Both the position numbers and the translations under genes were made by a program. A model generated the notes under the pieces. The model saw only the letters and a list, made by a program, of their open reading frames with translations, had not been told where the DNA came from and made no database searches. A stretch of DNA of 64,000 nucleotides from Anseongella ginsenosidimutans (GTDB lineage Bacteria; Bacteroidota; Bacteroidia; Sphingobacteriales; Sphingobacteriaceae). Positions 1-64,000 of this stretch are shown piece by piece. The stretch is from NCBI RefSeq assembly GCF_008033235.1, contig NZ_CP042432.1:2852001-2916000 (forward strand). Direction: 5' to 3'. Position 1 is the first letter of the stretch, and each line of letters opens with the position of its first letter.

Positions 1-24
1 TAACAAGGATTCTGGTCATTGATC

Positions 25-1520
25 TCAGGCTATAATGGGGCGGACAACTTCCCCCGCCACATCGGTCAGGCGGAAAGGTCTTCCCTGGAATTCATAAGTT
101 AGTCGTTCATGATCGAAACCAAGCAGATGCAGCATGGTGGCATGTACATCATGCACGGAAGTTTTACCACTCAGCGCTTCAAAGCCAATCTCGTCGGTTT
201 CCCCGTAGCTGCCTCCCCGCTTAACGCCGCCGCCGGCCATCCAGATCGTATAGGCATCGGTATGATGGTCTCTTCCCAAAAAGGGCATTTCCTGGTTCCC
301 CCGGTTTTCCTGCATGGGCGTGCGGCCAAACTCTCCACCCCAGACTACGAGGGTCTCGTCAAGCAACCCTCGCTGTTTCAGGTCCATCAGGAGGGCTGTC
401 ATGGCCCGGTCTATTTGCTGGCATTTGCTGCGGAAACCTACATTTATGGCCGTGCTTTTATCCGTGCCGTGACTGTCCCATCCCCAGTCAAATAACTGAA
501 CAAAGCGCACGCCTTTTTCTACCAGTTTACGGGCAAGCAGGCAATTGTTGGCAAAGGATTCCTGGCCGGGTTCCGTGCCGTATAACTCGTGGATATATTC
601 CGGTTCGTCATTGATATTCATGACATCCGGAACGGCGACCTGCATTTTATAGGCCATTTCATATTGGCTGATACGGGTGATGATCTCCGGGTCGTGAAAA
701 GCCTCGTACTCCTGCCGGTTAACTTCGTTAATGGCATTGATCGTTTGCTTCTTCAGATCGCGGTCAATGCCTTCCGGGTCGCTGATGTACAGCACGGGAT
801 CGCCTTTGGAGCGGCATTGTACTCCCTGGTAAACCGAAGGGAGAAAGCCGCTTCCCCATACGCTTTTGCCTGCGTCGGGAGTTTTTCCGCCGGACGTAAG
901 GACTACGAAGCCGGGCAGGTTGCTGTTTTCCGAACCCAGCCCGTAGGTGACCCAAGAGCCAATGCTCGGTCTTCCCAGCCGCGGACTGCCGGTATGCATG
1001 AACAGCTGGGCGGGGCCGTGGTTGAACTGATCGGTATGTACGGCTTTAAGAAAGCTGACCTCGTCTACCACCTGTGAAAAATGAGGCAGGTGATCCGATA
1101 CCCAGGCGCGGCTTTCGCCGTATTGCCTGAATTCGGCCTGAGGCCCCAGCATCTGAGGTACACCGCGGATAAAAGCGAACTTTTTCCCTTCCAGCAGGGA
1201 GGGGGGCAGGGTTTATTATGGAGTTTATGCAGTTCGGGTTTATAGTCGAATAATTCCAGCTGGGAAGGGGCGCCGGCCATGTGCAGGTAGATCACACTCT
1301 TTGCGCGGGGAGCAAAGTGCGGTATCTTGGGCGCCATGGGATTCGCCGGGTCTATGAGTGATGGAGCCGCTCCCGTACCTGCGATACTACTGCCGCATCC
1401 TGCCAGCAGCGAACCGAGGGCAATGCTGCCCATGCCGGCTACGCAGTCAAGCAGGAAATGCCGCCGGGTGATATAACTAAGCGCTTTCTGGTTGGCTTCT
1501 TTAAGTAATTTCTCGTTCAT
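25..1520 (-). pseudogene. DUF1501 domain protein, frameshifted
   Basis: Two minus-strand frames together make one DUF1501 protein of about 498 residues. The first part (from 1520) has a twin-arginine motif (R19-R20) followed by a hydrophobic stretch and a lipobox Cys at about residue 42, so it looks like a Tat-exported lipoprotein. The second part (to 25) holds the sulfatase-like core with DWGWDSHG and GGEFGRTP. The frame breaks at a G6 run (1201-1206): one more base there restores the expected reading PSLLEGK. DUF1501 proteins are typically encoded beside PSD1/DUF1549 proteins, as here: the upstream gene ends 7 bp before this start. The biochemical role is not established. The break is either a sequencing or assembly error at a homopolymer or a true recent mutation. 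Family call sure, integrity unsure. Confidence 0.8.
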
Positions 1521-1527
1521 GACGATC

Positions 1528-4299
1528 TCATGATTTTGTTAAAAATTCGTCCAGGTTCATTATGGCATTCGCCACAATGGTGAGTGCTGCCCGCTGGGGA
1601 GTGGCCCCCGTGAGGTCCGCTTCGGCGGGAAGCATTAATAATTTCCGGGCTTCTTCCGGTTCTTCCTTGTATTTTTGATAGGCCTGCCGGTACAGCTTTT
1701 CCAGTACTTCCAGCTTTTCTTCGGGAATCGGCTTCAGCATGGCTCGCTGGTATCCTTCCCGGATGGCCGCTTTTATATCTTTATCGCCTGCCTGCTCCAT
1801 TTTCAACGCCAGGCTTCGTGAGGCTTCCTGGTAAACCGGGTCATTCAGGGTCACCAGCGCCTGCAGGGGCGTATTGGTAGTGATCCGCTGTACCAGGCAA
1901 ACTTCCCGGCTGGTGGCATCAAAGCTGATAAAGGAAGGGTAGGGGCTGGTGCGTTTATGGAAGGTGTAGACCGCCCGCCGGTACTGGTCTTCTCCTTCGC
2001 TGAGTTTCCAGTATTCCCCGCTGTAAACGGTTTGCCATACGCCTTCCGGCTGCCAGGGCATGACGCTGGGGCCGAACATTTTATCGCTTAGCAGGCCGCT
2101 CACCGCTAATGCCTGGTCACGCACCTGTTCGGCGCTCAGGCGGAAGCGGGGCCCCCTGGCATACCATTTATTATCAGGGTCTTTCCGGATCAGTTCCGGG
2201 CTGGCTTTGGAAGATTGCCGGTACGTGGCTGACATCACCATTTCCTTCAGCAGTTTCTTCATACTCCAGTCCATTTCGTTCACAAAGCGCAGGGCGAGCC
2301 AGTCCAGCAAGGCCGGATGCGTGGGCAAGCTTCCCTGGGAGCCCATGTCTTCGAGCGTTTCCACGAGCCCGCGGCCGAAAAGCTGTTCCCAAAAACGATT
2401 GACCATCGTTCTGGCTGTGAGCGGGTTTTCCGGGCTTACCAGCCATTGCGCCAGGCCCAGCCGGTTCCGCGGCGCTCCTTCAGGAAAATCGTTCAGTTCG
2501 TCCGGCACGTCCGGCTGCACGACTTCTCCCTTCACCATCCAGTTTCCCCGTTCAAATACCTGGGTAGTCCTGCTCATGTGCGGCGGGTTCTCCACCATGA
2601 CCGGAACGGTAGACGGGTTCGCGTTAACTAGCTGGAAAAAGCTTTCCTTTATTTCCCCGTAGCCTGCTTCTCCTTCGCCGGGAAGGGGATCCCGGAAAGC
2701 CATCCACTCTACATAACATACTGATTGACGGGAGTCTATCGTCGGATTAATGAATACAAGGTACAAGTCATGCCTTCCTTCAACAGGTGTTACGGGAGCG
2801 GAAATAATTTGTCGTCCCTGGGTGGCGGGCAGGTCGATACTGGCGATGGAAGGGCCGGAAACGCTGTCCAGCCGGATCTCCATTTTCCCGCCGGAGGATC
2901 CTGTCCAGTAGTTAATATAGAAGCGTGAAGCTCCCCGGGTATCTACAGAAGGCATCCGGCAGCTGCCCTGGTGGCGGATACTCAGCCATTTGGTATCCGC
3001 CAGGGTTCCGTTTACAAATTCGTCGCACGTATGCGCATTTATTTTTGGTTCAAGTACCTTCAGGAACTGACCGACCGCATCCTGATCGGTCTTATCTCCA
3101 TAGCGTGCCACCCAGCTTTTTATTTCTTCTACTTCTTTCTGCTCCTCTTCACTGTAGAAGCGAAGCTTGGGAAAATCGCCCTCTGTGTCTTCATCGCGCG
3201 TATTGTTGAAAAAGGCCATGAACTCATAATATTCTTCGAAATGAAAAGGATCATAGGTATGGCTGTGGCATTGAACGCAGGCGAAGGTTGTGCTTTGCCA
3301 AACCTCCCAGGTGGTATTGACCCTGTCAATGACGGAGGCGATCCGGTATTCCTCGCTGTCGGTCCCCCCTTCATCATTATTCATCGTATTCCTGTGGAAA
3401 GCAGTGGCAACCAGTTGCTCCCTGGTGGGAGTTGGAAGCAGGTCACCCGCCAGCTGTTCAATGGTGAATTCGTCAAAAGGCTTGTCTTCATTGAAGGCCT
3501 GGATTACCCAGTCACGAAACCGCCAGATTTCACGGGACCTGTCCTTTTCATAACCCTTGGTATCGGAATATCGCGCCATATCCAGCCACCAGGCAGTCCA
3601 GCGTTCCCCAAAATGAGGAGAAGCCAGTAGCGTGTCGACTATTTTTTCGTAAGCGTCTGCAGAATTATCGGCAAGGAAAGCCTCAACAAGATCCTCATCC
3701 GGAGGTAGCCCGGTAAGGTCAAGGGAAAGGCGGCGCAGCAACGTGGCTTTTTCGGCCTCAGGTGAGGGTTCCAGGTCCTTTTCCTCCAGTTTTTTAAGAA
3801 TGAAGCGGTCAATAGGCGTTGATGCATTATCTTCCGTGCTACTGCTGAAGAAAGAAGCCAGCAGGCTGTTGTTTTCGGGTAGGCTCACCTTTTCAGGCAG
3901 TGTGTAAGCCCAATGTTTACCCCATTTGGCGCCCTGATCAATCCAGCGGGTAAGAATATCGATCTCTTCCTTACTCAGAGGCGGGTTCTTATATGGCATG
4001 CGTTCTTCAGGGTCTTCCGCTGTAAGACGGCGGATAAATTCGCTATGCTTTGCATCTCCCGGAATAATCGCCGGCTTTCCGGACTCCGTTGTATCCATTG
4101 CCTGCTCCCTGAAAAGCACGCTGAAACCTCCGTTCTGCTTTACCCCTCCATGACAGCTGATGCAATGTTTGTTCAGGATGGGCTTCACCTGTGTGCTGAA
4201 ATCTACTTGTTCTTCCGGCCGGAATACAATTGCCAGGATGATCAGCAAAATAGCCAACGTGCCGCCTGCCAGTAATTTATTTTTTAAAGAGTGCCTCAT
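1528..4299 (-). CDS. PSD1/DUF1549/DUF1553 cytochrome c-like protein
   Basis: Protein of about 923 residues with one N-terminal membrane segment (residues about 8-26), then a planctomycete-type cytochrome C domain with a CxxCH heme motif (CISCH, residues about 46-50), then DUF1549, which contains a second CxxCH (CVQCH, around residue 340), and a C-terminal DUF1553. ATG at 4299 is preferred to the TTG at 4308 three codons upstream. It is the first gene of a two-gene minus-strand unit with the DUF1501 gene. This pairing is common in Planctomycetes and Bacteroidota and is often linked to carbohydrate or sulfated-glycan use, but the substrate cannot be told here. Likely periplasmic and membrane-anchored. 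Confidence 0.88.
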   Translation of the reverse strand: MRHSLKNKLLAGGTLAILLIILAIVFRPEEQVDFSTQVKPILNKHCISCHGGVKQNGGFSVLFREQAMDTTESGKPAIIPGDAKHSEFIRRLTAEDPEERMPYKNPPLSKEEIDILTRWIDQGAKWGKHWAYTLPEKVSLPENNSLLASFFSSSTEDNASTPIDRFILKKLEEKDLEPSPEAEKATLLRRLSLDLTGLPPDEDLVEAFLADNSADAYEKIVDTLLASPHFGERWTAWWLDMARYSDTKGYEKDRSREIWRFRDWVIQAFNEDKPFDEFTIEQLAGDLLPTPTREQLVATAFHRNTMNNDEGGTDSEEYRIASVIDRVNTTWEVWQSTTFACVQCHSHTYDPFHFEEYYEFMAFFNNTRDEDTEGDFPKLRFYSEEEQKEVEEIKSWVARYGDKTDQDAVGQFLKVLEPKINAHTCDEFVNGTLADTKWLSIRHQGSCRMPSVDTRGASRFYINYWTGSSGGKMEIRLDSVSGPSIASIDLPATQGRQIISAPVTPVEGRHDLYLVFINPTIDSRQSVCYVEWMAFRDPLPGEGEAGYGEIKESFFQLVNANPSTVPVMVENPPHMSRTTQVFERGNWMVKGEVVQPDVPDELNDFPEGAPRNRLGLAQWLVSPENPLTARTMVNRFWEQLFGRGLVETLEDMGSQGSLPTHPALLDWLALRFVNEMDWSMKKLLKEMVMSATYRQSSKASPELIRKDPDNKWYARGPRFRLSAEQVRDQALAVSGLLSDKMFGPSVMPWQPEGVWQTVYSGEYWKLSEGEDQYRRAVYTFHKRTSPYPSFISFDATSREVCLVQRITTNTPLQALVTLNDPVYQEASRSLALKMEQAGDKDIKAAIREGYQRAMLKPIPEEKLEVLEKLYRQAYQKYKEEPEEARKLLMLPAEADLTGATPQRAALTIVANAIMNLDEFLTKS

Positions 4300-4308
4300 C
4301 AAGCTCAA

Positions 4309-4642
4309 GAATATCGGACCTTGCTAAATTTACGTATTAATCTCAAAAGTAAACAGGGCGCTTGTTGAAAGCAATGGAGAATCCTGAGAGAATCATGGAT
4401 TATTTTCCTGTTTTTCGGCTTCGGGGGTGCCGCTGCGCGGGGGTTTGGGGAGTTCGTACTCGTTCAGGCTGGATTCCGGTTTTGAAGGCGGTGGGTGGGC
4501 AGTATGCAAGGCTTCGATTGCCCGCAGCGAGCGATGTCAATTCGTGCGGCTCCGCTGCACAAATTGCCTGAACGAGTCCGGGCAATCAAACCGCACGCAG
4601 CGCGCACGCAGGACTTCTTGCCATTGCCCCCCGGAGCCGCCA
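4309..4642. repeat. Intergenic region with nested inverted repeats
   Basis: This 334-bp gap holds no convincing gene. It contains a perfect 12-bp inverted repeat (ACTCGTTCAGGC at 4458-4469 with its complement at 4566-4577), a second 8-bp pair (GATTGCCC at 4516-4523 and GGGCAATC at 4580-4587) that interleaves with the first, and a local palindrome around GTGCGGCTCCGCTGCAC (about 4544-4560). The short ORFs across it are not protein-like. It could be a decayed dispersed palindromic element or a terminator cluster between two minus-strand genes. Confidence 0.5.
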
Positions 4643-4978
4643 CTATAGCTCTTCCTTCAATTCCACTAAGAAACTGCGGAGTTTTTGAAGGGAGTCGAGA
4701 ACTTTCTGGCGTTCAGATTCAGTGCCTTTGTTGCTTTTCAGGTATTCCTTGGCGCCCTGGAGCGTGTATCCTTTTTCTTTTACGAGGTGGTAGATGATCT
4801 TCAGGTTTTCGAGGTCTTCCTGGGTGAACAGGCGGTTGCCTTTTTTGTTCTTCCGGGGCTGCAGGATCTCAAATTCCTTTTCCCAGAAGCGGATCAGAGA
4901 GGCGTTGACGTCAAACATCCGGGCAACTTCCCCGATACTGTAATAAAGTTTGTTTATTTCGCGCTCTTTGTAAGGCAT
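4643..4978 (-). CDS. MerR family transcriptional regulator
   Basis: About 111 residues. The N-terminal winged helix-turn-helix is clear (YYSIGEVARMFDVNASLIRFW, then RLFTQEDLENLKIIYHL), followed by a short coiled-coil C-terminus (VLDSLQKLRSFLVELKEEL). No metal- or drug-binding Cys pattern is present, so this is a small MerR with unknown effector. ATG 4978 is chosen because MPYKEREINK is the usual start; a TTG at 5023 would overlap the upstream peptidase. It lies 37 bp downstream of the M23 peptidase on the same strand, an arrangement that suggests cotranscription. Confidence 0.85.
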   Translation of the reverse strand: MPYKEREINKLYYSIGEVARMFDVNASLIRFWEKEFEILQPRKNKKGNRLFTQEDLENLKIIYHLVKEKGYTLQGAKEYLKSNKGTESERQKVLDSLQKLRSFLVELKEEL

Positions 4979-5015
4979 ACTTCTTGTTTTTTCCGATTTC
5001 TCCGGCCAGGCTCCT

Positions 5016-5984
5016 CTAGTCAAAGGACTGATTGGCCTGCGAGGAGATTTTCAGCATGTGCTGATACTCCGCCGGCGTGAGATCATTGAAGTAAAAATGA
5101 ACCGGGTTTACCGGCTTTCCGTTCTTATGTACTTCGTAATGAACATGGGGGGCCGTGGAAGTTCCGGAGTTGCCGACCAGCCCGATGACTTCTCCGCGTT
5201 TTACCTTCTCGCCAGGCTTTACGAGGATTTTACTCATATGCCCGTATAAGGATTCATAGCCGTATCCGTGCTGAATCACCACATGGTTCCCAAAGCCCCT
5301 GTCGGTTTCGGCCTTTTTTATTGTGCCGTCGCCGGTGGCATAAATCTCTGTGCCGCGCGGGGCGGTGAAATCCATCCCGTAATGCATCTTTGCCGTTTTA
5401 TAAATAGGATGGATGCGCATACCGTAACCGGAAGCCATATGTTTCAGCTTTTTGTTGGAAATAGGCTGGATGGCAGGCACGGAAGCAAGCATTTTGTGTT
5501 TGTTCTTTACCGAGTTGATCAGGAAGTCGTAAGACTTTGACTGGACGTACAACTGCCTGGAAAGTTGTTCGAGTTTTTCCGTCGTACTGACCATGAGCTT
5601 TCCGTAATCGAAATTTTCAAGGTGTTTGTAACGGTTGGTACCGCCAAAACCGGCCTGCCTCACTTCCAGCGGAATGGGCTCCGCTTCGAAAACCACGCGA
5701 TAAATATTGTTATCGCGATCCTGGAGGTCGTTCAGTACCACTTCCATTTGCTGCATACGGTTCTGCAATATATCATACTGGAGTTCCAGCTGGCTGATTT
5801 CCCGTTTCAGGCGTTTTTCTTTGGGCGAATCCAGGTAGGAATAAGCGATCGAAATGATGATGGCAGAAAAAACCGCAACTGCAGCAAAAAAACCGAAGAT
5901 GCGGTAAGCCTTCCTGGATATACTAACTTCTACCTTTTCGTATTTTAACGTATGGGTATTGTAATAGTACTTTACCTTATTCAT
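5016..5984 (-). CDS. M23 family metallopeptidase (LytM domain)
   Basis: 322 residues: a short cytoplasmic tail, one membrane segment (about 30-49), a coiled-coil stretch (about 55-90), and a C-terminal LytM/peptidase M23 domain. Zinc-site motifs are visible: HYGMDFTAP (first His and Asp), GHM, and HVHYEV (HxH). It is probably a peptidoglycan DD-endopeptidase, or a regulator of one, acting in the periplasm from the inner membrane. The coiled coil resembles that of cell-division and cell-shape LytM proteins. It is divergent from alaS and has its own promoter-like boxes upstream. Confidence 0.9.
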   Translation of the reverse strand: MNKVKYYYNTHTLKYEKVEVSISRKAYRIFGFFAAVAVFSAIIISIAYSYLDSPKEKRLKREISQLELQYDILQNRMQQMEVVLNDLQDRDNNIYRVVFEAEPIPLEVRQAGFGGTNRYKHLENFDYGKLMVSTTEKLEQLSRQLYVQSKSYDFLINSVKNKHKMLASVPAIQPISNKKLKHMASGYGMRIHPIYKTAKMHYGMDFTAPRGTEIYATGDGTIKKAETDRGFGNHVVIQHGYGYESLYGHMSKILVKPGEKVKRGEVIGLVGNSGTSTAPHVHYEVHKNGKPVNPVHFYFNDLTPAEYQHMLKISSQANQSFD

Positions 5985-6009
5985 TGAAGGTCCGGTTCGT
6001 TTAAGGTCC

Positions 6010-6039
6010 TAAAGATAGACAAACTTTTTGAGATGCAAA
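6010..6039 (-). promoter_or_regulatory. Putative promoter of the M23 peptidase gene
   Basis: On the minus strand TTTG (6036-6039) is followed after 18 bp by TATCTTTA (6010-6017), 7 of 8 matches to the Bacteroidota -7 consensus TAnnTTTG. It lies 26 bp before the M23 start codon. Confidence 0.5.
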
Positions 6040-6084
6040 GCCTTGAGCCGGTTGGATTTCAATGCTAAATCCAAAATAAAAGGC

Positions 6085-6092
6085 TAATTTTG
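6085..6092 (+). promoter_or_regulatory. -7 box for alaS
   Basis: TAATTTTG is a perfect match to TAnnTTTG, 21 bp before the alaS ATG. No clear -33 TTTG at normal spacing. Confidence 0.45.
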
Positions 6093-6113
6093 CCGGCAAA
6101 TTTTCTGTAAAAA

Positions 6114-8777
6114 ATGACTTCTAACGAGATAAGGAGCGCTTTCCTGGATTTTTTTGCGGCCAAAGGGCATGAGATCGTCCCATCCGCCCCCCTGGTGATC
6201 AAAAATGATCCTACCCTAATGTTCACCAATGCGGGAATGAACCAGTTCAAGGATATTTTCCTGGGCGTAAGATCGCCCGAGTGGCCTCGTGTAGCGGACA
6301 CGCAAAAATGCCTGCGGGTTTCGGGCAAGCATAATGACCTGGAAGAAGTAGGTTATGATACCTATCATCATACCATGTTTGAAATGCTCGGGAACTGGAG
6401 TTTCGGAGATTATTTTAAGAAGGAGGCCGTTTCCTGGAGCTGGGAGCTGCTTACCAGGGTGTACGGCCTGCCGGAAGACCGGCTGTATGTCACCATCTTT
6501 GAAGGAGATGCAGGGGAATCCCTTGTAAAGGACGAAGAGGCGCTTGAGTGCTGGAAACAGCATATTGCCCCGGGCCGCATACTCGAAGGAAGTAAAAAAG
6601 ATAATTTCTGGGAAATGGGTGATACCGGCCCCTGCGGCCCCTGTTCGGAAATTCATATTGATCTTCGTCCTGATGCGGAAAGAGCGTTGCTGGAGGGGAA
6701 GGAACTGGTGAACAGGGATCATCCCCTGGTGGTGGAGATATGGAATAATGTTTTTATCCAGTACAACCGGAAAGCGGACGGAAACCTTGAAGCGCTTCCA
6801 ACAAAGCATGTAGATACGGGCATGGGCTTTGAGCGGCTTTGCATGGCGCTGCAGGGCAAGACTTCCAGCTATGATACGGATGTTTTTCAGCCACTGATCC
6901 GTTACATTGCCGACCGAAGCGGGAAAGAATATGGGAAAGACAAGATGGAGAGCGTGGCCATGCGGGTAATGGCCGATCATATCCGCGCTATTGCCTTTGC
7001 CATTACGGACGGGCAGCTGCCGGCTAATACCGGGGCCGGTTACGTGATACGGCGGATCTTGCGCCGCGCACTGCGTTACGGGTTTACTTTCCTGGGCTTT
7101 AAAGAACCTTTCCTTTACCAGCTGACAGACGTGCTGGCCGGACAGTTCAACGGCGTGTTCAGTGAGTTAACGGAGCAGAAGGAATTCGTGAAGAAAGTAA
7201 TCCAGGAAGAAGAGGCGGCATTCCTGCGAACGCTCGCCGGCGGAATACAACGCTTTGAAAAGTACGCGGAAGAGCTGCAGGCTACGTCCGCTGAAGCCGG
7301 GCAAACCGCGGGCGAACAAGCTGCCGGAGGAAAGGTAGAAGGCGCATTCGCCTTCGAATTGTACGATACGTATGGTTTTCCTGTGGATCTTACCCAATTG
7401 CTGGCCAGGGAGAAGGGCCTTGAAGTGGATATGGAAGCTTACCGGGAGGCGCTTGAAAAGCAAAAGGCGCGGTCCAGAACAGCTACTGCCGTGGATACCG
7501 GGGACTGGGTAGAATTATTGCCCGGCATAGAAACAGCATTTGTAGGATATGATAAACTGGAATGCGAAGCCCGCATTGTTAAATACCGGAAAATAACCAC
7601 CAAAGGAAAAGAGCAATACCAGCTCGTACTTGACCAGACACCTTTCTATGGCGAAAGCGGCGGTCAGGTAGGCGATACGGGTGTGCTTTCAAATGAAAGC
7701 GGATCGGTCCCGATCATCGATACTAAAAAAGAAAATAACCTGATCGTTCATTTTTCCGAAACGCTTCCGGCTCAGCCTGAAGCTGGTTTCCGGGCAATTG
7801 TCGATCAGGCTAAGCGTCGGGATACGGCAGCGAATCATACGGCCACGCACCTCCTGCACGCCGTCCTGAAAGAGGTACTGGGCGCTCACGTACAACAGAA
7901 GGGCTCCCTCGTAAATCCGGAATACCTGCGTTTTGATTTTTCTCATTTCTCCCGCCTTACCGAGGAGGAACTGGCAGCGGTGGAGCGCCTGGTCAATGAA
8001 AGGATCCGCGAAAACATTCCCCTGGAAGAACGCCGCTTTGTTCCTTACCAGGATGCGCTGGAAGAAGGCGTTACCGCATTGTTCGGCGAGAAATACGGGG
8101 ACCTGGTCCGGGTGATCACCTTTGACCCGGATTTTTCCCGGGAACTTTGCGGAGGCACGCATGTGGCGGCGACCGGGCAGATTGGATTTCTAAAGATCAC
8201 CTCCGAAAGCGCGGTGGCAGCGGGAGTTCGCCGCATTGAAGCCATCACGGCGGAGAAGGCCGAAACCTACGTGAATACGCAGCTGGCTGTTTTAAAACAG
8301 GGCCGCGACTTATTGAAGAACCCCTCCGACCTGTTGAAAAGCCTGCAGGCCTTACTGCAGGAAAACCAGCAGCTGAAAAAGGAAAAGGAGCAGGCGGTGC
8401 TGCAGCAGGCGGCCGGGATAAAAGACGAGCTGCTTGCGGGTATGGAAGAACTTAACGGAGCCCGGCTGATTGCCCGCCAGGTACAAATACCCTCTGCCGA
8501 GGCAATCAAAAGCCTGGCTTTCGAGCTTCGCAGCGCCGTAGATAACTTATTCCTGGTACTGGGCGCCGAACTGGACGGGAAAGCGCATCTGACGGTAATG
8601 ATCTCCGACGCACTTGTGAAAGAAAAGGGCCTGAATGCCGGGGCCATTGTGCGGGAACTTGGCAAAGAGATCCGCGGCGGCGGCGGCGGGCAGGCTTTTT
8701 ACGCCACCGCCGGCGGCAAGGACCCGGGCGGCCTGCAGAAGGCCCTGGACAAGGCCAGGCAGTTCATTTTACCTTAG
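6114..8777 (+). CDS. alaS: Alanine--tRNA ligase
   Basis: 887 residues, full length. It charges tRNA(Ala) in the cytoplasm. The N-terminal class II catalytic core begins with the typical IRSAFLDFFAAKGHE; the editing domain has the zinc motifs HTATH (about residues 574-578) and CGGTH (about 678-682); the C-terminal DHHA1 region ends with a Gly run (GGGGGQAF). A short Ala/Gly/Glu-rich stretch at about residues 385-405 (around AEAGQTAGEQAAGG) looks like a lineage-specific insert just before the conserved AFELYDTYGFP. It begins a series of plus-strand genes but has its own -7 box. Confidence 0.98.
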   Translation: MTSNEIRSAFLDFFAAKGHEIVPSAPLVIKNDPTLMFTNAGMNQFKDIFLGVRSPEWPRVADTQKCLRVSGKHNDLEEVGYDTYHHTMFEMLGNWSFGDYFKKEAVSWSWELLTRVYGLPEDRLYVTIFEGDAGESLVKDEEALECWKQHIAPGRILEGSKKDNFWEMGDTGPCGPCSEIHIDLRPDAERALLEGKELVNRDHPLVVEIWNNVFIQYNRKADGNLEALPTKHVDTGMGFERLCMALQGKTSSYDTDVFQPLIRYIADRSGKEYGKDKMESVAMRVMADHIRAIAFAITDGQLPANTGAGYVIRRILRRALRYGFTFLGFKEPFLYQLTDVLAGQFNGVFSELTEQKEFVKKVIQEEEAAFLRTLAGGIQRFEKYAEELQATSAEAGQTAGEQAAGGKVEGAFAFELYDTYGFPVDLTQLLAREKGLEVDMEAYREALEKQKARSRTATAVDTGDWVELLPGIETAFVGYDKLECEARIVKYRKITTKGKEQYQLVLDQTPFYGESGGQVGDTGVLSNESGSVPIIDTKKENNLIVHFSETLPAQPEAGFRAIVDQAKRRDTAANHTATHLLHAVLKEVLGAHVQQKGSLVNPEYLRFDFSHFSRLTEEELAAVERLVNERIRENIPLEERRFVPYQDALEEGVTALFGEKYGDLVRVITFDPDFSRELCGGTHVAATGQIGFLKITSESAVAAGVRRIEAITAEKAETYVNTQLAVLKQGRDLLKNPSDLLKSLQALLQENQQLKKEKEQAVLQQAAGIKDELLAGMEELNGARLIARQVQIPSAEAIKSLAFELRSAVDNLFLVLGAELDGKAHLTVMISDALVKEKGLNAGAIVRELGKEIRGGGGGQAFYATAGGKDPGGLQKALDKARQFILP

Positions 8778-8821
8778 AAAGCCAATCCGTTTGGGTGGGT
8801 GTCAATTATGAACTTCAGGTG

Positions 8822-8842
8822 AGCGGCGAGCCGCTTTGTTTT
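8822..8842 (+). terminator. Possible terminator after alaS
   Basis: Short GC hairpin AGCGG-cgag-CCGCT (8822-8835) followed by TTGTTTT. The stem is only 5-6 bp, so moderate support. Confidence 0.45.
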
Positions 8843-8869
8843 CTGATTCAGAAATTACCGGTTTTTATG

Positions 8870-8877
8870 TAAGTTTG
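8870..8877 (+). promoter_or_regulatory. -7 box upstream of the isomerase-like gene
   Basis: TAAGTTTG matches TAnnTTTG perfectly, 19 bp before the ATG at 8897. No good -33 element seen. Confidence 0.4.
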
Positions 8878-8896
8878 GCCGGCAACACTTTATAAA

Positions 8897-9784
8897 ATGA
8901 CTATTTCAAGACGACAGGCGCTGGGAAAAATGGCTGCGGGAACCGCTGCATTAATGATTTCCGACACGCTTTCCGGCCGTTTGTCGGCTGCTGATAAAAA
9001 ACTGGACCCCAAAATGAAAGGACGTATTAATCATTCTGTATGTAAATGGTGTTTTCCTGATACCAGCCTGGAAGACCTGTGTAAGGCCGGCAAGGAGTTA
9101 GGGCTGCAGTCTATTGAACTTTTGACGGTAATTGATTTTCCTTTACTGCAGAAATACGGGCTCGAATGCGGGATGGTTAGCGGCGTTCCGGGAGGAATTC
9201 CCCAGGGCCTTAACCGGATGGAGAACCATGATAAGATCGTTGAATTTTTTGAGGAGCATATTCCCCTGGTGGCCGCATCCGGCTTTCGCATAAAGAACAT
9301 CATTTGTTTTTCAGGGAACAGGGACGGCATGGACGAAGAAGAAGGGTTGGAAAATTGTAAAAAGGGGCTGCAGCGCATTATGCCGCTGGCCGAAAAACAT
9401 AAGGTGACCGTTTGCATGGAACTGCTCAATAGTAAGGTGGACCACCCCGACTACATGTGCGACCATACTGCCTGGGGGGCGGAGCTGGCAAAGAGCGTGG
9501 GATCGGAGAGTTTTAAATTGCTATACGATATTTACCATATGCAGATCATGGAGGGGGATATGATCCGGACCATACGGGATAATCACCAGTACATCGGGCA
9601 TTACCATACGGCTGGTGTGCCGGGCCGGAACGAAATTGACGAATCGCAGGAAATTTATTACCCGGCCGTGATGCGCGCCATCGCGGAAACGGGATTCAAT
9701 GGATATGTGGCCCAGGAATTCATTCCGAAAGGAGAGGATAAACTGGGCGCCCTGGCGGCAGGGATCAAATTATGTGATGTATAG
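8897..9784 (+). CDS. Hydroxypyruvate isomerase-like TIM-barrel protein, Tat-exported
   Basis: 295 residues. A twin-arginine signal (SRRQALG then a hydrophobic stretch to about residue 30) is followed by an AP-endonuclease-2/sugar isomerase TIM barrel. The motifs CMELLNSKVDHPDYMCD, YDIYHMQIMEGD and HYHTAGVPGRNEIDESQEI are those of the hydroxypyruvate isomerase (Hyi) family, with metal-ligand Glu, Asp and His residues. The signal makes it a periplasmic version, so hydroxypyruvate may not be its real substrate. It sits 3 bp before gatB but is probably unrelated in function. Confidence 0.82.
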   Translation: MTISRRQALGKMAAGTAALMISDTLSGRLSAADKKLDPKMKGRINHSVCKWCFPDTSLEDLCKAGKELGLQSIELLTVIDFPLLQKYGLECGMVSGVPGGIPQGLNRMENHDKIVEFFEEHIPLVAASGFRIKNIICFSGNRDGMDEEEGLENCKKGLQRIMPLAEKHKVTVCMELLNSKVDHPDYMCDHTAWGAELAKSVGSESFKLLYDIYHMQIMEGDMIRTIRDNHQYIGHYHTAGVPGRNEIDESQEIYYPAVMRAIAETGFNGYVAQEFIPKGEDKLGALAAGIKLCDV

Positions 9785-9787
9785 TTT

Positions 9788-11248
9788 ATGACGGGAAAGG
9801 TGTACAGCAGGTACGAGGCCGTGATCGGTCTCGAAGTACATGCGCAATTGTCTACCCAAAGCAAAGCGTTTTCTACTGATCCGGCGGCGTTCGGCGGTTT
9901 GCCGAATACTCATGTAAGCCCCGTATCGCTGGGCCATCCGGGCACGCTTCCGGTCGTGAATGAAAAGTTGCTCGAATATGCGGTGAAAATGGGCCTGGCC
10001 ACACATTGCAGCATCAGGAAGGAAAGTTTTTTCGCACGCAAGAATTATTTTTATGCTGATCTGCCTAAAGGGTATCAGATCACCCAGGATACGATGCCTG
10101 TCTGTTATGATGGTTTTATCAGGATAAGCCTGAAAGACGGCAGCCACAAGCAGCTTCGCATTCATCGTATCCATATGGAAGAGGATGCGGGAAAGAGCAT
10201 GCACGATCAGGACCAGCATAATTCACTGATTGACCTGAACAGGGCAGGTGTTCCCCTGATTGAGATTGTTTCCGAGCCGGATATCCGCAGTGGCGAGGAA
10301 GCCGGCTTATACCTTGCGGAAGTACGGAGGATACTCCGTTACCTGGAGATATGCGACGGGAATATGGAAGAGGGAAGCATGCGCTGTGATGCCAATATTT
10401 CCGTGCGCCTGAAAGGGGAGGCCCGGCTGGGCACCCGCTGCGAGGTTAAGAACCTGAATTCCATCCGGAACGTGCAGCGGGCCATTGATTTTGAAGCCCG
10501 CCGCCAGATCGATATCCTGGAATCAGGCGGAAGTATTGAACAGCACACTCTCAACTTCGATCCTGATTCGGGGGAAACTACGCCGCTTCGGGCGAAGGAA
10601 ACAGCTAACGATTATCGTTATTTTCCGGAGCCGGATATGCCGCCCCTGCTGCTGACCGAAGAGTACATCCAGGAGATACGGGCGACACTGCCTATGCTGC
10701 CGGAAGAATGGCAGCAAAAGCTGATAAATGAGTACAGCCTTCCCGAATATGATGCACAGGTGCTGACCGAAAGCAAACGAATGGTATTGTATTTCGAGTC
10801 CATGACAGCAGAAACGCGAAACTATAAGGCCGCCGCGAATTGGCTGATGGGGCCGGTGAAATCCTTTCTGAATGAAGAAGGGCTGGGCATGGCTGGCTTT
10901 CCTGTTCCTGCGGCCAGCCTGGCGGGGCTTATCAACTTAATAGACGAAGGAAAATTAAACTATTCCGTTGCCGCTCAGACGGTATTTCCGGCCATGTTGA
11001 AAGATACTTCAGCCGGTCCGGCGAGCTTAATCGAAAAACTCGGCGTCGGAATAGATAACAGCGCTGACCAGCTTACCGGCTTTATCGAAGAAGTGATTGC
11101 CCGTTATCCCGATAAGGTGAAGCAATACCAGTCGGGAAAGAAGGGGTTGATCGGGATGTTCATGGGCGAGGTGATGAAACTGAGCAAGGGAAAGATCGAT
11201 CCCAAAGCCGCAAACCGGCTGATGGCGGAGAAACTCGAAAAAGCCTGA
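9788..11248 (+). CDS. gatB: Asp/Glu-tRNA amidotransferase subunit B
   Basis: 486 residues, normal length. GatB is the kinase/transamidation-acceptor subunit of GatCAB, which converts Glu-tRNA(Gln) or Asp-tRNA(Asn) to the amidated forms. Conserved stretches are VIGLEVHAQLST, the RKNYFYADLPKGYQI region, IHMEEDAGKS, and NRAGVPLIEIVSEPD; the C-terminus (from about 400) is the YqeY-like helical tail with KGLIGMFMGEVMK. gatA and gatC are not in the window. Confidence 0.97.
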   Translation: MTGKVYSRYEAVIGLEVHAQLSTQSKAFSTDPAAFGGLPNTHVSPVSLGHPGTLPVVNEKLLEYAVKMGLATHCSIRKESFFARKNYFYADLPKGYQITQDTMPVCYDGFIRISLKDGSHKQLRIHRIHMEEDAGKSMHDQDQHNSLIDLNRAGVPLIEIVSEPDIRSGEEAGLYLAEVRRILRYLEICDGNMEEGSMRCDANISVRLKGEARLGTRCEVKNLNSIRNVQRAIDFEARRQIDILESGGSIEQHTLNFDPDSGETTPLRAKETANDYRYFPEPDMPPLLLTEEYIQEIRATLPMLPEEWQQKLINEYSLPEYDAQVLTESKRMVLYFESMTAETRNYKAAANWLMGPVKSFLNEEGLGMAGFPVPAASLAGLINLIDEGKLNYSVAAQTVFPAMLKDTSAGPASLIEKLGVGIDNSADQLTGFIEEVIARYPDKVKQYQSGKKGLIGMFMGEVMKLSKGKIDPKAANRLMAEKLEKA

Positions 11249-11253
11249 CTAAT

Positions 11254-11781
11254 ATGTTAAAGCCTTATGTCTGGATACTGATCCTGGTATGCTTCTCCTG
11301 CGGAGGAGCCGGAACCCGTGAAGCAGAACAGGCAGGGAAAGAAATTCCTGTGGGCACTGAAGTGGGCCAGCGTGCGCCTGAGATACTTCTTCCTGATCCT
11401 GATGGAAAGGAAATAGCGCTCAGCAGCCTTCGCGGGAAAGTAGTGCTGGTGGATTTCTGGGCCTCCTGGTGTGCCCCCTGCCGGCGGGAAAACCCAAATA
11501 TTGTAGCCCAGTACCAAAAATATAAAGACAAGGGGTTTACCATTTACTCCGTTTCCCTGGATTTGAAAAAGGAAGACTGGGTCAAGGCGATTGAAAAGGA
11601 CCATCTCGGGTGGCCTTATCATGTCAGCGATCTGAAATTCTGGTATTCCGAGCCGGCTGCCGTTTACGGTATCGATGCCATCCCCGCAAACTTTTTGTTG
11701 GATGAAGAAGGACTGATTCTGGCGCGGAACCTACGCGGGGATCAATTGTCGGCTTTTTTAAACAAAATGTTCTCTAATTAG
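11254..11781 (+). CDS. TlpA-family thioredoxin lipoprotein
   Basis: 175 residues. A signal peptide ends at a lipobox-like Cys (about residue 16), followed by a TlpA/ResA-type thioredoxin fold with active site WCAPC (Cys73 and Cys76). Likely a periplasm-facing thiol-disulfide reductase anchored by lipid. It begins 5 bp after gatB. Target proteins unknown. Confidence 0.9.
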   Translation: MLKPYVWILILVCFSCGGAGTREAEQAGKEIPVGTEVGQRAPEILLPDPDGKEIALSSLRGKVVLVDFWASWCAPCRRENPNIVAQYQKYKDKGFTIYSVSLDLKKEDWVKAIEKDHLGWPYHVSDLKFWYSEPAAVYGIDAIPANFLLDEEGLILARNLRGDQLSAFLNKMFSN

Positions 11782-11879
11782 GTTATTCTCATTAATTTAA
11801 GATTAGGATTTAACAATAAATTAATGCGTCGTTAACAGTATGTTGCATTTGGCGCCTTACTTTTACCAAAAAATGCAAT

Positions 11880-12566
11880 ATGACAACAGGGAAGCAGAGA
11901 ATACTGATTGTTGATGATGAGCCGGATATTCTGGAACTGATCGAGTACAACCTCAGGAAAGAAGGTTACCAGGTTTTTTCGGCCGGAAACGGACAGGAGG
12001 CGATCAGTATGGCGAAAAAGGTTCTGCCGGAAATGATCATCCTGGATATCATGATGCCCAAGATGGACGGTATTGAAACCTGCCGCACGTTGCGCGCGCT
12101 TCCGGAATTTAAAAACACCTTTATGGTATTCCTGACGGCACGCAGCGAGGAATACTCCGAAATAGCCGGATTTAATGTCGGGGCCGATGATTATATTGCC
12201 AAACCTATCAAGCCCCGCGCCCTGCTTAGCAGGATCAACGCGATATTAAGACGGAATTCTAATGCGGACGAATCCCCTGCTGATAAGCTGGAAATAGACG
12301 ACCTTGTAATTGACAGGGAAGCCTATCTGGTGTTCCAGGCCGGGAGAAAGACGGTCCTTGCCAAAAAAGAATTTGAACTGCTGTACCTTCTTGCTTCCAA
12401 GCCCGGGAAAGTGTTCAGCCGGGAGGTGATCCTGAAGAATATATGGGAAGATTCGGTGGTGGTCACCAATCGTACCATTGACGTGCATATACGGAAGATC
12501 CGGGAAAAGCTCGGCGACCATTACGTGACCACCATAAAGGGGGTCGGCTATAAATTCGAAGTGTAA
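11880..12566 (+). CDS. Response regulator, OmpR/PhoB family
   Basis: 228 residues: an N-terminal receiver domain with acidic pair D12-D13, phospho-acceptor D56 (IILDIMMPKMDG) and Lys in IAKPIKPR, then a C-terminal winged helix (RTIDVHIRKIREKLGDHYVTTIKGVGYKF). Together with the kinase 23 bp downstream it forms a PhoB/PhoR-like pair. No pst or phosphate gene is nearby, so phosphate sensing is only a family-based guess. Confidence 0.93.
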   Translation: MTTGKQRILIVDDEPDILELIEYNLRKEGYQVFSAGNGQEAISMAKKVLPEMIILDIMMPKMDGIETCRTLRALPEFKNTFMVFLTARSEEYSEIAGFNVGADDYIAKPIKPRALLSRINAILRRNSNADESPADKLEIDDLVIDREAYLVFQAGRKTVLAKKEFELLYLLASKPGKVFSREVILKNIWEDSVVVTNRTIDVHIRKIREKLGDHYVTTIKGVGYKFEV

Positions 12567-12589
12567 TCGGTATATTCGAAGTATAATTT

Positions 12590-13630
12590 ATGATCAAGAA
12601 TCCTACTCCGCGGATGCTGGCATTGTTCACCGCATTGCTGATTGCCCTGGTGGTAGGTGTACTTAGTATTGTCTACAGGCTTACTTTTATTCAAGGCCTC
12701 CTGGTCATGGCCGTTGTTACCCTGGTGGCGTATATACTGATCTATTATTCCCTTGAATATTTTATTTACCGAAAAATCAAGCTGATCTATAAAAGCATTC
12801 ATCAGCTCAAGACACAGCGGACGGATTCCGCTTCCGTTCCTTATTTCGGGGATTCCAGCGACGATCCTATTGCGGCGGTTGCCTCTGACGTGCAGGAATG
12901 GGCGGAAGCCCGGAAAGGAGAGATCGAAACGCTGAAAAAGACCGAAGAATACCGCAAGGAGTTCCTGGGAAACGTAGCGCATGAGCTGAAAACGCCTATT
13001 TTTAATATCCAGGGATACATTAATACGCTGCTGGACGGGGCGATGGATGACCCGGAAGTGTTGCGGCATTTTCTCAATAAAGCCGCCAAAAGCGCCGACC
13101 GCATAGCCGACATGGTGGATGACCTGGAAGCTATTTCTAATCTTGAATCCGGCCGGGAGTCCATGGAGTTTGAAATATTCGACATTAATGACCTGATAAA
13201 GGATGTCTTTGATTCGCTGGAATACATGGCCAGCCACAAAAAGATCATTCTTGACTTCAAGGAAGGCTGCAATTACACCATGATCGTGGAAGCAGATAAA
13301 TACCGCATCAGGCAGGTGCTGGTGAACCTGATCACCAATTCAATCAAATATGGCCGGCAAAACGGCAAAACACTCGCCGGTATGTATGATATGGATGAAA
13401 ACGTGCTGATCGAGATCACCGACAACGGCCTGGGTATCGGCCCCGAACATCTTCCCAGGGTATTCGAGCGTTTTTACCGCGTGGATAAAAGCCGTTCCCG
13501 GATTGAAGGCGGTACCGGCCTGGGGCTTTCCATCGTGAAGCATATTATCGAATCGCACGAGCAAACCATTAATGTGCGAAGTACGCCCGGGATTGGCACC
13601 ACCTTCGGGTTCACTCTGAAAAAGGCTTAA
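12590..13630 (+). CDS. Sensor histidine kinase, PhoR-like
   Basis: 346 residues: two closely spaced membrane helices (about 8-28 and 37-58) with almost no periplasmic loop, a linker, HisKA with phospho-acceptor H131 (GNVAHELKTPIF), and a HATPase domain with N box (LVNLITNSIKYG), G1 box (EITDNGLGIG), F box (VFERFYRVD) and G2 box (GGTGLGLSIVKHI). The absence of a periplasmic sensor domain suggests it senses a membrane or intracellular cue, or a partner protein. Operon with the preceding regulator. Confidence 0.93.
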   Translation: MIKNPTPRMLALFTALLIALVVGVLSIVYRLTFIQGLLVMAVVTLVAYILIYYSLEYFIYRKIKLIYKSIHQLKTQRTDSASVPYFGDSSDDPIAAVASDVQEWAEARKGEIETLKKTEEYRKEFLGNVAHELKTPIFNIQGYINTLLDGAMDDPEVLRHFLNKAAKSADRIADMVDDLEAISNLESGRESMEFEIFDINDLIKDVFDSLEYMASHKKIILDFKEGCNYTMIVEADKYRIRQVLVNLITNSIKYGRQNGKTLAGMYDMDENVLIEITDNGLGIGPEHLPRVFERFYRVDKSRSRIEGGTGLGLSIVKHIIESHEQTINVRSTPGIGTTFGFTLKKA

Positions 13631-13651
13631 TGGTCGCAATATGGACATTTC

Positions 13652-15670
13652 TTATTGCTTTTTCTGAGGGCCGATCTTATCGAAAGGAATGGGCTGCAGG
13701 CCGTAGCTTTTCAGAAAACGGGGCGAAAGATAATCGCTTAACTCCTTTTTTTCTTCACGGGAAATTAAATGATTGCCCGCGGCCACCTGATCCTGACCGT
13801 TTTTAAACAGGGACTTTGCCCCAATGGCCAGGTTGTTCCTGAGAATATTGACATCCGCGTTTTCCTTTAAGCGGGCAAGTTCCGGGTACTTCTGCATGTA
13901 TGCGGGGGAAGTGATATCCACTTCTTCATACAGCTTTTTCTTCATTTGCGGTTTGTCCAGTTCCCTGAGCCAGCGATCCTTTCCCCATAGGGTGAAGCTG
14001 ACCGCATACTGGCAATCCAGGAACAGGTTATTGTCTATTATATTATCCTTGCCGCCATGTATCTGAACACCCCCGAAGTTTTTGGATCCGCACCTTTCGA
14101 AAATATTGCCGTACACGGTGTAACCGGAAATCATGTCATCCAGCCGGACACCAGCCGCCCCGGCATGTGAGCCTCCGGTAATGTCATGCCAGTAATTATA
14201 TCGAATTATGTTTCCCCGGTAAGTGGGATTGTACCAGGCATCCAGGCCGCCCTGGTCATCCGATTCATTTACCACATGCCCGATCTCATTGAATTCGACA
14301 AGAAAATCATTTCCCTCCAGGCGCATGGCGGATGAGGAGGAATATTGGAAACGATTATGCCTTATGCTATTGCCGCACCCCTGCATATACACCGCCGGTT
14401 CGTAGGTCCGCTTGAAGAGAGAGAAATGCTCGACAATGCAATGTTCCACATAATGCCCGCCCGGCTCCAGCGTGGCCCGGTCGCCGCCGATGACCCGGAG
14501 CCCCGAGTATCCCAGGTGCCCGAGGTATGTTCCGCTGACGCCGTGGTGCGATCCGCCTTCAATATGGATCCCGTCGGTTCCCAGCCGTTCCACGCTGCAG
14601 TTTTTGACCAGGTTACGGGACCCGCCTTTTATCAGGATGCCGCTTCCCCGGCTTTCCTGGAAGTAAAGGCCTTCTATTTGAAGATAAGACGCATCGTTCA
14701 TCTCCACCATATAAGGCTGGTCATATATGGTCAGGCTTACCGTGGGGCTTGATGCCATGTCTACGGGCGGATACCAGTATAATTTGCCTTTCCGGCGGTC
14801 CAGGTACCATTCTCCAGGCTGATCAAGTTCGGAAAGAATATTCATGCCGAAAAAATTGAGCTGATCTTTGTAACCGTATCCGTGGTAAGGTTGCCTGATA
14901 TAAATGGTATTGGCGCCGGCGTCAATCCTTTCTACCTCGTGATACTGCTCGCTCCAGTCCCAGAACCAATATCCTCCCAGGCGAATATCGGGGGAAGTTG
15001 CCCATTTATCTATCCTTTCGTCCAGGTATTCAAAAATGCCCTCTTTGGTTCCTTTTTCCCCGGTCCATACCTCCGGAAGAGGTGTTTTTCCCTTTGCCTT
15101 CCCTGAACGGGTAAAGCCTTTGTTCGGCCATCTGGCCAGCGTTTGTAATTGCTGGTTGCAATATAACGCCGGCCGCCGGCCCTTTTCGGCAGGATCGCCG
15201 TAATTGGTAATTCCTGCTGCTGCCAGGTCGCGCACATAAAGTTTTCGCCGGATTTCGGGATTAACATGCTGAAGAACCTCCTGATCTTTTACCGGCTCCC
15301 AGTTATCCAGCGCGACGCTTCCGGTAAAGACCGGCGTTTCGCCTTTTACAGCCTTATAGATGACAGGCGCGCTTTCAGTGCCGGCATCTTCTTTATTAAA
15401 AATAACAGGATGCTGCAGATAATAGGTGCCTCCCTGTATAAGCACCGTAACCGAAGGGCGGTTGTCAGCCGGGAGCTGCCTGATGACGTCCCGGGCTTTC
15501 TGAATGGTTTTGAAAGGCAATTTCTTTGTTCCCTGACCGGAATCGTTTCCTCGGGCAGAAACGTAATAGGTGATTTCTTTTTCTAAGGGTACCGGATTTG
15601 TCCGTACATTGAAGCCGGCAAGAAGGTAAATGAAAAAACAACCTGCAAAAAGGGGTAGTATTTTATTCAT
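13652..15670 (-). CDS. Secreted right-handed parallel beta-helix protein
   Basis: 672 residues with a signal peptide (hydrophobic residues about 4-20). The opening YYVSARGNDSGQGTKKLPFKTIQKA is typical of extracellular pectate-lyase-like or glycosidase beta-helix proteins (DUF1565 type). Repeated helix-rung patterns follow (IEGGSHHGVSG, IRHNRFQYSS, IDNNLFLDCQ) at residues about 330-560. It probably binds or cleaves a polysaccharide, but catalytic residues cannot be assigned. Convergent with the histidine kinase gene; no linked transporter. Confidence 0.85.
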   Translation of the reverse strand: MNKILPLFAGCFFIYLLAGFNVRTNPVPLEKEITYYVSARGNDSGQGTKKLPFKTIQKARDVIRQLPADNRPSVTVLIQGGTYYLQHPVIFNKEDAGTESAPVIYKAVKGETPVFTGSVALDNWEPVKDQEVLQHVNPEIRRKLYVRDLAAAGITNYGDPAEKGRRPALYCNQQLQTLARWPNKGFTRSGKAKGKTPLPEVWTGEKGTKEGIFEYLDERIDKWATSPDIRLGGYWFWDWSEQYHEVERIDAGANTIYIRQPYHGYGYKDQLNFFGMNILSELDQPGEWYLDRRKGKLYWYPPVDMASSPTVSLTIYDQPYMVEMNDASYLQIEGLYFQESRGSGILIKGGSRNLVKNCSVERLGTDGIHIEGGSHHGVSGTYLGHLGYSGLRVIGGDRATLEPGGHYVEHCIVEHFSLFKRTYEPAVYMQGCGNSIRHNRFQYSSSSAMRLEGNDFLVEFNEIGHVVNESDDQGGLDAWYNPTYRGNIIRYNYWHDITGGSHAGAAGVRLDDMISGYTVYGNIFERCGSKNFGGVQIHGGKDNIIDNNLFLDCQYAVSFTLWGKDRWLRELDKPQMKKKLYEEVDITSPAYMQKYPELARLKENADVNILRNNLAIGAKSLFKNGQDQVAAGNHLISREEKKELSDYLSPRFLKSYGLQPIPFDKIGPQKKQ

Positions 15671-15715
15671 GTTATTAAAGGTAGCTATTTTGCATTATTT
15701 TTGCCGTTCTTAAAA

Positions 15716-16447
15716 ATGTCCATGAAAATTCCGCCGTTTAAAGAGCTGATCCTTTTTGAGAACGATGATCTTATCACCGTAAACAAACCTCCCTTTCTTT
15801 CCACGCTGGACGAGAGAAGCGGGGAAGGTCAAAGTATGCTGCGCCTGGTAAAGAGTTACCACGAAGATGCCCAGATATGTCATCGCCTGGACAAGGAAAC
15901 TTCCGGGGTGCTTCTGATAGCCAAGCATTCTGCGGCATACCGCCATTTTTCCATGCAGTTTGAACACCGGGAAATGGATAAAGTATATCATGCCGTCCTG
16001 GAAGGAATTCATGATTTCAAGGATCTGCGGGTGAACCTTCCTATTCAGAACCTTGGAAAAGGTCACGTTAAAATAGACCGGCGCGAGGGCAAGAAAGCGG
16101 AAACCATCTTCAATACCGTCCGTTTATTCAGGCATTATACCCTGGCGGAATGCCGCCCGCTTACCGGCAGAATGCACCAGATACGCATACATCTGGCTAC
16201 GCAGCGGGCCGTGATCTGCAATGATGAGCAATACGGTGGAAAACCTGTTTACCTTTCTTCCCTGAAACGGAATTACCACCTGGGAAGGGGGGAAGAAGAG
16301 CAGTCAATCATCATGCGCTTTGCCTTACATGCCTTCAGCCTTTCATTCAGACTCATGGATGATGAGAAAAAAACGGTAACCGCGCCTTATCCCAAAGATT
16401 TCGCGACCCTTCTGAAAGTACTTGACAAATTCGACGGAATTTCCTGA
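15716..16447 (+). CDS. RNA pseudouridine synthase, RluA family
   Basis: About 243 residues. The catalytic motif HRLDKETSGVLLIA contains the RluA-family Asp; RPLTGRMHQIRIHLA is the second conserved block. It isomerises uridine in rRNA or tRNA; the exact site cannot be told. No S4 domain is present. ATG 15716 is chosen over the TTG at 15701. Ends just before a strong terminator. Confidence 0.92.
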   Translation: MSMKIPPFKELILFENDDLITVNKPPFLSTLDERSGEGQSMLRLVKSYHEDAQICHRLDKETSGVLLIAKHSAAYRHFSMQFEHREMDKVYHAVLEGIHDFKDLRVNLPIQNLGKGHVKIDRREGKKAETIFNTVRLFRHYTLAECRPLTGRMHQIRIHLATQRAVICNDEQYGGKPVYLSSLKRNYHLGRGEEEQSIIMRFALHAFSLSFRLMDDEKKTVTAPYPKDFATLLKVLDKFDGIS

Positions 16448-16503
16448 AAGGGTATTCCGGCCGTGGACTTGCGGAGAACCGCCTGTTTCCTTTTCGCAGG
16501 GAG

Positions 16504-16547
16504 AAAACGCCTGCGGCCCCATTTTCCGGGGCCGCAGGCGTTTTTTT
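16504..16547. terminator. Strong, probably bidirectional terminator
   Basis: A 17-bp perfect stem, left arm 16504-16520 and right arm 16528-16544, with a 7-nt loop; the core pairs ACGCCTGCGGCCCC with its complement. T7 follows on the plus strand and TTTT flanks it on the minus strand. It lies between convergent genes ending at 16447 and 16599. Confidence 0.92.
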
Positions 16548-16598
16548 GTTTAAATATATTTTTTATGCACTACGTTTACAGCGCGCTTTTGATCAGGA

Positions 16599-17141
16599 CT
16601 AAAAGCTTCTTGGTCTGGGGCGGCTGTTATTGTCGCCGGAGCCGCTGCTGCCCTGATTTTCGCGCGGAGCGGGTGTCTGACGGGGCCGGGATTCGGGCCT
16701 TGATTCAGGACGCGGCTGAGGCCTTGCTTCGGGCCGAGAATTATCGTTATCCCTTGGCCGGGGCCGGTTTTCCGGCCTTGGACGGGGGCGTGCATCGTTG
16801 CCGTCCTCTCTTGGACGCGGCCTTGCGTTCCCGCGGGGATCATGTTCCCTGATATGGTAATAAGGATACCCGTCCGGCACGTACACCCTTACATAACGCC
16901 CCAGCCGGTCGTAATAGTAAGGCGGCAGGGTGCTTGAATATAACCAGCTTCCATCAACCAGGTAGAAATACCTGCCTGTGGTAAGGTCATAGTACACATC
17001 GGTGCCGGGATAATAATAATAATACCCGGGGCGGTTTTCATAATAACTTCCGGGGTCACGCGGCGGGCCATAACCTTCTTTTCGGACTGCGCACCCGGCC
17101 AGCAGGGCCAGGGCCAATACGCCTAATAAATATTTTTTCAC
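16599..17141 (-). CDS. Pro/Arg-rich putative lipoprotein
   Basis: 180 residues with a GTG start preceded by AAGGAGA, one of the few clear Shine-Dalgarno sites here. The signal peptide ends at a lipobox (LLAGC, Cys about 16). A Tyr/Gly/Pro-rich middle (YYYYYPGTDVYYD, then a YFYLVDGSWLYSS segment) resembles small YXWV-type envelope proteins of Bacteroidota. The C-terminal third (residues about 105-180) is low-complexity Arg-Pro with acidic residues, likely disordered and cationic; it might bind DNA, LPS or peptidoglycan. Function unknown. Confidence 0.78.
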   Translation of the reverse strand: MKKYLLGVLALALLAGCAVRKEGYGPPRDPGSYYENRPGYYYYYPGTDVYYDLTTGRYFYLVDGSWLYSSTLPPYYYDRLGRYVRVYVPDGYPYYHIREHDPRGNARPRPREDGNDARPRPRPENRPRPRDNDNSRPEARPQPRPESRPESRPRQTPAPRENQGSSGSGDNNSRPRPRSF

Positions 17142-17268
17142 TGTAAGTTCTCCTTTATGTCATTTGTTACTGATATAACGCAACCAGAATGCCATTGTGC
17201 TACTTAACATGTAACAATTAGTTTGTAATTACTGGTTTTTCGGTATTTCGGGAATTCGCCGGCTTGCT

Positions 17269-17276
17269 TACTTTTG
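17269..17276 (+). promoter_or_regulatory. -7 box for the small barrel protein
   Basis: TACTTTTG matches TAnnTTTG perfectly, 16 bp before the ATG at 17293; -33 element unclear. Confidence 0.45.
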
Positions 17277-17292
17277 CCTGCAAACAATCATT

Positions 17293-17772
17293 ATGAAAAA
17301 GTTATTCTTAACCTTAACAGCTATTGCAGGCATGCTTCTGAGCCTGCAAAACACGTCTTTTGCGCAAGATGCTGGTACTGAGTACAATACCGCTATCGGC
17401 CTGCGTGTAGGAGACATTGATTTCCGCGGCGTTGGCATTACAGGAAAACATTTCTTTTCTCCCAATAATGCGGGGGAAGCGATCCTGACATTCTATGACA
17501 CCGCATTCTTTATCAGTGCGCTTTATGAGTTTCATAAAGAGATTCCAAATGCGGAAGGTCTGAAATGGCTGGCCGGCATTGGTCCGTTCCTCGGCATCCC
17601 TGACGGTGGAGGCGATGCAGGTTTCGGCGTTTCTCCCATAGTGGGGCTGGATTACAAGATCAATGACGTTCCGCTAAATTTCGGACTGGACTGGAGGCCG
17701 CACTTCCTGTTTACTCCTTCAACTGAATTTGAAGCAAGCAGCCTGGGACTCTCCATTCGCTATGCTTTTTAA
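17293..17772 (+). CDS. Small outer-membrane beta-barrel-like protein
   Basis: 159 residues with a signal peptide cleaved after about residue 24 (SFAQ). The mature part alternates polar and hydrophobic residues in short strands separated by Gly/Asp turns, and it ends in Phe (LGLSIRYAF), as expected for an outer-membrane barrel recognised by BamA. About eight strands would fit. No specific family recognised. It has its own promoter-like box and a following terminator, so it is probably monocistronic. Confidence 0.75.
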   Translation: MKKLFLTLTAIAGMLLSLQNTSFAQDAGTEYNTAIGLRVGDIDFRGVGITGKHFFSPNNAGEAILTFYDTAFFISALYEFHKEIPNAEGLKWLAGIGPFLGIPDGGGDAGFGVSPIVGLDYKINDVPLNFGLDWRPHFLFTPSTEFEASSLGLSIRYAF

Positions 17773-17819
17773 TTGATGTCATGCCGCCTGCCGAAGAACA
17801 TGCCGCTGGCGAAAGGGAA

Positions 17820-17866
17820 GGAATGACCGGATGATCAAAAATGATCGCCGGTCATTCCTGTTTTTG
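17820..17866 (+). terminator. Terminator after the barrel protein gene
   Basis: An 11-bp stem GGAATGACCGG (17820-17830) with its complement at 17848-17858, a smaller inner GATC pairing, then TGTTTTT. Confidence 0.82.
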
Positions 17867-17934
17867 CCCGAAAAACCGGAAGAAAGAAGTATTTTTGACA
17901 CAAATACCGCGGGCGCGGCGCTTAATTAATAACA

Positions 17935-18438
17935 ATGCATATCGAAGACCAAAAAGCAGCTATTTTCAGGAAAACTGAAAAGGAATTACAGGAGAAAGGA
18001 TTTTCTATCCGTCAGCAAGACATGACAAGGCCCTGGGGCGGATTTTTTGTGATTGAGGAAAGCCAGGCACAGGCATTTGCCGATGCGTATTTTGATGGAA
18101 TAAAGGCAGACGACCTGAAAATATCCGGGAAGCTAAGCCCCAAAATATTGCTGGTAGAACCGCAGAAGCGGCTTTCCTGGCAGTATCACCATCGCCGTGC
18201 TGAAATATGGAAAGTGCTGAACGGAACTGTGGGAGTGGTAACCAGTGATACGGACGAAGAAGGGGAATTAAAGACGCTTCATCCCGGTGACCTGATCACG
18301 TTAAAACAAGGTGAGCGCCACCGGCTGGTAGGACTGGATGGCTGGGGTGTGCTGGCCGAAATATGGCAGCATACTGATGCTTTGTATGCTTCGGATGAAC
18401 ACGACATAATCCGCCTCCAAGACGACTACAACCGGTGA
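17935..18438 (+). CDS. Cupin protein, mannose-6-phosphate isomerase type II-like
   Basis: 167 residues. A single cupin barrel resembling the C-terminal domain of type II phosphomannose isomerase / GDP-mannose pyrophosphorylase: LSWQYHHRRAEIWKVLNGTVGV (metal-binding His and Glu) and HPGDLITLKQGERHRL. The motif order fits a phosphohexose mannose isomerase, but a free-standing short form is hard to assign. Its stop codon is the first three bases of a 105-bp palindrome. Confidence 0.75.
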   Translation: MHIEDQKAAIFRKTEKELQEKGFSIRQQDMTRPWGGFFVIEESQAQAFADAYFDGIKADDLKISGKLSPKILLVEPQKRLSWQYHHRRAEIWKVLNGTVGVVTSDTDEEGELKTLHPGDLITLKQGERHRLVGLDGWGVLAEIWQHTDALYASDEHDIIRLQDDYNR

Positions 18439-18540
18439 CGGGGCTGTTATTTCATCCCTGGACTGCTTTGAAAAATGGTCACGTGGCGCTGCCACGCTCA
18501 CATTTTTCGCATTGCCAGGAATAAAATAACAGCCCCGTCA
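18436..18540. repeat. 105-bp near-perfect palindrome overlapping a stop codon
   Basis: Outer arms of 17 bp are perfectly complementary (TGACGGGGCTGTTATTT at 18436-18452 and 18524-18540). Further pairs inside are CCTGG/CCAGG, AAAAATG/CATTTTT and GTGGC/GCCAC, so the whole element can fold into one long interrupted hairpin. The left terminal TGA is the stop codon of the cupin gene. Size and symmetry fit a palindromic element of REP or MITE type, or an oversized terminator. Confidence 0.8.
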
Positions 18541-18566
18541 GGGGGTATGGTGCTTGTTTTATGGGC

Positions 18567-19029
18567 GCATGGTCGCTTTGCTCCATGCGAGCGGGGGCGC
18601 GTTTCGCTTCGCTTACGCTACGAAGAGCGTAGGGGCGCGTTTCGCTTCGCTCACGCGTTTGGAATGCGGGGGGCGTTTCGCTTCGCTTACGCTTTTGCAT
18701 GCGGGGGTGCGTTTCGCATGGTCGCTTTGCTCCATGCGTGGGCGCGTTTCGCTTCGCTTACGCTACGAAGAGCGTAGGGGCGCGTTTCGCTTCGCTCACG
18801 CGTTTGGCATGCGGGGCGCGTTTCGCTTCGCTTACGCTTTTGCATGCGGGGGTGCGTTTCGCATGGTCGCTTTGCTCCATGCGAGCGGGGGCGCGTTTCG
18901 CTTCGCTCACGCGTTTGGCATGCGGGGGGCGTTTCGCTTCGCTTACGCTTTTGCATGCGGGGGTGCGTTTCGCATGGTCGCTTTGCTCCATGCGAGCGGG
19001 GGTGCGTTTCGCTTCGCTTACGTGGGGGG
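18567..19029. repeat. GC-rich tandem array of 111-149-bp units
   Basis: Four units each begin with a small palindrome, GCATGG-tcgctttgct-CCATGC, at 18567, 18716, 18861 and 18972. Spacings are 149, 145 and 111 bp, and the last copy is truncated. Each unit is built from the shorter words GCGTTTCGCTTCGCT[T/C]ACGC and TGCATGCGGGG; units 1 and 2 have an extra TACGAAGAGCGTA piece. All reading frames are open on both strands and give repetitive Arg/Ala/Phe-rich or SEAKR-like products, which are artefacts. The array runs to the speA stop codon. Confidence 0.85.
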
Positions 19030-20415
19030 TTATATGTAGCCTAGGATTTTTAGGACTTGTTTGCTGTTTTGTTCTTCGCCGAAGACTTCGTAGTTGAAGG
19101 TTTCGTCGCGGTTGCGGCGGATGAGGATGTGTTTGGGGGTGGGGAGGAGGCAGTGATGAATGCCTCCGTAGCCGCCAAGGGTTTCCTGGTAGGCGCCGGT
19201 GTGGAAAAAGCCGATGTATTGTACTTTGCGTGTTTTGGGCATAAATACGTTGTTCATATGGGCTTCCTGGTTATAGTAATCCTGTCCGTCGCAGGTAATG
19301 CCGCCCATGTTTACCCGTTCGTATTCTGAATCCCAGTTATTGATGGGCAGCAGGATGTAGCGCTGGTTCAGGGCCCATACGTCAGGCAGGTTGGTGATAA
19401 AGCTTCCGTCCAGCATCAGCCATTTTTCCCGGTCATTCTGCAGTTTCCGGCCCAGCACCTTGTACAGGATGCCGGAGGCTTCGGCGACAGTATATTTTCC
19501 GAATTCAGTAATGATATCCGGTTCCATTACTTCGTGTTCGGCGCAAATCTCCTTAATGCGTTTGATGATTTCGTTTACCATGTATTCGTAATCAAAATCG
19601 AAGATAAGGGAGTCTTTGAACGGCATTCCGCCGCCTATATCCAGCATCGAAAGATGAGGGTTCACCTTTTTGAACTTGCAATAGAGGGTAACGCATTTTT
19701 CCAGCTCGTTCCAGTAGTATTGGGTATCGCTGATGCCTGAATTGATAAAGAAATGCAGCATGGTCACCTTGAAGTTCGAGTGGCTGGCAATCTTGTTCTG
19801 GTACAGGTCAACGATATCTTCGGCGCGGATGCCCAGGCGGCTGGTATAAAACTGGGAATCGGGCTGCTCTTCCGTGGCAATGCGGATGCCCAGGTTGCAT
19901 TCCATGTCCAGCTCATCATCGTAGAAATTGAACTCTTCCTTGTTGTCCAGGATAGGAATGATGTTTTTAAACCCGTCGTGGATCATATCTACGATATATT
20001 GTTTGTATTGCTGGGTTTTAAATCCGTTACAAACAACATATACCTCTTTATTAAGGACGCCTTTTTTCTCCAGCGCATCGATCATGGACATATCGAAGGC
20101 CGCAGAGGTTTCCAGGTGAATATCATTTTTGAAGGCTTCTTCTACGATATGACGAAAATGGGAACTCTTTGTACAATAACAATATCTGTATTTACCCCGG
20201 TAATTATTATTTACGATGGCACGCTGAAACCAAAGTCGGGCCTGCTGGATCTTCTTGGTGATAATGGGCAGGTAGGTGAATTTCAAGGGGGTGCCGTACG
20301 TTTCGATCAGCTCCATGAGGTTGATATCATGGAAATACAACTCGTCTTCATACACTTCAAAGCCTTCCTGGGGGAAACCTACGCTCAAATCAAGAAATTC
20401 TTGGTAGCTTTGCAT
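19030..20415 (-). CDS. speA: Arginine decarboxylase (PLP-dependent)
   Basis: 461 residues. Fold type III PLP enzyme of the ornithine/diaminopimelate/arginine decarboxylase superfamily: PLP Lys in YCTKSSH (about residue 80), Gly-rich phosphate site MLDIGGGMPF, and a C-terminal MGGITCDGQDYY block. It is close in length and sequence style to the Bacteroidota SpeA-type enzyme, shorter than the 630-residue proteobacterial form. It would make agmatine from arginine for polyamine synthesis. Divergent from an arginase gene 69 bp away. Substrate assignment is family-based. Confidence 0.85.
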   Translation of the reverse strand: MQSYQEFLDLSVGFPQEGFEVYEDELYFHDINLMELIETYGTPLKFTYLPIITKKIQQARLWFQRAIVNNNYRGKYRYCYCTKSSHFRHIVEEAFKNDIHLETSAAFDMSMIDALEKKGVLNKEVYVVCNGFKTQQYKQYIVDMIHDGFKNIIPILDNKEEFNFYDDELDMECNLGIRIATEEQPDSQFYTSRLGIRAEDIVDLYQNKIASHSNFKVTMLHFFINSGISDTQYYWNELEKCVTLYCKFKKVNPHLSMLDIGGGMPFKDSLIFDFDYEYMVNEIIKRIKEICAEHEVMEPDIITEFGKYTVAEASGILYKVLGRKLQNDREKWLMLDGSFITNLPDVWALNQRYILLPINNWDSEYERVNMGGITCDGQDYYNQEAHMNNVFMPKTRKVQYIGFFHTGAYQETLGGYGGIHHCLLPTPKHILIRRNRDETFNYEVFGEEQNSKQVLKILGYI

Positions 20416-20435
20416 CTCTTTTTAAATTTGGTTTG

Positions 20436-20443
20436 CAAAGATA
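20436..20443 (-). promoter_or_regulatory. -7 box for speA
   Basis: On the minus strand TATCTTTG, a perfect TAnnTTTG match, lies 20 bp before the speA ATG in the 69-bp divergent gap to the arginase gene. Confidence 0.5.
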
Positions 20444-20484
20444 TAATTCTATCTAAACAATAACCGAACCGGGTCTTAATTTGT

Positions 20485-21435
20485 ATGCATAAACTAAAGT
20501 TAATAGAAGTGCGGTCCGAAATAGGAGCCGGGACCCGGGGAGCAAGCCTGGGGCCGGATGCCATCAGGATTGCCTCGCTTGACTTTAGCAGCCGGTTCTT
20601 TAAAAGATATCCCTGTGTTTCAATTCCAGATGAGAATCATTTGCTGTTTGAGTCTTCCGGCGACCGGTATGCAAAACGTATATCGGGTATTCTTACCATG
20701 ACCGAACGTATTGGGGAAGAAGTATGCCGTACCCTGGAAAAGGGGGAATTTCCTATTATCGTTGGCGGAGACCATAGCATTGCCGCCGGAACTGTTGCCG
20801 GCATTCGCATGGCCTTTCCTAAAATTCGCCTGGGTGTGATCTGGATTGACGCCCATGCCGATATTCATTCGCCCTATACGACTCCTTCAGGAAATATGCA
20901 TGGTATGCCCAACGCCATTTCCCTGGATGAGGATAACCTGGAATCAACACTGAACGCGCCGGACCAGGAAACGCTGAATTTCTGGTACCAGCTGAAGAAT
21001 GTGGGAGGTATATGCCCCAAAATAACGTACGAGAATATCGTGATGATCGGTGTGCGGGATACGGAGCCTGCGGAAGACCACCTTCTTGAAAAAAGAGGGA
21101 TCCGGAATTTCAGCGCCAAGGAGATCCGCCGGGCTGGTGTGGAAAAAGTGGCTGTTGAAACACTGAAGTACCTGGACGACTGCGATTTGATACACGTATC
21201 TTTTGATGTGGATGTATTGGATCCTTCTGTTTCCAGGGGGACGGGAACACCGGTTCCCAACGGAATCACCATAAAAGAAGCGCGTACCTTGGTCATCAGG
21301 CTGATGCAAAGCAAAAAAATCGGTACATTCGAGCTTGTAGAAGTAAATCCTACTCTTGACAGGGAGAACCTGATGGCCGAACAGGCTTTTGATATTCTTT
21401 TACGAGCAAGCAACCAGCTAACGCATAATATATAA
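20485..21435 (+). CDS. Arginase family protein
   Basis: 316 residues, ureohydrolase fold with binuclear Mn ligands in GGDHS, DAHADIH and SFDVDVLDP. PSGNMHGMPNAISL resembles true arginases more than agmatinases, and EVNPTLD is the usual C-terminal signature. Arginase would split arginine to ornithine and urea; agmatinase is the alternative and would fit a pathway with the neighbouring arginine decarboxylase. Its TAA overlaps the argS ATG by one base, so the two are translationally coupled. Confidence 0.85.
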   Translation: MHKLKLIEVRSEIGAGTRGASLGPDAIRIASLDFSSRFFKRYPCVSIPDENHLLFESSGDRYAKRISGILTMTERIGEEVCRTLEKGEFPIIVGGDHSIAAGTVAGIRMAFPKIRLGVIWIDAHADIHSPYTTPSGNMHGMPNAISLDEDNLESTLNAPDQETLNFWYQLKNVGGICPKITYENIVMIGVRDTEPAEDHLLEKRGIRNFSAKEIRRAGVEKVAVETLKYLDDCDLIHVSFDVDVLDPSVSRGTGTPVPNGITIKEARTLVIRLMQSKKIGTFELVEVNPTLDRENLMAEQAFDILLRASNQLTHNI

Positions 21436-23213
21436 TGACGATTACAGAATTTGTGGCCGGAATTACGGCCGAAACCATAGCAAAGTTATACCAGGAAACA
21501 ATCCCGGCCTCATCGGTCACCCTTAACGAAACCAGGAAGGAATTCGAGGGTGACCTTACCGTCGTGACGTTTCCATTTACCCGTTTTTCGAAAAAATCCC
21601 CGGAGGAAACCGCCCGCGAACTGGGAAACTACCTGCAGGAAAACTACGAAGAGGTTGCCCGTTTCAATGTGGTCAAAGGCTTTTTGAACCTGGTAATCAG
21701 TGACCGTTACTGGCTGGAGCGGGTAAAGGAGATGGCTCTTTCAGAAAATTATGGCGCCCATTCCAGGAATGGCCAAAAAGTAATGGTTGAGTATTCTTCG
21801 CCCAATACGAATAAACCTCTTCATCTCGGACATGTGAGAAATAACCTCCTTGGTTATTCTGTGTCACGAATTCTGGATGCGGCAGGTTATGATGTGATCA
21901 AATCCAATCTTATCAACGATCGCGGAATTCATATATGTAAGTCCATGCTTGCCTGGCTCAGGTTTGGGGATGGGGAAAGCCCGGCGACTGCCGGAATGAA
22001 AGGCGATCATTTTGTTGGAAAGTTCTACGTTCTTTTTGAAAAGAAATTTAAAGAGCAGGTAAAAGGGTTGATGGAGGTAGGAATGACCGAAGAAGAGGCG
22101 AAGTATGCGTCTCCCCTGATGCGTGAAGCGCAGGAAATGCTCCGCCAGTGGGAAGAAGGTGAAAAGGAGGTTGTCGACTTCTGGAAAATAATGAACGGCT
22201 GGGTGTATGAAGGATTTGATGTGACCTACAAGAAGCTGGGAGTGGATTTCGATAAGATCTATTATGAATCGGACACTTACCTGCTTGGAAAAGACATTGT
22301 AAATGAAGGCCTTGAAAAAGGAGTGTTTTTCCGGAAGCCCGACGGCTCCGTCTGGATCGATTTAAGCGGAGACGGCCTGGATGAAAAGCTCCTGCTCAGG
22401 GCGGACGGCACATCCGTGTATATAACTCAGGATTTGGGGACCGCCCAGCTGAAATACGATGATTACGGTATGGAAAAGTCCATTTATGTTGTCGGAAATG
22501 AGCAGGATTATCATTTTAAAGTGCTTTTTCTGATCCTGGAAAAGCTTGGCAAGCCCTGGGCGGGCGGGCTGCATCATCTTTCCTATGGAATGGTTGACCT
22601 TCCTTCGGGCAAAATGAAGTCGCGCGAAGGAACCGTGGTGGACGCCGATGACCTGATGGTCGAAATGATCGATAAGGCCCGCCAGAATACGCTGGAGCTG
22701 GGAAAAGCGAACGAATTGCCGGAAGCGGAAAAAGAAGAACTGTTCCGCAAGGTAGGCATGGGCGCCCTGAAATATTTTCTCCTGCGGGTAGACCCCAAAA
22801 AGCGGCTTCTATTCGATCCGAATGAGTCCATTGATATGCAGGGCCACACGGGGCCATTTATTCAATATACATATGCCCGCATTCGTTCGGTCCTTGAAAA
22901 AGCGGGAAAACGCGAGGCGGCATTCAACCTGGAAGGACTGTCCCTGAACGCGGATGAAAAAAACCTGGTTATCCTGCTGAATAAGTTCGGTGAGATAATC
23001 GCCGAGGCTGCCGCAGAATACAATCCGGCCATAGTAGCCAACTATTTGTATGACCTGGGTAAAACCTTCAATAAGTTTTATCACGATAATTCCATTCTGA
23101 AGGCGGAAGACCCGCAGCTGCAGCAATTCCGCTTAGGGCTTTCGGTGATAACAGCCGGGATCATCAGCAGAGGCATGGCATTACTGGGGATTGACGTACC
23201 GGATCAGATGTAG
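21435..23213 (+). CDS. argS: Arginine--tRNA ligase
   Basis: 592 residues, full length class I synthetase. An N-terminal Add1 domain precedes the HIGH equivalent HLGH (in SSPNTNKPLHLGHVRNN), KMSKS-like GKMKSREGT, and the C-terminal anticodon-binding domain (FIQYTYARIRSVLEKA and onwards). It charges tRNA(Arg). Cotranscribed with arginase and facing away from arginine decarboxylase, so three arginine-using enzymes share one locus. Confidence 0.97.
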   Translation: MTITEFVAGITAETIAKLYQETIPASSVTLNETRKEFEGDLTVVTFPFTRFSKKSPEETARELGNYLQENYEEVARFNVVKGFLNLVISDRYWLERVKEMALSENYGAHSRNGQKVMVEYSSPNTNKPLHLGHVRNNLLGYSVSRILDAAGYDVIKSNLINDRGIHICKSMLAWLRFGDGESPATAGMKGDHFVGKFYVLFEKKFKEQVKGLMEVGMTEEEAKYASPLMREAQEMLRQWEEGEKEVVDFWKIMNGWVYEGFDVTYKKLGVDFDKIYYESDTYLLGKDIVNEGLEKGVFFRKPDGSVWIDLSGDGLDEKLLLRADGTSVYITQDLGTAQLKYDDYGMEKSIYVVGNEQDYHFKVLFLILEKLGKPWAGGLHHLSYGMVDLPSGKMKSREGTVVDADDLMVEMIDKARQNTLELGKANELPEAEKEELFRKVGMGALKYFLLRVDPKKRLLFDPNESIDMQGHTGPFIQYTYARIRSVLEKAGKREAAFNLEGLSLNADEKNLVILLNKFGEIIAEAAAEYNPAIVANYLYDLGKTFNKFYHDNSILKAEDPQLQQFRLGLSVITAGIISRGMALLGIDVPDQM

Positions 23214-23250
23214 GTTTTAAAGTTTTTTTTCGATGAATTTTGTTTTTTTG

Positions 23251-23258
23251 TAGTTTTG
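23251..23258 (+). promoter_or_regulatory. -7 box for the coiled-coil protein gene
   Basis: TAGTTTTG matches TAnnTTTG, 21 bp before the ATG at 23280, inside a T-rich stretch that may also end argS transcription. Confidence 0.45.
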
Positions 23259-23279
23259 TATTAACAAATACAGATCACT

Positions 23280-23843
23280 ATGAATACCTTAACATCTACT
23301 GCCAAAATGTATGATCTTCTATCAGTTAAAATAGGTAAGCAAACTGCTGAAACCCTACTCGTCTTTATCAGAGAAAACATTAAGGAGGAAATGATGCACC
23401 GTATAAACGCTCTGGCCACGAACGAAAACCTCTTTAAAGTCAACGGCATGCTGAAAGACAAAATTAACTTGGTGCATACTGAACTGAAAGAGAATATTGC
23501 AACTGTCCGTGCTGAATTGAAAGAAGATATTGCAGCTGTCCGTACTGAATTGAAAGAAGATATTTCAGCTGTCCGTACTGCATTGAAAGAAGATATCGCA
23601 GCTGTCCGTACTGAATTGAAAGAAGATATCGCAGCTGTCCGTACTGAACTAAAGCAAGATATCGCTGCTGTCCGCAGCGAGTTGAAGGAAGATATTAGTG
23701 GCGTGAACACGGCGCTCACGAAAGAAATGGGCACGCTTCAAGTGAATGTTGAAAAGGGCTTTAAGCAACAGTTTTGGCTGATCCTTGTCTTGTTCCTGCC
23801 CTTTTACTTTACTCTTATACTGTTGGTTTTTAGAATGTTATAG
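23280..23843 (+). CDS. Coiled-coil membrane protein with 11-residue repeats
   Basis: 187 residues. An N-terminal helical part (about 1-60; ETLLVFIRENIKEEM) is followed by seven 11-residue repeats of the form ELKEDIAAVRT (about residues 68-144) that form one continuous coiled coil, then a C-terminal membrane anchor (WLILVLFLPFYFTLILLVF, about 166-184). The layout matches DUF1640-like / CCDC90-type proteins, whose bacterial function is unknown. Helical repeats of 11 residues favour a right-handed coiled coil. Confidence 0.72.
   Translation: MNTLTSTAKMYDLLSVKIGKQTAETLLVFIRENIKEEMMHRINALATNENLFKVNGMLKDKINLVHTELKENIATVRAELKEDIAAVRTELKEDISAVRTALKEDIAAVRTELKEDIAAVRTELKQDIAAVRSELKEDISGVNTALTKEMGTLQVNVEKGFKQQFWLILVLFLPFYFTLILLVFRML
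23481..23711 (+). repeat. Seven 33-bp tandem repeats within the coiled-coil gene
   Basis: Consecutive 33-bp units start at 23481, 23514, 23547, 23580, 23613, 23646 and 23679. The middle four are almost identical at DNA level (GAATTGAAAGAAGATAT, then GCAGCTGTCCGTACT); outer units diverge. The period preserves frame, so copy number can change by slippage or recombination without breaking the gene. Confidence 0.93.
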
Positions 23844-23875
23844 TTCATGGTTAACGCAGCCCAGTGTGGCAATCA

Positions 23876-24766
23876 CTAATTTCGGAAACGGCCGGCAACC
23901 GGGGCATCTTTTGTTCCATTCTCATAGGAATAAAAGCCTGCGCCCGATTTTACACCCAATACTCCGGCAGTGACCATGTTTACGAGTAAGGGGCAGGGGG
24001 CGTATTTAGGATTACCGAAACCGTCAAAAAGTACGCGGAGAATTGAAAGACAAACATCCAGCCCTATAAAGTCGGCCAGCTGCAAGGGGCCCATAGGGTG
24101 GGACATTCCCAGCTTCATTACCGTATCAATTTCTTTTACGCCCGCTACTCCTTCATGCACGGCATAAATTGCTTCATTGATCATAGGCATTAATATCCGG
24201 TTAGCTACGAAGCCAGGGTAATCATTGACGGCAACAGGTATTTTTTCAAGGTTTTGTGCCAATTCCATGACCGCGGCGCAGGTTTCTCCCGATGTGGCAT
24301 ACCCTTTAATTACCTCCACGAGCTTCATTACCGGCACGGGGTTCATAAAATGCATTCCCACCACTTTTTCGGGCCTTTTCGTGGCTGCTGCAATCCGGGA
24401 AATGGAAATAGATGAAGTATTGCTGGCCAGGATCGTATCCGGCGGACACAGGTCATCAAGCTGCCTGAAGAGGGAAAGTTTGAGTTCAGGGTCTTCAGAA
24501 ACCGCTTCTACCACCAGGCCGGCGTCTTCAGTCGCGCGGTCAATAGTTGTAAAGGTGCGGATAGCGGAAAGCGCCCGCTCCTTTTTCTCAGGAGTAATAA
24601 GCTCCTTTTTTATCATGCGGTCCAGGTTGCCGGCAATGGTTTGCATCGCCTTCTCCAACGCTCCGGCGGAGACGTCCACGAGTGAAACAGGATAACCGTG
24701 CAATGCAAACACATGAGCGATCCCGTTGCCCATAGTACCCGAACCGATGATAGTTATTTTTTTCAT
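23876..24766 (-). CDS. 3-hydroxyacyl-CoA (3-hydroxybutyryl-CoA) dehydrogenase
   Basis: About 296 residues. The N-terminal Rossmann motif GSGTMGNGIAHVFA binds NAD. The catalytic region SNTSSISISRIA, MHFMNPVPVMKLVE and the C-terminal helical domain (GVKEIDTVMKLGMSHPMGPLQLADFIGLD) are typical. It oxidises 3-hydroxyacyl-CoA in beta-oxidation or butyrate-type metabolism. ATG 24766 is preferred to the TTG at 24784 because MKKITIIGSG is the normal start. Monocistronic. Confidence 0.94.
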   Translation of the reverse strand: MKKITIIGSGTMGNGIAHVFALHGYPVSLVDVSAGALEKAMQTIAGNLDRMIKKELITPEKKERALSAIRTFTTIDRATEDAGLVVEAVSEDPELKLSLFRQLDDLCPPDTILASNTSSISISRIAAATKRPEKVVGMHFMNPVPVMKLVEVIKGYATSGETCAAVMELAQNLEKIPVAVNDYPGFVANRILMPMINEAIYAVHEGVAGVKEIDTVMKLGMSHPMGPLQLADFIGLDVCLSILRVLFDGFGNPKYAPCPLLVNMVTAGVLGVKSGAGFYSYENGTKDAPVAGRFRN

Positions 24767-24829
24767 AATTCGCTTTTTTGGCAAGAAACGCTAAATTAGT
24801 ATTATATTTTCACCTAATTAAACTTCATC

Positions 24830-25447
24830 ATGACAAGAATATTTACCTGCTTGTTTCTATTGTCAATCGCCGGGATACCCGTCAGCTGTAAAAAAACGAA
24901 CCCGCCCGAGGAACTTCAAATAGAAAACGTAACTACAATACATCCTGTTCAAGACCTCTATTATTGGTCCAGCGGAGGAAAGATTCCTATAGCCGTTGAT
25001 TCTTCTACGGTAATTATCAACTCTGACCTGGATCTTACCAGTTTATCGAACTTGCTGAGTTCACAGCTTAGTAATGGCTTAGTACTTTCCGAATTAAGCG
25101 AAAATCTTTTTATTCTGAAATCGGAAGAAAACCTTTTGCAGTTAATAATTGAGAAGGGTAACCTGTCCGCTGTTAAGGAGGTTTTTTCATCTTATGAATT
25201 TGATGGTTCCTTTGAAATGATTCCCACCGGGGAGATTTTATTGGAACTGAAGAATGACGTTTCTATTGACAATGTACTGTCGAACTTCGGTAAACAGGTA
25301 GAATTAGTAAAAACTAAAGAGCGCAATACCTTTACTATCCGGGCGACAGACCTTTCTGATGTAATTAGTATCGCCAATCAGATTTATGAAGGAGGGGCTG
25401 TGGAATGGTGCCACCCGGATTTTATAGCGCCGATGGAATTGAATTAG
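24830..25447 (+). CDS. Lipoprotein resembling an orphan subtilase propeptide
   Basis: 205 residues. A signal peptide ends at a lipobox-like SCKK (Cys about 21). The rest recalls the N-terminal pro-region of Bacteroidota S8 (subtilisin-like) proteases: an early YYWSSGGKIPIAVD segment and a C-terminal AVEWCHPDFIAP that matches the usual V-x-x-A-x-P-D-F end of such pro-regions, just where the protease should begin. No catalytic domain follows in any frame to 25675. It may be a stand-alone inhibitor/chaperone or a decayed protease gene. This assignment is by eye only. Confidence 0.6.
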   Translation: MTRIFTCLFLLSIAGIPVSCKKTNPPEELQIENVTTIHPVQDLYYWSSGGKIPIAVDSSTVIINSDLDLTSLSNLLSSQLSNGLVLSELSENLFILKSEENLLQLIIEKGNLSAVKEVFSSYEFDGSFEMIPTGEILLELKNDVSIDNVLSNFGKQVELVKTKERNTFTIRATDLSDVISIANQIYEGGAVEWCHPDFIAPMELN

Positions 25448-25619
25448 ACGTGCTGCAACGGCCTCGACGTTGTTTAATTCACGCGATCAATATAATCGAT
25501 CATGTTTCCTGACCAAATGTAATAGTTTTGTTACAAATTGGGCATGATATTAATATTCTATCAAGTTAAACGCAAAGTGACTCGGGAAATTAGGGCTCAT
25601 GGGAATGCTATGTAATATT

Positions 25620-25653
25620 TTTGGTAGATGTCTTCTTAAAAACCGTAATTTTG
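25620..25653 (+). promoter_or_regulatory. Putative promoter of the susC-susD pair
   Basis: TTTG (25620-25623) and TAATTTTG (25646-25653) separated by 22 bp, close to the Bacteroidota -33/-7 pattern, 22 bp before the SusC start. The rest of the 228-bp gap from 25448 shows nothing clear. Confidence 0.55.
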
Positions 25654-25675
25654 CACACGGAGATATAAATCGATT

Positions 25676-28600
25676 ATGAAGAAATCATTACTTTATGCAT
25701 TCTTATTAGTTTGTTCAACCCTGACCGCCTGGTCACAGGAACAAACTATTTCCGGTAAAGTAACCGGAGAGGATGGGGCCCCGCTCCCAGGGGCATCAGT
25801 GTTGGTTAAAGGGACTTCCGTAGGAACAAGCACCGACCTGGAGGGAGAATTCACCTTAGATGTGCCGGAAGGCGCAATTATCGAGGTTTCTTTTATTGGG
25901 TTTCTCTCAGAGGAGATTAATACGGCGGGGCAAAGCCAATTCCAGGTAACGCTGGCGCCGGATATTCATTCTCTTGAAGAGGTGATCGTAGTTGGATATG
26001 GGACAGCAACGCGGCAATCCTTTACTGGTACAGCAACCCAAATTGATGCCGAGGCTTTGGAGGGCAAGAGCTATTCGGACGTTTCAAAGGCTCTGGCCGG
26101 CGAAGCCGCAGGCGTACGCATCATTAATGATTCTGGTCAGCCCGGCGAATCAGCCACCATTCGTATTCGCGGAGCCGGTTCAGTGAACGGCAACCGGGAT
26201 CCGCTTTATGTGGTAGACGGCGTACCCTATACCGGCAATGTGAACGCAATCAATCCTGCCGATATTGAATCACTTACCGTCTTGAAAGATGCTTCGGCCA
26301 CGGCAATTTACGGAGCCAGGGGGGCAAACGGCGTAATTGTGATCAATACCAAAAAAGGACAAATAGGAAAATCAGGTATTGAGATAGATGTCAAAACAGG
26401 GACAAATATGAGCCTTCTTCCCCGATACAACACACTTTCCTCTCCCGAACAATATATCGGGTTAAGTTGGGAAGCGTTGTATAACAGAGGGACGTTTGGA
26501 ACATTTGAAGAGCCTGTCGATCCTATCGCGTTTGCCAATTCGAGATTATTCTCGGAAGATGGAATTTCTCCAAAATATAATCTTTGGGATGTTTCAGACG
26601 CCTCGGACCTTATAGATCCTGCTACGGGGGAGGTTAGGCCGGATGTTACCAGGGAATATGATCCGGAAAATTGGGAAGATCATGCATTCAATGCATCTAA
26701 TAGAACGGAAGCCAATTTAAGAATTAGCGGAGGAAGCGAGAAAACGTCCTATTTTACGTCCTTTGGTTACCTTACAGACAAGGGATATGCGATTAATACC
26801 GATTTTGAACGTATATCTACACGGATCAACATCAATCATCAGGTAAAGGATTGGCTGAGCGGCTCCCTAAACCTCGGGTATGCCGCTACTGATATGAACA
26901 ATGGCGGACAGACTGAAGACTCAGGAAGTTTGTTCTGGTTTGTCGATAATATGCCGCCGATCTATCCTTTGTTTCTTAGGGATGAAGAGGGTAATCGCAT
27001 TCCGGATGAAATTTACGGTGGTGATCAATATGATTATGGCGATGGCCGTGGTTTTGCAGGCCTTACCAATTCTATTGCTGATACCTATTATAATATTCGG
27101 AACACAAAGCGGCATGAATTAAATACAAACGCCTTCCTGAAGGCCGACATTACTCCTAATCTGTCAGCTGAGGTGAGATTTGGGAATCAGTATTTCAACA
27201 GCGATAACAATCAGCAGGATAACCCGTTTTACGGCTCTGCTGCTTCCCAGGGCGGATCTATCTTTAAGCTGAAAACAGAGCGGCTGAGTTACAATTTCCA
27301 GCAGATGCTTCGTTACCGGACTGATATCGGAGAACACCATATTGATGCACTTGCCGCCCACGAAAGCAATTTGTGGGAAACTAAATCACTTTCTGCAAGC
27401 AAATTCAATATGGTTGACCCAGGGGGCATTGAATTTGATAATGCTGTGGGCAGTAACCCTCCCGAATCTTTTACTGATAAGTTTACGCTGGAAAGCTATT
27501 TCGGTCAGGTAAATTACGATTTTAAGGATACTTATTTTCTTTCCGCAACTGTACGACGGGATGGTTCATCACGCTTTCTAAAGGATAAGTGGGGAACGTT
27601 TGGTTCTGTAGGCGCAGCCTGGCTTATTAGTAACGAGGCTTTTATGTCAAATCAAACGATTTTTGAAAATCTTAAACTAAAAGCTAGTTATGGGCTTATC
27701 GGAGAGCAAGGCGGGGTTGGATATTATCCGGGATACGACTTGTTTACGGTAAGTAACCTGGACGGAGGCATTTCCCTTGCGTTTGATACAAAAGGAAACC
27801 CCGATCTTACCTGGGAAACCTCGAAGATGTTCCAGGCCGGCGTTGAATTCAGCCTCGGCAAATATCTCGACGGTGCAATTGATTATTACGTTAAAAATAC
27901 GGATGACTTGATATTTGATCGCCGTGTGGGTCCCTCTATTGGTTATGCACTGATCAAAGTGAATGACGGAGCTTTGAGAAATCAGGGCCTGGAGTTTAAT
28001 TTGCTCGCTCATCTGGTTCAGAACGAGGATTTTTATCTTGACTTTGGCATCAATGGAGAAATGGTCAAAAATAAAATGACGAGGATGCCAATAGATCCGG
28101 CCACGAACGAGGAAAAGCATATAAATATTGACGGTTATTATGGTCAGGCTAAGGGTCATTCCATATACGATTTCTACCTGCGCGAATGGGCGGGAGTCGA
28201 TGCGGAAGACGGAAGAGCCATGTGGAACCAATACTTTTATGATACGGATGGAGATGGAGCGTTAGGGGAAGATGAAGAGATCATCCTTTCGCTATACGAT
28301 TCACGGCTGGAAAACGCAGACCGCGCTGACCAGATTGCGATGACAACCACAAAGAATTACACTCAGGCAACTGAAAAATTCATTGATAAGTCTGCGTTTC
28401 CTACTGTGCGGGGAGCGTTTAGCTTACATACCGGTTACAAGGGCTTTGAGCTAAGCGCACAATTTCTTTATGCCGTTGGCGGTTATGCCTACGACTTTGT
28501 TTATGCAAGGCTAATGGCAAATGAGCAGATAGGAAACAACAACTGGCACGAGGATATTCTTAACAGATGGCAAGAGCCGGGAGACATAACAGATGTACCG

Positions 28601-28888
28601 CGATTGTCAGATGATCTGGATCCGAACGTAGGGTCTTCATCGAGCAAATACGTAACCAAGGCCAGTTTCCTTAACCTGAATAATATAATGCTGCGTTACA
28701 CTATCCCTTCACAAATAGTTGAAAGGTGGGGCGTGGCAAATCTGAATATTTGGGTGTCAGGAGACAATTTGTGGTTACTTAGCGAACGGAAGGGTTTTAA
28801 TCCGTCGACGAACGAAGCTGGTGAATCTGACTGGTATCGGTATTCTCCTTTGTCAACTTTTACTGCAGGCCTCGGCGTCAGATTTTAA
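25676..28888 (+). CDS. SusC/RagA-family TonB-linked outer-membrane transporter
   Basis: 1070 residues. Signal peptide (to about residue 20), a carboxypeptidase-like beta-sandwich (ISGKVTGEDGAPLPGASVLVKGT, about 25-95), the SusC signature region EEVIVVGYGTATRQSFTGT, a plug domain (IRIRGAGSVNGNRDPLYVVDG; LKDASATAIYGARGANGVI), and a large 22-strand barrel ending in Phe. It imports oligosaccharides or peptides across the outer membrane with the SusD lid encoded 6 bp downstream. No hybrid sensor or ECF sigma/anti-sigma pair adjoins it, and no N-terminal STN domain is present. Substrate unknown. Confidence 0.97.
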   Translation: MKKSLLYAFLLVCSTLTAWSQEQTISGKVTGEDGAPLPGASVLVKGTSVGTSTDLEGEFTLDVPEGAIIEVSFIGFLSEEINTAGQSQFQVTLAPDIHSLEEVIVVGYGTATRQSFTGTATQIDAEALEGKSYSDVSKALAGEAAGVRIINDSGQPGESATIRIRGAGSVNGNRDPLYVVDGVPYTGNVNAINPADIESLTVLKDASATAIYGARGANGVIVINTKKGQIGKSGIEIDVKTGTNMSLLPRYNTLSSPEQYIGLSWEALYNRGTFGTFEEPVDPIAFANSRLFSEDGISPKYNLWDVSDASDLIDPATGEVRPDVTREYDPENWEDHAFNASNRTEANLRISGGSEKTSYFTSFGYLTDKGYAINTDFERISTRININHQVKDWLSGSLNLGYAATDMNNGGQTEDSGSLFWFVDNMPPIYPLFLRDEEGNRIPDEIYGGDQYDYGDGRGFAGLTNSIADTYYNIRNTKRHELNTNAFLKADITPNLSAEVRFGNQYFNSDNNQQDNPFYGSAASQGGSIFKLKTERLSYNFQQMLRYRTDIGEHHIDALAAHESNLWETKSLSASKFNMVDPGGIEFDNAVGSNPPESFTDKFTLESYFGQVNYDFKDTYFLSATVRRDGSSRFLKDKWGTFGSVGAAWLISNEAFMSNQTIFENLKLKASYGLIGEQGGVGYYPGYDLFTVSNLDGGISLAFDTKGNPDLTWETSKMFQAGVEFSLGKYLDGAIDYYVKNTDDLIFDRRVGPSIGYALIKVNDGALRNQGLEFNLLAHLVQNEDFYLDFGINGEMVKNKMTRMPIDPATNEEKHINIDGYYGQAKGHSIYDFYLREWAGVDAEDGRAMWNQYFYDTDGDGALGEDEEIILSLYDSRLENADRADQIAMTTTKNYTQATEKFIDKSAFPTVRGAFSLHTGYKGFELSAQFLYAVGGYAYDFVYARLMANEQIGNNNWHEDILNRWQEPGDITDVPRLSDDLDPNVGSSSSKYVTKASFLNLNNIMLRYTIPSQIVERWGVANLNIWVSGDNLWLLSERKGFNPSTNEAGESDWYRYSPLSTFTAGLGVRF

Positions 28889-28894
28889 TTACTA

Positions 28895-30373
28895 ATGAAT
28901 ACGACAATGAAAGCATATATAAAACATTTTATTCCGGTAATTGCGTCTGCGATGCTGGTGGCTGGATGTGGCAAAGACTTTCTTGAAACCGAGCCCACAG
29001 AGTTTATTTCAGCTCAGCAGATAAAAGATGCAACAGAAAAGAATCCGGATATCCAGGCTGGCAGTATCGCGGGGCTTTATTCTACGATGTATACGCCCGG
29101 TACAGGCGGTACCGATCTGAATCACGATGACTTTGGTCAGAAAGGATGGGATATTTACATGGATCTCATTTCTTCGGACATGGTTTTGGGGGGTACTGTT
29201 TATGGCTGGTATTCCAGTCTTGCCCGCCTGCAGGCTACAACTGATTATACCCGTGACGAATGTTACATGCCCTGGCGTTATTATTACCGGATCATTTTTG
29301 GCGCCAATATCGTCATTGATGGCTTAGGTGGAAATGATGCTGCGTTGGAAAGTGATGAAGCGCGCTATTACATGGGACAGGCTAAAGCAATGAGGGCATA
29401 TGGCTACTTTTACCTCGCAAATCTCTATGCGCGTTCTTATGATCCAAGTGAGCCTATCCTTCCGATTTACACGGATTTGGAAGCTCCAAATCAGCCAAAG
29501 AGTACCACGCAGGAGGTATATGATCTGATTATAAGCGACCTGACGGAAGCCATTGAATTGCTCGACGGTTTTTCCCGTCAAAGCAAAAGTCAGATCAACC
29601 AGTCCGTAGCGAAAGGATTACTTGCCTATGCTTACGCGACGACCGGGCAATATGATCTGGCGATGCAAGAGGCCCAGGACATTGTTCAAAGCGGGAATTT
29701 TCCACTTATGGATGAAGCAGCGGTGACTGGCGGTTTTAATGATATTAATACAGCCGGCTGGATGTGGGGCGTGGATATCACGCTGGATAACGGCCTGGAC
29801 CTAGTATCTTGGTGGGGACAGGTAGATATCTATACGTACAGCTATGCGTGGGTAGGGGATTTCAAGGCCATTGATAAAAACCTTTACGATGCTATCCCGG
29901 ATAATGATGTACGTAAAGCCCAGTTCGGGAACGAAGACGATTATAAGTTGGTGCCGATTGGTAAGTTTTATGATCCCGGAAAAACACAGGGTGGGCAGCG
30001 GAACGTTACAACTGATTACGTTTACATGCGCGTGGCAGAAATGTATTTGCTGCTTGCGGAAAGCGCCGCCCGTAGCGGGAATGAACAGGTTGCTCGTGAA
30101 ACACTAAAGGATCTCCTCGAGGAACGGATCCCGGATGCCTCTTACGTTGATGCATTAAGCGGACAAGCTCTGCTGGATGAGATTTATTTACAAACCAGGA
30201 TTGAACTTTGGGGCGAAGGAAAAAGCTATCTTGCTATGAAAAGAAATAAAGCAACGATAACCAGGGGTCCGAATCATTTAAGCTTAGCTGGTCAATCGTT
30301 CAGTTTTGATGATGAAAGGCTAACGCTTTCGATACCTCAGGTGGAAATTCAGAATAATCCGCAAATCGACTAA
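28895..30373 (+). CDS. SusD/RagB-family outer-membrane lipoprotein
   Basis: 492 residues; lipobox LVAGC (Cys25) then KDFLETEPTE, the standard SusD start. TPR-like helices carry the RagB/SusD and SusD-like-3 domains (MGQAKAMRAYGYFYLANLYA; YVYMRVAEMYLLLAESAARSG). It is the surface lid of the SusC transporter and binds the substrate. Ends before a terminator. The pair stands without adjacent hydrolases; the nearest glycosidase is GH92 at 32.2 kb, beyond biotin genes. Confidence 0.96.
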   Translation: MNTTMKAYIKHFIPVIASAMLVAGCGKDFLETEPTEFISAQQIKDATEKNPDIQAGSIAGLYSTMYTPGTGGTDLNHDDFGQKGWDIYMDLISSDMVLGGTVYGWYSSLARLQATTDYTRDECYMPWRYYYRIIFGANIVIDGLGGNDAALESDEARYYMGQAKAMRAYGYFYLANLYARSYDPSEPILPIYTDLEAPNQPKSTTQEVYDLIISDLTEAIELLDGFSRQSKSQINQSVAKGLLAYAYATTGQYDLAMQEAQDIVQSGNFPLMDEAAVTGGFNDINTAGWMWGVDITLDNGLDLVSWWGQVDIYTYSYAWVGDFKAIDKNLYDAIPDNDVRKAQFGNEDDYKLVPIGKFYDPGKTQGGQRNVTTDYVYMRVAEMYLLLAESAARSGNEQVARETLKDLLEERIPDASYVDALSGQALLDEIYLQTRIELWGEGKSYLAMKRNKATITRGPNHLSLAGQSFSFDDERLTLSIPQVEIQNNPQID

Positions 30374-30395
30374 AATAGTTGAACTTTAAACAGGG

Positions 30396-30432
30396 GGCTG
30401 TTCGTTTACAATGAACAGCCTTTTGTTTTTTC
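30396..30432 (+). terminator. Terminator after susD
   Basis: 8-bp stem GGCTGTTC (30396-30403) with its complement at 30413-30420, 9-nt loop, then TTTTGTTTTTT. Confidence 0.88.
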
Positions 30433-30449
30433 CAGGAGTGTAAGATTCA

Positions 30450-31064
30450 TTAGGGCAGAAAAGAAATGGCTTTCGCTGCAGCCCGGATACTTTCGCGGTT
30501 GAGTAATGGCATTTCGGGTACTCTTCCCAGGTACTTTACCTCGCTGAAACGCTGGATGATTTTTTCTGAATCGGTGTCCGGTTTGCCGTTGAAAATAAGG
30601 CCCCGGACAGGAAGGCTTTTTGCTTTGAGCATTTCAAGGGTCAGCAAGGTATGGTTGATGCTGCCCAGGTAATTTTTGGAGACAACGATCACCTCGGCCT
30701 CCAGGCAGCGGATGAGATCGATCATAAGGTCTTTAATGTTCAGGGGAACCATCAAGCCTCCGGCGCCTTCAACGATCAGGGGACGCGAGCCCTGTGGGGT
30801 TCTAAAACTTTCCAGGGTAATTTCAATGCCGTCGATTGCGGCGGATTTGTGCGGGGAGAAGGGTTGGGTCAGACGATAAGTCTCGGGGTGAAAGCGGGAA
30901 ACTGCGTTGCTGACCAGGGAGCGGACTTTTAAGGTGTCTGACTGGTCCAGGTCGCCGGATTGTATGGGTTTCCAGTAATCGGCCTGCAATTTTTCGACCA
31001 GCATGGCGGATACAATGGTTTTACCAATGCCGGTATCGATTCCTGTGACAAAAAGGGGCTTCAT
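30450..31064 (-). CDS. bioD: Dethiobiotin synthase
   Basis: 204 residues. P-loop GIDTGIGKTIVSA near the N-terminus and EGAGGLMVPL in the middle are BioD signatures. It closes the ureido ring of dethiobiotin from 7,8-diaminopelargonate, CO2 and ATP. It lies 10 bp after bioF on the same strand. bioA and bioB are not in this window. Confidence 0.95.
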   Translation of the reverse strand: MKPLFVTGIDTGIGKTIVSAMLVEKLQADYWKPIQSGDLDQSDTLKVRSLVSNAVSRFHPETYRLTQPFSPHKSAAIDGIEITLESFRTPQGSRPLIVEGAGGLMVPLNIKDLMIDLIRCLEAEVIVVSKNYLGSINHTLLTLEMLKAKSLPVRGLIFNGKPDTDSEKIIQRFSEVKYLGRVPEMPLLNRESIRAAAKAISFLP

Positions 31065-31074
31065 TCAGGTAGTT

Positions 31075-32220
31075 TCAAGTTAAAATAGTGGTAAGAAGGC
31101 CGGTAAGCTTTTTGATTTCTTCTTCCGTATTATATAAATGCAGGCAGATCCTTATGCGTTCTTTTCCTTCGGGAACCGTGGGGCTGAGGATGGGCCTTAC
31201 GTCCAGTCCCGAAGCCTGAAGCTGTCCGGCGGCTTCCCGAACGGCCTTGTTGCCGGGAACCGTGACGGTTTGAATGGGGCCATCCATGGGAATAATGCCC
31301 CTTATGCCTTTTGCAAGGGTCTTAAATAAGGCGATCTTGGCATCCAGTTCTTTTTGCAGGCCGGTACGGTCTATTAATAGCTCGTATGCGCATTTAATGC
31401 TGGCCAGGTTATGAAAGGGAAGGGCCGTGGTATAGATAAGGGGGCGGGCAAAATTGACAAGATAGTCTTTGAGTGTTTTCGAACCCGTGATGATGGCTCC
31501 GTGGCTTCCAAGCGCTTTTCCGAAGGTATAGATTCGGGCAAATACCTGTTCTTCCAGCCCCCAAAGGGGAACCAGTCCGCGCCCGTTCTTCCCGAAAATG
31601 CCGCCGGCATGTGCCTCATCCACGATCAGGGCCGCATTGTGTTTTTCGGTCAGGGAGGTGATTTTCTCCAGCGGGGCCTTGTCTCCGTCCATGGAATAGA
31701 TGCTTTCCACGGCAATGAAAATGCGGCCGGGGCCCTTTTCGGCCTGCTTTAGCTTTTGTTCAAGGCTGCCGGTATCATTATGGCTGAAAGTGTAGCGGTT
31801 TGCTCCGCTGAGGCGGATCCCGTCAATAATACTTGCATGGGCAAGTTCATCGCAAATGACGGTATCTCCCCTTCGGGCAATCGCGGAAAAGAGCCCGAGA
31901 TTTGCCGCATAACCGGAGTTGAAAATAAGGCCGGCCTGGGCATGATGAAATAGCGCGATTTCTTCTTCCAAATGTTCGGCATACGTGGAGTTGCCGGAAA
32001 GTAACCTGGAGCCGGTGGCGCCGGCCGGGTAGCCGGGGTGTTTCCCGAGTTCGTCCCGGATCTTTGCCTGCAGCGCCGGCGAACGGGCAAAGCCAAGATA
32101 ATCGTTGGAGCAAAAATCAGCCATACCGCTGTTGCAAGACAGGCGGCGGTACTTATTCTCGCTGAAACGTTCTCTCAGCTTTTGTTCCAGATGCCGGTGA
32201 ATGCTATCCAATGTCTGCAA
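31075..32220 (-). CDS. bioF: 8-amino-7-oxononanoate synthase
   Basis: 381 residues, alpha-oxoamine synthase family (fold type I PLP). DFCSNDYLGFA, the DELAHASIIDG and DEAHAGGIFG blocks, and the PLP Lys in FGKALGSHGA are visible. It condenses pimeloyl thioester with alanine in biotin synthesis. Only a TTG is available as upstream start (32220); the next ATG would remove about 32 conserved N-terminal residues. Divergent from the GH92 gene 31 bp away. Confidence 0.93.
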   Translation of the reverse strand: MQTLDSIHRHLEQKLRERFSENKYRRLSCNSGMADFCSNDYLGFARSPALQAKIRDELGKHPGYPAGATGSRLLSGNSTYAEHLEEEIALFHHAQAGLIFNSGYAANLGLFSAIARRGDTVICDELAHASIIDGIRLSGANRYTFSHNDTGSLEQKLKQAEKGPGRIFIAVESIYSMDGDKAPLEKITSLTEKHNAALIVDEAHAGGIFGKNGRGLVPLWGLEEQVFARIYTFGKALGSHGAIITGSKTLKDYLVNFARPLIYTTALPFHNLASIKCAYELLIDRTGLQKELDAKIALFKTLAKGIRGIIPMDGPIQTVTVPGNKAVREAAGQLQASGLDVRPILSPTVPEGKERIRICLHLYNTEEEIKKLTGLLTTILT

Positions 32221-32251
32221 ATATATGGCTTAAATATCCTAATTTAGCAGG

Positions 32252-34600
32252 ATGAACCTATACTTTACAAGAACGCTTTTTCTGGTATTTATTGTTTTCA
32301 GCTTCCCGGCGGTTTCTCCGGCGCAGCAGCTTACTTCCTACGTCAATCCTTTTACGGGTACCGCGGAACACGGGCACACCTTCCCCGGCGCCACCCTGCC
32401 TTTCGGGATGGTACAGCTAAGCCCGGACACGGGCATTGAAGGTTGGGACTGGTGTTCGGGCTACCATGATTCGGACAGTTCCATCATGGGCTTTTCCCAC
32501 CTGCACCTGAGCGGAACCGGCGGGGGGGATCTTGGAGACGTCCTGTTAATGGCTTCCACAGGGGAGTGGGAAACGGCGCCGGGAAGTAAAGAGGATCCGG
32601 ACGCGGGGTATCGCTCGCGGTTCAGTCATGATACGGAAGAAGCTTCCCCGGGTTATTACAGCGTATTGCTGGAAGACGACGATATCCGGGCGGAAATGAC
32701 CACCGCGCTTCGAACGGGCTTTCATCGGTATACCTTTCCGGCTTCAGAGGAAAGCAATATTATTGTTGACCTGGAACATGGGATCCGTGATCGTACCACG
32801 GAAAGTTTTATTGAAGTGACCGCGGAGAACGAACTGGTGGGAATGCGCCGCTCCTCCGGCTGGGCGGCCGACCAGTATGTTTATTTCGTGGCCCGGTTCT
32901 CCAAGCCCTTTAAGGAGTTAACATTGGCGGAAGATGATGCCCTGCAGGAAGCGCGCGAGCCTTCCCCGGGAAGGAGGACGGAGGGAAAGGCATCTAAAGC
33001 CCTGCTCCGCTTTACCACCAAAGAAGGGGAGGCCATACTGGTGAAAGTCGGGATATCGGCCGTAAGTATTGAGGGCGCCCGTAAAAATATGGAAGGCGAG
33101 ATCAGCCACTGGAATTTCAACCGGGTTCGAAAGGACGCGCAGGAGACCTGGGAAACCGAACTGGAGCGTATTGAAGTGGAAGGCGGAACCAGGGATCAGA
33201 TGGTCACTTTTTACACGGCGCTATATCATACGATGATCCATCCGAATATTTCTATGGACGTGGACAGAAGGTACCGGGGACGGGACGGCGAAATCCATAC
33301 TGCAAAGGATTTTACGGCCTATACCCTTTTTTCGCTTTGGGACACTTTCCGCGCGCTGCATCCCCTGTACGAAATTATTCTTCCCGAACGCAACGTAGAC
33401 TTTATAAAATCCATGCTTGCCGGCTACGAACAGGCCGGGAAACTTCCCGTTTGGGAACTTGCTTCCAACGAAACAGGTACCATGATCGGCTATCATTCCG
33501 TGCCGGTGATCGTTGGGGCTTTGCTGCGGGGGAACGATAACTTTGATAAAGACCTTGCCTACAGGGCCATGAAGCATAGCGCTATGGAGAATGAACGTGG
33601 GTTGATTCATTATAAGCGGATGGGATATATTCCCAGGGAACTGGAGAATAATTCGGTTTCGAAGACGCTGGAATATGCCTATGATGACTGGTGTATCGCC
33701 CAGGCGGCCCGCCTCCTGGAAAAGGAAAAGGATGCTGAATACTTTGCAGCGCGGGCAATGAATTACAAAAACACCATCGATTCCGTCAGCGGTTTTGCCC
33801 GCGGCAAGGATAGCTCAGGAGCATGGAACCCCGATTTTGACCCTGTGGAAGTTTCTATCCTTGGCCGGGGAGACTTTACCGAAGGCAATTCCTGGCAATA
33901 CACTTTTTTCGTTCCACATGATGTGGAGGGGTTGATCAATTTGCTGGGCGGCGATAAAGCCTTTGCGGAGAAGCTGGACGCCTTGTTTACCCAGGAAGCT
34001 GTGGTGGATAACGAACACGCGGTGGATGTGACCGGCCTTATCGGGCAGTACGCGCATGGGAACGAGCCGAGCCATCACGTGGCTTACCTATATAATTATG
34101 CCGGCCAGCCCTGGAAAACCCAGGCAATGGTGCGCAGGATCATGACGGAATTGTACGGTTCCGGCCGGGCGGGTTTGAGCGGGAATGAGGATTGCGGCCA
34201 GATGTCCGCCTGGTATATACTCAGCTCCATGGGTTTTTACCCGGTGAACCCGGCATCCGGCGAATATGTGATTGGCAGTCCCTTGTTCGAAGAAATGACT
34301 ATTCACACCGGTAGCGGGGAAGATTTCGAGATCAGGGTAAGGAACGATAACGCGGAAGTGGACAAGTATGTTCAATCCGTTTACCTGAACAGGCAGCATT
34401 ACCCGAAATCCTTTATTCGCCACGAAACAATAATGAACGGAGGGAAACTGGAGTTCAGTATGGTGGGGGTTCCCAGCTACGAATGGGCGGTGAGCCCTGC
34501 CTACCGTCCGGGGAAAACGCAGATACGTACCGCCGCCCCTGAAAAGGAGAAAGAGGCCCCGGTTCCCCCGGATGCGAGGCGCCGTATGCCCCGCCGTTAA
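32252..34600 (+). CDS. GH92 family alpha-mannosidase
   Basis: 782 residues with a signal peptide (to about residue 25). The GH92 start YVNPFTGTAEHGHTFPGATLPFGMVQLSPDT is clear, as are FSHLHLSGTGGGD, the SLWDTFRALHPLYEII block, EGNSWQYTFFVPHD and GNEDCGQMSAWYILSSMGFYPVNP. Family members are calcium-dependent exo-alpha-mannosidases acting mostly on alpha-1,2 and related linkages of N-glycans or mannans. It ends in a basic, Pro-rich tail. Probably periplasmic. Followed 20 bp later by cutC. Confidence 0.95.
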   Translation: MNLYFTRTLFLVFIVFSFPAVSPAQQLTSYVNPFTGTAEHGHTFPGATLPFGMVQLSPDTGIEGWDWCSGYHDSDSSIMGFSHLHLSGTGGGDLGDVLLMASTGEWETAPGSKEDPDAGYRSRFSHDTEEASPGYYSVLLEDDDIRAEMTTALRTGFHRYTFPASEESNIIVDLEHGIRDRTTESFIEVTAENELVGMRRSSGWAADQYVYFVARFSKPFKELTLAEDDALQEAREPSPGRRTEGKASKALLRFTTKEGEAILVKVGISAVSIEGARKNMEGEISHWNFNRVRKDAQETWETELERIEVEGGTRDQMVTFYTALYHTMIHPNISMDVDRRYRGRDGEIHTAKDFTAYTLFSLWDTFRALHPLYEIILPERNVDFIKSMLAGYEQAGKLPVWELASNETGTMIGYHSVPVIVGALLRGNDNFDKDLAYRAMKHSAMENERGLIHYKRMGYIPRELENNSVSKTLEYAYDDWCIAQAARLLEKEKDAEYFAARAMNYKNTIDSVSGFARGKDSSGAWNPDFDPVEVSILGRGDFTEGNSWQYTFFVPHDVEGLINLLGGDKAFAEKLDALFTQEAVVDNEHAVDVTGLIGQYAHGNEPSHHVAYLYNYAGQPWKTQAMVRRIMTELYGSGRAGLSGNEDCGQMSAWYILSSMGFYPVNPASGEYVIGSPLFEEMTIHTGSGEDFEIRVRNDNAEVDKYVQSVYLNRQHYPKSFIRHETIMNGGKLEFSMVGVPSYEWAVSPAYRPGKTQIRTAAPEKEKEAPVPPDARRRMPRR

Positions 34601-34620
34601 CCCCTTAAGACAGAAGATAG

Positions 34621-35364
34621 ATGAGGCCCGAACTTGAAATATGCTGTTATTCCGTGGATTCGGTCAGAGCGGCCGCCTGCGGCGGCGCCGACAGGGTAGA
34701 GCTTTGCGCCAGCCCGCCGGAAGGGGGAATTACTCCCTCTCATGCAACCATTGAACTGGCAAGGGAGGTGCGGGGCATTAAATTATATGTGATCATTCGC
34801 CCCCGGGGCGGCGATTTCTGCTATTCCCCGCTTGAATTCAATATCATGAAGCGCGACATTGAGGTGGCAGGAAACCTTGGGGCTGACGGAGTAGTGATTG
34901 GCATCCTCCAGCCGGACGGGCATATTGATAAGGCTCGTACCCGGGAATTAGTGGAGCTGGCGCGCCCGATGGACATTACTTTTCACAGGGCTTTTGATAT
35001 GAGCGCTGATCCCGCGCGCGCCCTGCAGGATATTTATGAGACGGGAATCAGGCGTGTCCTGAGTTCGGGGACGCGCAATACTGTGGATGAGGGACTGCCA
35101 GTCCTGGCTGACCTGGCACGCAGGGCAGGACAGGGCTTTGGCATCATGGCCGGAAGCGGGGTGAAGCTTCATAACCTGGAGGCGCTGCACCGGGCAGGTA
35201 TCCGCCAATTCCATAGTTCCGCCTCAAAGACACTGCCTTCTGCCATGCAGTACCGGAATCCGCATATTCAAATGGGCAAAGAGGGCGGGGTGGATGAATA
35301 CGCAGTTTCTGTCGCAGATGAAAACCTGATCCGGGATATGCGCCGCGGGCTTGACCAGTTATAA
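34621..35364 (+). CDS. cutC: CutC family protein
   Basis: 247 residues, TIM-barrel CutC family (LEICCYSVDSVRAAACGGADRVELCA; PRGGDFCYSPLEF; TFHRAFDMSADP; LSSGTRNTVDEGL; IMAGSGV). It was named for copper homeostasis in E. coli, but the role is disputed. Operon-like after the GH92 gene. Its last 6 bp overlap the 3' end of the convergent mnmD gene. Confidence 0.93.
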   Translation: MRPELEICCYSVDSVRAAACGGADRVELCASPPEGGITPSHATIELAREVRGIKLYVIIRPRGGDFCYSPLEFNIMKRDIEVAGNLGADGVVIGILQPDGHIDKARTRELVELARPMDITFHRAFDMSADPARALQDIYETGIRRVLSSGTRNTVDEGLPVLADLARRAGQGFGIMAGSGVKLHNLEALHRAGIRQFHSSASKTLPSAMQYRNPHIQMGKEGGVDEYAVSVADENLIRDMRRGLDQL

Positions 35365-36297
35365 CGGTGTGTTTTTAACTGCGCGGATCATTTCCCTTTT
35401 TCCGGCTGCGCCCTTCGGCTTTTCTACGCTAAAACCTAAGCCTTTCAGCATCCTTTTCAGGTTACCGGTTATGCTGTAGCTGACAAATACGCCGCCTACT
35501 TCCAGTGACGAAGTCACATGGGAAATAACTTCCTGTGTCCACATTTCCGGCTGGGTGGCTGGTGCGAATGCATCGAAATAGATGACATCAGCGGGTGGAA
35601 GCGGGCCGGTTTGCAGCACCTTCTGCTGTAATAACTCCAGGCGGACAAGTTCGCTGGTAATAGCATCAGCTTCGCCTGACTTCGCTCTTTTACCGGGTTC
35701 AGGCTGTTCACCCATTTCAGGCTGTTCACCAAGCTTGCGCGGTTTCGGGGCACCAGGCTGTTCCCCAAGTTTTCGCGGTTTCGGGGCACCAGGCTGTTCC
35801 CCAAGCTTGCGCGGTTTCGGGGCACCAGGCTGTTCCCCAAGTCTCTCCGGCTCCCGCAAATTATCGTGATTCCCGGCTGCCTGCTGTTCCCCGGTCAGGT
35901 AAAAGGGTTGGCCCCCGGGGTACCAGGAAAGGAAGCGCTCCCAATTTCCGGTTCCGGGCAACAACCGGCCATACTCGCTTTCCCGGAGGGTCTCCCGGTT
36001 CAGTGGGAAAGGCTCAACGCCGGTATAAGTCAGGGAAATTCCATTTTGCAGGCAGTATGCCGCGCTGACCAGGAAATTAAGCCCGGTACCAAAGCCGATT
36101 TCCAGTACCCTCGCAGTAGCTGTCCCACTTTGCCGGAGGAAATATTGCAGTCCCTGCTGGAGGAAAACGTGCTGCGCTTCCTGCAGCGCGCCGTTTACGG
36201 AATGATAAGTCTGGTTAAGGCCGGTGTGCAGCAGGGTAAGGCTTCCATCGGAAGTGGGAACCAGTGTTTGAAGGGACTTTCCCTGTTCATGAGACAT
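35359..36297 (-). CDS. mnmD: tRNA 5-methylaminomethyl-2-thiouridine methyltransferase, MnmD-type
   Basis: About 312 residues. Rossmann methyltransferase of the MnmC N-domain/DUF752 family: SAM motif RVLEIGFGTGLNFLVSA, then YFDAFAPATQPEMWT and VFVSYSITGNLKRMLKGLGF. It methylates the wobble uridine modification of tRNAs. Between the first half and the AFAP half sits a 60-70-residue low-complexity insert with three 12-residue KLGEQPGAPKPR repeats, absent from normal MnmD. ATG 36297 gives MSHEQGKSL and overlaps the upstream gene by 11 bp; upstream starts lie deep in that gene. Confidence 0.88.
   Translation of the reverse strand: MSHEQGKSLQTLVPTSDGSLTLLHTGLNQTYHSVNGALQEAQHVFLQQGLQYFLRQSGTATARVLEIGFGTGLNFLVSAAYCLQNGISLTYTGVEPFPLNRETLRESEYGRLLPGTGNWERFLSWYPGGQPFYLTGEQQAAGNHDNLREPERLGEQPGAPKPRKLGEQPGAPKPRKLGEQPGAPKPRKLGEQPEMGEQPEPGKRAKSGEADAITSELVRLELLQQKVLQTGPLPPADVIYFDAFAPATQPEMWTQEVISHVTSSLEVGGVFVSYSITGNLKRMLKGLGFSVEKPKGAAGKREMIRAVKNTPL
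35731..35838 (-). repeat. Three 36-bp tandem repeats inside mnmD
   Basis: Units at 35731-35766, 35767-35802 and 35803-35838; units 1 and 3 are identical, unit 2 differs at a few bases. Partial copies flank them (35698-35730 and 35839-35850). Each unit encodes KLGEQPGAPKPR. Confidence 0.95.
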
Positions 36298-37732
36298 GTT
36301 TTTTCCTTTCGATGGCATTGCCCATATCGTAAACTTGTTGAGGTACCAGGGCCTGAAGGATACTGCTGGCAATACCGGAACGGTATCCTGCCGCGCAATG
36401 TACGACCAGGGGTTTATCCAGCGGGACTTCGCCGGCCCTTTCCCTTAATTCAGGAAGCGGAACATTGATGGCCTGCGGAAAATAGGCGCCTCGGGCAAAT
36501 TCACTTTCATTTCGGGCATCAATGATCGTGTATTTTTCCGGGTGTGCATCAAAGCCGGCCGGCAGCTCTGCCTGGTAACGTTCGTGCTGGCCCGAAAGCC
36601 CGGTAATGGCGCCGGAAATCGCGCTTTCATAACCTATTTTAGCTATTTTTTCCAGCAGCCTTTCTATTTCTTCCCCGGTTTCCGCCAGGAGGTAAAACTT
36701 TTCGCCGGGAGACAGGATACTTCCCAGCCAGGTTTCAAATTTAAGCCCGTCCGGAATATTGAAGGCGCCTTTCAGGTGGTTGGCCCGGAATTTTTCCGTT
36801 GGCCGGGCGTCTATGATGACCTGTTTGTCACCGGCCGCGCCCTGAACCCCGGCCGCGCCCTGAACTCCGGCCGTGCCAGGAACCCTGGTCTCTCCCCCGG
36901 CCGCGCCCTGGACCCCGGCTGTGCCCGGGCCCCCGGGCAGCCCGCCCTCGTAGCGGGGAATGCCAGCCAATGCTTTTTTAAATGCAGGGGCGCCTTGCTG
37001 GTTGATGGCTACGTCGTAACTGAAATATTTTGGGACAAAGGGCTGCTCATCCAGAAGGGCTTTCAGGAAAGCCTCCTTTTCGCTGGTTCTGAACGCGTAG
37101 TTTCCGGCTTTTTCCGCGCCCATTGTACTGCTGTTGGCATCGCTTAGCGATTTTCCGCACAAAGTGCCGGCTCCATGCGCCGGATAAAGCAGCGTTTCAT
37201 CCTGTAAGGGCCGCAGCTTCTGCTCAATGGTATGGAACATGGCAAGGGCCAGCTCTTCCCGTTTCGCGGGATTGTCCTTCATGCTTTCTCTAAGGTCGGG
37301 CCGGCCTACATCTCCTATGAATAAAGTGTCACCGCTGAACAGGGCATGTTCCCTGCCTGCTTCGTCCAGGAGTAAAAAGCATACGCTGTCATAAGAATGG
37401 CCGGGTGTGTAAAGGATCCTGAAGCCGACCTTTCCCAGCTTGATCTGGTCTCCGTCCCTGAGCGATTCATGAGGAAAGGCGGCTTTCATGAATTCACTTG
37501 CATAGATCAGCGCCCCGCTTGTTTCGGCAATTTCTTTGTGACCGCTTACAAAATCGGCATGAGAATGTGTTTCCAGGATGGCGGTAATACGGCTGTTGTG
37601 CTGCCGGGCAAAATCATAATAGGGAGCCGGGTTACGCCCGGGATCGATAAGGGCCAACTCCCCTTCGCTGAGGACGGCGTAGGAATAATGGGAAAGCCCT
37701 TTGTCTTCAAATTGTTTTATCAGCATCTTCAT
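36287..37732 (-). CDS. MBL-fold hydrolase with two rhodanese domains (persulfide dioxygenase-like)
   Basis: About 481 residues. An ETHE1/Blh-type metallo-beta-lactamase domain (THSHADFVSGH, TPGHSYDS, FSGDTLFIGDVGRPDL; residues about 1-235) is followed by a degenerate rhodanese domain lacking the catalytic Cys (about 280-370) and an active-type rhodanese (VHCAAGYRSG, about 385-475). Such fusions oxidise glutathione or CoA persulfide and handle sulfane sulfur. A collagen-like Gly-rich linker (GTAGVQGAAG motifs) joins MBL to the first rhodanese. The start is MKMLIKQF at 37732; 37762 is an alternative. Operon with mnmD. Confidence 0.88.
   Translation of the reverse strand: MKMLIKQFEDKGLSHYSYAVLSEGELALIDPGRNPAPYYDFARQHNSRITAILETHSHADFVSGHKEIAETSGALIYASEFMKAAFPHESLRDGDQIKLGKVGFRILYTPGHSYDSVCFLLLDEAGREHALFSGDTLFIGDVGRPDLRESMKDNPAKREELALAMFHTIEQKLRPLQDETLLYPAHGAGTLCGKSLSDANSSTMGAEKAGNYAFRTSEKEAFLKALLDEQPFVPKYFSYDVAINQQGAPAFKKALAGIPRYEGGLPGGPGTAGVQGAAGGETRVPGTAGVQGAAGVQGAAGDKQVIIDARPTEKFRANHLKGAFNIPDGLKFETWLGSILSPGEKFYLLAETGEEIERLLEKIAKIGYESAISGAITGLSGQHERYQAELPAGFDAHPEKYTIIDARNESEFARGAYFPQAINVPLPELRERAGEVPLDKPLVVHCAAGYRSGIASSILQALVPQQVYDMGNAIERKKHVS
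36828..36945 (-). repeat. Gly-Ala-rich 18-bp repeat segment in the MBL-rhodanese gene
   Basis: Repeats of the word encoding GVQGAA (period 18 bp) interspersed with GTA and GETRVP; it codes for a flexible linker between domains. GC content is clearly above the surrounding gene. Confidence 0.85.
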
Positions 37733-37771
37733 AGCAGGTTTGATTGAAGCGCAATTTACCATGAATTTTGC

Positions 37772-37779
37772 TAATTTTG
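37772..37779 (+). promoter_or_regulatory. -7 box for valS
   Basis: TAATTTTG, perfect TAnnTTTG match, 21 bp before ATG 37801. It supports that start over in-frame codons upstream. Confidence 0.5.
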
Positions 37780-37800
37780 GCCCTCCAAGAAAAAGACCGG

Positions 37801-40500
37801 ATGCACATTTCTAAAACATATGATCCGCGGGAAGCGGAAGAAAAATGGTATTCCTATTGGATGGAAAAAAACTTTTTCCATTCTGAACCGGATGAGCGGG
37901 AACCTTATACCATCGTGATACCTCCGCCAAATGTAACGGGTGTGCTGCACATGGGGCACATGCTTAACAATACCATCCAGGATGTGCTGGTCCGGAGGGC
38001 AAGAATGAAAGGCTTCAATGCCTGCTGGGTACCGGGAACGGATCACGCTTCTATTGCCACCGAAGCAAAAGTGGTGGCCATGCTGCGTGAAAAAGGGATA
38101 TCAAAGCGCGATCTGAGCCGGGACGAATTTATCGCCTATGCCTGGGAATGGAAAGAGAAGTACGGCGGGATCATCCTGGAGCAATTGAAAAAGCTCGGCG
38201 CCTCCTGCGACTGGGAACGCCGCCGTTTTACCATGGATCCGGAGCTTTCGGAAGCCGTGATCGATACGTTTATCCACCTTTATAATAAAGGACTTGTTTA
38301 CCGCGGGCTGAGAATGGTCAACTGGGACCCTCAGGGCCGTACGGCCGTATCGGATGAGGAAGTGATCCGCCGGGAAGTAAACCAGCAATTATATTATGTG
38401 AAGTACCAGGTAGCGGGCGGGGCCCCGGACGAGTGGGTGACGATTGCGACAACGCGGCCGGAAACCATTATGGCCGATACCGCCATTTGCGTGAATCCCC
38501 TTGATCCCCGTTTTCGGCAGCTGCACGGTAAAAAAGTGATCGTTCCGCTGGTTAACCGGGAAATACCGGTGATATTGGATGAATACGTGGAAATGGATTT
38601 TGGAACGGGCTGCCTAAAGGTAACCCCGGCCCATGATCCCAATGATTACGAACTGGGGCTGAAACACGGCCTGGAAGTGATCGATATTCTGAATGAAGAC
38701 GGCACACTCAATGAAAAGGCGGAGGTGTGTATAGGGGAAGATCGCTTTACCGCAAGAAAGAAAGTGGCGCAGCTGCTTTCGGAAGCCGGCAGGCTGGAAA
38801 AGATAGAAGATTATAAGAGCCAGGTGGGGTTTTCGGAACGGACCGATGCCGTGATCGAACCCCGGCTTTCCCTGCAGTGGTTTGTCAGGATGAAGGAACT
38901 CGCCGATCCTGCCCTGGAGGCCGTGGAAAAGGGTGAAGTACAGCTTATCCCGGGCAAGTTTACGGCTACGTATCGCTACTGGATGGAGAACGTGAAGGAT
39001 TGGTGCATTTCCCGCCAGCTCTGGTGGGGGCAGCGAATTCCGGCCTGGTATGATAAAGACGGCGGTTACGTGATCGCAAAAACAGCGGAAGAGGCCCTGG
39101 AAAAGTTTGCCGAAGGAGGGAAGCAACTGCAGCTAACCGAAATAAGACAGGACGAAGATGTGGTAGATACCTGGTTCTCTTCCTGGCTTTGGCCGGTGTC
39201 CGTATTTGATCCTTCGGTTTTAGGAAACCCGGAAAGCAGGGGGAACAAAGACCTGCAGTATTACTATCCGGGCAACGACCTGGTAACAGCCCCCGAGATC
39301 TTGTTTTTCTGGGTGGCGAGGATGATCATGGCCGGCCTGGAATTCCGCGGCGAGGTTCCCTTCAGGAACGTGTACCTGACGGGCATTGTCCGGGACAAGC
39401 AGGGGCGCAAAATGTCCAAGTCACTGGGGAATTCTCCCGATCCTCATGAACTGATTGAAAAGTACGGGGCGGATGGTGTGCGTATGGGCATGCTTATGTC
39501 TTCTCCGGCGGGAAATGACCTGCTTTTTGACGAGAGCTATTGCGAACAGGGCCGGAATTTCGCCAATAAAATATGGAATGCTTTCCGGCTGATCAAGGGT
39601 TGGCAGGTAGCCGGCGAGGCAGGTTATGCCGGCAAGGAGGGTGATGCGGGCGAGGCCGGTCATGCGGGCGAGGCAATGTCTGTGAATGCCCTCCCGAACG
39701 CGCAGGCAATCGCCTGGTTCGGAAGCCGTTTTCAGGCGGAGCTGGGAAATATTGAACAACTGTTCTCGCAGTACCGGCTTTCGGAAGCGTTAATGGCTAT
39801 TTATAAGCTGGTATGGGATGATTTCTGTTCCTGGTACCTGGAAATGATAAAGCCGGCTTACGGCCAGCCAATTGACCAGGCTACCCAAAGGGCCACTATT
39901 TCATTTTTCGAACAGTTATTGAAGGTCATTCATCCCTTCATGCCTTTCATTACGGAAGAACTATGGCATGAACTGGCCCAAAGGGAAGAAATGGACTGCA
40001 TTATCGTAAGTTCATGGCCCCGGCAGGAAACATTCAGCCAGCCGGCACTGGAGGAAATGGAACAGGTACTGGCGCTCATTACCCAGCTGCGCAATATTCG
40101 CAATGAAAAACAAATCTCTTTCAAGGTAACGCTCCCGCTGAGTGTGAAAACGGCCAATGAAGATGTATACCGGCGGCATGAAGAGATTATCCGGAAGCTG
40201 GCTAATATAGAACCGCTTTCTTTTGTAAAGGAAAATGTAGCCGGCCTGAGCTTCCTGGTAAAGACCGATGAATTTTTTGTTGATCTTGGCAGAAATATAG
40301 ATGTGGAGGCGGAAAAGGACCGGATAGCTAAGGAACTTGCTTACCTTCAGGGCTTTCTCCGTTCGGTGCGGGCTAAGCTGGGCAACGAACGCTTTGTCCA
40401 AAACGCGCGCGCGGAAGTAGTGGAAAACGAAAGAAAGAAAGAAGCCGACGCGGCGGCGAAGATCAGCGCGCTGGAGAAAAATCTCGCAAGTTTGGAATAA
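37801..40500 (+). CDS. valS: Valine--tRNA ligase
   Basis: About 899 residues. Class I synthetase with HIGH-type [15 protein letters not shown], an editing domain ([18 protein letters not shown]), [15 protein letters not shown] motif ([14 protein letters not shown]), the anticodon-binding domain and a C-terminal coiled coil ([19 protein letters not shown]). It charges tRNA(Val). A 6-residue repeat insert, [21 protein letters not shown], sits at about residues 605-625, between the catalytic core and the anticodon-binding domain. Confidence 0.98.
39613..39675 (+). repeat. 18-bp tandem repeat inside valS
   Basis: Three and a half copies of an 18-bp unit (form GGCGAGGCNGGTNATGCN) starting at 39613, 39631, 39649 and 39667; encodes GEAGxA. 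Confidence 0.9.
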
Positions 40501-40539
40501 ATGATTTTCTATTATAAATTTATCTCTCTATAGAAGATC

Positions 40540-40893
40540 ATGCAAGCAAATCTCACGCCGGAGAAGATTGAATTAATGGACCGGTATCTTGACCACGAGC
40601 TATCCGAACAGGAAGCGGAAGCGTTTGAAAGAGAACTGGCCGAACGGCCCGGAATGCTCGGGGAATTGAGGGAATATACCCTGTTCCGGAATAACCTGAA
40701 TTTCATCACTTCGGAGAAAGACTTTTCCGAGGTGAACAAGGCTTATTTGAGATACAGGAACCCCAAATCCAAGATCGTGAAGCTTTTGCGTGTGATCACC
40801 TGGTTGCTGGTGATCCTGACCTTGTTTATAGGATACCTGATCTTTAGCAGGAACGACCTATTCGAAATATTCCTTCATTCTTTCAAAGAATGA
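40540..40893 (+). CDS. Small single-pass membrane protein, anti-sigma-like N-terminus
   Basis: 117 residues. The N-terminus [25 protein letters not shown] resembles the zf-HC2-type start of anti-sigma factors (usually L-x-x-Y-x-x-G-E-L) but has no zinc-binding Cys/His set. One membrane helix follows ([18 protein letters not shown], about residues 83-101). No sigma factor is adjacent. Its last 36 bp overlap the 3' end of the convergent dnaJ gene. Function unknown; an anti-sigma or septum-type scaffold role is speculative. Confidence 0.65.
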
Positions 40894-42021
40894 TTTATCC
40901 TTTTTATCCGGATGCGGCGCAAAATTATCCGACCCTCTTAGCTTTTCAAGCACATCGCGCTCTTCCTGACTCAGATTCTTCGGCGTCCATATATTGACAT
41001 ACACCAGCTGATCGCCTTTTGCGTAACCGTTCACTTCGGGGATACCTTTTCCTTTCAGCCGCAATATCTTTCCGCTTTGCGTACCGGGATCTATCTTTAT
41101 CCGCGCTTTTCCGTCCACGATGGGTACTTCAACAGAGGTTCCCAGGGCGGCGTCAATAAAGCTGATGTGCAGATCGTAAACGACATTGTTCCCGTCCCGT
41201 TTCAGCGTAGCATGTTCTATTTCCTCAATGAGAATGATCAGGTCGCCGGGAACTCCTCCGCGCTGGGCGGCATTTCCTTTGCCGCTCATTGACAGCTGCA
41301 TGCCGTCTGTCACTCCGGGCGGAATATTGATCGTAATCGTTTCTTCGCCCCGGGTAACGCCTTCTCCATTACAGGAAGTACATTTATCCGTGATCACCTG
41401 GCCTTCGCCGTGACAGGCCGGGCAGGTGCTGGTTGTTTGCATTTGTCCCAGGATCGTGTTGGTGACCCGGCGAACGCTGCCTGCTCCGTGGCAGGTTGGG
41501 CAAGTGCGGTAAGCTCCGCCGTCTTTGGCGCCCGTTCCGGTACATACCGGGCAGGTGATCAGCTTGTTTACCTTAATGGTTTTCTCAACGCCTTTAACAA
41601 TTTCCTCGAGCGTGAGCTTTATTTTGATCCGCAGGTTAGATCCGCGGTTAACGCGTCTTCCCCCGCCGCTGCGCGCGCCGCCAAAAAAGCTCTCAAAGGG
41701 ATTGTGGCCGCCGAAAACATCTCCGAATTGCTCGAAAATGTCTTCCATGCTCATGCCGCCGCCGCTGAACCCGCCTCCCCGGCCGCCGCCAAAGCCGGCG
41801 CCCTGATGGCCGTACTGATCATACCGGCGTCGTTTTTCGGCGTCGCTAAGTACCTCATACGCTTCTGCCGCCTCCTTGAACTTCTCTTCAGCCTCTTTAT
41901 CGCCCGGGTTCTTGTCGGGGTGATATTTGATTGCCATTTTGCGATAGGCTTTCTTGATATCATCCGCGCCTGAGTTACGGGGAATTCCAAGTATATCGTA
42001 ATAATCTCTTTTTGTGGCCAT
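40858..42021 (-). CDS. dnaJ: Chaperone DnaJ
   Basis: 387 residues, full type I: J domain with HPD (YHPDKNPGD, about residue 33-35), G/F-rich linker, four CxxCxGxG zinc motifs ([32 protein letters not shown]), and C-terminal substrate-binding domains. It is the co-chaperone that stimulates DnaK ATPase. One bp after grpE, in operon; dnaK is not in the window. No CIRCE or other heat-shock operator recognised upstream. Confidence 0.98.
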
Positions 42022-42022
42022 A

Positions 42023-42700
42023 TTATGCCCCTACAAGTACTTTAGCGAAACGAATTACTTTATCATTCAGGTAGTATCCCTTTTCCAGCTGATCTACTAC
42101 CTTTCCCTTCATGTCTTCGGAAGGTGCGGGAACGTTTGTTACCGCTTCATGAAGGTCCGGATCGAATGGCATCCCGATAGCTTCCATCTCTTTTACACCC
42201 TGCTGGGAAAGAATGCTCCTGAATTTGGCAATGATAAGGTCAATACCTTCTTTTATTGCCTGTACATCAGTTGCGGTTTCCATTGATTTTTGCGCCCGGT
42301 CAAAATCATCCATGACGGGAAGAAGTGCCAATATGACGCCTTTGGACGCGGTTCCGATCAACTCCACTCTTTCCTTTACCGAACGGCGTTTGAAATTATC
42401 GAATTCAGCGAACAGACGCAGATGTTTATCATTCAGCGCCTCTATTTCCTGCCTCAGCTTTTCCTCCACAGGTGGTTCCGGGGCAATTTCGTTATCAAGG
42501 GTTTCGGCTCCGGCCGCTTCACTGCCCGTCGTTCCTGCGGCCTCACTGCCTGCTGTTCCGGGCATTTCATCGCCAGCCTGCTCCGCCGGAGGGACTTCTC
42601 CGGAGGCTGCGTCGGTAAAATCGTCCTTCTTATTCATTGGATCTTCGTTCTCCAAACCGTTCTCCTGTTCTTTCCTTTCGTTGTCTTTCTTCTTCCACAT
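42023..42700 (-). CDS. grpE: Nucleotide exchange factor GrpE
   Basis: 225 residues. A long acidic, Ala/Gly/Glu-rich N-terminal part (about 1-75) contains two repeats of the form [16 protein letters not shown]. The conserved GrpE coiled coil and beta domain follow ([56 protein letters not shown]). It releases ADP from DnaK and is cotranscribed with dnaJ. Confidence 0.97.
42507..42562 (-). repeat. 24-bp repeat in the grpE N-terminal region
   Basis: About two copies of a 24-bp unit encoding G-T-[A/T]-G-S-E-A-A plus a partial third, in the disordered N-terminus. Confidence 0.75.
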
Positions 42701-42800
42701 GCTGTTTCTCTTATAGAATTCTATTCAGGGCTTTTAACGCAAAATGCCTGCCGCAAGCTAAAAAGCGGTCATCATGTCAGTTTTCTGTCAAAATGCTGTG

Positions 42801-43490
42801 CTAATTTCCCGGCACCGTGGCGTTCTCATATACTTTTCCGTTCTCACATTTAACAATGCGGGAAGGAAAACGTTCAATGATTCGGTAATCATGAGTGGCC
42901 ATGAGTACCGCAGTTCCCAGTTTGCTGATGCTTTTCAGGAGATTCAGGATCTCTGAGGACGTTTTCGGGTCCAGGTTGCCCGTGGGTTCGTCCGCCAGGA
43001 TCACCTCGGGGTGGTTCAGCAGGGCCCGGGCAATTACCACCCGCTGCTGTTCTCCGCCGGAGATCTCATGTGGCCATTTATGCCGTTTGTGAACAAGGCC
43101 TACATTCTGTAATACTTCGTCAATGCGGGCCGACATGATCTTTTTATCGGTCCAGCCGGTGGCCCGGAGTACGAAGAGAAGGTTTTCTTCGATCGTCCTG
43201 TCGGTCAGCAGCTGAAAGTCCTGAAAAACGATCCCGAGTTTACGCCGCAGGTAGGGGACGTCTTTCTTTTTCAGTGTGCGCAGGTTAACTCCCCCGATCC
43301 AGGCGTCGCCGTTGGTCAGTTCAAGGTCGGCATAAAGTATTTTCAGCAGGCTGGATTTTCCGCTTCCTGTCTCGCCGATGAGGTAAACGAATTCGCCTTT
43401 GTTGATATGAAGGCTTACATCGGTGAGTACCAGGTGCTTGTTATATTGAAAAATGTCGGCATTTTCTATTTTTATGACGTTTTGTTCCAT
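42801..43490 (-). CDS. ftsE: Cell division ATP-binding protein FtsE
   Basis: About 229 residues. ABC ATPase: Walker [10 protein letters not shown], signature SGGEQQRV, Walker [13 protein letters not shown], and the H-loop (MATHDYR). FtsE with FtsX (not in window) activates peptidoglycan hydrolases at the septum. ATG 43490 is chosen, 2 bp after the small upstream ORF; an in-frame TTG at 43496 is less likely. Confidence 0.93.
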
Positions 43491-43492
43491 GC

Positions 43493-43696
43493 TCAAATAT
43501 CCAGTTTGATGATCTTTCCGAAAGGGAGTTCCTTAACGATCTCCATGATATACGCCGTTTTTTCAGCGAGTCCGCACTTTTCCAGCGCCCGGTCCGGGCG
43601 ATCTACCCGGAAGTAGGCCAGGAGGGTAAACTCATCGTCCCGCAGCTGAACGTAATCGGGAATTTTTGCTACTCCTTTAACTTTTATCAGGTACAA
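43493..43696 (-). CDS. Conserved small protein upstream of ftsE
   Basis: 67 residues, compact, no signal or membrane segment. The text (VKGVAKIPDYVQLRDDEFTLLAYFRVDRPD; LPFGKIIKLDI) is the kind of small cytosolic protein I recall beside ftsE in other Bacteroidota. The only start in frame is TTG (43696) after a TGA stop. It ends 2 bp before ftsE, so coupling is likely. Function unknown. Confidence 0.72.
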   Translation of the reverse strand: MYLIKVKGVAKIPDYVQLRDDEFTLLAYFRVDRPDRALEKCGLAEKTAYIMEIVKELPFGKIIKLDI

Positions 43697-43785
43697 TTTA
43701 GTGTATCTGTTTATGATTTTTCAAAAATACGTTTTTGCATAAAACTTTCGCATCTTTAACCTTTGTTCTTTCGTTATATATCTGA

Positions 43786-46126
43786 ATGAAACACTGGTTG
43801 CTGCTATTTCTTTTATCGGCGTCCCTGCCTGCTTATGCCCAGGCGCAGCCTGCCGGGCAACGATATACGCTGAGCGGCTACCTGAAGGACGCGGCCACGG
43901 GGGAAGCCTTAAGCGGCGTTACTGTAAGCGCGGGCGAAAGCGGCACTGCATCCAATAATTACGGGTTTTACTCGCTTACCCTGCCCCGTGGGAGGTATAC
44001 GATCCGCTTTTCCAGCATTGGTTTTGAGCCGGTCAGCCGCGTGGTAGAACTGGAAGGCAACCTGCGTGTAGACCAGGAACTTCAGGTTGCCGCCGGCTTG
44101 CTGGAAGAAGTGGTAGTAAGCGAGGAAAAAAAGGGGGGGATGTCCGCGACCTGTCCATGAGTACCAATACTTTAGACATCAGGCAGATAAGGAACATTCC
44201 TGCCTTACTGGGAGAAGTGGATATTGTACGAAGTATCCAGCTACTGCCCGGTGTTTCCACCGTCGGGGAAGGAGCGGGAGGTTTTAATGTCAGGGGCGGC
44301 GCGGCCGATCAGAACCTGGTACTGCTTGATGAGGCGCCCGTATATAATACCTCGCATTTGTTTGGCTTCTTTTCTATTTTCAATCCCGATGCCGTAAAGG
44401 AGGTCACCCTGGTGAAGGGAGGGATCCCGGCCCGGTACGGGGGAAGGAGTTCTTCGCTGCTGGACGTGCGCATGTCGGAAGGAAATTACCGGGAACTGCG
44501 CGTGGACGGCGGGATCGGGCTTGTTTTCAGCCGTCTTGCCCTGGAAGGGCCTCTTAAAAAAGATACCGCTTCTTTTCTGCTCGCAGCACGGCGTTCCTAT
44601 ATTGATTTCCTGGCAGCTCCTTTCCTGGAGGAGGACATGAAAGATGCGCTGTTCAATTTTTACGACCTTACCGCGAAAGTGAACTATCGCGTAAATAAAC
44701 GCAACAGCCTGTTCATCAGCGGTACCCTGGCACGGGATAACTTCGGGCAAAGTTTTACCTTTAACTGGGGTAATACCACCACCACGGCGCGCTGGAACCA
44801 TCTTTTCAGCGACCGATTGTTTATGAACCTGACGGGGATCTACAGCAATTACGATTATGAACTCCGCTTCGGCGAAGCGGGGGAACAATCTTTCAACTGG
44901 GACTCAAAAATCCTCAATTTTAGCCTGAAGCCGGATTTTATCTTCTATCTGAACGCGTCCAATACCCTGCGCTTTGGCGCTAAGGCAACCTGGTATAAGT
45001 TTGAACCGGGAAACGGCGTGGTGGGTAACTGGGACGAAAGCAATAATATAAGCCTGCCGTTGAAATACGCGCTGGAGTCAGGCGTTTACCTTGAAAATGA
45101 GCAAAGGCTGGGGGCAGGAATAGCCCTGCAGTATGGCCTTCGTTATTCGCGTTTCAATTATCTTGGCCCGGGGAAGGTGTATACTTACCATGATACGGTC
45201 CCCAATGAGCCTCGCAGGCTGAAGCAGGAGTATGAAGCCGGCCGGTCGGAATCCATTACAGTTTACGATCAGCTGGAACCCCGTTTTTCGCTGAAGATCG
45301 GCATCGGTGATAATAGTTCCCTGAAAGCTTCCTATAACCGGCAGGCGCAGTACCTTCACCTGGTTTCCAATACCGCGGCCACCACCCCCTGGACGTCTGG
45401 ACGCCGAGTACCAATAATATCAAGCCCCAAACCTCCAGCCAGTACGCCATTGGTTACTTCCGGGATTTTGGCGAGGCTTTCCATGCGTCCGTTGAACTGT
45501 ATTATAAAGATATTCTGAACCAGCTGGACTATATTGATAATTCCGAAATCATTCTTAATGAATACCTGGAAGGGGAGTTGCTGCCCGCCAGGGGAAGGGC
45601 CTACGGAGCGGAGTTCTTCCTGGAGAAAACGCTCGGAAGGTTTACAGGTTGGGTCAGCTACACGCTGTCGCGGTCCCTGCGAAAAGCGGAGGGGATCAAT
45701 AACGGGAACTGGTTTTTCAATCGTTATGACCGTACGCATGTGCTGAATACGGTGCTTAGTTCACGCCTGGGGAAGCGCTGGACGGTTTCCGGAACCTGGG
45801 TTTATTATTCAGGAACGCCAGCTACCTTTCCTACCAGCCGGCTGGAGATCCAGGGCTGGCAGATCCCCTATAATACCAGCGGACGACGGAATAATTACCG
45901 GGTGGGCCCGTACCATCGCCTTGACCTTTCAGCCACCCTGAAAGGGAGAGAAGGCGGGAAATGGAACAGCAGCTGGGTGTTTTCGTTGTATAACGTGTAT
46001 AACCGCCGGAATCCTTACAGCGTTTTCTTTCAGCAGGATCCGGATAACCCCGTACGCACGCAGGCTGTGAGGTTGTCAGTCGTGGGTTCTATTATCCCGG
46101 CGGTCACGTATAATTTTAGTTTTTGA
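43786..46126 (+). pseudogene. TonB-dependent receptor, two frameshifts
   Basis: Three consecutive frames make one receptor of about 780 residues. Part 1 (43786-44160) has a signal peptide and a carboxypeptidase-like beta-sandwich (LSGYLKDAATGEALSGVTV). Part 2 (44133-45518) has the plug (GGFNVRGGAADQNLVLLDEAPVYN) and most of the barrel. Part 3 (in frame from about 45390 to 46126) has the last strands, ending YNFSF. The breaks lie at A7G7 (44126-44139) and C5 (45385-45389), and each needs a -1 shift or one extra base. The first contains A AAA AAG in the reading phase of a -1 slippery site, and part 1's TGA overlaps an ATG at 44157 (ATGA). The receptor family usually pairs with DUF4249, found 4 bp downstream. 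Confidence 0.85.
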
Positions 46127-46130
46127 CCTT

Positions 46131-47063
46131 ATGCGCACATTCTTTTGCTTTGCCAGGAACAAAAATAAGGAGCGGCTTAAGTACACGAATTTAACGACCG
46201 CCATACTGGTAATCGGAATTCTGGCTGCCTGTACGCTCTTTTCAGGTTGTGAGGATGTGATCAGCGTGCAGCTGGATGAAGGGGATCCGCTCCTGGTAGT
46301 GGATGCTTTTTTAGACAATACCCGCAGGGTGCAAACCATCCGGCTTAGCAAGTCGTCGCCTTATCTTTCCACGGAAGGCGCCGCAGGGTTGACCGGGGCC
46401 CGTGTGGCGGTCGTAGATCTTGAGGACGGCCGGGAGCGTCTTTTCCGGGAAACCTCCGCGGGCGTTTATCAATGGAACCCGCGCGTAACGGAGGTATTTG
46501 CCGAAGTAGGAAAAGAATATGAATTACGGATCCACCTCGGAAAGGATACGTATTCCGCCAGAAGCAGCGTGTACCCGGTACCTGTAATTGATTCCATTGT
46601 GTATGATTATGAAGAAAAGGATCCCTTCCAGGACGAAGGCTACCAGGCTTATTTCATCGCCTTTGACCTGGAAGGGCAAACGGATTATTATTTTATCCGG
46701 TCTTACAGGAACGGCATCCTCCGTTCGCGGAACATCGATTTCCAGGTATGCGTGGATGCCGCTTACGGCGAGGGTGCGGACGGACTCCAGTTCATTGAGC
46801 CGGTGGCCGACTTTACGCCCGGCGATGATCCTTACCGCCTTGGGGACAGCGCTTCGGTGGAAATTGCTTCCATTGATAAACGAACCTATGGGTTTTTAAG
46901 CCAGGTGATGGACCTTAGCACCAATACCGGGCTCTTTGCCACACCGCCGGCCAATGTCCGCAGCAATATTGAAAGCCTTCTGCCCGCACCCGACCTGGCG
47001 CCGGTGGGGTGGTTTTCAGTTTCGGCCGTCAGCTCGGCCGGGATAAAGATCAGGAAGCCGTAA
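46131..47063 (+). CDS. DUF4249 domain lipoprotein
   Basis: 310 residues. A long N-terminal leader with a hydrophobic stretch ends at a lipobox LFSGC (Cys about 40), followed by EDVISVQLDEGDPLLVVDAFLDN, the typical DUF4249 opening, and a beta-rich body. DUF4249 proteins are encoded directly after TonB receptors in Bacteroidota and are presumed surface partners of the receptor, as SusD is for SusC. An internal start nearer the signal is possible. Its 3' end overlaps that of the acyl-CoA reductase gene by 14 bp. Confidence 0.88.
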   Translation: MRTFFCFARNKNKERLKYTNLTTAILVIGILAACTLFSGCEDVISVQLDEGDPLLVVDAFLDNTRRVQTIRLSKSSPYLSTEGAAGLTGARVAVVDLEDGRERLFRETSAGVYQWNPRVTEVFAEVGKEYELRIHLGKDTYSARSSVYPVPVIDSIVYDYEEKDPFQDEGYQAYFIAFDLEGQTDYYFIRSYRNGILRSRNIDFQVCVDAAYGEGADGLQFIEPVADFTPGDDPYRLGDSASVEIASIDKRTYGFLSQVMDLSTNTGLFATPPANVRSNIESLLPAPDLAPVGWFSVSAVSSAGIKIRKP

Positions 47064-48090
47064 AAGAACCTATCCTGCAAAGAAACTCCAGCGTATCTAC
47101 GTTATCGGCATAGTCCCGGAGGGCAGGGTACTGCGTTTGGCCGAAAGGCAGCGTTGACGGGAAGCGGCCGCCGGCGCTGGCCGTACATTGAAGGAGCCCG
47201 GCATCGGCCCGGAGCCTTTGTTCCAGTTCTTCCTTCCCCTGGTAAAATTCATAGTGAAGGGTGGCAATAGGGGAGGCGTATGAAGGGTTTTCGGTCAGGA
47301 GGATAAAGCCGTTCGTGAAATGAAGTTCCCTGTTCATTAGCCGGATGGTATGCTGATACCCGTAATTATTGGCGTATTTATGGTGTTCAATCACCTCCCG
47401 GTAAGGTTCAAGCGCATCTAAAAGCTGTTGAAAATCGTAACCGGGGGGCACAAATAATTTAGAGACATTCCGGCATCCCAGTCCGAAATAAAGAAAAATA
47501 TCTTTTCCAAGCTCTTCCAGTTCCTTTTGAGTCTCTTCTCCCGTCAGGATGGCAGCAGTATTCCTGTTCTTACGGATAATATGCGGGTATTTCCCGAAAT
47601 ACTGTTCAAAATAGCGGGCGCTGTTATTACTGCCGGTAGCGATGACGGCGTCCGGCTTTTCCAGCTGCTCCGCTACAGAAATGCGTTCAGCGTAAAATGG
47701 AGCGGTTTCCCCGATCTTTTCCAGCAGCCATGTGGTAAGATGCTGATCCTGCCCGGACATCTTTATCATTGCGCGGTGGCCGCTTACCAGTACGCACAGG
47801 ATGTCATGAAAGCCAACGAGCGGTATATTGCCCGCCAGCACCAGGCCAACGTTCAGCGGCGCTTCCGGGGGAGGAAGGACGGAAGCATAAGGTCTCAGCC
47901 ATTCCCGCAGGTGTTCTTCATCCAGGTTGGAAGAAATGCCGTTCAACGCGCTAAGAATATTTTCCCGGGTGAACCAGGGATTATAATGCCCTGCAGTTTC
48001 TATTACGGCCGCTCTTTCAGGCGTATCCGCTTGGATGAGCATCCCTAATTTGCGGAGGGCTGTTATATCTTTTTCAAAATCATTTTTCAT
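47050..48090 (-). CDS. LuxC-family acyl-CoA reductase
   Basis: 346 residues. Aldehyde-dehydrogenase-like fold of the LuxC / acyl-CoA reductase family: LNVGLVLAGNIPLVGFHDILCVL, a Rossmann-like PDAVIATGSNNSARYFEQYF, and YFGLGCRNVSKLFVPPGY, whose Cys is in the place of the acyl-accepting nucleophile. It would reduce fatty acyl-CoA to aldehyde, but the real substrate in non-luminous Bacteroidota is unknown. Divergent from a ferredoxin gene 126 bp away. Confidence 0.88.
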   Translation of the reverse strand: MKNDFEKDITALRKLGMLIQADTPERAAVIETAGHYNPWFTRENILSALNGISSNLDEEHLREWLRPYASVLPPPEAPLNVGLVLAGNIPLVGFHDILCVLVSGHRAMIKMSGQDQHLTTWLLEKIGETAPFYAERISVAEQLEKPDAVIATGSNNSARYFEQYFGKYPHIIRKNRNTAAILTGEETQKELEELGKDIFLYFGLGCRNVSKLFVPPGYDFQQLLDALEPYREVIEHHKYANNYGYQHTIRLMNRELHFTNGFILLTENPSYASPIATLHYEFYQGKEELEQRLRADAGLLQCTASAGGRFPSTLPFGQTQYPALRDYADNVDTLEFLCRIGSFTAS

Positions 48091-48128
48091 AATCTACTAA
48101 CTTGATAGGGAAATGAGATCAAATTTTT

Positions 48129-48136
48129 TATCTTTG
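48129..48136 (+). promoter_or_regulatory. -7 box for the ferredoxin gene
   Basis: TATCTTTG matches TAnnTTTG perfectly; it implies an 80-nt untranslated leader before the ATG at 48217. Confidence 0.45.
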
Positions 48137-48216
48137 CGCAAACATTCACCGGCCGGAGGCAGTTATAAAGTGAATTGGGACAAAATTAAGGATTCAAAAA
48201 CGAAGGATTAATATAA

Positions 48217-48567
48217 ATGGCAATTAGAATCACAGATGAGTGCATTAATTGCGGAGCCTGCGAGCCTGAATGCCCGAACAATGCCATATACGATGCGGGA
48301 GCATCCTGGCGTTTTTCAGATGGCACAGGTTTGAACGGAGTCATTGATTTCGGCGACGGCACCACTATTAGTGCGGAGGAATTGCAAGCACCGGTTTCCG
48401 ATGAATTTTATTACATCGTTCCGGACAAATGTACGGAATGCGTCGGGTTTCATGACGAGCCCCAATGCGCAGCTGTTTGCCCGGTGGATTGCTGTATTCC
48501 GGACGAAGAAGTGGTCGAAAGCCAGGACGAACTTCTAGCCAAAAAAGCCTGGCTTCATCTTGAATAA
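48217..48567 (+). CDS. Ferredoxin with two 4Fe-4S clusters
   Basis: 116 residues. First cluster motif CINCGACEPECP, second CTECVGFHDEPQCAAVCPVDC with the longer spacing seen in Alvin-type 2[4Fe-4S] ferredoxins. A 40-residue insert between the motifs is normal for the Bacteroidota form. Soluble electron carrier; its divergent neighbour, the acyl-CoA reductase, uses NAD(P)H as far as known, so no direct link is proved. Followed by a terminator. Confidence 0.94.
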   Translation: MAIRITDECINCGACEPECPNNAIYDAGASWRFSDGTGLNGVIDFGDGTTISAEELQAPVSDEFYYIVPDKCTECVGFHDEPQCAAVCPVDCCIPDEEVVESQDELLAKKAWLHLE

Positions 48568-48572
48568 TGGAA

Positions 48573-48598
48573 GCCCCGCCCTGGGGCGGGGCGCTTTT
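48573..48598 (+). terminator. Terminator after the ferredoxin gene
   Basis: GC-only stem GCCCCGCC(C) with its complement (48573-48592), tight loop, then GCTTTT. Confidence 0.8.
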
Positions 48599-48609
48599 AA
48601 CGTACAGGT

Positions 48610-49011
48610 TTAGTTATAATTTTCGGATTTTTTGTCCCTGTATTCCTGGGACCGTGAATTGAGCCGTTTGATGGACTCAAGGAATTGTGCTTTATACCAG
48701 CTGGCAAGTTTCTTCGTTGCCAGGCGAATAATTCGCGGTTCAAAATTGGCCGGATCGTCCCAGAATTCTTTTACTACCACCACTACTGTCCTCTTTTTAA
48801 TGGTTGTACTATCATAAGGTTGCCGCTGGTGTCTCATAAAGTTGTCGGCCCGTTGCTGATCGGTAAATAAAAAAACTTCAGCAATAAAACGTGGTTCTAC
48901 GGTACGGATAATAAAGCTCCTGTCGGTAGCCAGCTTGTTGGTGGAATACAGAAGTTTTGGGTAATCCTCTTCCAGTTCCACTTCGTTTAGTAGGTTCTCT
49001 TGGCTCTCCAT
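48610..49011 (-). CDS. Conserved hypothetical protein
   Basis: 133 residues, no signal peptide or membrane helix. The middle is beta-rich (RSFIIRTVEPRFIAEVFLFTD; KKRTVVVVVKEFW) and the C-terminus is a basic helix (LASWYKAQFLESIKRLNSRSQEYRDKK). No family recognised. It lies 46 bp downstream of the universal stress gene on the same strand, so may be cotranscribed with it. Confidence 0.65.
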   Translation of the reverse strand: MESQENLLNEVELEEDYPKLLYSTNKLATDRSFIIRTVEPRFIAEVFLFTDQQRADNFMRHQRQPYDSTTIKKRTVVVVVKEFWDDPANFEPRIIRLATKKLASWYKAQFLESIKRLNSRSQEYRDKKSENYN

Positions 49012-49057
49012 AATTACGGTTTTTAATAAATAGGCTTAAAAATTCATCTTATTCTTA

Positions 49058-49525
49058 TTATACGGTATTGGGTTTTGATGCAACGTTCGGTTTTGGAACG
49101 ACCAGTACAGGCCATTTTGATTTTCTGACTATCTGCTCAGCCACGCTTCCCATTAGCAGGTGATCCAGGCCGGTACGCCCATGGGTTCCCAGCACGATCA
49201 GGTCAGGGCCCCATTCTCCGGCAATTTTAAGTATCCCTTGTACGGGGCGGTCATCGGGCATGCAGGTGCGTGTTTGAACGCCGGCTCCGTAATTTTCGGA
49301 CAAACCGGCAAGCAGGCTTTCTCCTGATTCTTTTACGGATTGAAGGATCTCAGGGGCAAAGGCTCCGGACATCATATCGCCGGCAGTAAGGGTAATATCC
49401 ACGACATGCACCAGGGTTACTTCAGCTCCGGTAGCGCGGGCAAGACTATAACCGGTTTGGACAGCCCGGTCAGAATAAGGACTGTCATCAACTGCGATCA
49501 GTATCTTCCGGAAATCTAAATTCAT
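49058..49525 (-). CDS. Universal stress protein (UspA family)
   Basis: 155 residues. One Usp domain: ILIAVDDSPYSDRAV at the start and the ATP-binding motif GTHGRTGLDHLLMGS (G-2x-G-9x-G-S type) near the C-terminus, so an ATP-binding member. Likely a cytoplasmic stress-linked protein; partner unknown. Confidence 0.93.
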   Translation of the reverse strand: MNLDFRKILIAVDDSPYSDRAVQTGYSLARATGAEVTLVHVVDITLTAGDMMSGAFAPEILQSVKESGESLLAGLSENYGAGVQTRTCMPDDRPVQGILKIAGEWGPDLIVLGTHGRTGLDHLLMGSVAEQIVRKSKWPVLVVPKPNVASKPNTV

Positions 49526-49569
49526 TGTTGCTTGTTATGCTTTATGAAGTTACAACAAAATGAGTTTTT

Positions 49570-50580
49570 ATGCAAGAGCCGCAGATGAAAGCCGCCTATA
49601 TTCGCAAAGCCGGCGAACCAGTCACCATCCAAACAGTTAATAAGCCTGTTCCCGGAGAGCAGGAAATGCTGATCAGGGTTGGTTTTGCCGCTCTGAATCA
49701 CCGGGATGTCTGGATCCAAAAGGGCCGGTATGCAGGCAGAAGAGAACATCTGGTCCTTGGTTCTGACGGAGCCGGGATCGTGGAAGCTACCGGAAAAGGT
49801 GTTTCTTCCGGTTGGATGGGAAAAAAGGTGATCATTTACCCGGGAATGAATTGGGGAAACGATCCCGCGGTTCAGGCTGCCGGATTTAAAATACTTGGAA
49901 ATCCGGACGATGGTACTTTTGCGGAATACGTTAACGTCCCGGCGGAAAATGTATTTGAGTTCCCCGCTCATCTGAGCATGCAAGAGGCAGCGGCCATTCC
50001 TCTTTCAGGGCTTACCGCTTATCGCGCCTGCTTTACGCGGGGCGGTCTGAAAGCCGGCGATAAGGTGCTGATCACGGGCATTGGCGGCGGCACTGTGCTG
50101 TTCGCTTTTCAATATGCGGCCGCCGCAGGGGCCGAGGTATATGTCACCTCCGGTTCTGAGGAAAAGATCGCGAACGCGATTGCTATGGGCGCCAGAGGAG
50201 GCGCTCTGTATACCGGTCCCGACTGGCCGGAAATAATAAAGAAGAAATCCGGAGGTATTGACCTGGTAATTGACAGTGCGGCCGGAAAAGATTTCGGAAA
50301 GCTCCCTGAGCTGATGAACCCCGGCGGGCGGATCGTTAATTTCGGGCAAACGGCCGGCGCTATAGAAGAGATCCCCGCGCGGTACCTTTTCTGGAAGCAG
50401 CTTTCCATCCTTGGCAGCACCATGGGCAGTCCTGCAGACTTTTTATCAATGCTTGAATTTTATACAAGGCATCAGCTGACTCCTGTCATTGACCGCATAT
50501 TTCCGCTTGAAGAAGCCGAACAAGCTTTTCGATATATGGACGAAGGAAAGCAATTTGGAAAAATCCTTTTGCGGATGTAG
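49570..50580 (+). CDS. Zinc-binding dehydrogenase / quinone oxidoreductase family
   Basis: 336 residues, MDR superfamily. GroES-like N-terminal half (NHRDVWIQKGRY; LGSDGAGIVEATG) and a Rossmann half with ITGIGGGTVLFAFQYAAAAGAEVYVTSGS. The catalytic-zinc Cys and His set is not evident and the structural Cys lobe is missing, which fits a zinc-independent quinone-oxidoreductase-like enzyme using NADPH. Substrate unknown. Start ATG 49570 with an alternative at 49585. Confidence 0.88.
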   Translation: MQEPQMKAAYIRKAGEPVTIQTVNKPVPGEQEMLIRVGFAALNHRDVWIQKGRYAGRREHLVLGSDGAGIVEATGKGVSSGWMGKKVIIYPGMNWGNDPAVQAAGFKILGNPDDGTFAEYVNVPAENVFEFPAHLSMQEAAAIPLSGLTAYRACFTRGGLKAGDKVLITGIGGGTVLFAFQYAAAAGAEVYVTSGSEEKIANAIAMGARGGALYTGPDWPEIIKKKSGGIDLVIDSAAGKDFGKLPELMNPGGRIVNFGQTAGAIEEIPARYLFWKQLSILGSTMGSPADFLSMLEFYTRHQLTPVIDRIFPLEEAEQAFRYMDEGKQFGKILLRM

Positions 50581-50595
50581 CCAGGATCATACGAA

Positions 50596-51522
50596 TTAGC
50601 CTGGATTTTCTTCGCTTTCCAGGCTAATATCCCATACCATTACGTTCTTATCGTCGCTTACCGAAACCAGGGTGCGATCGTTGACCCAGAGAAGTTTATT
50701 TACGGAGAGGGCATGCCCGCCCATGCCGGCAAGGTCAATGGTCTTTACAGGCGCAAAATCTTCCAACCTCCAGATCCGGATGGTTTTGTCCATGCTGGCC
50801 GTGGCAAACCAGCGATGGCCGGGATGAAAACTGATATGATTGATGGCATACATATGCGCCGGAATGCTGCGTACCTGGGTGTAGGAAGCGGTGTCCCATA
50901 TTTTCAACTGGGCATCGCGGGAGCCGGAAAGCAGGTAGTTTCCTGCGGGGGAATATTGAAGGCTGAAAACAGACATGGTATGCCCTTCTAATTCCGCGAC
51001 GGGGCTCAGTTCGGCGGTATCGTAGATCTTTATGGAATTGTCCCGGCAGCCAAAGGCGATTTGCTGTTCATCGGGGCTAAGGCTGATACTGCGCACAGTA
51101 TCCTTCGAAACCTGGAACGTGTAGACATGGTGAAAATCTTCCAGGGACCATACGGAGACGTATCCATCTTCGCTGGCGACATAGATCAAGCCCTTCCGGC
51201 CGGAGGTTTTTATATCGAATACCGGGAAGCGATGAAGAGAGAGTACTTTTAAAGGTTTTTCGTTGACGAGGTCAATGGCGCTTACCTGGCCGCTGCGTTC
51301 ACCCGTGAGCAAAATAGGCCGGGTAACGGGCCGGTGCAGGGCGTACACGGAGGTGTTCACCTTTGCAAGCACTTTTTCATGCTTCATCTGCCGGAGATCC
51401 CATTTAACAATCCCCGGGTCATTGCCGGCAGTAAAAAAAGTATGCGGCTCCAGCCCGCTTTCAATGGTGAAGACAGGGTTCTGGTGGCCGGGAAGTATTC
51501 CTGTGTTCTTTATCTCGATCAT
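50596..51522 (-). CDS. WD40 repeat protein
   Basis: 308 residues made of about seven WD40 repeats forming one beta-propeller; the clearest is the run LEGHTMSVFSLQYSPAGNYLLSGSRDAQLKIWD and the next one ending TIRIWRLEDF. No signal, kinase or peptidase domain, so a cytosolic scaffold. It starts 29 bp after hisIE on the same strand and may be the last gene of the his operon, though no link to histidine synthesis is known. Confidence 0.88.
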   Translation of the reverse strand: MIEIKNTGILPGHQNPVFTIESGLEPHTFFTAGNDPGIVKWDLRQMKHEKVLAKVNTSVYALHRPVTRPILLTGERSGQVSAIDLVNEKPLKVLSLHRFPVFDIKTSGRKGLIYVASEDGYVSVWSLEDFHHVYTFQVSKDTVRSISLSPDEQQIAFGCRDNSIKIYDTAELSPVAELEGHTMSVFSLQYSPAGNYLLSGSRDAQLKIWDTASYTQVRSIPAHMYAINHISFHPGHRWFATASMDKTIRIWRLEDFAPVKTIDLAGMGGHALSVNKLLWVNDRTLVSVSDDKNVMVWDISLESEENPG

Positions 51523-51551
51523 ACTGTCGCGCGGGCAGGGCCGGCCCCCCT

Positions 51552-52139
51552 TTATTTATGTCTTTTTCTTAAATGATCGCCCAGCTCCGCCAGGCTGATA
51601 TTTTTTTCCCGCAGCAATACCATCAGGTGGAAAACCAGGTCGGAGGTTTCGTCAAGAAGGTCTTCCCGTCCCTGTGCCAGGGCCGCAATGACGGTTTCGG
51701 TCGCTTCTTCGCCGACTTTCTGGGTTATTTTATTCAGCCCTTTCTCACGCAGCCTGTTTACGTAAGAGCCTTCAACCGGGTTGTCGTATCGATCCCTGAT
51801 GATAGCTTCCAGCCGGAAAAGAAAGGGTACCTCTTCGTCGTTATCGAAGCAGCTGCTGGTGCCCCGGTGGCAGGTTGGCCCCGCCGGTTCGGCAAGTATC
51901 AACAGGGTGTCATTATCGCAATCGGGATACATTTTTTTTACATGAAGAAAGTTTCCGCTTTCTTCCCCCTTGGTCCATAAGCGGTTCCGGCTGCGCGAAA
52001 AAAATGTAACCTGGTCACTGGCAACCGTTTTTACGAATGCTTCGCTGTTCATATATCCCAACATCAGCACCTGTCCTGTCTGCCAGTGTTGTACGATGAC
52101 GGGGAGCAACCCGTTGTCTTTGCTAAAATCAAGCTCCAT
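51552..52139 (-). CDS. hisIE: Bifunctional phosphoribosyl-AMP cyclohydrolase / phosphoribosyl-ATP pyrophosphatase
   Basis: 195 residues. The N-terminal HisI domain (VLMLGYMNSEAF; SRSRNRLWTKGEESGN; DCDNDTLL; CHRGTSSCF) binds zinc; the C-terminal HisE domain (residues about 105-195; EEATETVIAALAQGREDLLDETSDLVFHLMVLL) is the pyrophosphohydrolase. Catalyses steps 2 and 3 of histidine synthesis. It is the last his gene, 15 bp after hisF. Confidence 0.97.
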   Translation of the reverse strand: MELDFSKDNGLLPVIVQHWQTGQVLMLGYMNSEAFVKTVASDQVTFFSRSRNRLWTKGEESGNFLHVKKMYPDCDNDTLLILAEPAGPTCHRGTSSCFDNDEEVPFLFRLEAIIRDRYDNPVEGSYVNRLREKGLNKITQKVGEEATETVIAALAQGREDLLDETSDLVFHLMVLLREKNISLAELGDHLRKRHK

Positions 52140-52154
52140 AATGTTGTATTCGTC

Positions 52155-52910
52155 TTAAACTCTGACTTCTATGCCATTATTATTCAATTGTTTCTTTAGG
52201 TCCGGAATGGCTATTTCTCCATAGTGAAAAACAGACGCGGCCAGAGCCGCGTCCACGCCGGTACGCTGAAAGACTTCACTAAAATGTTCACTGTTTCCCG
52301 CACCGCCGGAAGCGATCAGCGGAATGGGAAGGCCTTTATTGACCTTTTTCAGCAAGTCACAGTCGAAACCGGCCTTGGTTCCGTCGTGGTCCATGGAGGT
52401 CAGGAGGATTTCCCCGGCGCCGCGTTCCACGACTTCCCGGATCCAGGACTCGGTTTCCCATTCTGTGGGAAGGCGGCCTCCATTCAAATGCACGATGTTT
52501 TTTCCGTTTACCCGCTTTGTATCAATGGCGATGACCACAAACTGGCTTCCAAAGGCATCGGCAAACCGGTCTACGAGCGAAGGGTCGCGTACGGCAGCGG
52601 AGTTAAGGGAGATCTTATCGGCGCCGGAATTGAGCAGTATGTCTGCATCGGCCAGCTCGCTGATGCCCCCGCCGATGGTAAAGGGGATGCTGATCTGCCG
52701 GGCCACGTCGCTGGCCAGCCTCGCAAGGGTTTTCCGCTTTTCATGTGTCGCGGTAATATCCAGGAACACCAGTTCATCCGCGCTTTCCCTGGAATATTGC
52801 CATGCCAGCTCCACCGGGTCGCCGGCATCCCGGAGAGCGACAAAATTCACTCCTTTTACCGTTCGTCCATCCTTGATATCCAGGCAGGGGATGATACGTT
52901 TGCTCAGCAT
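52155..52910 (-). CDS. hisF: Imidazole glycerol phosphate synthase subunit HisF
   Basis: 251 residues, TIM barrel: [19 protein letters not shown] at the start with catalytic Asp, [27 protein letters not shown] with the second catalytic Asp, and [12 protein letters not shown]. It is the cyclase partner of HisH. Located 3 bp after hisA. Confidence 0.98.
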
Positions 52911-52913
52911 TCC

Positions 52914-53666
52914 CTAAAAATTTACGAGCGATTTCAGGTTCCAGTCCTTTATCTGCTGAATGCTGATCTTTCCTTCGTAAATGGCCTTTCCTGTAACTGC
53001 GGATTCCACTTTCACTTTCTCCAGTTGCTCGATATCCTTCATGGAGCTGATGCCCCCGGATGCGATGATCTTAATCACGGGAGCATGGTTCTTCAGTTTC
53101 TTGTAAAGCGAGGTGTCCACCCCGTCCAGCTTACCGTCTTTGGCAATATTAGTGCAGAGAAAACGATAGAAACCAAGATCAAGGCAGCGGTCCACGTAGT
53201 CGATCAGCTTGATGGGGGAGGATTCCATCCAGCCGCTGTATTTAATCACTTCGTCCAGTACATCAATGGCAACCACCACCTGGTCCGAACATTTGGTTTT
53301 GCCGCAAATCTCCTTACTAAGCTTTTCCAGGAAGTCAGGCTGGGTAATGGCCTGCGTACCTACAATGATTCGGTGAAAACCGAGGTCAATCAGCTCTTTT
53401 ACCTTGTCAATTGTCCGAACTCCGCCACCATACTGTACTTTGATGTTTTTGGTATGCTTGATAATGTCCACCAGGTATTCCTGGTTGCTAAAGTCTCCTT
53501 TAGCCCCGTTGAGATCTATGATGTGGACAAAATCGGTCCCGGGGGAATCCAGTTGTCCCAGCATTTCTGCCAATGTAGTATCGTAGAAAGTGGCCTGTGC
53601 ATAGTCGCCTTCCCTGAGGCGCACTACCTTTCGATCCAAAATATCGATTGCGGGGATAATATTCAT
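52914..53666 (-). CDS. hisA: ProFAR isomerase HisA
   Basis: 250 residues, TIM barrel homologous to HisF: IIPAIDILDRKVVRLREGDY, VQYGGGVRTIDKV, ASGGISSMKDIE. It isomerises N-(5-phosphoribosylformimino)-AICAR nucleotide (step 4). Some regions (for example TNIAKDGKLDGVDTSLY) carry the second catalytic Asp. Located 11 bp after hisH. Confidence 0.97.
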   Translation of the reverse strand: MNIIPAIDILDRKVVRLREGDYAQATFYDTTLAEMLGQLDSPGTDFVHIIDLNGAKGDFSNQEYLVDIIKHTKNIKVQYGGGVRTIDKVKELIDLGFHRIIVGTQAITQPDFLEKLSKEICGKTKCSDQVVVAIDVLDEVIKYSGWMESSPIKLIDYVDRCLDLGFYRFLCTNIAKDGKLDGVDTSLYKKLKNHAPVIKIIASGGISSMKDIEQLEKVKVESAVTGKAIYEGKISIQQIKDWNLKSLVNF

Positions 53667-53677
53667 TTCAGCTGATT

Positions 53678-54268
53678 TTATATGCGTGTAAAATTCTTCA
53701 ACAACTGTTCCCCCGCCTCTCCGGATTTCTCAGGATGGAACTGTACCCCGAAAAAGTTATCTTTCATAATGGAGGAAGAGAAGGTTATTCCGTATTCAGT
53801 TGAAGTAAGAGTAAAATTACTATTTAATTCAATATAATAGGAGTGAACGAAATAAAATTGACTGTCATCCGGGATTCCTTCGTATAGCGGCCCAGCCCTT
53901 TCGACCCTGACCTTGTTCCACCCGGTGTGTGGAATTTTTAACCCGCCGTCTTTAATGAAACGCCGGGTACGGAGCGGTATTATATTACAAAGCGTAGAAT
54001 TCCCTTCTTCTGATTGCGCCGTGAGCAGCTGCATCCCAAGACAAACGCCCAGCAAAGGCTTTTTTGTCTCCCTGATAAGCGGGATAAGCCCCGTGCCTTC
54101 CAGTTTTTGCATGGCCGCGCCCGCATGCCCAACGCCCGGGATAATATAACGTTCAAAACCTTCAAACTGTTCCGCCGAAGTGATTAACCCATATTTTTCC
54201 CCAATGCGATCAAGGCTACATTGCAATGAAAACAAATTCCCGGCTCCGTAATAAACTATTCCAGTCAT
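53678..54268 (-). CDS. hisH: Imidazole glycerol phosphate synthase glutaminase subunit HisH
   Basis: 196 residues, class I glutamine amidotransferase: nucleophile Cys in LGVCLGMQLL, and His/Glu of the triad in FGVQFHPEKSG. It supplies ammonia to HisF. It is the first gene after the repeat block that splits the operon, so its transcription depends either on read-through of that block or on an unseen internal promoter. Confidence 0.98.
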   Translation of the reverse strand: MTGIVYYGAGNLFSLQCSLDRIGEKYGLITSAEQFEGFERYIIPGVGHAGAAMQKLEGTGLIPLIRETKKPLLGVCLGMQLLTAQSEEGNSTLCNIIPLRTRRFIKDGGLKIPHTGWNKVRVERAGPLYEGIPDDSQFYFVHSYYIELNSNFTLTSTEYGITFSSSIMKDNFFGVQFHPEKSGEAGEQLLKNFTRI

Positions 54269-54767
54269 TCTTTTTTTAGTTTCCAGTTTTTAGTTCGTAG
54301 TTTTTAGTTCGTAGTTTGAAGTTTCCAGTTCATGGTTTTTAGTTTGAGGTTTGTAGCTTCTGTTTGAAGTTTGTAGCTTCTCTTTGACGTTTCTAATTTC
54401 CAGGAGTTGAAAGCAGTTTCCCAAGCCCCAAGCTATCCGATATCTAACCATAAACAACAACCCTTTGAACAACAAACGTCTCCCCCTAAAAAATAAAAAA
54501 CCATCAATGTTTCACCTTAAACCTTGAACTTTAAACCTAAAACGTCCCCTCCAAAAACCAAAGACTACAAACTATAAACCTCGAACTTTAAACCTTGAAC
54601 CTCGAACTTTAAACCTTGAACCTTGAACCTTGAACCTCGAACTTAAAACCTCGAACTTTAAACCTTGAACTTTGAACTTTAAACCTTAAACCTCGAACTT
54701 TAAACCTCGAACTTTAAACCTTAAACCCCTACAAACCATAAACTAGAAACTATAAACTATAAACTAA
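54269..54767. repeat. Degenerate short-repeat block splitting the his operon
   Basis: About 500 bp without a gene. On the plus strand 54281-54400 is made of words such as TAGTTCGTAGTTTTTAG and TTTGAAGTTTGTAG. The stretch 54520-54767 is made of words such as AAACCTCGAACTTTAAACC, in effect the complementary word family, with a period near 7 and 14-15 bp. The two halves could form a long imperfect hairpin in the his transcript. A separating stretch (about 54400-54515) is less repetitive. No promoter could be chosen in this AT-rich background. Confidence 0.85.
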
Positions 54768-55862
54768 TTAAAGCGTGCCCTTAGTAGTCGGCAATTCGTC
54801 GCTTGTTATTTTGATCGCCTGTTTTATACACTTGGCCAGCGCTTTGAAGCTGGCTTCTATTTTATGGTGGTCATTTTGTCCTTCAAGGATATGCAGGTTC
54901 AGATTAATGCCTGCGTTGTCTGAAAAGGATTTTAACCAGTGTTCAAACATTTCGGTGGGGAAATCTCCTACATATTCCCGTTTGAATGAGCCTTTGAAAA
55001 CCATCCAGGCGCGGCCGGAAAGGTCAATGGCGCATTGTATCAGGGCTTCGTCCATTGGCAGGAGGAAGCCGTACCGTTCTATCCCTCGTTTGTCGCCGAG
55101 GGCCTGCCTGAAAGCCTGGCCGAGCGCAATTGCCGTGTCTTCAATGGTATGGTGTTCATCCACCTCCAGGTCACCCTCTACGTTCAGTTCCAGGTCAATT
55201 CCCGAATGTTTGACCAACTGGTCCAGCATATGGTCATAAAATTTCAGGCCGGTGTTGATATGCGGAGTTCCGGCGCCGTCGAGGTCAAGCAGTAAACGGA
55301 TCCGTGTTTCTTTTGTGTTGCGCTCCAGGGAGGCCCGCCTGTTCTGGCCTTTGCACAGGAAAGCGGTGATTTCCTGCCAGGAAGAGAGGCTGATATCAGC
55401 TTCCGGGTCGTTTTCCGGCCCGAAGCGGATACTTTTGCAGCCCAGGTTCTTTGCCAGCTGCACATCGGTGTAGCGATCGCCGATTACGTAGGAATGCGTC
55501 ATGTCCACCTGGTTCCTGGCCAGGTAGGGAACCAGCAGGCCCGTGTTTGGTTTGCGATTAGGGCTGTTCTCGTGTTCGAAAGACGGGTCAATGAATATCT
55601 CTGCGAATTCAACGCCTTCGTTCCGCAGCACAGTCAGCATTTTTTCCTGGGGTTTCAGGAAATCTTCTTCCGGGAAGGAATCGGTTCCCCTTCCGTCCTG
55701 GTTACTGACCATGAGCAATTCATATCCATAATCCTGCAATTTTTTCAGGCTTGAAATGGCATAAGGAAGAAACTCCAGCTTTTCAAGGCTGTCTACCTGG
55801 AAATCAAAAGGAGGTTCGGCAATAATGGTTCCGTCCCGGTCTATGAATAATACTTTCTTCAT
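54768..55862 (-). CDS. hisB: Bifunctional histidinol-phosphatase / imidazoleglycerol-phosphate dehydratase
   Basis: 364 residues. The N-terminal HAD phosphatase (DRDGTI with nucleophile Asp, VSNQDGRGT, VIGDRYTDVQLA) is fused at about residue 170 to the IGP dehydratase (NTGLKFYDHMLDQLVKHSG, DLEVDEHHTIEDTAIALG, DHHKIEASFKALA), whose His clusters bind Mn. Steps 6 and 8 of the pathway. 6 bp after hisC. Confidence 0.98.
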   Translation of the reverse strand: MKKVLFIDRDGTIIAEPPFDFQVDSLEKLEFLPYAISSLKKLQDYGYELLMVSNQDGRGTDSFPEEDFLKPQEKMLTVLRNEGVEFAEIFIDPSFEHENSPNRKPNTGLLVPYLARNQVDMTHSYVIGDRYTDVQLAKNLGCKSIRFGPENDPEADISLSSWQEITAFLCKGQNRRASLERNTKETRIRLLLDLDGAGTPHINTGLKFYDHMLDQLVKHSGIDLELNVEGDLEVDEHHTIEDTAIALGQAFRQALGDKRGIERYGFLLPMDEALIQCAIDLSGRAWMVFKGSFKREYVGDFPTEMFEHWLKSFSDNAGINLNLHILEGQNDHHKIEASFKALAKCIKQAIKITSDELPTTKGTL

Positions 55863-55868
55863 ATGGAA

Positions 55869-56936
55869 TCAAGCCATTTTTTTTAATGAATCTCGTAGCT
55901 CAGCGTTTTCTTCCGGCGTTCCCACAGTGATACGCAGGCAGCCTTCGCAAAGCTTTACCCTGGAACGGTCACGTACCACGATGCCTTCCTTTACCAGGTG
56001 CCGGTACACGGCTTTTGGATCGAGGGTTTTTACCAGCAGGAAATTTGCATCTGAAGGAAATACCTTTTGCACGAAGGGCAAATCTTGCAGCGCCTTTTCC
56101 AGCTGCCCGCGTTCCGCGGTTGTTTGCTTTATCCAGTCGTTCACCTTTTCCAGGTTGTCAAGGGCAGTCAGCGCCAGTTGCTGCGAGGCTTCGTTCAGGT
56201 TATATGGCGGTTTTACCTTATTGAATATATGAACAATGGCTTCCGAAGCGAAGGCCATGCCTATGCGCAGGCCGGCCAGGCCCCAGGCTTTGGACAGCGT
56301 TTGCAGCACGACCAGGTTTGGATACTCGTCCAGCTCCTGGATAAAGGAGCGGTAACGGGAGTAATTGATATAGGCTTCATCGATGACTACCAGCCCGTTA
56401 AAATTACTTAGTATGGTTTCTATGGCCTCGCGCCCAATGGAATTTCCGGTCGGGTTATTCGGTGAGCAGATGAATATCAGCTTCGTGTTTTCGTCAATTT
56501 CCCGGGCAATGGCATCCAGGTCGGGCTGAAAACCCGGGAGCAGCGGCGCTTTCCGCACTTCCACATCATTGATGCGGGCCGATACTTCATACATTCCGTA
56601 AGTAGGTGGAAGCGTGATCACGTTATCTATTCCCGGGCTGCAAAAAGCTCTGAATAAAAGATCGATGGCTTCGTCGCTGCCGTTCCCGAGGAATATCCGG
56701 GAAGGCGGAACCGATTTGATCCGGCTCAGCGCCTCTTTTAACCTGACCTGGAGCGGATCGGGGTAGCGGTTGTAGGGCTGAGGCAGGGGAGAGCCAAAAG
56801 CATTTTCATTGGCATCCAGGAAAATGCGCGCGCTGCCGGTGAATTCATCCCGGGCCGATGAGTAGGGGACCAGTTGCCGGATGTTTTCCCTTACCAGCCG
56901 GTTGAGGTCAAAAAAGTCTTTCAATTTTTTCGCCAT
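55869..56936 (-). CDS. hisC: Histidinol-phosphate aminotransferase
   Basis: About 355 residues, PLP fold type I: SSARDEF, YPDP, LGNGSDEAIDLLFRAF, SPNNPTGN, DEAYINYS, and the PLP Lys in QTLSKAWGLAGLRIG. Step 7 of histidine synthesis. ATG 56936 is chosen because GAGGG lies 7 bp upstream; ATG 56942 and a TTG at 56975 that overlaps hisD are alternatives. Confidence 0.96.
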   Translation of the reverse strand: MAKKLKDFFDLNRLVRENIRQLVPYSSARDEFTGSARIFLDANENAFGSPLPQPYNRYPDPLQVRLKEALSRIKSVPPSRIFLGNGSDEAIDLLFRAFCSPGIDNVITLPPTYGMYEVSARINDVEVRKAPLLPGFQPDLDAIAREIDENTKLIFICSPNNPTGNSIGREAIETILSNFNGLVVIDEAYINYSRYRSFIQELDEYPNLVVLQTLSKAWGLAGLRIGMAFASEAIVHIFNKVKPPYNLNEASQQLALTALDNLEKVNDWIKQTTAERGQLEKALQDLPFVQKVFPSDANFLLVKTLDPKAVYRHLVKEGIVVRDRSRVKLCEGCLRITVGTPEENAELRDSLKKMA

Positions 56937-56971
56937 GTTCATTCCCTCAAAATTAGGTGCCGTTTCCGGCT

Positions 56972-58264
56972 TCAAATTCCGCCTCGCCTGATTGCCACCG
57001 ACCGTCTGTGCGCTTCCAGTCCTTCAATTTCTGCCAGGGTTTCGATAATCGGGCCCAGGTTGGCTATTCCCTCTTCCGTGATATGCTGGAAGGTCACTTT
57101 CTTTACAAAAGCATCAACGGAAACGCCTGAATAAGCCCTGGCAAAGCCGGACGTAGGCAGGGTATGGTTGGTGCCGGAGGCATAATCGCCGGCTGCTTCG
57201 GGTGCGAAATTACCCAGGAAAACCGAACCGGCATTCCGGATCTGCGGAATCAGCGATTCGTACTGCTCACTGGCAAGGATCAGGTGTTCGCTCGCATAAT
57301 GATTGGCAAAGGTAACCGCTTCGTTCAGGTTGGCTGTTTCAATAGCGTAGGAATTACTCAGGGCTTTGCCGGCAATTTCCATGCGCGGCAGTTCCGCCAG
57401 CTGGTCGCTCAGCGACTTATTCACTTTTTCAATAATTCCTGCCGAGGTGGCAACCAGGATAGCCTGGCTGTCCGGGCTGTGTTCCGCCTGTGCCAGCAGG
57501 TCAGCGGCGACAAAATCGGGGCGGCAGCTTTCGTCTGCGATTACCAGCACTTCCGAAGGGCCTGCGGGCATGTCTATGGCGACTCCGTAGCGGGAATGTA
57601 CGATCATTTTGGCCCTGGTGACATATTGATTTCCGGGTCCGAACAGCTTGCTCACCTTGGGAATGGTTTCCGTGCCCAGGGCCATAGCGGCAATAGCCTG
57701 CGCTCCGCCAACGATATACACTTTTTCTATGCCTAATATTTTTGCCACGTAAGCAATGTAAGGGCTTAATTTTCCGTCTTTTCCCGGCGGGCAGCAAACA
57801 ACGATATCGCGGCAGCCCGCTATCTTGGCCGGAATGCCCAGCATTAGCAGGGTGGAGGGCAGCACAGCCGTTCCGCCGGGAATATAAAGGCCTACTTTCT
57901 GTATGGCCCTGTATTCCCGCCAGCAACTAACCCCCCCGGTAGTTTCAATTTTCTCTTCCCGGGCCAGCTGCGTCTGGTGGAACTTATAGATATTAGCATA
58001 GGCCACCTGGAGCGCTTTACGTGCCTTTTCGTTAACCTGCGCCGCCAGTTTGCCCAGTTCTTCTTTTTCCACGAATAAACGTTCCGGAATGACGCCGTCA
58101 AACTTTTCCGCAAAGTCTGATAAAGCATGGTCGCCCGCGTCCTTTACCCGGTCAATGATCTCTTCGACGGTTTTACTGATCTTATTGGATACGTCGATAT
58201 TGCGTTCACATAAACCAGCGATCTCCAAGGCGCTTAGTTTAGCGTATGAATAGGCTTTCAGCAT
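56972..58264 (-). CDS. hisD: Histidinol dehydrogenase
   Basis: 430 residues, full length. YIPGGTAVLPSTLLMLGIPAKIAGC, the FGPGNQYVTRAK block, PAGPSEVLVIAD, AEHSPDSQAILV (zinc and catalytic residues), and SGTNHTLPT. It oxidises histidinol to histidine with 2 NAD+. Its ATG shares one base with the hisG TGA (TGATG), so the two are translationally coupled. Confidence 0.98.
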   Translation of the reverse strand: MLKAYSYAKLSALEIAGLCERNIDVSNKISKTVEEIIDRVKDAGDHALSDFAEKFDGVIPERLFVEKEELGKLAAQVNEKARKALQVAYANIYKFHQTQLAREEKIETTGGVSCWREYRAIQKVGLYIPGGTAVLPSTLLMLGIPAKIAGCRDIVVCCPPGKDGKLSPYIAYVAKILGIEKVYIVGGAQAIAAMALGTETIPKVSKLFGPGNQYVTRAKMIVHSRYGVAIDMPAGPSEVLVIADESCRPDFVAADLLAQAEHSPDSQAILVATSAGIIEKVNKSLSDQLAELPRMEIAGKALSNSYAIETANLNEAVTFANHYASEHLILASEQYESLIPQIRNAGSVFLGNFAPEAAGDYASGTNHTLPTSGFARAYSGVSVDAFVKKVTFQHITEEGIANLGPIIETLAEIEGLEAHRRSVAIRRGGI

Positions 58265-59118
58265 CAGAAAATTATTTTTTCAACAGGAAGCACCACGATT
58301 CCCTGGGCTCCTGCCTTGCGCAGTTTGCTGATCTTCTCCCAGAAGTCTTTTTCAGAAATGACGGTGTGTACGGCGCACCATCCTTCTTCGGCTAAAGGAA
58401 CAATAGTAGGGCTTTTTATGCCAGATAGCAAATTGCTGATCGCTTCGATATTACTGCGTTCGGTATTCATGACCACGTACTTGTTTTCCTTGGCACGGAG
58501 TACCGATCGCAATCTTAATAACAATTCCTGGACCTGCTCGTTTTCATCAGCGATACCATTTTTTGCGATAAGAATAGCTTCCGAGGAAAGCACGTCTGCA
58601 AAAGGCTTTAAGCCGTTGCTCTTTAATGTGCCTCCTGTGGAAACTATGTCACAAATGGCGTCGCTCAGCCCGAGGTTGGTGGATATTTCCACCGATCCGC
58701 TGATGACCCTGACATCGGCCTGTACCTGGTTCTTGTTCAGGAATTTCTTCAGGATATTCGGGTAGGAAGTAGCAATGGACTTTCCTTCCAGGTCATTAAG
58801 GCTGTTGATTTCGCTATGGTTCGGAACCGCGATCTTAAGCGTGCATTTCCCGAAGCCCAGCCGGTGCAGGTAGGTAACGTCAGCCCCGGTTTCCTCGATC
58901 ACATTTTCTCCAACGATGCCCAGGTCGGCGATGCCGTCCTGCACGTATTCGGGGATATCGTCATCACGGAGGAAAAGGATTTCCAGCGGGAAGTTTTGTA
59001 CGGGGGAGATCAGCGAACTCTTGTAGTTTTCGAAACTAAGCCCGCATTTGCTGAGAATATCTACTGATTTTTCGTTGAGCCGCCCGGATTTCTGTATGGC
59101 GATTTTGAGAGTTTTCAA
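58264..59118 (-). CDS. hisG: ATP phosphoribosyltransferase, long form
   Basis: 284 residues, the long (HisG-L) form with a C-terminal regulatory domain (residues about 215-284; YVVMNTERSNIEAISNLLSGIKSPTIVPLAEEGWCAVHTVI) for histidine feedback. Conserved IAIQKSGRLNEKS, DGIADLGIVGENVIEE, and the PRPP loop DIVSTGGTLKSNGL. First and committed step of the pathway. The only start in frame is TTG at 59118 after an in-frame TAA. A His-rich leader ORF lies 66 bp upstream. Confidence 0.97.
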   Translation of the reverse strand: MKTLKIAIQKSGRLNEKSVDILSKCGLSFENYKSSLISPVQNFPLEILFLRDDDIPEYVQDGIADLGIVGENVIEETGADVTYLHRLGFGKCTLKIAVPNHSEINSLNDLEGKSIATSYPNILKKFLNKNQVQADVRVISGSVEISTNLGLSDAICDIVSTGGTLKSNGLKPFADVLSSEAILIAKNGIADENEQVQELLLRLRSVLRAKENKYVVMNTERSNIEAISNLLSGIKSPTIVPLAEEGWCAVHTVISEKDFWEKISKLRKAGAQGIVVLPVEKIIF

Positions 59119-59285
59119 ATTATAAATTTTATTTACTGCGCGTTAAAAATGAAGTTGCTGGTCCTTTTCAGGGTTGAAATTACGCTATACACCACTCACG
59201 TGGTGATGATGCATATGGGAATGGATAAACAGCAGCTTCATAATGAGTAATTAAAATTTAACACGTGCATGTTTCAGCACAGCCG
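59119..59285 (-). promoter_or_regulatory. Putative his operon leader (attenuator) region
   Basis: The region from the predicted start (about 59278) to hisG holds the His-rich leader ORF (59241-59185). A CACCAC-gtga-GTGGTG hairpin is built partly from the His codons (plus coordinates 59190-59205). A segment 59149-59160, followed by T5, is complementary in 11 of 12 positions to the first 12 bases of the leader ORF (59230-59241). This gives mutually competing structures tied to translation of the leader. A classic short GC-rich terminator is not seen, so the exact switch is uncertain. Confidence 0.6.
59185..59241 (-). CDS. hisL: Histidine-rich leader peptide of the his operon
   Basis: Eighteen codons read MKLLFIHSHMHHHHVSGV then TAG: six His, four of them in a row (CAT CAT CAC CAC). 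It is on the his strand, 66 bp before hisG and 44 bp after a TATATTTG -7 box. This is the hallmark of ribosome-mediated his attenuation, in which ribosome stalling at His codons when His-tRNA is scarce changes RNA folding. No Shine-Dalgarno sequence, which is normal for this phylum. Shorter initiation at the internal ATG (59214) would give MHHHHVSGV. Confidence 0.75.
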   Translation of the reverse strand: MKLLFIHSHMHHHHVSGV

Positions 59286-59293
59286 CAAATATA
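59286..59293 (-). promoter_or_regulatory. -7 box of the his operon
   Basis: On the minus strand TATATTTG matches TAnnTTTG perfectly, 44 bp upstream of the leader ATG. No clear -33 TTTG was found. Confidence 0.55.
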
Positions 59294-59303
59294 GCTAATT
59301 GTT

Positions 59304-59837
59304 TCAGCTATAAAAACGTTTCAGGTAATAATCCCAAACCAGGATTCCTGCGCTTACCGCAATGTTCAGGGAGTGTTTGGTGCCAAACTGGGGAATCTCG
59401 ATACAGTCGCCGGCGCGGGCCATGGCTTCATCGCTTACCCCGTTTACTTCGTTTCCGAAAATGAAGGCGTATTTTTCGGTTGCAAGGGGCCGGAATTCAT
59501 TAAGCGGAAGGCTCTGTTCGGCCTGCTCAATGGCAATCAGGAGGTAATTTTCTTCCTGCAGCGCGTTTAAGGCCTCATGGATATCCCGGGCATATTGCCA
59601 TCGGACCGAACGGGTGGCTCCAAGGGCGGTCTTCTCAATTTCCCGGTGGGGCGGCTGGCCCGTGATGCCGCATAGCCAGATCTCTTCCACGGAGAAGGCG
59701 TCCGCGGTCCGGAAAACAGACCCCACATTATTCATGCTGCGTACATTGTCCAGCACGATAGCAAGGGGAAGCTTTGGCTGTTTTCTGAACTCCTCCAGGC
59801 CGGGCCTTCCCAGCTCTTCATTTTTCAGTTTTCTCAC
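59304..59837 (-). CDS. TrmH/SpoU-family RNA 2'-O-methyltransferase
   Basis: 177 residues, SPOUT fold: LDNVRSMNNVGSVFRTADAF, IFGNEVNGVSDEAM, and IEIPQFGTKHSLNIAVSAGIL are motifs 1-3 of the trefoil-knot methyltransferases. It methylates a ribose of tRNA or rRNA; the site cannot be told. Start is GTG at 59837. It has no N-terminal substrate-binding extension, so it is the short type. Confidence 0.92.
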   Translation of the reverse strand: MRKLKNEELGRPGLEEFRKQPKLPLAIVLDNVRSMNNVGSVFRTADAFSVEEIWLCGITGQPPHREIEKTALGATRSVRWQYARDIHEALNALQEENYLLIAIEQAEQSLPLNEFRPLATEKYAFIFGNEVNGVSDEAMARAGDCIEIPQFGTKHSLNIAVSAGILVWDYYLKRFYS

Positions 59838-59921
59838 AAGCTGTTGATTAAATAATTTTTAGCGGCAATCTGTAATCCTTAATTTCGTTGCCATATTTAA
59901 TTCTTTCAAGCGGGCGCAAAA

Positions 59922-62537
59922 TTGGCAAAATCAAAGCAAAATAAAGAAACTCCCTTAATGCAGCAGTATAACCAGGTAAAAGCAAAATACCCGGGAGTCC
60001 TGCTGTTGTTCCGGGTAGGGGATTTTTACGAAACATTCGGTGAGGACGCGATAAAAGCTTCGGGGATATTGGGAATTGTCCTGACAAAGCGGGCTAACGG
60101 GTCGGCTTCTCATGTGGAGCTGGCCGGTTTTCCTCATCATTCGCTGGATACCTATCTTCCCAAACTGGTCAGGGCCGGGCAGCGGGTAGCTATCTGCGAT
60201 CAGCTGGAAGACCCCAAGATGACCAAAACCATTGTCAAAAGGGGAGTAACTGAAGTGGTAACGCCGGGTGTGGCCTATAGCGACCATCTGCTCCGCCATA
60301 CGTCCAATAATTACCTGGCTGCGCTCCATTTTGGCAAAAACGCTACCGGTGTCGCCTTTCTGGATATTTCTACCGGCGAGTTCCTGGCTGCCGAAGGTGA
60401 CAATGCTTATATTGACAAACTCCTTCAAAGCTTCAAGCCTTCCGAAGTGATTTTCCAGCGGAAAAAGGGGAAGGATTTCCTGCAGCTTTTCGGCGATGGC
60501 TTTTATACCTATTTTTTAGATGACTGGGTATTTGGGGAAGATTATGCCCGGGAAGCGCTGCTAAACCATTTTAATACCCATTCACTAAAAGGATTCGGGA
60601 TAGATGGCCTGGAGAACTGTATTACGGCGGCGGGAGCCTGCCTGCATTATATAAGGGAAAATCAGCATACCACTATTCCCCATATTTCTTCCCTGGCAAG
60701 AATTGCGGAAGAAAAATATGTATGGCTGGACCGCTTTACCATCCGGAACCTGGAGCTGGTAAGTTCCCAGGCCGAAGGTGCCAAGACCCTGCGGGACGTC
60801 CTGGATGATACCTGTACCCCAATGGGGGCCAGAATGCTAACCAGGTGGATACTGATGCCGCTAAAGGGCAGGGAAGCGTTGGAAGAAAGGCTCCGTATCG
60901 TGGAATATTTTTGCCGGGATGAACAGCTGCGTTCCGGCCTCCGGAACTGCGTGAAACAAATCGGGGACCTGGAGCGGCTCATTTCAAAGATCGCGCTGCA
61001 AAAGGCGAGTCCGCGGGAGGTTGCCCAGCTGGGCAGGGACCTTCAGGCGGTAGACGAGATCATCCGGATCTGCAGGGAATCGGACTACGCGGAATTGCGG
61101 CAGGCAGGCGAGGAACTGGACCCATGCAAAGCCCTGGTTGAAAAGATCAGCAGGGAACTGCATCCCGATGCGCCTGCTCAATTGAATAAAGGGAACGTGA
61201 TCGCCTCCGGCGTATCGGAGGAGCTGGACGAACTCCGGACAATTTCCCATGGAGGAAAGGATTATCTTGTAAAGCTGCAACGTGCTGAAAGCGAACGTAC
61301 AGGGATATCGTCTTTAAAGGTATCATTTAATAATGTATTCGGTTATTACCTGGAAGTGACTCATGCCCATAAAGATAAGGTGCCGCCGGAATGGATCCGG
61401 AAACAAACCCTGGTGAACGCGGAGCGCTATATTACGCCTGAATTAAAGGAATACGAAGAAAAGATCCTGGGAGCGGAAGAAAAGATCATGCAGCTGGAAT
61501 CACGGCTTTTTGCAGAATTGCTGCAGGGTATTACCGGGTTTATTAAGCCGGTTCAGAAAAACGCCGGCCTGGTTTCCCGGCTGGACGTATTGCTGGGCTT
61601 TGCTTGCCTGGCGATTAAGAATAATTACGTGGTACCGGAGATCACCGATGAGAACCTGATAGAGATCAGCGAAGGCCGGCACCCGGTCATTGAACAGACG
61701 CTGGATCCCGGGGAAGAATATATTCCAAACGATATCCGTCTGAATGCGGAGGAAGAGCAGGTGCTGATTATTACCGGGCCCAACATGGCCGGTAAGTCCG
61801 CTATTCTCCGGCAAACGGGATTAATTGTGCTGATGAGCCAGATCGGCTCTTTTGTGCCTGCCCGGAGAGCGAAGATTGGCCTGGTGGACAAGATCTTTAC
61901 GCGGGTGGGCGCCTCTGACAATCTTTCTTCGGGAGAGTCCACTTTCATGGTGGAAATGAATGAGACCGCCAGTATCCTTAATAATATTTCGGAACGCAGC
62001 CTTATCCTGCTGGATGAGATCGGCCGGGGAACCAGTACCTATGATGGTATTTCCATCGCCTGGTCCATCGCAGAGTATATTCATAACCATCCTTCGGCGC
62101 GGGCCAGGACGCTGTTCGCCACCCATTACCATGAACTGAACGAAATGGCTGCCGGTTTGCCAAGGGTGCGGAATTATAACGTATCCATCAGGGAGGTAGG
62201 GAATAAGGTCATTTTCCTCCGGAAGCTGGTACCCGGCGGCAGCGAACATAGTTTTGGTATTCATGTGGCCAGAATGGCAGGCATGCCCCAGCTTATCCTG
62301 GAAAGGGCAAACGAGATTCTCAGGCGGCTTGAAAAGGAGCGATCTTCGGGGAATTCCCTTAAAAACGGGATCGGACGGGCAACGGCTAAAGAAAACTATC
62401 AGTTAAGCATGTTCTCGCTGGATGATCCGGTGCTTATCAGCATTCGTGACAGCCTCCGGGACCTGGACGTGAACTCCCTTACCCCGGTGGACGCCCTTTT
62501 AAAGCTGGACACCATCTGCAAGCTTCTGAACGATTAA
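59922..62537 (+). CDS. mutS: DNA mismatch repair protein MutS
   Basis: 871 residues. The mismatch-binding N-terminal domain has the Phe-x-Glu motif ([13 protein letters not shown], near residue 35), then connector, lever/clamp and an ATPase domain with Walker A ([13 protein letters not shown], about residue 618), Walker B/D-loop ([16 protein letters not shown]) and the C-terminal HTH ([14 protein letters not shown]). Recognises mismatches and starts repair. Start is TTG 59922 ([13 protein letters not shown]); ATG 59958 would cut the usual N-terminus. Its stop overlaps the convergent gene's stop. Confidence 0.97.
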
Positions 62538-63367
62538 AGCATTCCTTCCAGGATGCCTTGTCGTTTCAGGGTGCCTTCGACTTTATCGAAAGGTACCTTT
62601 AGTACGGTAGACCCCATGGAATAGGGAGCAATGTCGTAGGGATTATAGTAAAATAACAATCCTTCCCGGGTAATGGCAAAGTTCTCCGTCAGGTGAAAAG
62701 GGCTGCCCCCGCCGTCATTCTCCATGTAAAAATAGCCCGCATCCTTCAGGGACTGCCCTTCGGGAATACCGGTTTCTTCGCGAAAGAGCGATTCGGCAAT
62801 TTTTTCAAGCGTTTCCATTTGTCCTTCCGCCACCAGTTCATCCAGGTAAATGCGATGCCCGCCGGAAGGAATGAAATTGGCGAACAGATGAATATTCATG
62901 CCATGCGCGCCGCCAAGGTAATTTTCTTCCGAGAGCTGCAGGGTAATAAAGTGGTCATTATTGGCAATGATCTCCACTTCGCGCCGGATAAACCACTTGG
63001 CGCGGCTGTCGGGGAACTCGCTGCTGAACTTTTCGTAGTCATTGATGAATGCCTTGCCGAACGCTTCGGGCGATAACCCGGTTTCGGCGGTATCTGCCGA
63101 GCCGGTAAGCCATCTTTCGATCTGCAAGCTAAGGGTATCGTTCAGCGCCCTGTTGCCGGACCCTACGATCCTGGGGTAAGAAAAATAAATGGAGGTGCAT
63201 TCGGTTTGAGCGGTATCACAATCGCTTTCCTGCTCATAGGTTTCCATGGTCACGAATTTGACCGTATTCTCTGATTCGTCCCCTGAATTGTTCCTGTTGT
63301 TTCCTCCCCCGCAGGAAGCCGGAACAGACAAGGTTGGAATCAGTATAAGAAGGTATAATTTATTCAT
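62534..63367 (-). CDS. DUF3298-containing lipoprotein
   Basis: 277 residues. Lipobox-like SVPASC (Cys about 19) then a Gly/Asn-rich linker. The N-terminal half resembles DUF4163 (a PdaC/RsiV-type domain) and the C-terminal half DUF3298 ([45 protein letters not shown]). Related domains bind lysozyme in RsiV of Firmicutes, but there is no sigma factor here. Probably periplasmic; function unknown. Confidence 0.85.
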
Positions 63368-63428
63368 ACGGGGAAGCGAGCAAAAAAAAAGCCAGAATAA
63401 ATTCCTAACTTAAAACGTTGAATTAAAT

Positions 63429-63950
63429 ATGATAAAAATAGGTTTTTTTATTCTTTTGAGCGGGGCCGCAGCCGGCAATCTGGCGGCGCAGGCGCCCTCC
63501 GGCGACGTTACAAAGCAGGGCTCCGGCCACGTTGGCCTGCTCAGCTACGACGAGCTTGAAGCGCGGCTTACGACAAAGAGCGATACGACCTATGTTGTCA
63601 ATTTCTGGGCTACCTGGTGCGGTCCCTGCCTGAAAGAACTGCCGTATTTTGATCGCCTGCAGAAAAAATATTCGTCAAAAAATGTAAAGGTACTATTGGT
63701 TAGCCTTGATTTCAGGTCGCAACTGGAAGAGCAGGTGATTCCTTACGTGGAGGAAAATAAGCTGCAGTCTGAAGTTTTGGTCCTGGATGAACAGGATCAA
63801 TCTGCGGTGATCAACCGGGTTTCCCCGGAGTGGTCGGGTGCGCTTCCTGCCACTCTCGTAGTGAATGCGGCTGCGGGATCGCGTAGGTTTTATGAAGGAG
63901 CCTTTACGTACGAAGAACTGGAAAAATTTTATTTGCTCACTCAAAACTAA
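63429..63950 (+). CDS. TlpA-family thioredoxin-like protein
   Basis: 173 residues with a signal peptide (to about residue 22). A thioredoxin fold with WCGPC (in NFWATWCGPCLKELPYF, Cys at about residues 64 and 67) and a downstream cis-Pro (ALPATLVV). Likely periplasmic thiol reductase or peroxiredoxin-like partner. A further exported protein begins 8 bp after its stop, so an operon continues out of the window. Confidence 0.9.
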   Translation: MIKIGFFILLSGAAAGNLAAQAPSGDVTKQGSGHVGLLSYDELEARLTTKSDTTYVVNFWATWCGPCLKELPYFDRLQKKYSSKNVKVLLVSLDFRSQLEEQVIPYVEENKLQSEVLVLDEQDQSAVINRVSPEWSGALPATLVVNAAAGSRRFYEGAFTYEELEKFYLLTQN

Positions 63951-63958
63951 GTGTTGTT

Positions 63959-64000
63959 ATGAAAAAATTACTTTTCCTTCTCGGTGCAGGACTGCTCTTC
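63959..64000 (+). CDS. Start of an exported protein, cut by the window end
   Basis: The 14 codons seen read MKKLLFLLGAGLLF, a typical signal peptide start. It lies 8 bp after the thioredoxin gene and may be a second thioredoxin-like protein, but the sequence stops here. Confidence 0.6.
   Translation, partial: MKKLLFLLGAGLLF

Follow-up and report, generated by a model that had tools for sequence, protein, structure and literature searches.

A histidine-rich leader before hisG in Sphingobacteriaceae, a conserved rod-like RNA and a presumed output at hisG translation

In a stretch of DNA of 64 kb (the window, that is, the whole stretch that was analysed), a short open reading frame (ORF) rich in histidine codons precedes hisG. 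The locus raises two questions, namely, whether this ORF is the sensor of a his attenuator and, if so, on which step of gene expression the attenuator acts. Best known is the hisL attenuator of enteric bacteria, which is represented in Rfam by the family His_leader. An earlier note on this DNA had proposed that the ORF senses the charging of His-tRNA by ribosome stalling, in analogy to hisL, and had remarked that the RNA following it does not resemble the classic GC-rich terminator. Comparison of the locus with its counterparts in relatives was used to answer both questions.

The leader ORF and its conservation

The ORF has 18 codons, six of them for histidine, including four consecutive ones, and lies exactly where the earlier note had placed it (Table 1). 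The perfect TAnnTTTG box that had been described upstream of it was recovered as well, TATATTTG being an exact fit, and so was the distance of 66 bp (59184..59119) to hisG, the start of which is a UUG at 59118 that was placed by homology. Transcription is expected to start near 59280, as judged from the position of the box. The genes 3' of hisD are presumably hisC and hisB, as judged from their sequences.

Table 1. Features of the leader region and the neighbouring genes, from upstream to downstream; positions refer to the window.
Feature	Position	Strand	Basis and remarks
SpoU-type RNA methyltransferase gene	59304..59837	minus	same strand, upstream; 10 nt separate its end from the promoter box
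TATATTTG, Bacteroidota -7 promoter box	59286..59293	minus	TAnnTTTG motif match
P1, 5' strand, just 5' of the leader AUG	59246..59260	minus	minimum-energy fold; register in the window uncertain
His-rich leader ORF, MKLLFIHSHMHHHHVSGV and stop codon	59185..59241	minus	ORF reading, conservation in relatives
P4, 5' strand, leader start codon and codons 2-4	59230..59241	minus	fold, family pairing test
P2 hairpin, CACCAC-GUGA-GUGGUG, late in the leader ORF	59190..59205	minus	fold, compensatory changes
P3 hairpin, UUUCA-ACCC-UGAAA, after the leader	59166..59179	minus	fold, compensatory changes
P4, 3' strand, CAGCAACUUCAU, then UUUU	59149..59160	minus	fold, family pairing test
P1, 3' strand, ending 4 nt before the hisG UUG	59123..59137	minus	fold and family covariation
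hisG (long form)	58264..59118	minus	Pfam HisG and HisG_C; UUG start, no nearby in-frame AUG
hisD	56972..58264	minus	Pfam; overlaps the hisG stop; hisC and hisB (presumed) downstream

A chance origin of the His-rich ORF was ruled out by its uniqueness, by shuffling and by its conservation. On both strands of the 64 kb window it is the sole ORF of at most 45 codons with at least six His codons, and when the 212 nt preceding hisG were dinucleotide-shuffled, six were reached in 2 of 3000 cases. That the ORF is real is settled by its conservation in relatives. A leader with at least four His codons is present at 29 of 30 loci of the window's family, the window's own locus counted (L027 is the miss), and at 79 of 80 loci of named relatives, the exception (L093) having just 20 nt of upstream sequence. 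These named relatives are the best 80 of 465 relatives of the window's HisG. The three that were looked up all belong to the Sphingobacteriaceae; most of the 80 are species of Pedobacter, Mucilaginibacter, Olivibacter, Parapedobacter, Solitalea and similar genera, which we take to belong to the same family. Both kinds of His codons occur in the leaders (192 CAT and 59 CAC). Of 44 non-redundant family members, 43 have a TAnnTTTG box at most 90 nt 5' of the leader AUG, versus 0 of 40 control stretches further up. The earlier note had named two ways in which it could be wrong, a His run that is not conserved in relatives and transcription that starts downstream of 59241; judged by sequence, the former is contradicted by the family counts and the latter by the conserved promoter box upstream of the ORF.

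A model of the element, R1, which comprises the leader and hairpin P3, was built from 33 of the 35 leaders used for the pairing analysis below (L014 and L088 were left out). A single strong match apiece (E 2e-5 or better) was obtained in 40 of 61 family genomes, at least 16 of which had contributed sequences to R1; the next matches had E values of 0.002 or worse, and 8 of the 61 genomes had no match. In all 29 of the 40 genomes for which the position of hisG was compared, the match lies 5' of hisG. The window's genome gave a single match with R1 and thus no second copy at another gene. G001, the one other genome of the window's genus among those searched, gave neither a hisG match nor a leader match. 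Three Solitalea-like loci (L017, L023, L062) have leaders with 11-12 His codons, a different downstream sequence and a hisG with AUG, and no P3 was called by script in L017.

A part of the peptide, FTHHxHFHHRxCGD, is alike in many members, as would be expected if the leader encoded a small protein, e.g., a metal-binding His-rich peptide; the ORF might also raise hisG translation via reinitiation. Such a role is extremely improbable. The peptide varies between clades, whereas the His codons persist, the R1 element occurs as one strong match per genome and always 5' of hisG where compared, and the gap of 66 nt is far from the peak at 11-14 nt given for reinitiation in Bacteroidetes (PMC4833913).

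His leaders of the class and the missing terminator

hisG was found in 136 of 296 genomes of the class, 13 of which belong to the window's family. From the other 123 genomes, 77 upstream regions were compared, 17 of them best matches and 60 spread over the families (for L126 only 86 nt of upstream sequence were available). A leader with at least four His codons precedes hisG at 53 of these 77 loci, spanning 25 of 37 families, and by the same rule 24 loci are without one; dinucleotide shuffles yielded 0.4 such leaders on average, and the reverse strand 0. A canonical terminator was called after the leader by a hairpin script in 44 of the 53 cases (0.0 expected in mononucleotide shuffles). Because leaders span the class in this way, the His leader before hisG is probably an old his attenuator, to which the window's family is an exception. 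The class-wide occurrence of His-codon leaders, most of which are followed by a canonical terminator outside the family, also supports the view that the leader senses His-tRNA charging by ribosome stalling, which we regard as very likely.

In the window's family, one of 44 his leaders has a canonical terminator (0.2 expected in mononucleotide shuffles), and that one is the P2 hairpin. In the window, a consensus scan detected no GC-rich terminator between leader and hisG and gave a weak candidate 5' of the leader only (59281-59264). A classical terminator was rejected, as both the consensus scan and the hairpin script found none between leader and hisG; the remark that the RNA switch is unlike the classic GC-rich terminator therefore proved correct for the whole family. 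A terminator like AAGGGCUUACC..GGUAAGCCCUUUUUU, the type of the other families, was not found after the leader in the window's family. No Rfam leader family matched the window, and none matched 20 other loci, a set that included five of the window's family.

The trp operon of the same bacteria behaves differently. A leader with at least two Trp codons is present at 25 of 26 trpE loci of the window's family (L216 has no leader), and a canonical terminator follows in 21 of the 25 by script; in this count L210 was scored on the wrong ORF, and L214, L215 and L225 are terminator-like by eye and failed the script. The trpE loci L205-L230 display Trp-rich leaders, often with WWW, and GC-rich terminators. 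Since trp leaders with terminators exist in the same bacteria, the loss of the terminator appears to be particular to the his leader. The window's own genome also contains a Trp leader with a GC-rich terminator before trpE (VVYQTIHTGWRWHETKHAAGFCVD). Its trpE (G000:C1:1529836-1531190) seems to be in two pieces, with one TGA and one TAG as internal stops, reflecting either decay or a sequencing error.

Some observations on the other families are of interest in their own right. The His-rich leaders among these loci (L118-L134, L135-L194), most of them with a GC-rich terminator, are a candidate new RNA family and gave no Rfam match in those loci that were searched. Six leaders are Chitinophaga-like (L121, L122, L137, L156, L165, L169), a set too small for a pairing test. 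Five of the six end with HHSS or similar and have a hairpin UUCCUC..GAGGAA spanning the stop codon; five are without a terminator by script, L122 being scored with one, and in L121 and L137 hisG seemingly starts with UUG. A complement of at least 8 nt to the hisG start was found at 9 of the 77 loci, at four of them with another sequence than AUGAGUAAA. At L146, L161, L173, L174 and L183, hisG begins near AUGAGUAAA, with a complement of 9-10 nt at most 60 nt upstream, and the start codon could be sequestered there in addition to the terminator.

Pairings between the leader and the hisG start region

When the leaders of the family are listed, their segments are clade-specific and yet match each other. 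A segment-swap test was applied, in which the pairing energy of a leader's own segments is compared with that of segments swapped between species. Of 114 family leaders, 44 were kept at less than 80% identity; 35 of these have a recognisable P3 and hisG within 110 nt (L008, L011, L017, L025, L034, L044, L052, L089 and L114 were dropped), and 34 remained without L003. In a screen of 21 segment pairs in the 35 leaders, three kinds stood out, and the other 18 had z values of -0.9 or higher.

The best supported pairing is P1, which connects the 22 nt 5' of the leader AUG and the final 32 nt upstream of hisG (z -8.7, 0/10000, 34 leaders). With nt -32..-10 of hisG as 3' segment, z is -9.0 (0/20000 permutations, 33 leaders), and in a strict set of 19 leaders with 5' strands less than 55% identical it is -6.4 (0/20000); the loci share ancestry, so that the P values are overstated. 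P4, between the leader start and the stretch after P3, has z -4.5 in 34 leaders and z -3.4 in its strict set of 8. Leader codons 4-11 pair with the sequence that runs from the stop codon of the leader through P3 (z -4.4, 34 leaders), a helix that is no longer significant in the strictest set of 8 leaders (z -1.4). Some off-register pairs gave signals as well: in 34 leaders, codons 4-11 and the stretch after P3 (z -3.3) as well as the leader start and the final 32 nt (z -2.9), and, in the strictest set, the 5' strand and the post-stop stretch (z -2.8). The three supported pairings nest in antiparallel order and together make up a rod. The hisG start region, nt -32..-10, is thus predicted to be held in a conserved helix.

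Among the sets compared, P1 is confined to the his leaders of the window's family. Neither 45 his leaders of other families, 43 of which have a terminator called by script (z 0.5), nor the 25 trp leaders described above (z 0.1) showed it; the same 45 leaders gave a weak signal when the 5' strand was tested with the last 60 nt (z -2.1). The two hairpins show compensatory changes, from G-C to A-U in P2 (9 of 33 sequences) and from C-G to G-C in P3 (5 of 33), and in many relatives P3 reads GUUUC-UACGU-GAAAC or GUUUUG-UACUU-CAAAAC. A search for conserved His codons and covarying stems near hisG, which the earlier note had recommended, thus turned up both, as the His codons are kept and the rod pairings covary in the family. 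The window's own fold includes P1, P4, P2 and P3 (z -3.7 versus shuffles). Its P3 loop deviates, the helix of codons 4-11 is absent, and the best duplex of its 5' stretch is in a different register from the P1 of the fold.

Start codons of hisG and the output of the attenuator

At 99 of 101 family loci with the leader at most 90 nt away, hisG has a UUG or GUG start without a nearby in-frame AUG (exceptions: L007 and L042), and the same is true for 38 of 38 non-redundant loci. When the leader is more than 90 nt away, hisG starts with AUG at 13 of 13 family loci (6 non-redundant), and in the other families an in-frame AUG is available for hisG at 72 of 77 loci, leader or no leader; the Fisher P values of these contrasts, 2e-15 and 5e-41, are inflated by relatedness. 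In Parapedobacter indicus (L070), the leader stop is 71 nt away and hisG has UUG; in P. luteus, P. koreensis, P. soli and P. composti, the leader is 140-319 nt from hisG, which starts with AUG. The Parapedobacter loci L034, L035, L041 and L044 have retained the leader and rod elements, with hisG 140-319 nt downstream and an AUG start, and an old-looking UUGAAACC or UUGAACC is left near the former start site. A distance of 100-319 nt between leader stop and hisG, at which P1 cannot cover the hisG start, is seen in Olivibacter, in Solitalea and in four of five Parapedobacter.

It is mainly due to this start-codon pattern that the output is placed at the translation of hisG. Together with P1 and the terminator counts, it leads us to favour, with some reserve, an attenuator that reads His-tRNA charging in the leader and acts on hisG translation, not on termination. 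With ample histidine, ribosomes would clear the leader and the RNA would close into one long rod, composed of P1, P4 and the pairing of leader codons with the post-stop stretch, with P2 at its tip. In this closed state the start of the leader would be locked, and so would be, to a lesser degree, the sequence directly preceding the weak UUG or GUG of hisG. When charged His-tRNA is short, ribosomes would stall at the early His codons and the rod would stay open, so that in most members the post-stop stretch folds as P3. Following ribosomes would occupy the leader start, the strands of P1 would be kept apart, and initiation at hisG would become possible. The leader and its conservation, the rod pairings, the lack of a terminator and the non-AUG start of hisG are shown by the comparison; stalling, this kinetic step, in which slow leader ribosomes prevent re-closure of the rod and keep the leader start occupied, and hisG translation as the output are what we infer.

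Folding with a positioned ribosome agrees with parts of this scheme. When a ribosome was placed on the first His codon, rod pairing of the post-stop stretch fell from 0.69 to 0.04 (all values are means of 34 leaders) and P3 rose from 0.21 to 0.69, a predicted shift from rod to P3; P4 fell from 0.66 to 0.14, and P1 stayed (0.73 to 0.62). With the ribosome at the leader stop codon, values of 0.60 for P4, 0.33 for the post-stop pairing and 0.09 for P3 were obtained. The window's own P3 does not follow this shift: upon the first-His stall, its P4 changes from 0.83 to 0.00 and its P3 from 0.69 to 0.44, and only P4 responds. The mean opening energy of the hisG start at equilibrium was 5.1 kcal/mol without and 5.0 kcal/mol with the first-His stall, and a direct opening of the hisG start by the stalled ribosome was thus not seen at equilibrium. 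With a ribosome on the leader AUG it was 3.8 kcal/mol, opening being easier in 20 and harder in 10 of 34 leaders. For the window's copy, the first-His stall changed it from 5.0 to 6.0 kcal/mol, and occupation of the leader AUG gave 2.8 kcal/mol. Equilibrium folding alone does not predict a translational output, least of all for the window's copy. The translational reading was kept in spite of this because of the start codons and P1.

The leader start itself is closed far more tightly by the rod than the hisG start. Its mean opening energy climbs from 5.1 kcal/mol in a transcript to P3 via 7.8 kcal/mol in one that ends 32 nt before hisG to 11.8 kcal/mol in the full transcript, the last step being seen in 31 of 34 leaders. 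This increase is what one would expect if the rod were a closing device only, which shuts the leader start behind the first ribosome and thereby limits the leader to one round of translation during transcription, with hisG being controlled otherwise, e.g., by Rho acting on untranslated hisG. We consider this improbable, as it gives no reason why P1 should lie next to the hisG start or why hisG has non-AUG start codons.

Another alternative is an unconventional terminator, in which the rod, via P4, stops the polymerase before a U-rich stretch unless a ribosome at the first His codons covers the 5' strand. In the window, P4 is the stall-responsive helix and its 3' strand CAGCAACUUCAU is followed by UUUU, and in some relatives (e.g., L018, L026, L043, L055) the helix of the leader start stands directly before a U tract. 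The mean response of P4 to the first-His stall has the sign that a terminator requires, the 8 nt after the 3' arm of P4 contain 52% U versus 41% in the stretch, and his leaders of other families mostly end in terminators. A terminator of this kind would also suit loci such as those of Parapedobacter and Olivibacter, where the rod lies far from hisG. Of 44 leaders, 23 contain a run of five U, versus 14.8 expected in mononucleotide shuffles; however, dinucleotide shuffles give 19.4, i.e., no enrichment. Moreover, the canonical hairpin is present in just one of the 44 family leaders, the 3' strand of P1 adjoins hisG, past the P4 arm and the U tract, and the UUG and GUG starts of hisG have no place in this explanation. 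It is thus unlikely in our view, albeit less so than the closing device.

The preferred reading, control of hisG translation, relates to known systems in several ways. As in the window, enteric hisL is a short ORF with a His run between the promoter and hisG. The analogy drawn by the earlier note stands for the sensor, since His-codon leaders are found throughout the class, and not for the output: the window's leader has neither an intrinsic terminator nor an Rfam match, and it has instead a long-range helix to the start of a hisG with UUG or GUG, which points to hisG translation. The terminator-type his leaders of other families share the His-rich leader and its place before hisG within the same class, but differ by their GC-rich terminator, the lack of P1 and the availability of AUG for hisG. 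Translational attenuators of the ermC type likewise rely on ribosomes that stall in a leader and thereby open a downstream start; they are drug-induced and operate by sequestration of a Shine-Dalgarno sequence, whereas the presumed signal of the window's leader is amino-acid scarcity. Bacteria of this lineage mostly do without Shine-Dalgarno sequences.

A conserved structured 5' element without an Rfam match has been described upstream of hisG in Flavobacterium psychrophilum, and the authors see clues of leader-peptide attenuation upstream of amino-acid operons (PMC9723704). It concerns the same gene and phylum, but a member of the Flavobacteriaceae, and the accessible part of that text gives neither a mechanism for hisG nor a terminator-free variant (PMC9723704). 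The LEU element upstream of leuA in Actinobacteria comprises a leader ORF with cognate codons, no terminator is described for it in the accessible part of the paper, and its authors doubt attenuation since codon changes had no effect (PMC1262725). The likeness lies in the cognate-codon leader and in a base stem that reaches the start region of the downstream gene, and the difference in leucine, leuA and a pseudoknot there versus a His leader at hisG here (PMC1262725). Leader-like small ORFs in general are treated in a study on Bacteroides thetaiotaomicron (PMC7366714), and the word "leader" is absent from an article on the his genes of the phylum (PMC8305728). Among the matches listed from the open-licence literature, none was found to describe His leaders in Sphingobacteriaceae or, in Bacteroidota, a his attenuator that lacks a terminator. 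With respect to these matches, the sensor is of a known kind and the translational output would be a variant without a description.

In the Sphingobacteriaceae, an ancestral transcription attenuator of the his operon may have become a translational one: the terminator would have been lost, the initiation regions of leader and hisG paired with each other, and hisG turned to a non-AUG start, while the trp leader remained a terminator switch. We give this scenario about an even chance. If it is true, the non-AUG start would make hisG expression follow the ribosome occupancy of the leader, and the translational reading thus provides a possible reason why UUG and GUG are conserved as hisG starts. 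His leaders are widespread in this class of Bacteroidota, without an Rfam match among the loci searched, and one lineage would have kept the sensor and exchanged the output. With different outputs of its his and trp leaders, this lineage would allow the change to be located and put to a direct test.
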